Shown: piece by piece, positions 1 to 9,708 of the stretch
Layout of the letters: every line of letters starts with the position of its first letter
How positions within the stretch are numbered: the stretch's first letter is position 1
NCBI GenBank assembly: GCA_031255615.1
Contig: JAIRSD010000032.1
Coordinates: 1 to 9,708 of the forward strand
Reading direction: 5' to 3'
Length of the DNA: 9,708 bases
Source of the DNA: Treponema sp.
Lineage (GTDB): Bacteria; Spirochaetota; Spirochaetia; Treponematales; Breznakiellaceae
Made by a program: the position numbers and the translations under genes
The notes under the pieces: model-generated
Seen by the model: the letters and a program-made list of their open reading frames with translations, nothing else
Told to the model about the DNA's origin: nothing
Databases searched by the model: none

Positions 1-5
1 TGAAT

Positions 6-11
6 CCTCCT
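6..11 (-). promoter_or_regulatory. Ribosome binding site for a gene off the left edge
   Basis: Read on the minus strand this is AGGAGG, with only five bases (ATTCA) between it and the window edge. A start codon would therefore fall immediately outside the window. Together with the promoter at 43-71 it indicates a minus-strand gene that begins at the left boundary and is not visible here. Its product cannot be judged. Confidence 0.6.
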
Positions 12-92
12 GTTAGCTCTTACTAACACAAAAACCGGCATGAAGATAGCATCTTCTAACTTTTATGTCAACACTGTTTCCTATTGCTAACA
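11..92. promoter_or_regulatory. Operator-like CTAACA/TGTTAG half-sites around the left promoter
   Basis: A perfect 6-base inverted repeat, TGTTAG (11-16) and CTAACA (23-28) with a 6-base spacer, lies between the predicted transcription start and the ribosome binding site. Further copies of the half-site are CTAACT at 56-61, inside the -35/-10 spacer, and CTAACA at 87-92, upstream of the -35. The same-strand copies are 33 and 31 bases apart, about three DNA turns each, so they would face the same side of the helix. This is what an operator array for a dimeric repressor of the promoter at 43-71 would look like. The regulator is not identifiable from this sequence. Confidence 0.5.
43..71 (-). 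promoter_or_regulatory. Sigma70-type promoter reading leftwards off the window
   Basis: On the minus strand there is a perfect -35 hexamer TTGACA (66-71), a 17-base spacer and a -10 hexamer TATCTT (43-48). Transcription would begin near position 36 and reach the AGGAGG at 6-11 after about 25 bases. Spacing and hexamers are close to consensus, so a fairly strong, probably repressible promoter is likely. The promoter is bracketed by CTAAC half-sites described separately. Confidence 0.75.
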
Positions 93-129
93 TGATTAGG
101 GTAATCTTACTCGATTTGCGTCCATTGCC

Positions 130-192
130 GGGCGCATCCCCGGACCGGGGGCCGGGCCGGGGCCGCTCCGCAGCCCTCCTATCCCTGCGCGG
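130..192 (-). repeat. Degenerate copy of the modular hairpin element
   Basis: Read against the full copy at 7255-7343, the order of parts is the same. GGGCGCA (130-136) is followed by a GC hairpin with arms CCCCGG (138-143) and CCGGGG (145-150). Next come GCCGGG and CCGCTCC, the counterparts of the second core, and then CTATCCC and TGCGCGG, the end of the first core. The hairpin between the cores is missing or reduced to a few bases, and the second core is altered. I read it as an old, decayed copy in reverse orientation. It overlaps no gene. Confidence 0.5.
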
Positions 193-282
193 ACGAAAAG
201 GGCCGCCCGGTCCGCCTTCCATTGGAAATACCGTTCCCTACCACGGGCGAAAAGGGCGGGGAACAGCGAAGGGGAAAGCCGT

Positions 283-493
283 GCCGGCAGGGAGGCCGGC
301 TGCCGCCGTTCCATGCTCCGGGTTTTGGCGGAAAACGTAAACATTCACCGGCCGGTGAAGCGGCAGGGAGGCCGAACCAAAACGCGCGCGTTTTGGTTTG
401 CCAACCCGCGCAAGGGATAGAAGCGGAATTTTTGCGAAGCAAAAATTGGAGCGGATAGCCCGGTTTTTGGCGCGGAGCGCCAAAAATGCGCCC
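283..493 (+). repeat. Modular hairpin element, copy A, with extended left module
   Basis: Intergenic region without a gene. The left module has GCCGGCAGGGAGGCCGGC (283-300), a palindrome TTCACCGGCCGGTGAA (344-359) and a second GGCAGGGAGGCC (363-374). The main element follows: a perfect 24-base palindrome (375-398); first core GCGCAAGGGATAGAAGCGG (408-426); a 9-bp hairpin with GAA loop (427-447); second core GGAGCGGATAGCCCGG (448-463); a 10-bp hairpin with GGA loop (464-486); and TGCGCCC (487-493). GCGCA at 408-412 can pair with TGCGC at 487-491, and GGG at 414-416 with CCC at 459-461. The two cores, the order of parts and the paired stems recur in the copies at 7255 and 9497. Function is unknown; it could be a structured RNA or a REP-like or architectural DNA element. 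Confidence 0.85.
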
Positions 494-498
494 TACAT

Positions 499-604
499 AC
501 CCGCGATACGCGGAGTCCCCTAAACCGGGAACCACCGGGAAAACTCTTTCATTTAGTTTTTCGATGCGTTATGATCGTATAACAATGACAAATAGGAGAA
601 ACCC
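499..604 (+). promoter_or_regulatory. Probable promoter and ribosome binding site of the Fe-S scaffold gene
   Basis: A small hairpin, CCGCG (501-505) and CGCGG (509-513), and a direct repeat ACCGGGA (524-540 region) separate the repeat element from the gene. A -10-like TATAAC lies at 578-583. The -35 is poor; TAGTTT at 554-559 is the best candidate, 18 bases upstream. The ribosome binding site AGGAG (594-598) lies six bases before the ATG at 605 and fixes the start. The same TATAAC hexamer precedes the lipoprotein gene at 8214. Confidence 0.45.
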
Positions 605-829
605 ATGTTTGAGGAACAGGTAAAGAGCGCCCTTGATAATGTACGACCCTCCCTCCAGGCCGACGGCGGGGATGTGGAGTTCGTTTCGATCTCCGACGAC
701 GGCACCGTTTCCGTGAAGCTGACCGGCGCCTGCGGCGGCTGCCCGATGGCGGAGATGACGCTGAAAATGGGCATCGAAAACTATCTTAAAAAAGAGGTTC
801 CCCAGGTTACCGCGGTGGTCGGCGTTTAG
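605..829 (+). CDS. NifU C-terminal-domain Fe-S cluster scaffold protein (Nfu type)
   Basis: A 74-residue stand-alone NifU C-terminal (Nfu) domain. Proteins of this family hold a labile [4Fe-4S] cluster between two subunits and pass it to apo-enzymes in the cytoplasm. The sequence shows the family hallmarks. The stretch VRPSLQADGGDVEFV (residues 13-27) matches the conserved RP-LQ-DGGD block. The CxxC pair is Cys43 and Cys46 in GACGGCPMA, and these are the expected cluster ligands. The length fits single-domain Nfu proteins; longer members add an N-terminal IscU-like or A-type domain that is absent here. The start is fixed by AGGAG six bases upstream. The gene stands alone, with a terminator-like hairpin about 30 bases after the stop, and the next gene is on the opposite strand. 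It is likely a housekeeping maturation factor, and I am confident of the family. Confidence 0.95.
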   Translation: MFEEQVKSALDNVRPSLQADGGDVEFVSISDDGTVSVKLTGACGGCPMAEMTLKMGIENYLKKEVPQVTAVVGV

Positions 830-860
830 ACGCCCGGTGCGCGGGGCCTTTGACCCCGAG

Positions 861-909
861 GGTGGACCGGGCCGATTCCCCGGAATGGGCTGCGGCCCGG
901 TTTTCCACC
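861..909 (+). terminator. Rho-independent-type terminator after the Nfu gene
   Basis: ACCGGGCCG (866-874) pairs with CGGCCCGGT (893-901), a 9-bp GC-rich stem whose 3' arm runs into TTTT (901-904). The stem can be extended by GGTGG (861-865) with CCACC (905-909). It lies about 30 bases after the stop of the Fe-S gene on the same strand. A second inverted repeat, TTCCACCGG (903-911) with CCGGTGGAA (943-951), overlaps it. That one could act on transcripts arriving from the glucosidase on the minus strand, though it lacks a good U tract. Confidence 0.6.
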
Positions 910-961
910 GGAAAATTCGAATGACAGCGCGGCCAACAATTCCCCGGTGGAACTCCCCTTC

Positions 962-2314
962 CTAAAGGTTCTCCCCGTTGGACCGGATCAGGTCCCGGTA
1001 CCAGTAGCCGGAGTCTTTGACGATCCGCTGCTGGGTTTCGTAGTCGCAGTAGACCATGCCGAAACGGTCGGTGTAGCCCTTGGCCCACTCGAAGTTGTCG
1101 GTAACGCACCAGTGGAAGTAGCCCCGGACATCGACGCCGTCTTCGGCGGCTTTTTTCAGGCAGCGGAGGTAGCGGTGGAGGAAGTCGATCCGGGCGGGGT
1201 CGTGGACCTTGCCGTCCAGGGATACCACGTCGGCGCAGGAAAGGCCGTTTTCCGTTATGTACAGGGGTTTTTTGTACCGTTCCCACAGGAACCTGGGGCC
1301 CCAGTACAGAGATTCCGGCGTTACCGGCCATTTGGCGGCGGTAAAGGCGTAACCGTCCTTGCGGGGGACGATCTCCGCGCCCAGGGGGCCGCCGGCCCGG
1401 ATCTCCATGCCGTTGTAGATGTTCTGCCCCAGAAAATCCAGGGGTTCGCTGATAACCGCCATGTCGTCGGAGCCGATCCTGGGCATGTGCTGACCGTAGC
1501 GCTTGTAGAGTTCCTCGGGGTACGCGCCAAAGAACACAGGGTCGCTCCAGAGGGTGACGGACCAGAAACAGCGGTCCGGGGGGATGTACAGGAAGGCCCT
1601 GCGGGCGGCTTCCTGATCTTCCGGGCTCTCCGTGGCGGGGTAGTGGGCGCTGCAAGTGGGGGCGTAGCCGATTTGGGCATCCTTGACGGCGCCGCGAAGG
1701 GCCTGGACCGCCCGGCCGTGGGCCAGGAGGACGTGGTGGGCCATGAGCAGGGTGTCCCAGATGGGGAAATGGATCCCCGGAGCGTGTTCAGTGCCGTCGT
1801 AGGAAATACCGATGAAGCACTGGGGCTCGTTAAAGGTGATGTAGTTTTTCAGCCGGTCCCCCAGGCGTTTCGCCACAGCCGCGGCATAGTCGGCGAACCA
1901 ACGGGGGCTGTCGGGGTTCATCCAGCCCCCCCTGCGGAACAGGGCGTAGGGATAGTCCCAGTGGTACAGGGTGGCGTAGGGAACGATTCCCGCCGCGATG
2001 ACGCTGTCCAGCAGCCGGTCGTAGAAGTCCAGCCCCTTTTCGTTTAGCTTCCCGTCGCCGTCGGGGAAGATCCGGGGCCAGGCGATGGAGAAGCGGTAGC
2101 CCTTGTAGCCCAACTGCTTCATAATGTCCACATCTTCCTGGTAGCGGTGGTAGTGGTCCGCCGCCGCTTCCCCGGTGGAGCCGTTTAGTATCCTGCCGGG
2201 CTCATTGCAGAACATATCCCAGATCGACGGCCCCCTGCCGTCCTCGGCGACCGCCCCTTCAATCTGGTAAGAGGCGCTGGCCCCGCCCCACACAAAATCT
2301 TTACGAAATCCCAT
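962..2314 (-). CDS. GH1 family beta-glucosidase
   Basis: A 450-residue glycoside hydrolase family 1 enzyme, the usual length for bacterial members. It is a retaining (beta/alpha)8-barrel hydrolase that releases sugars from beta-glucosides. The N terminus has the family signature FVWGGASASYQIEGA (residues 7-21). The acid/base is Glu163 in FNEP, the nucleophile is Glu355 in YITENG, and His118 and Trp402 sit in the expected subsite -1 segments. The end of the subsite reads DNFEWAKGY, with Glu409 and Trp410. This fits ordinary beta-glucosidases rather than 6-phospho-beta-glucosidases, which carry a Ser/Lys/Tyr phosphate pocket. No signal peptide is seen, so it is probably cytoplasmic, acting on imported cellobiose-like oligosaccharides. 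The ATG at 2314 is chosen over an upstream in-frame TTG at 2344, because AGGAGG (2319-2324) lies four bases before it. It is last in the minus-strand block, 54 bases after the DUF4340 gene. The exact substrate is not determinable. Confidence 0.95.
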   Translation of the reverse strand: MGFRKDFVWGGASASYQIEGAVAEDGRGPSIWDMFCNEPGRILNGSTGEAAADHYHRYQEDVDIMKQLGYKGYRFSIAWPRIFPDGDGKLNEKGLDFYDRLLDSVIAAGIVPYATLYHWDYPYALFRRGGWMNPDSPRWFADYAAAVAKRLGDRLKNYITFNEPQCFIGISYDGTEHAPGIHFPIWDTLLMAHHVLLAHGRAVQALRGAVKDAQIGYAPTCSAHYPATESPEDQEAARRAFLYIPPDRCFWSVTLWSDPVFFGAYPEELYKRYGQHMPRIGSDDMAVISEPLDFLGQNIYNGMEIRAGGPLGAEIVPRKDGYAFTAAKWPVTPESLYWGPRFLWERYKKPLYITENGLSCADVVSLDGKVHDPARIDFLHRYLRCLKKAAEDGVDVRGYFHWCVTDNFEWAKGYTDRFGMVYCDYETQQRIVKDSGYWYRDLIRSNGENL

Positions 2315-2339
2315 ATTGCCTCCTCTCGGAACGAATCCG

Positions 2340-2371
2340 ACCAAACAAATATAAACGCCGCAACGGCGCTA
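2340..2371 (-). terminator. Small hairpin between the DUF4340 and glucosidase genes
   Basis: On the minus strand, CGCCG TTG CGGCG (2356-2368) directly abuts the DUF4340 stop codon and is followed by the T-rich run TTTATATTTGTTT. It is a short 5-bp stem, so at most a weak terminator or attenuator. It could lower glucosidase expression relative to the exporter genes. No clear promoter is seen in the remaining bases before the glucosidase start. Confidence 0.35.
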
Positions 2372-3799
2372 CAGGTATGGCATCACCTTTTGCCCTTCCA
2401 GGAGCCGCTCCAGATCGGCCTGGACCTTGGTGATATAGGCGGAGTAGGTGTAGAACGGGCGGCCCCCGTCCAGGCTGGTAAGGACCCGGCGGGAGGGGGC
2501 GCTGTAAAAGGACACCCGGTTCAGGGGGCGGCCGTCCCGGTAGTGGTACACGATTTCCATGATGGGCTGGGCCCCGGAAGGGATCTTTTCCTCGGTGTAT
2601 TCATCGTAGATGGCGCTGAGGAGGGTTTGATAGTAGCTGCGGAAAAAGCTGGTGTCTAGTTCCAGCCCCCCGGCCTCCACCTTAAGATCGTCCCCCTCCC
2701 CGGTCAGGGTAAAGACGACCCGCCGCTGGGGGCTGTTTACCTCCACCCGGGCGATGTCGTCGATGAAGGGGAGAATGATCATCCGTTCCATTAGATCCCA
2801 CCAGGTTGCCTCCAGCCAGGGGACATTGGAGGCCGCCGCCTGGTAGACGAGTCCGACCCCTTCCCGGCAGATATACACGTTCCCGTCCTCGTCGGGTTTG
2901 GACGCCGCAAGGCTAAAGGCTTCCGGTTCCTGGGCGCCGCTGATTGAGGCGGTGGAGTAGGGTGCGGCCAAACCGTAGCGGGCCAGGTCTCCCTCCCCGT
3001 CGATTCGGGCAACGGCCTGGTCCGCATAGAGGCCGGGGATGCCTTTCAGGATGTTGTAGCCCCGATCCATGTTCAAAGAACCTTCGATGGGGCCGGAAAT
3101 CCGGTATTCGTTTTTAAGGCGGCCCGGCTGGGATTCGCGGGCCTCATAGACCACCCGAATCGGGCCGTCCCGCCGCGCCGTACCGCCCAGGACGATTTCT
3201 TTAAACTCGAAGCCGCCGAAACCGTCGTCCGGAAGCTGGGGGCTTATCTCCTTATCCACAAAATCGAAGACTCCCTGGAAGAAGGTTTCGGTATCCCACT
3301 TCCCCGCCTGGTACACGCCGGGCCGGTCCTCCAGGCGGACGTAGATCCCCGCCCCATCGGGAACATCGTTGCCGATGTAAAGGGTGGTCCCTTCGCCGGA
3401 CTTGGTTTTAATAACCGCCTGGGCCCTCGGCGCATCCAGGCCGTAGACCGCCGGGTCCGCGTCCTCCGCCACAAGGCCCCGGGACAGGATGCTGTCGCAG
3501 ATATCGACGATTCGGGACAGGGGAAAATTGTTGACGATTAAAGACTCCCAGCCGGGGATAACGGGGGGGTCGCCGGGAAGGATCGTGTATTCCCCCTTTT
3601 CATTCCGCACGGTAACCGATTCAAGGCCCCCGTATTTTTCATCCCGGTAGTCGATAAGGTACTCCACATCGGGAAGCTCCAGGGGGGCCGGGACATTCAC
3701 ATCCTCCCGTTTAAGGAAAACCAGGCCCAGACTCAGGAGCCCCAACAGAACCGCCATGGACAGGATGAACACCAGCCGCTTCGCCGTCTTTTTTGCCAT
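2369..3799 (-). CDS. DUF4340 domain membrane-anchored protein
   Basis: A 476-residue protein with one N-terminal transmembrane segment (about residues 9-29) after a lysine-rich start. The bulk is therefore expected outside the cytoplasmic membrane. The region from about 80 to 190 carries DUF4340-like features: 'VYGLDAPRAQAVI' (118-130), 'TLYIGNDVPDGAGIYVR' (139-155) and 'GVYQAG' (161-166). A second similar set, 'RYGLAAPYSTASI' (274-286) followed by 'NVYICREGVGLVYQ' (307-320), suggests an internal duplication. The family is typically encoded beside GldG-type ABC auxiliary proteins and its biochemical role is unknown. The start at 3799 is supported by AGGAGG (3805-3810), which overlaps the stop codon of the upstream gene, so translation of the two is probably coupled. 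It is likely a periplasmic-facing partner of the ABC complex. The family call is good and the function is open. Confidence 0.85.
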   Translation of the reverse strand: MAKKTAKRLVFILSMAVLLGLLSLGLVFLKREDVNVPAPLELPDVEYLIDYRDEKYGGLESVTVRNEKGEYTILPGDPPVIPGWESLIVNNFPLSRIVDICDSILSRGLVAEDADPAVYGLDAPRAQAVIKTKSGEGTTLYIGNDVPDGAGIYVRLEDRPGVYQAGKWDTETFFQGVFDFVDKEISPQLPDDGFGGFEFKEIVLGGTARRDGPIRVVYEARESQPGRLKNEYRISGPIEGSLNMDRGYNILKGIPGLYADQAVARIDGEGDLARYGLAAPYSTASISGAQEPEAFSLAASKPDEDGNVYICREGVGLVYQAAASNVPWLEATWWDLMERMIILPFIDDIARVEVNSPQRRVVFTLTGEGDDLKVEAGGLELDTSFFRSYYQTLLSAIYDEYTEEKIPSGAQPIMEIVYHYRDGRPLNRVSFYSAPSRRVLTSLDGGRPFYTYSAYITKVQADLERLLEGQKVMPYL

Positions 3800-3808
3800 A
3801 GGTGCCTC

Positions 3809-5290
3809 CTAGCGATGACGGCGGCGGAGCCAGACCACAATTCCCGCGACCAGCACCGCCAGGGGAACCAGGACGATGAAGATGAGGGTCAGGACAATCA
3901 ACTGGGCCGCCGTGATGTTAAGGTTGGCGAACCCCAGGGTCTTGTCCTCGATGTAGATCCGGTCTTCCCGTCCGGCGAGGCGGCCCACAAGATCCAGAAA
4001 ATAGCTGGAGTTGGCGATATTGACGTTCCCCAGGATGCTGGGATTCCAGGCCGCCACGGAACCGCAGACAAGCACATGGGCGGAAACTATATCGCCCGCC
4101 ACATTGTTCCGGGTAGAGCTGCTCTGGGCAAGGAGGGGAATATCGACCCGCAGATCCTGGGGACGGGGGCTCCAGTCCAGGGGCGCGTCTGCCGGGCGGA
4201 TGCCGGCGCTGGAGGGGGAGCGGACAAGGACCCGGGTCTTCCGGTAACGCTGGGCGTCGAAGACCAGCCGCAGGGGTTGGGACTGGGGCAGCACCGGATA
4301 AAGCCCCTTTTGCGCCGCCGGGTTTGGAGAATCATCCTCCACAAAATCCGCAAAGGACAGGTAAGGGGAATCCCCGATGATCCGGCCATTGTCGGTCTCA
4401 AAGACTATCCCCGGATCCACCGCCAGCCCCCATTCCGCAAGAAAGGCGTCCAGGTTGGGCAGGGCGGACTCTCCGGGCCGGTCCGGCTGGCTGGGCTGCC
4501 CCAGGGAGGCAAGGTAGAAGAAGATCCGGTTGTTCCCCCCTTCCAGGAAACTGTCGATAGCCTCCAGTTCCTCGGAAGAAAGGTCCCGCTCCGGGGCCGC
4601 GAGGATCACCAGGCTGGCCTCCGGGGGGATCGGTTCGGTAAGCGTGTTGACGGTGGCCACTTCCCAGACATTCATCTGGAGAAGCCCCGTAAAGGCGTCA
4701 ACGTTAATCTCCCCGTGGCCGCCGATCACCGCCGCCAGGGAGCTTTTCCTGCTGGTTACCCCCAAGAGGGCGCTGGTCACGGCCTGTTCCGCCTTGGAGG
4801 AGGATATAAAACTGCCGTAATAGGAGGTTTGAATATTAAAGAGGTCCCGGGGGCTGAGTTTCCGGCTCCGGTTTCCCGAGGCGATCACAATGTCGTTGAG
4901 AGAGGGATCTATATCGGGGAAGCGGCTGGGAAAATCGGGATTGCGGATCAGGTCCACATATTCAAGCCGCACCCGGGACGAATACTGGGCGTAGCGGCTG
5001 ATTACCTCGTTGGCCTGGATAAAATATTCCGCGGGGCTGCCGGTAACAAAACTGGATTCGGTGTTGAGGACGTAAATATTCACGTCCTGATCCAGGGCCG
5101 CCAAAAAATCCTTCGTCTGATTGGAGATTTCGAAGATTCTATCCTCGGTAAGATCGATGTCCAGGGGATACCGCTCAAAGAGGGCCGTAAGGACCACGTT
5201 AAAAAGGACTATGACGGCGATCACCACAACGGTGATACAAACCGAAACAACGCCGTAGCGCAGGTTCCGTTTACCAAAAATCTTTGCCAT
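3809..5290 (-). CDS. GldG-family ABC transport auxiliary protein
   Basis: A 493-residue protein with an N-terminal transmembrane segment (about 13-36), a large extracytoplasmic-type region, and a C-terminal transmembrane segment (about 462-487) ending in WLRRRHR. Just after the first helix is DLTEDRIFEISNQTK (46-60), the conserved 'DLT...Y-LS-T' block of the ABC_transp_aux/GldG family. In Bacteroidetes GldG works with GldA and GldF in gliding motility and secretion. In other phyla the same set is widespread and its substrate is unknown, so a gliding role should not be assumed. The gene begins three bases after the permease stop. Its ribosome binding site GGAG (5298-5301) lies inside the permease's last codons, again indicating coupled translation. 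Base composition is like its neighbours and it looks intact. Confidence 0.88.
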   Translation of the reverse strand: MAKIFGKRNLRYGVVSVCITVVVIAVIVLFNVVLTALFERYPLDIDLTEDRIFEISNQTKDFLAALDQDVNIYVLNTESSFVTGSPAEYFIQANEVISRYAQYSSRVRLEYVDLIRNPDFPSRFPDIDPSLNDIVIASGNRSRKLSPRDLFNIQTSYYGSFISSSKAEQAVTSALLGVTSRKSSLAAVIGGHGEINVDAFTGLLQMNVWEVATVNTLTEPIPPEASLVILAAPERDLSSEELEAIDSFLEGGNNRIFFYLASLGQPSQPDRPGESALPNLDAFLAEWGLAVDPGIVFETDNGRIIGDSPYLSFADFVEDDSPNPAAQKGLYPVLPQSQPLRLVFDAQRYRKTRVLVRSPSSAGIRPADAPLDWSPRPQDLRVDIPLLAQSSSTRNNVAGDIVSAHVLVCGSVAAWNPSILGNVNIANSSYFLDLVGRLAGREDRIYIEDKTLGFANLNITAAQLIVLTLIFIVLVPLAVLVAGIVVWLRRRHR

Positions 5291-5293
5291 TTT

Positions 5294-5998
5294 TTAGCTC
5301 CACCTTCTTTTTTCCAGCGTCCTGGTTGTTAAGAACAGAAATATGCCGCAGACACTGACAAAGAACACCAGGTTCGCTATACCCAGAATGCCGTTGGTGA
5401 TGGGGGTATAGCGTCTCATAAACGAAATTCCCTGGAGGATCATACGGATCAAGGGGTTGGGAACAATGTCGATAAGGGCGTCCATCAGGAAGATGGCGAG
5501 GACCGCGGTAAAGCAGCCGATGGCGGCAATAGCCTGATTCTCCGTAAGGGAGGAGATGAACTGCCCTATGGCGATAAAGGCGAAGCCCAGCAGCAGGATG
5601 GCGATGTAGCTGCCCCACACCATGGCCCAATTTACCTGGGCCAGCACTTCCACCACGACGGCGTACACCATGGTCATGGTCACCCCGGCGGTGTAAACCG
5701 CCGCCGCGGCCAAAAATTTACCCACCGTTATGGCCCCCAGCGTTACCGGGGCGGTGAGCAGGACCTGATCGGTCCGGTGCCGCCGGTCTTCGGACATGAG
5801 CCGCATGGTCAGCACCGGGGTAAGGAACATGACGATGTTGATCATCACCTGGAACACCGGGGTCATGACGGTGCTGTTGGCGTAAAGGACCCCCGCGAAA
5901 AAGAAGTACCCCGTAAGGAGGTAGAAGACCCCCAAATAGACATAGCCGATGGGGGAATTAAAGTAGGCCCCCAGTTCCCGTTTGATTACCGCAATCAT
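5294..5998 (-). CDS. ABC-2 type permease (GldF-like)
   Basis: A 234-residue integral membrane protein with about six hydrophobic segments (roughly 17-38, 49-66, 96-118, 127-149, 155-175 and 205-224). This is the usual ABC-2 permease topology. The cytoplasmic loop MRLMSEDRRHRTDQVLLTAP (65-84) matches the conserved region of GldF/NosY-type permeases that follows the second helix and contacts the ATPase. It would form the membrane channel of the exporter and work as a dimer with the ATPase encoded just upstream. The start codon overlaps the ATPase stop as ATGA (5995-5998), the tightest coupling in this cluster, with AGGAGCGG just before it as ribosome binding site. The substrate is unknown. Confidence 0.88.
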   Translation of the reverse strand: MIAVIKRELGAYFNSPIGYVYLGVFYLLTGYFFFAGVLYANSTVMTPVFQVMINIVMFLTPVLTMRLMSEDRRHRTDQVLLTAPVTLGAITVGKFLAAAAVYTAGVTMTMVYAVVVEVLAQVNWAMVWGSYIAILLLGFAFIAIGQFISSLTENQAIAAIGCFTAVLAIFLMDALIDIVPNPLIRMILQGISFMRRYTPITNGILGIANLVFFVSVCGIFLFLTTRTLEKRRWS

Positions 5999-7125
5999 GA
6001 TTCCGCTCCTTCGCCGGGCTTCTCTACCGTTTCATCCTCCGGCCCGCCGTCCGGGAGGTCTTTTTCCCCGCCGTCCGGGAGGTTTTCTTCCCCGCCGTCC
6101 GGAAGGTTTTCTTCCCCGGCATCCCTGTCTTCCCCTCCGGCGGCGGAAACACCGGCCCCCGGCGCGGCGGCCCCGGCAATGGCGGAGAGGGCGGCATTGT
6201 CCCCGGCGGTAAGCCGGATAAAGGCGTCTTCCAGGGAAATGCTGCTCCGCCGCAGGGAGAGAATCGGCCGGTTCTGGGCCGCCAGAAGCCGGAAAAGGTC
6301 CCGCCGCGGGTCGCCGTCCGGTTCGGTTTCCATCTCAAAGTCCGCGGCCCCCGCCTCCGCCGCCTGATCCAGCAGACGGACAGACGTAAGCCCCGGCAAA
6401 GCCTTGATCCGGGGAAGCAGGTCCCCACCGGGGCCCTCCACGGAAAGGAACAGCCGGTTGTCCCCCAGGCGGGAAAGGTTTTCCAGACTGTCGTCGGCGA
6501 TCAGGACCCCGTTGTTGATCACGATAACCCGGTCGCAGACCGCCTGAACTTCCTGCAATATATGGGAAGAAAAGATAACCGCCGATTTTTTCCCCAGCTC
6601 CCGGATAAGGCCGCGGATCTCCAGGATCTGCACCGGGTCCAGACCCACGGTGGGTTCATCCATAATAAGGAGCCCCGGATTCCCCAGCATGGCCTGGGCC
6701 AGCCCCACCCGCTGCTGAAAACCCTTGGAAAGGTTCTTGATGATCCGTTTCCGGACCGGCCCGATTCCCACGGCCTCGCAAATTTCATCGATGTGGGCCT
6801 TTTTGGGGAGGGAAATTTTCTTAAGATCAAATAGAAAGGAAAGGTAAGACGAAACCGTCATCTCCGGGTACAGGGGAGGACGCTCCGGGAGGTAGCCCAC
6901 ATGCCGTTTAGCCCCGATAGGGTCTTCCAGGATCTCGCAGCCATTCACCGTCACGGTCCCGGCGGATGAAGACGTATACCCGGCAATGATGTTCATGGTG
7001 GTGGATTTTCCGGCCCCGTTGGGACCGAGGAATCCGAGAACCCCCCGACTCCCCAGGCTGAAACTGATGTTATCCACCGCCCGCCGGGCGCCGTAGACCT
7101 TCGTAACGTTCTGTACGTTTACCAT
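5995..7125 (-). CDS. ABC exporter ATP-binding protein (GldA-like) with acidic repeat tail
   Basis: A 376-residue nucleotide-binding subunit. Walker A is GPNGAGKST (34-42), the signature is LSKGF (132-136), Walker B is LLIMDEPT (152-159) with catalytic Glu157, the D-loop is GLD (161-163), and the switch histidine is His188 in SSHIL. At the Q-loop position the sequence reads GYLPERPPLYPEMTV (78-92), with Glu where most ABC proteins have Gln; I recall this form from the GldA/Nos-like group. After the ATPase core, residues 221-310 form the accessory region usual in exporters with ABC-2 permeases. A low-complexity acidic tail (about 315-376) contains three 8-residue repeats of the form EENLPDGG (338-361) and looks dispensable for catalysis. 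The start at 7125 has AGGAG (7132-7136) six bases upstream and lies about 13 bases from the predicted transcription start. First gene of the operon. Confidence 0.93.
   Translation of the reverse strand: MVNVQNVTKVYGARRAVDNISFSLGSRGVLGFLGPNGAGKSTTMNIIAGYTSSSAGTVTVNGCEILEDPIGAKRHVGYLPERPPLYPEMTVSSYLSFLFDLKKISLPKKAHIDEICEAVGIGPVRKRIIKNLSKGFQQRVGLAQAMLGNPGLLIMDEPTVGLDPVQILEIRGLIRELGKKSAVIFSSHILQEVQAVCDRVIVINNGVLIADDSLENLSRLGDNRLFLSVEGPGGDLLPRIKALPGLTSVRLLDQAAEAGAADFEMETEPDGDPRRDLFRLLAAQNRPILSLRRSSISLEDAFIRLTAGDNAALSAIAGAAAPGAGVSAAGGEDRDAGEENLPDGGEENLPDGGEKDLPDGGPEDETVEKPGEGAES
6043..6114 (-). repeat. Three tandem 24-bp repeats in the ATPase tail
   Basis: Three in-frame 24-base units encode EENLPDGG, EENLPDGG and EKDLPDGG. 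The units are nearly identical at DNA level (each contains the plus-strand string CCGCCGTCCGG), which indicates recent expansion by slippage. Copy number can change without breaking the frame, so it may vary between strains. Confidence 0.85.
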
Positions 7126-7144
7126 TCGACACTCCTAAATTTGC

Positions 7145-7173
7145 AGGATACCAAAAATCGCCCGAAATGTCAA
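7145..7173 (-). promoter_or_regulatory. Promoter of the ABC exporter operon
   Basis: On the minus strand there is a perfect -35 TTGACA (7168-7173), a 17-base spacer (7151-7167) and a -10 TATCCT (7145-7150). Predicted transcription starts near 7138, which leaves a leader of only about a dozen bases containing AGGAG (7132-7136) before the ATG at 7125. There is no room for a leader-based regulator, so control is probably at initiation. No clear operator palindrome is seen around it. Confidence 0.78.
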
Positions 7174-7213
7174 AAAAATCGCCCCGGATCGGCGATTCCC
7201 GCTTAAAAAAGAT

Positions 7214-7232
7214 CCGCGCATCGAAGGGATAG
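7214..7232. repeat. Possible solo fragment of the hairpin-element core
   Basis: The plus strand reads CCGCGCA, then three bases (TCG), then AAGGGATAG. Apart from that interruption this resembles the start of the first core (CGCGCAAGGGATAG). It lies 23 bases from copy B and in the opposite orientation. The match is short and may be chance. Confidence 0.25.
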
Positions 7233-7254
7233 TTGTAGATCATCGTAATATGAA

Positions 7255-7524
7255 GGGCGCATCCCCGCCTGCGGCGGGGACCGGGCTATCCGCTCCAACA
7301 AAAACCCTGCGGGTTTTTTGTTGGCCGCTTCTATCCCTTGCGCGGCTTAAAAACGGCATCCCTGCCGTTTTTAAGCTTGGGGTTTTTGCTCCGCAAAAAC
7401 CCCGGAACACGGAAACAGCCGGCCTCCTGCCGGCGCATCCCTGCCCTTTTGCGCCTGGTGAGTTTTGGCTTTGCAAAAAATTCAAAAAGCGTATCCGCGA
7501 TCTACGCCGGCCTCCCTGCCGGCG
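7255..7524 (-). repeat. Modular hairpin element, copy B, with extended module
   Basis: Intergenic, no gene. On the minus strand, from 7403 downwards, the parts are: an 11-bp hairpin with GGA loop (7379-7403); a perfect 14-bp hairpin with GGGA loop (7345-7376); first core GCGCAAGGGATAGAAGCGG (7325-7343); a 13-bp hairpin with GCA loop and one bulge (7295-7324, its outer bases shared with the second core); second core GGAGCGGATAGCCCGG (7281-7296); an 8-bp hairpin with GCA loop (7262-7280); and TGCGCCC (7255-7261). Both cores are identical to copy A while every stem differs. Further out are GCCGGC palindrome modules at 7418-7434 and 7506-7523. The latter is an exact 18-base match to 283-300 in copy A. 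Confidence 0.85.
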
Positions 7525-7608
7525 CGGCCATCATACCGGCGGATTCCCCCGCCGAGGCGGAACAGGACTCGCAGGCCGCTTAACCTAAAAAATCAGATAT
7601 ATAGACGG

Positions 7609-7707
7609 AAAAAATTGACCACCAGGGCAAAAGAACGCACGAAGGGCGGAGATCGGATGCGCTTATTCCTTCCTTCGTGTTCCCTTGCGCCCCTTCGTGG
7701 TTAAAAT
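7609..7707. repeat. Imperfect inverted repeat with CACGAAGG units
   Basis: The left arm (7609-7646) reads roughly AAAATTGACCAC ... CACGAAGGG. The right arm (7667-7707) is its imperfect reverse complement, CCTTCGTG ... CCTTCGTGG TTAAAATT, around a spacer of about 20 bases. The unit CACGAAGG occurs at 7639-7646 and, reversed, at 7672-7679 and 7692-7699. Repeats of 'ACCACGAAGG...CACGAAGG' type are common intergenic elements in many bacterial genomes, as I recall. Their translations (NHEGxxGNTKEG-like) are often mistaken for proteins, so I do not call a gene here. Confidence 0.6.
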
Positions 7708-7741
7708 TCCTGGCGAGCCGTAATTGGCGCCCTGGCGGTTT

Positions 7742-7769
7742 CCCCGCCGGACCGGGAAGGCCGGCGGGG
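7742..7769. repeat. GC-rich hairpin downstream of the minus-strand gene remnant
   Basis: CCCCGCCGG (7742-7750) pairs perfectly with CCGGCGGGG (7761-7769), a 9-bp stem with a 10-base loop. It lies about 28 bases beyond the stop of the minus-strand remnant, where a terminator would be expected. Neither strand has a real T tract after it, so the role is uncertain. Confidence 0.4.
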
Positions 7770-7796
7770 TTGCTGTTCGGGAAACGAAGCCCCCCG

Positions 7797-7901
7797 CTAC
7801 TTGAGAATCTCCCGCAGGGCCCCACGGTTGCCGGGCAGAAGGGGGCTGGCGGCGGGGGCGGCGTAGATTTCGTCGAGCCGGGGCTGGAGAAGGGCCGGGA
7901 G
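7797..7901 (-). pseudogene. C-terminal remnant of an unidentified minus-strand gene
   Basis: On the minus strand the bases from about 7901 to the TAG at 7797-7799 read as a plausible protein C terminus of about 34 residues, including LQPRLDEIYAAPAASPLL and ending GALREILK. Nearly all codons end in G or C (about 29 of 34), the pattern of intact genes in this window. The same DNA read in the plus frame lacks this bias. Upstream on the minus strand the frame continues only through sequence belonging to the opposite-strand TOBE fragment. The N-terminal part of the gene is therefore gone. I do not recognise the family. Confidence 0.45.
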
Positions 7902-7904
7902 ACA

Positions 7905-8138
7905 AAACTTATGGCCCGCCCCGAATCCCTGCGCCTGGTGGACGCCGGCAAGGGCTATGTGGACGGTAAAATCAAGATGAACGTCTACCTGGGGCACAGC
8001 ATTGAAACCTTCGTGGAAACTGCCTACGGCGAAACGCTGATCCAGATAGACGATCCCCTGTCCAAGAAGATATACGAAGAGGGGGACGCGGTCTCGATAG
8101 ACTTTGCCCCGGAACGGGTGCGGATCCTCCAGGACTGA
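7905..8138 (+). pseudogene. TOBE-domain C-terminal remnant of an ABC importer ATPase
   Basis: The last 77 or so residues look like the C-terminal TOBE domain of PotA/FbpC/MalK-type importer ATPases. ARPESLRLV opens the segment (the RPE-L motif), followed by VYLGHSIETFVET and KKIYEEGDAVSIDFAPERV before the stop at 8136-8138. Family members are about 350 residues, with an N-terminal ATPase domain carrying the Walker motifs. None of that is present, and upstream of about 7905 the frame runs into an unrelated remnant coded on the other strand. An ATG at 7911 with GGGAG nearby could still give a 75-residue peptide, but a lone TOBE domain has no known activity. The most likely reading is a deletion relic. 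Confidence 0.75.
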
Positions 8139-8177
8139 TCTCCAGGAGCCTGTTGTACTTCAGGATTGAACACGGGA

Positions 8178-8205
8178 TTGCTTTTTTTGGGTTCTGTGCT
8201 ATAAC
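8178..8205 (+). promoter_or_regulatory. Promoter of the propeller lipoprotein gene, near-leaderless
   Basis: TTGCTT (8178-8183) and TATAAC (8200-8205) are 16 bases apart. The predicted transcription start (about 8211-8213) falls immediately before the ATG at 8214. No purine-rich ribosome binding site is present in the bases before the ATG. The message may therefore be leaderless or nearly so, unlike the other genes here, which have clear AGGAG-type sites. Confidence 0.5.
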
Positions 8206-8213
8206 AAACCATT

Positions 8214-9468
8214 ATGAAGATACAATTTTTTACAACTTTGTTTATTTTACTCATGTTTCTCTCATGCCGGGCACAGAAAACAGCCGAAACAGAGCAGGGT
8301 CTCACTGCGGTAGAAGTCGATGTAGAAACGGATCCGTACGCCGATGGAGAAGCGGATCCGTATACTGATGTAGAAACGGATTTGTACGCCGATGTGGAAG
8401 CGGAGCTGTACGCTAACGAGGCTATTCTGGTGAATGAAGATATTGTCAAAGCGCTGGAAGTTTGGACTCGTGCGACAAGTTACCCCTTTAGAGCAGACAG
8501 TATTGAACATATAGTCTATGGAAACGGTCGGTTTGTTGCGACCGGTTATCATCGTATTAAATTGGCATATTCAGATGACGGCGATGAATGGATTGCCGTA
8601 CAGGATGATGTTTTTGGTTCAACAAAGATGGCCCGTTGTATCACCTATGGAAACGGCCGGTTTGTTGCCGCGGCCTATGGTGATAAAATAGCATATTCAG
8701 ATGATGGTGAAACATGGGCGCTCGTAGAAAATACCGATCTTGGTGATAACTATACCGAAGGTATAGCCTATGGAAGCGGATGTTTTGTTATTGTTGGTTG
8801 GAATAGGGATTGGGCCAATGGCATGATAGGATATTCAAACGATGGCGAAACATGGACGCTTGTAGAAGACGACAGTCTTGCTATTGGAGGACTTAACTGT
8901 ATTACTTATGGAAACGGGATGTTTATTGCCGGAGGCGCCGATGGCAATGCGGTATATTCACATGATGGCAAAACATGGACAGTCATGCCGGGCAGGCCAT
9001 TTGAAGATAGAGATGTTAGAATTATTACCTATTGGTAATGGGCGCTTTGTTGTCTTTTGTAGTTATTTTCAGGGCTATAACCCGATGACGTATTATTCTG
9101 ACAATGGTATAGATTGGACCGCTGTATCAGACGGCCCATTTAAATGGTTTCCTGTTTATAATATTGTTTATGGAAATGAAATTTTTATTGCCGGGAGTCA
9201 TAGCGCAAGAATGTCGTATTCATTTGATGGTAAAATATGGCATTCAGGATCAGATGGAGATGGTTTTATAATAAACGCTTTAGCTGGACCCGGAGATAAT
9301 CTCGGGGGCATTGCTTACGGCAACGGCCGTTTTGTTATTGGCTGTGGGGTTGGCATTAGCGGCAGTAGTAGAATAGCATGGTGTGATATGCCTGTGATTG
9401 CTAATGACATTCATGATGAATTAGATGTCTTGCCGAACGACGATGAAGGCAATGGAGAGTTTAAATAA
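8214..9468 (+). pseudogene. Seven-bladed propeller lipoprotein gene, interrupted by a frameshift
   Basis: The first frame encodes a lipoprotein signal peptide, with hydrophobic residues 5-16 and LSC, Cys18 being the likely lipidated residue in a loose lipobox. Four 8-residue acidic repeats (37-68) follow, then beta-propeller blades of the form YGNGRFV ... YSDDGETW. After four blades it stops at 9036-9038. One extra T in the TATTGG at 9030-9035 causes this, since the blade motif needs TATGGT. Removing it joins the frame to 9468, giving 417 residues with three more blades, seven in total, and an acidic C terminus. The YSxDGxxW motif resembles Asp-box/BNR repeats; the substrate or partner is unknown. 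The gene is AT-richer than the rest of the window, suggesting different ancestry. It could be a true pseudogene, a recent mutation or a sequencing error. The truncated 274-residue product would lack three blades. Confidence 0.8.
8322..8417 (+). repeat. Four tandem 24-bp repeats coding an acidic linker
   Basis: Four in-frame 24-base units encode VETDPYAD, GEADPYTD, VETDLYAD and VEAELYAN, between the lipidated cysteine and the first propeller blade. They form an acidic, tyrosine-containing spacer that would hold the propeller off the membrane. Alternate units (1 and 3, 2 and 4) resemble each other most in their first residues, suggesting a 48-base duplication step. Confidence 0.85.
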
Positions 9469-9496
9469 TTTTTTTATAATATTAAATCACAATGTT

Positions 9497-9671
9497 GGAG
9501 TTTGCGCTCCGCGCAAACTCCGTAAGGCGAAAATCCGCATGGATGCGGATTTTCGCCCGCGCAAGGGATAGCAGCGGAAATACCGGAAGCCCCCGGCAGG
9601 GACCTGCCGGGGGCTGAGGAATTGGAGCGGATAGCCCGGTTTTTTGCGGCGAAGCCGCAAAAAATGCGCCC
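9497..9671 (+). repeat. Modular hairpin element, copy C
   Basis: Starts 28 bases after the lipoprotein stop. Order of parts: an 11-bp hairpin with TCC loop (9497-9521); a 13- to 15-bp hairpin (9526-9557); first core GCGCAAGGGATAGCAGCGG (9559-9577), one base different from copies A and B; a long GC hairpin with arms GCCCCCGGCAGG (9589-9600) and CCTGCCGGGGGC (9603-9614); second core GGAGCGGATAGCCCGG (9624-9639); an 11-bp hairpin with GAA loop (9640-9664); and TGCGCCC (9665-9671). GCGCA (9559-9563) pairs with TGCGC (9665-9669), and GGG (9565-9567) with CCC (9635-9637). The remaining bases to the window end show nothing I can assign. Confidence 0.87.
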
Positions 9672-9708
9672 AGGTTATCCGGTTAGCGGCCTTCCCGCCT
9701 TACTTGAG

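Follow-up and report, generated by a model that had tools for sequence, protein, structure and literature searches.

The window, by which we mean the whole stretch of 9,708 nucleotides of Treponema sp. DNA analysed here, has termite-gut-type Treponema MAGs as its nearest relatives and carries three copies of a dispersed repeat with units of 86 to 113 bp. Copy 1 (408..493, plus strand), recognised from a covariance model match of 36.3 bits, exact core strings, folding and reading, is composed of core 1 (408-426), arm 1 (427-449), core 2 (448-463), arm 2 (approximately 462-486) and a closing TGCGCCC (487-493). Copy 2 (7255..7343, minus strand; 27.6 bits) has its core 1 at 7325-7343, core 2 at 7281-7296 and closing box at 7255-7261, while copy 3 (9559..9671, plus strand; 34.5 bits) has core 1 at 9559-9577, core 2 at 9624-9639 and TGCGCCC at 9665-9671. 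The preliminary description, made from the window alone, had proposed that two cores and the closing box are kept in all copies, and this is borne out: core 1 occurs exactly three times without mismatch (shuffle mean 0.01), core 2 occurs exactly three times (shuffle mean 0.30), and TGCGCCC is read in each copy. The arms had been described as unrelated between copies, which is correct for arm 1 (33-44% identity) and incorrect for arm 2, since copies 1 and 3 are 81% identical there.

A putative fourth copy at 130..190 (minus strand) was found by reading: it starts with GCGCAGGGATAGG and continues with a short arm 1, a core 2 without ATAG, an arm 2 and TGCGCCC. It might represent a degraded copy; its core 1 is more than three mismatches away, and neither RNA nor ssDNA parameters give a fold that stands out from those of shuffled sequences.

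Family Identity

All three window copies match the full-length Rfam model Flavo-1 (RF01705) with E-values of 7.2e-5, 2.2e-4 and 0.018. Their scores lie below the Rfam gathering score of 42; relatives with the identical core 1 string do exceed this cut-off (for example, L048 and L089). The cores and the layout of Flavo-1 are the same as in the window, while the arms differ and the second arm, beside the outer helix, falls outside the 76-position model. Flavo-1 was described by Weinberg et al. 2010 (PMC2864571) and has the Rfam type “Gene; sRNA”. The preliminary description had tentatively mentioned vaguely similar core strings in intergenic DNA of Flavobacteria; Flavo-1 is common in the family of Flavobacterium gillisiae, and comparison with Rfam gave RF01705.

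The hairpin preceding core 1, initially counted as part of the element, belongs by score to another family in copies 2 and 3. TD-2 (RF03162) adjoins copy 2 on its 5' side (7341..7434, minus strand; 63.0 bits, cut-off 48.7), and a TD-2-like structure adjoins copy 3 in the same way (9467..9562, plus strand; 48.0 bits, just below the cut-off). Ahead of copy 1 we read only a palindrome, AACCAAAACGCGCGCGTTTTGGTT (375..398), which the TD-2 model does not match at E up to 1. TD-2 also stands directly 5' of Flavo-1 copies in loci L085 and L113, and it occurs without a neighbouring Flavo-1 match in L151 and L152. Although adjacent at copies 2 and 3, TD-2 and Flavo-1 are separate families.

Fold and Covariation

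The sense strand of Flavo-1 is modelled as a three-way junction. Its outer helix is GCGCA/TGCGC in the window and GCGTTA/TAACGC in the flavobacterial sets. The GGG/CCC helix is predicted to run on into two modules, each consisting of two Watson–Crick pairs bracketed by A.G and G.A; in the same model, one variable arm caps this helix and the second sits beside the outer helix. The layout proposed beforehand fits copies 1, 2 and 3 (z-scores of -2.54, -3.16 and -4.55 for the RNA fold; -4.50, -4.45 and -6.34 for ssDNA), except that its “purine-rich internal loop” is replaced by these helical modules, i.e., by the bracketed 2-bp steps.

Across 201 copies, the core helix demonstrates strong covariation, as counted by script. 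These copies were kept from 234 candidates after 33 without a closing box had been dropped; the search pattern fixed parts of the core and left the positions x, y and z free. One covariation group comprised 118 copies, of which 98 were from spirochaete-titled loci, three from the window, five from L153-L207, seven from Bacteroidota and five from a Clostridiales MAG. Covariation had been claimed already for the three window copies, where replacement of whole arms is not equivalent to stepwise covariation; the claim is upheld by the larger sets. Neither cores devoid of paired arms nor a mere handful of copies lacking covariation, named earlier as grounds for abandoning the model, were what we found.

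With RNA as well as ssDNA parameters, the sense strand gives the better fold of the two strands, and the A.G pairs are strand-specific. Such a sense-strand preference and strand-specific A.G pairs are also expected of an RNA. There is no RNA-type excess of G.U pairs in the stems of the sense strand.

Distribution and Placement in Genomes

In the family of Flavobacterium, at least 123 of 199 genomes have Flavo-1 matches, as do at least 69 of 195 in the spirochaete family; the matches listed include the isolates Flavobacterium gillisiae and Mesonia phycicola. The single-contig genome G275 contains 45 matches and a second genome contains 41; G372 is a single contig as well. None of the 41 elements (of 45) placed in G275 lies within an ORF, ORFs being called by length alone. 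Relative to the flanking genes, 12 of them are in the sense orientation to both, 14 are antisense to both, 12 lie between convergent and three between divergent genes. A strand-run test for replication-strand bias gave p values of 0.04 in G275 and 0.80 in G372. With one flavobacterial Flavo-1 query, the search of 72,556 plasmid records returned a single 27-base match, and that of 50,697 phage records returned no match.

The ends of the element are sharp: 24 loci, aligned out of a set of 30 that includes orthologous ones, share GCGTTA...TAACGCC plus CAAA, and their flanks are dissimilar. For the spirochaete copies, an outer inverted repeat GCTAGTATCC...GGATACTAGC, first seen by eye, was considered as a general boundary and rejected, its 9-base core being found at only four downstream places and one upstream place among 110 copies.

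Orthologous Sites and Arm Exchange

Three orthologous sites were compared in ten species, all of one flavobacterial genus. At one site, the element is present in nine species and absent in one; at another, it is present in seven, degraded in one and absent in two. In the trpB-trpA gap (the genes were checked), it lies in plus orientation in four species and in minus orientation in six. An absent element may reflect loss rather than non-insertion. In the trpB-trpA gap, the element of G408 (minus) is 94% identical to those of G403/G405 (plus), which hints at inversion of one element; replacement by another copy would be as likely, because near-identical elements are frequent within this genus among the matches listed. 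No target-site duplication was seen in the flanks at the orthologous sites or in the 24 aligned loci.

At orthologous sites the arms differ between species, indicating exchange in place, and within genomes 47 of 303 pairs have arm 1 but not arm 2 in common (95 elements, four of them from the Clostridiales MAG). The early suggestion that the stems are swapped as modules agrees with both observations. The window copies also fit such reassortment, since arm 2 is alike in copies 1 and 3 and arm 1 is not.

Within the window's own group, copies are missing in ten stretches of relatives read by eye, where the flanks are too diverged to reveal an empty site. Scanning 20 relative stretches with strict core strings gave one partial core-like string, in L202.

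Discussion

As comparison of the available sequences shows, Flavo-1 reaches high copy numbers, lies between genes on both strands and ends sharply within dissimilar flanks. Orthologous sites differ in whether they carry it, in which orientation and with which arms; the two arms reassort, and the core changes in a compensatory manner. We consider it probable that the window copies are Flavo-1 and that Flavo-1 is a non-autonomous REP-like intergenic repeat, which is spread and replaced as DNA and recognised as a folded single strand. The preliminary description had left the choice between a structured RNA and a hairpin-recognised DNA element; the evidence favours the second without settling the matter, and it rather argues for mobile DNA than for the sRNA gene of the Rfam entry. 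A putative enzyme or a host repair process would recognise the folded strand, more likely ssDNA than RNA, and would then copy or move the unit, while the arms would be exchanged through recombination between copies with common cores. The window copies are explicable without any function for the neighbouring genes.

Flavo-1 resembles the REP/RAYT systems (PMC3733652, PMC6006769, PMC12306157), which are represented by many intergenic, palindromic, hairpin-recognised copies with a patchy distribution between genomes; high copy number, intergenic location and palindromic structure are all found in Flavo-1. REPs of the CGTC type are reported in Bacteroidetes and Spirochaetes (PMC3733652), and the feet of REP hairpins carry GT[AG]G or CGTC tags (PMC3733652, PMC6006769). 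By reading, the conserved Flavo-1 cores contain neither tag. Flavo-1 differs from REPs in its three-way junction, non-Watson–Crick core, exchangeable arms and the lack of a required Y1 transposase gene. MITEs are non-autonomous elements with sharp ends and short terminal inverted repeats, to which GCGTTA...TAACGC of the 24 aligned copies and GCGCA/TGCGC of the window may be likened; however, for Flavo-1 no target-site duplication was seen, no parent transposon was found, and the internal arms are exchanged. Among the ORFs listed between neighbouring copies, no transposase of an autonomous parent was recognised by eye. Integron attC sites carry RYYYAAC/GTTRRRY core sites.

As far as PF01797 can detect it, the Y1 transposase was rejected as an obligate partner: 10 of 20 genomes rich in Flavo-1, G275 and G372 among them, have no match to this profile, although diverged members could escape it, and the match is missing in three of a set of eight Flavo-1-bearing genomes. 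These absences speak against movement of Flavo-1 by a TnpA-REP (RAYT) enzyme, for example of the Bacteroidetes subclass 2.6, with diverged members perhaps missed by PF01797. Copy number, placement and hairpins are all REP-like, and the subclass 2.6 genes of Bacteroidetes are reported to have “atypical” secondary structures on their sides, which recur at other places of the same genome (PMC6006769). A Flavo-1 match does occur within four of 20 scanned Y1-gene loci (L145, L150, L135 and L132), but at such a density of Flavo-1 about two in 20 would be expected anyway by rough estimate, and the palindromes adjoining the RAYT-like genes of G006 differ from Flavo-1. We regard this origin as unlikely. 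Copying of a Flavo-1 RNA by a reverse transcriptase, from a group II intron or of another kind, in the manner of a bacterial SINE, would suit a unit that is folded and strand-specific and carries no genes itself, and PF00078 is present in six of 20 rich versus three of 20 Flavo-1-free genomes; nevertheless, 14 of the 20 rich genomes have no match, by which reverse transcriptase is rejected as an obligate partner and this scenario becomes very improbable.

That Flavo-1 is transcribed as a structured RNA, either an sRNA or a cis-regulator, with a core that binds a protein or ligand and arms that serve as spacers, is a rather unlikely explanation, though it accords with the Rfam type and with a covarying, strand-specific core containing A.G pairs. 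In F. psychrophilum, some Flavo-1 matches overlap 5' transcribed regions, but many lie outside transcribed regions, in either sense (PMC9723704). Both orientations relative to genes, even within one operon gap, and the sense strand without G.U excess do not favour an RNA either. Chance similarity or an assembly artefact might be suspected because several MAG contigs end near such repeats among the matches listed; this hardly credible reading is refuted by the counts of exact core strings, by the isolate genomes and by the single-contig genomes G275 and G372.

Returning to mobile DNA, one can tentatively suggest, as a possibility we would not yet favour, that Flavo-1 forms a class of its own among mobile repeats, common to Bacteroidota and spirochaetes. 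A dedicated putative enzyme, neither Y1 transposase nor reverse transcriptase, would recognise a non-Watson–Crick ssDNA fold with two A.G-bracketed modules, and the arms would be cassettes exchanged between copies, with sequence renewed and shape kept.

The Flavo-1 family is already known, and its strand indifference was remarked on in a 2021 transcriptome paper (PMC9723704); our data suggest, as the reading put forward here, a mobile folded DNA repeat with exchanged arms. A 2022 review discusses Flavo-1 with the bacterial sRNAs of highest abundance (PMC9029176). Should Flavo-1 be mobile DNA, calling it an sRNA would mislead both annotation and the counting of sRNAs, and preserved pairing with changing sequence in repeat families would have to be read as exchange of arms in addition to compensating point changes. 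Flavo-1 would then also represent a REP-like system that lacks the customary transposase, and the search for its enzyme would therefore be a concrete, testable question.

Flavo-1 copies in the window

The claim of the preliminary description that two cores recur in three copies holds, as core 1 and core 2 are each found exactly three times in the window. All three copies match the Rfam model of Flavo-1 (RF01705), namely copy 1 at 395-469 (+, 36.3 bits), copy 2 at 7275-7351 (-, 27.6 bits) and copy 3 at 9550-9645 (+, 34.5 bits), each scoring below the Rfam cut-off of 42 bits. The window element is thus a member of a known motif family. Reading also suggests, with weak support, a degraded fourth copy at 130-190 (-).

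Pfam matches between the copies comprise a NifU-like protein, a family 1 glycosyl hydrolase, a DUF4340 protein and ABC-transporter proteins. The nearest genome among the matches listed, Treponema sp. isolate Cd354_bin128 (G011, locus L005), is 80% identical to the window over 968-7177. The stretch 7795-8138 resembles joined gene remnants; it includes a TOBE_2 domain (7908-8135), which by eye adjoins sequence like the end of a gene that follows the ABC operon in G114, and 7889-8143 is 91% identical to another genome, G041. Two reading frames in which repeated YGNGRFV-like motifs were seen by eye overlap (8214-9038 and 8878-9468) and are probably one frameshifted gene (8214-9468).

Core fold and the recognised form

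The three window copies have a common fold with RNA and DNA parameters alike: an outer helix GCGC/GCGC, a GGG/CCC helix, two isolated 2-bp steps and arm 1, with arm 2 adjoining the outer helix. The internal loop previously proposed gives way here to the two steps, because these vary compensatorily among the copies of the flavobacterial genome G275. In 201 distinct copies (out of 234 candidates), the three variable pairs of the core helix (x, y and z) are Watson-Crick in 193, 197 and 194, against maxima of 133, 177 and 162 in 2000 shuffles, which ignore the relatedness of copies. As bracketing pair, 188 copies have A.G, 9 have G.A and 4 have neither, which gives a total of 197 against a maximum of 189 in shuffles of the same kind. 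The GGG/CCC helix becomes AGG/CCT in 20 copies and GCG/CGC in 8, the search pattern itself having demanded pairing here. The flavobacterial group, with 83 copies, contributes most of the core variation; among the remaining 118 copies, which are mainly from spirochaetes, both sides changed eight times for pair x, once for z and never for y. Species compared at one orthologous site differ in their core module (AGCG/AGCG, AACG/AGTG or AGTG/AACG), and this evidence is independent of the relatedness problem of the shuffles.

A structured RNA tolerates G.U pairs on its own strand, where the opposite strand then reads A.C. The 603 core cells contain one T.G and two C.A. In arm 1 (158 distinct arms) G.U accounts for 54 of 1802 sense and 101 of 1953 antisense pairs, and in arm 2 (128 distinct arms) for 39 of 1118 sense and 29 of 1098 antisense pairs. 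The stems therefore lack an RNA-type signature, although the A.G pairs, being strand-specific, are a counter-point. A second counter-point is that in every window copy the fold of the sense strand is more stable than that of the antisense strand, both with RNA parameters (-34.7, -46.4 and -61.6 versus -30.7, -43.1 and -57.2 kcal/mol) and with DNA parameters (-25.1, -30.0 and -39.3 versus -22.5, -26.6 and -35.8 kcal/mol). Strand-specific A.G pairs, the better sense fold and the missing G.U signature together point to a folded single strand as the recognised form, which would more likely be DNA than RNA.

Distribution and genomic placement

At a model match of E ≤ 0.001, Flavo-1 is present in 8 of the first 12 genomes, with 29 to at least 150 matches each; Treponema ruminis has one core 1 string and no model match at this threshold. 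Among the matches listed, Flavo-1 occurs in 69 of 195 genomes in the family of a Treponema MAG (G002) and in 123 of 199 in that of Flavobacterium gillisiae (G006), where per-genome counts near 22 are lower bounds. A Clostridiales Family XIII MAG (Gx485_bin216, G003) has at least 36 model matches, with copies at L003, L013, L020, L035, L037, L047, L053, L078, L098 and L115, which would reflect either inter-phylum transfer or a mixed bin.

The single-contig genomes G275 and G372 have 45 and 41 matches. In G275, 41 of the 45 elements were placed relative to ORFs of at least 70 codons in 783 kb, and none lies inside an ORF, while the coding share is 86.7%. The neighbour genes of 14 elements are both antisense and those of 12 both sense; a further 12 elements lie in convergent gaps and 3 in divergent ones. 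These counts depart from those predicted by gap length (26.1 co-directional, 5.6 convergent and 9.3 divergent) with p 0.003, and from those predicted by gap number with p 0.014. The placement is therefore intergenic, strand-neutral and biased away from divergent promoter gaps.

Arm reassortment and orthologous sites

We compared three sites, which were read through, in ten species of a single genus; three further sites were matched. At site A, Flavo-1 is present in nine species and missing in G404, and its arms vary among species, two of them being about 97-99 nt long. The trpB-trpA gap, with gene identities checked, holds an element in all ten species, in + orientation in G248, G409, G403 and G405 and in - orientation in G411, G404, G407, G410, G408 and G406; these elements form five groups with a mutual identity of 46-80% across the whole element, and by reading the six - copies begin five bases past the trpB stop codon. 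At the third site seven copies are present, one is degraded (G408) and two are missing (G410 and G407); cores and arm 2 are conserved, arm 1 is replaced. Arms are thus swapped without the element leaving its site, and sites gain or lose copies or have them replaced or inverted. The window copies downstream of the ABC operon and upstream of the NifU-like gene were not seen in six relatives with readable flank and in four relatives, respectively, the flanks being too diverged to reveal an empty site. At some sites G248 and G409 (L363, L372) and G248 and G404 (L335, L336, L346) have stretches 98-100% identical, the same pairs being about 80% identical elsewhere; these would reflect recent interspecies exchange or contamination.

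In each of the ten species, a 90-base element from the trpB-trpA gap has from at least 34 to at least 43 matches; some of those listed are 100% identical at other loci. In the 24 of 30 such loci that were alignable by pattern, a common GCGTTA...TAACGCC is followed by C (100%), A (79%), A (100%) and A (88%), the flanks being otherwise unlike. A set of 95 copies, taken from spirochaete MAGs and a single Clostridiales MAG, gives 303 within-genome pairs; arm 1 is shared without arm 2 in 47, arm 2 without arm 1 in 12 and both in 9; five of these nine have 40-base flanks at most 70% identical on each side, and one has flanks 95% identical on both. The window fits this reassortment, since copy 1 shares an identical arm 1 with L005 of G011 (arm 2, 76%) and copy 2 an identical arm 2 with three other copies (arm 1, 28-49%). 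Recombination between copies having cores in common would exchange arms and account for the pattern.

Neighbouring repeats and candidate machinery

TD-2 (RF03162), whose source is reportedly a 2017 paper, lies directly 5' of Flavo-1 before copies 2 (7341-7434, 63.0 bits) and 3 (9467-9562, 48.0 bits; cut-off 48.7) and at L085 (2610-2702) and L113 (1947-2038), its 3' end overlapping the Flavo-1 match or stopping a few bases short of it. The two may form a composite unit; L151 and L152 hold TD-2 matches without a neighbouring Flavo-1. Before copy 1 the only feature is a palindrome (375-398). Near the copies (283-301, 7420-7434 and 7504-7523), reading shows recurrent short palindromes of the type GCCGGCAGGGAGGCCGGC, which may be one more repeat family. 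Next to the site A element, six of the ten species carry a second repeat of roughly 230-260 bp, which also has copies at other places in the genus. In G107 (L390, 645-2521), two Flavo-1 copies enclose a gene with an HNH-like motif and, beside it, an ATPase-like gene, both identified by eye; the two are possibly a defence pair.

Y1 transposases including RAYT (PF01797) gave no match in 10 of 20 Flavo-1-rich genomes, are missing from three of the eight Flavo-1-bearing genomes of the first 12, and match in 3 of 20 Flavo-1-free genomes. Four of 20 scanned Y1-gene loci hold a Flavo-1 match, so a link is possible; the palindromes adjoining three RAYT-like genes read in F. gillisiae are other than Flavo-1. 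For reverse transcriptases (PF00078), a match is missing in 14 of 20 Flavo-1-rich genomes and present in 3 of 20 Flavo-1-free ones. Subclass 2.6 TnpA of Bacteroidetes, described in PMC6006769 as flanked by “atypical secondary structures”, is a possible, unproven partner if diverged members escape PF01797.

A listing of Flavo-1 dates from 2010 (PMC2864571), PMC9029176 treats it as an sRNA family, and REPs have been reported from Flavobacterium and spirochaete genomes (PMC12306157, PMC3733652). The literature searched, with most subscription journals outside its coverage and sources available in part, did not yield a description of Flavo-1 as a mobile repeat. What is new is that Flavo-1, with no demonstrable REP transposase, behaves as strand-neutral, arm-swapping and probably mobile DNA.
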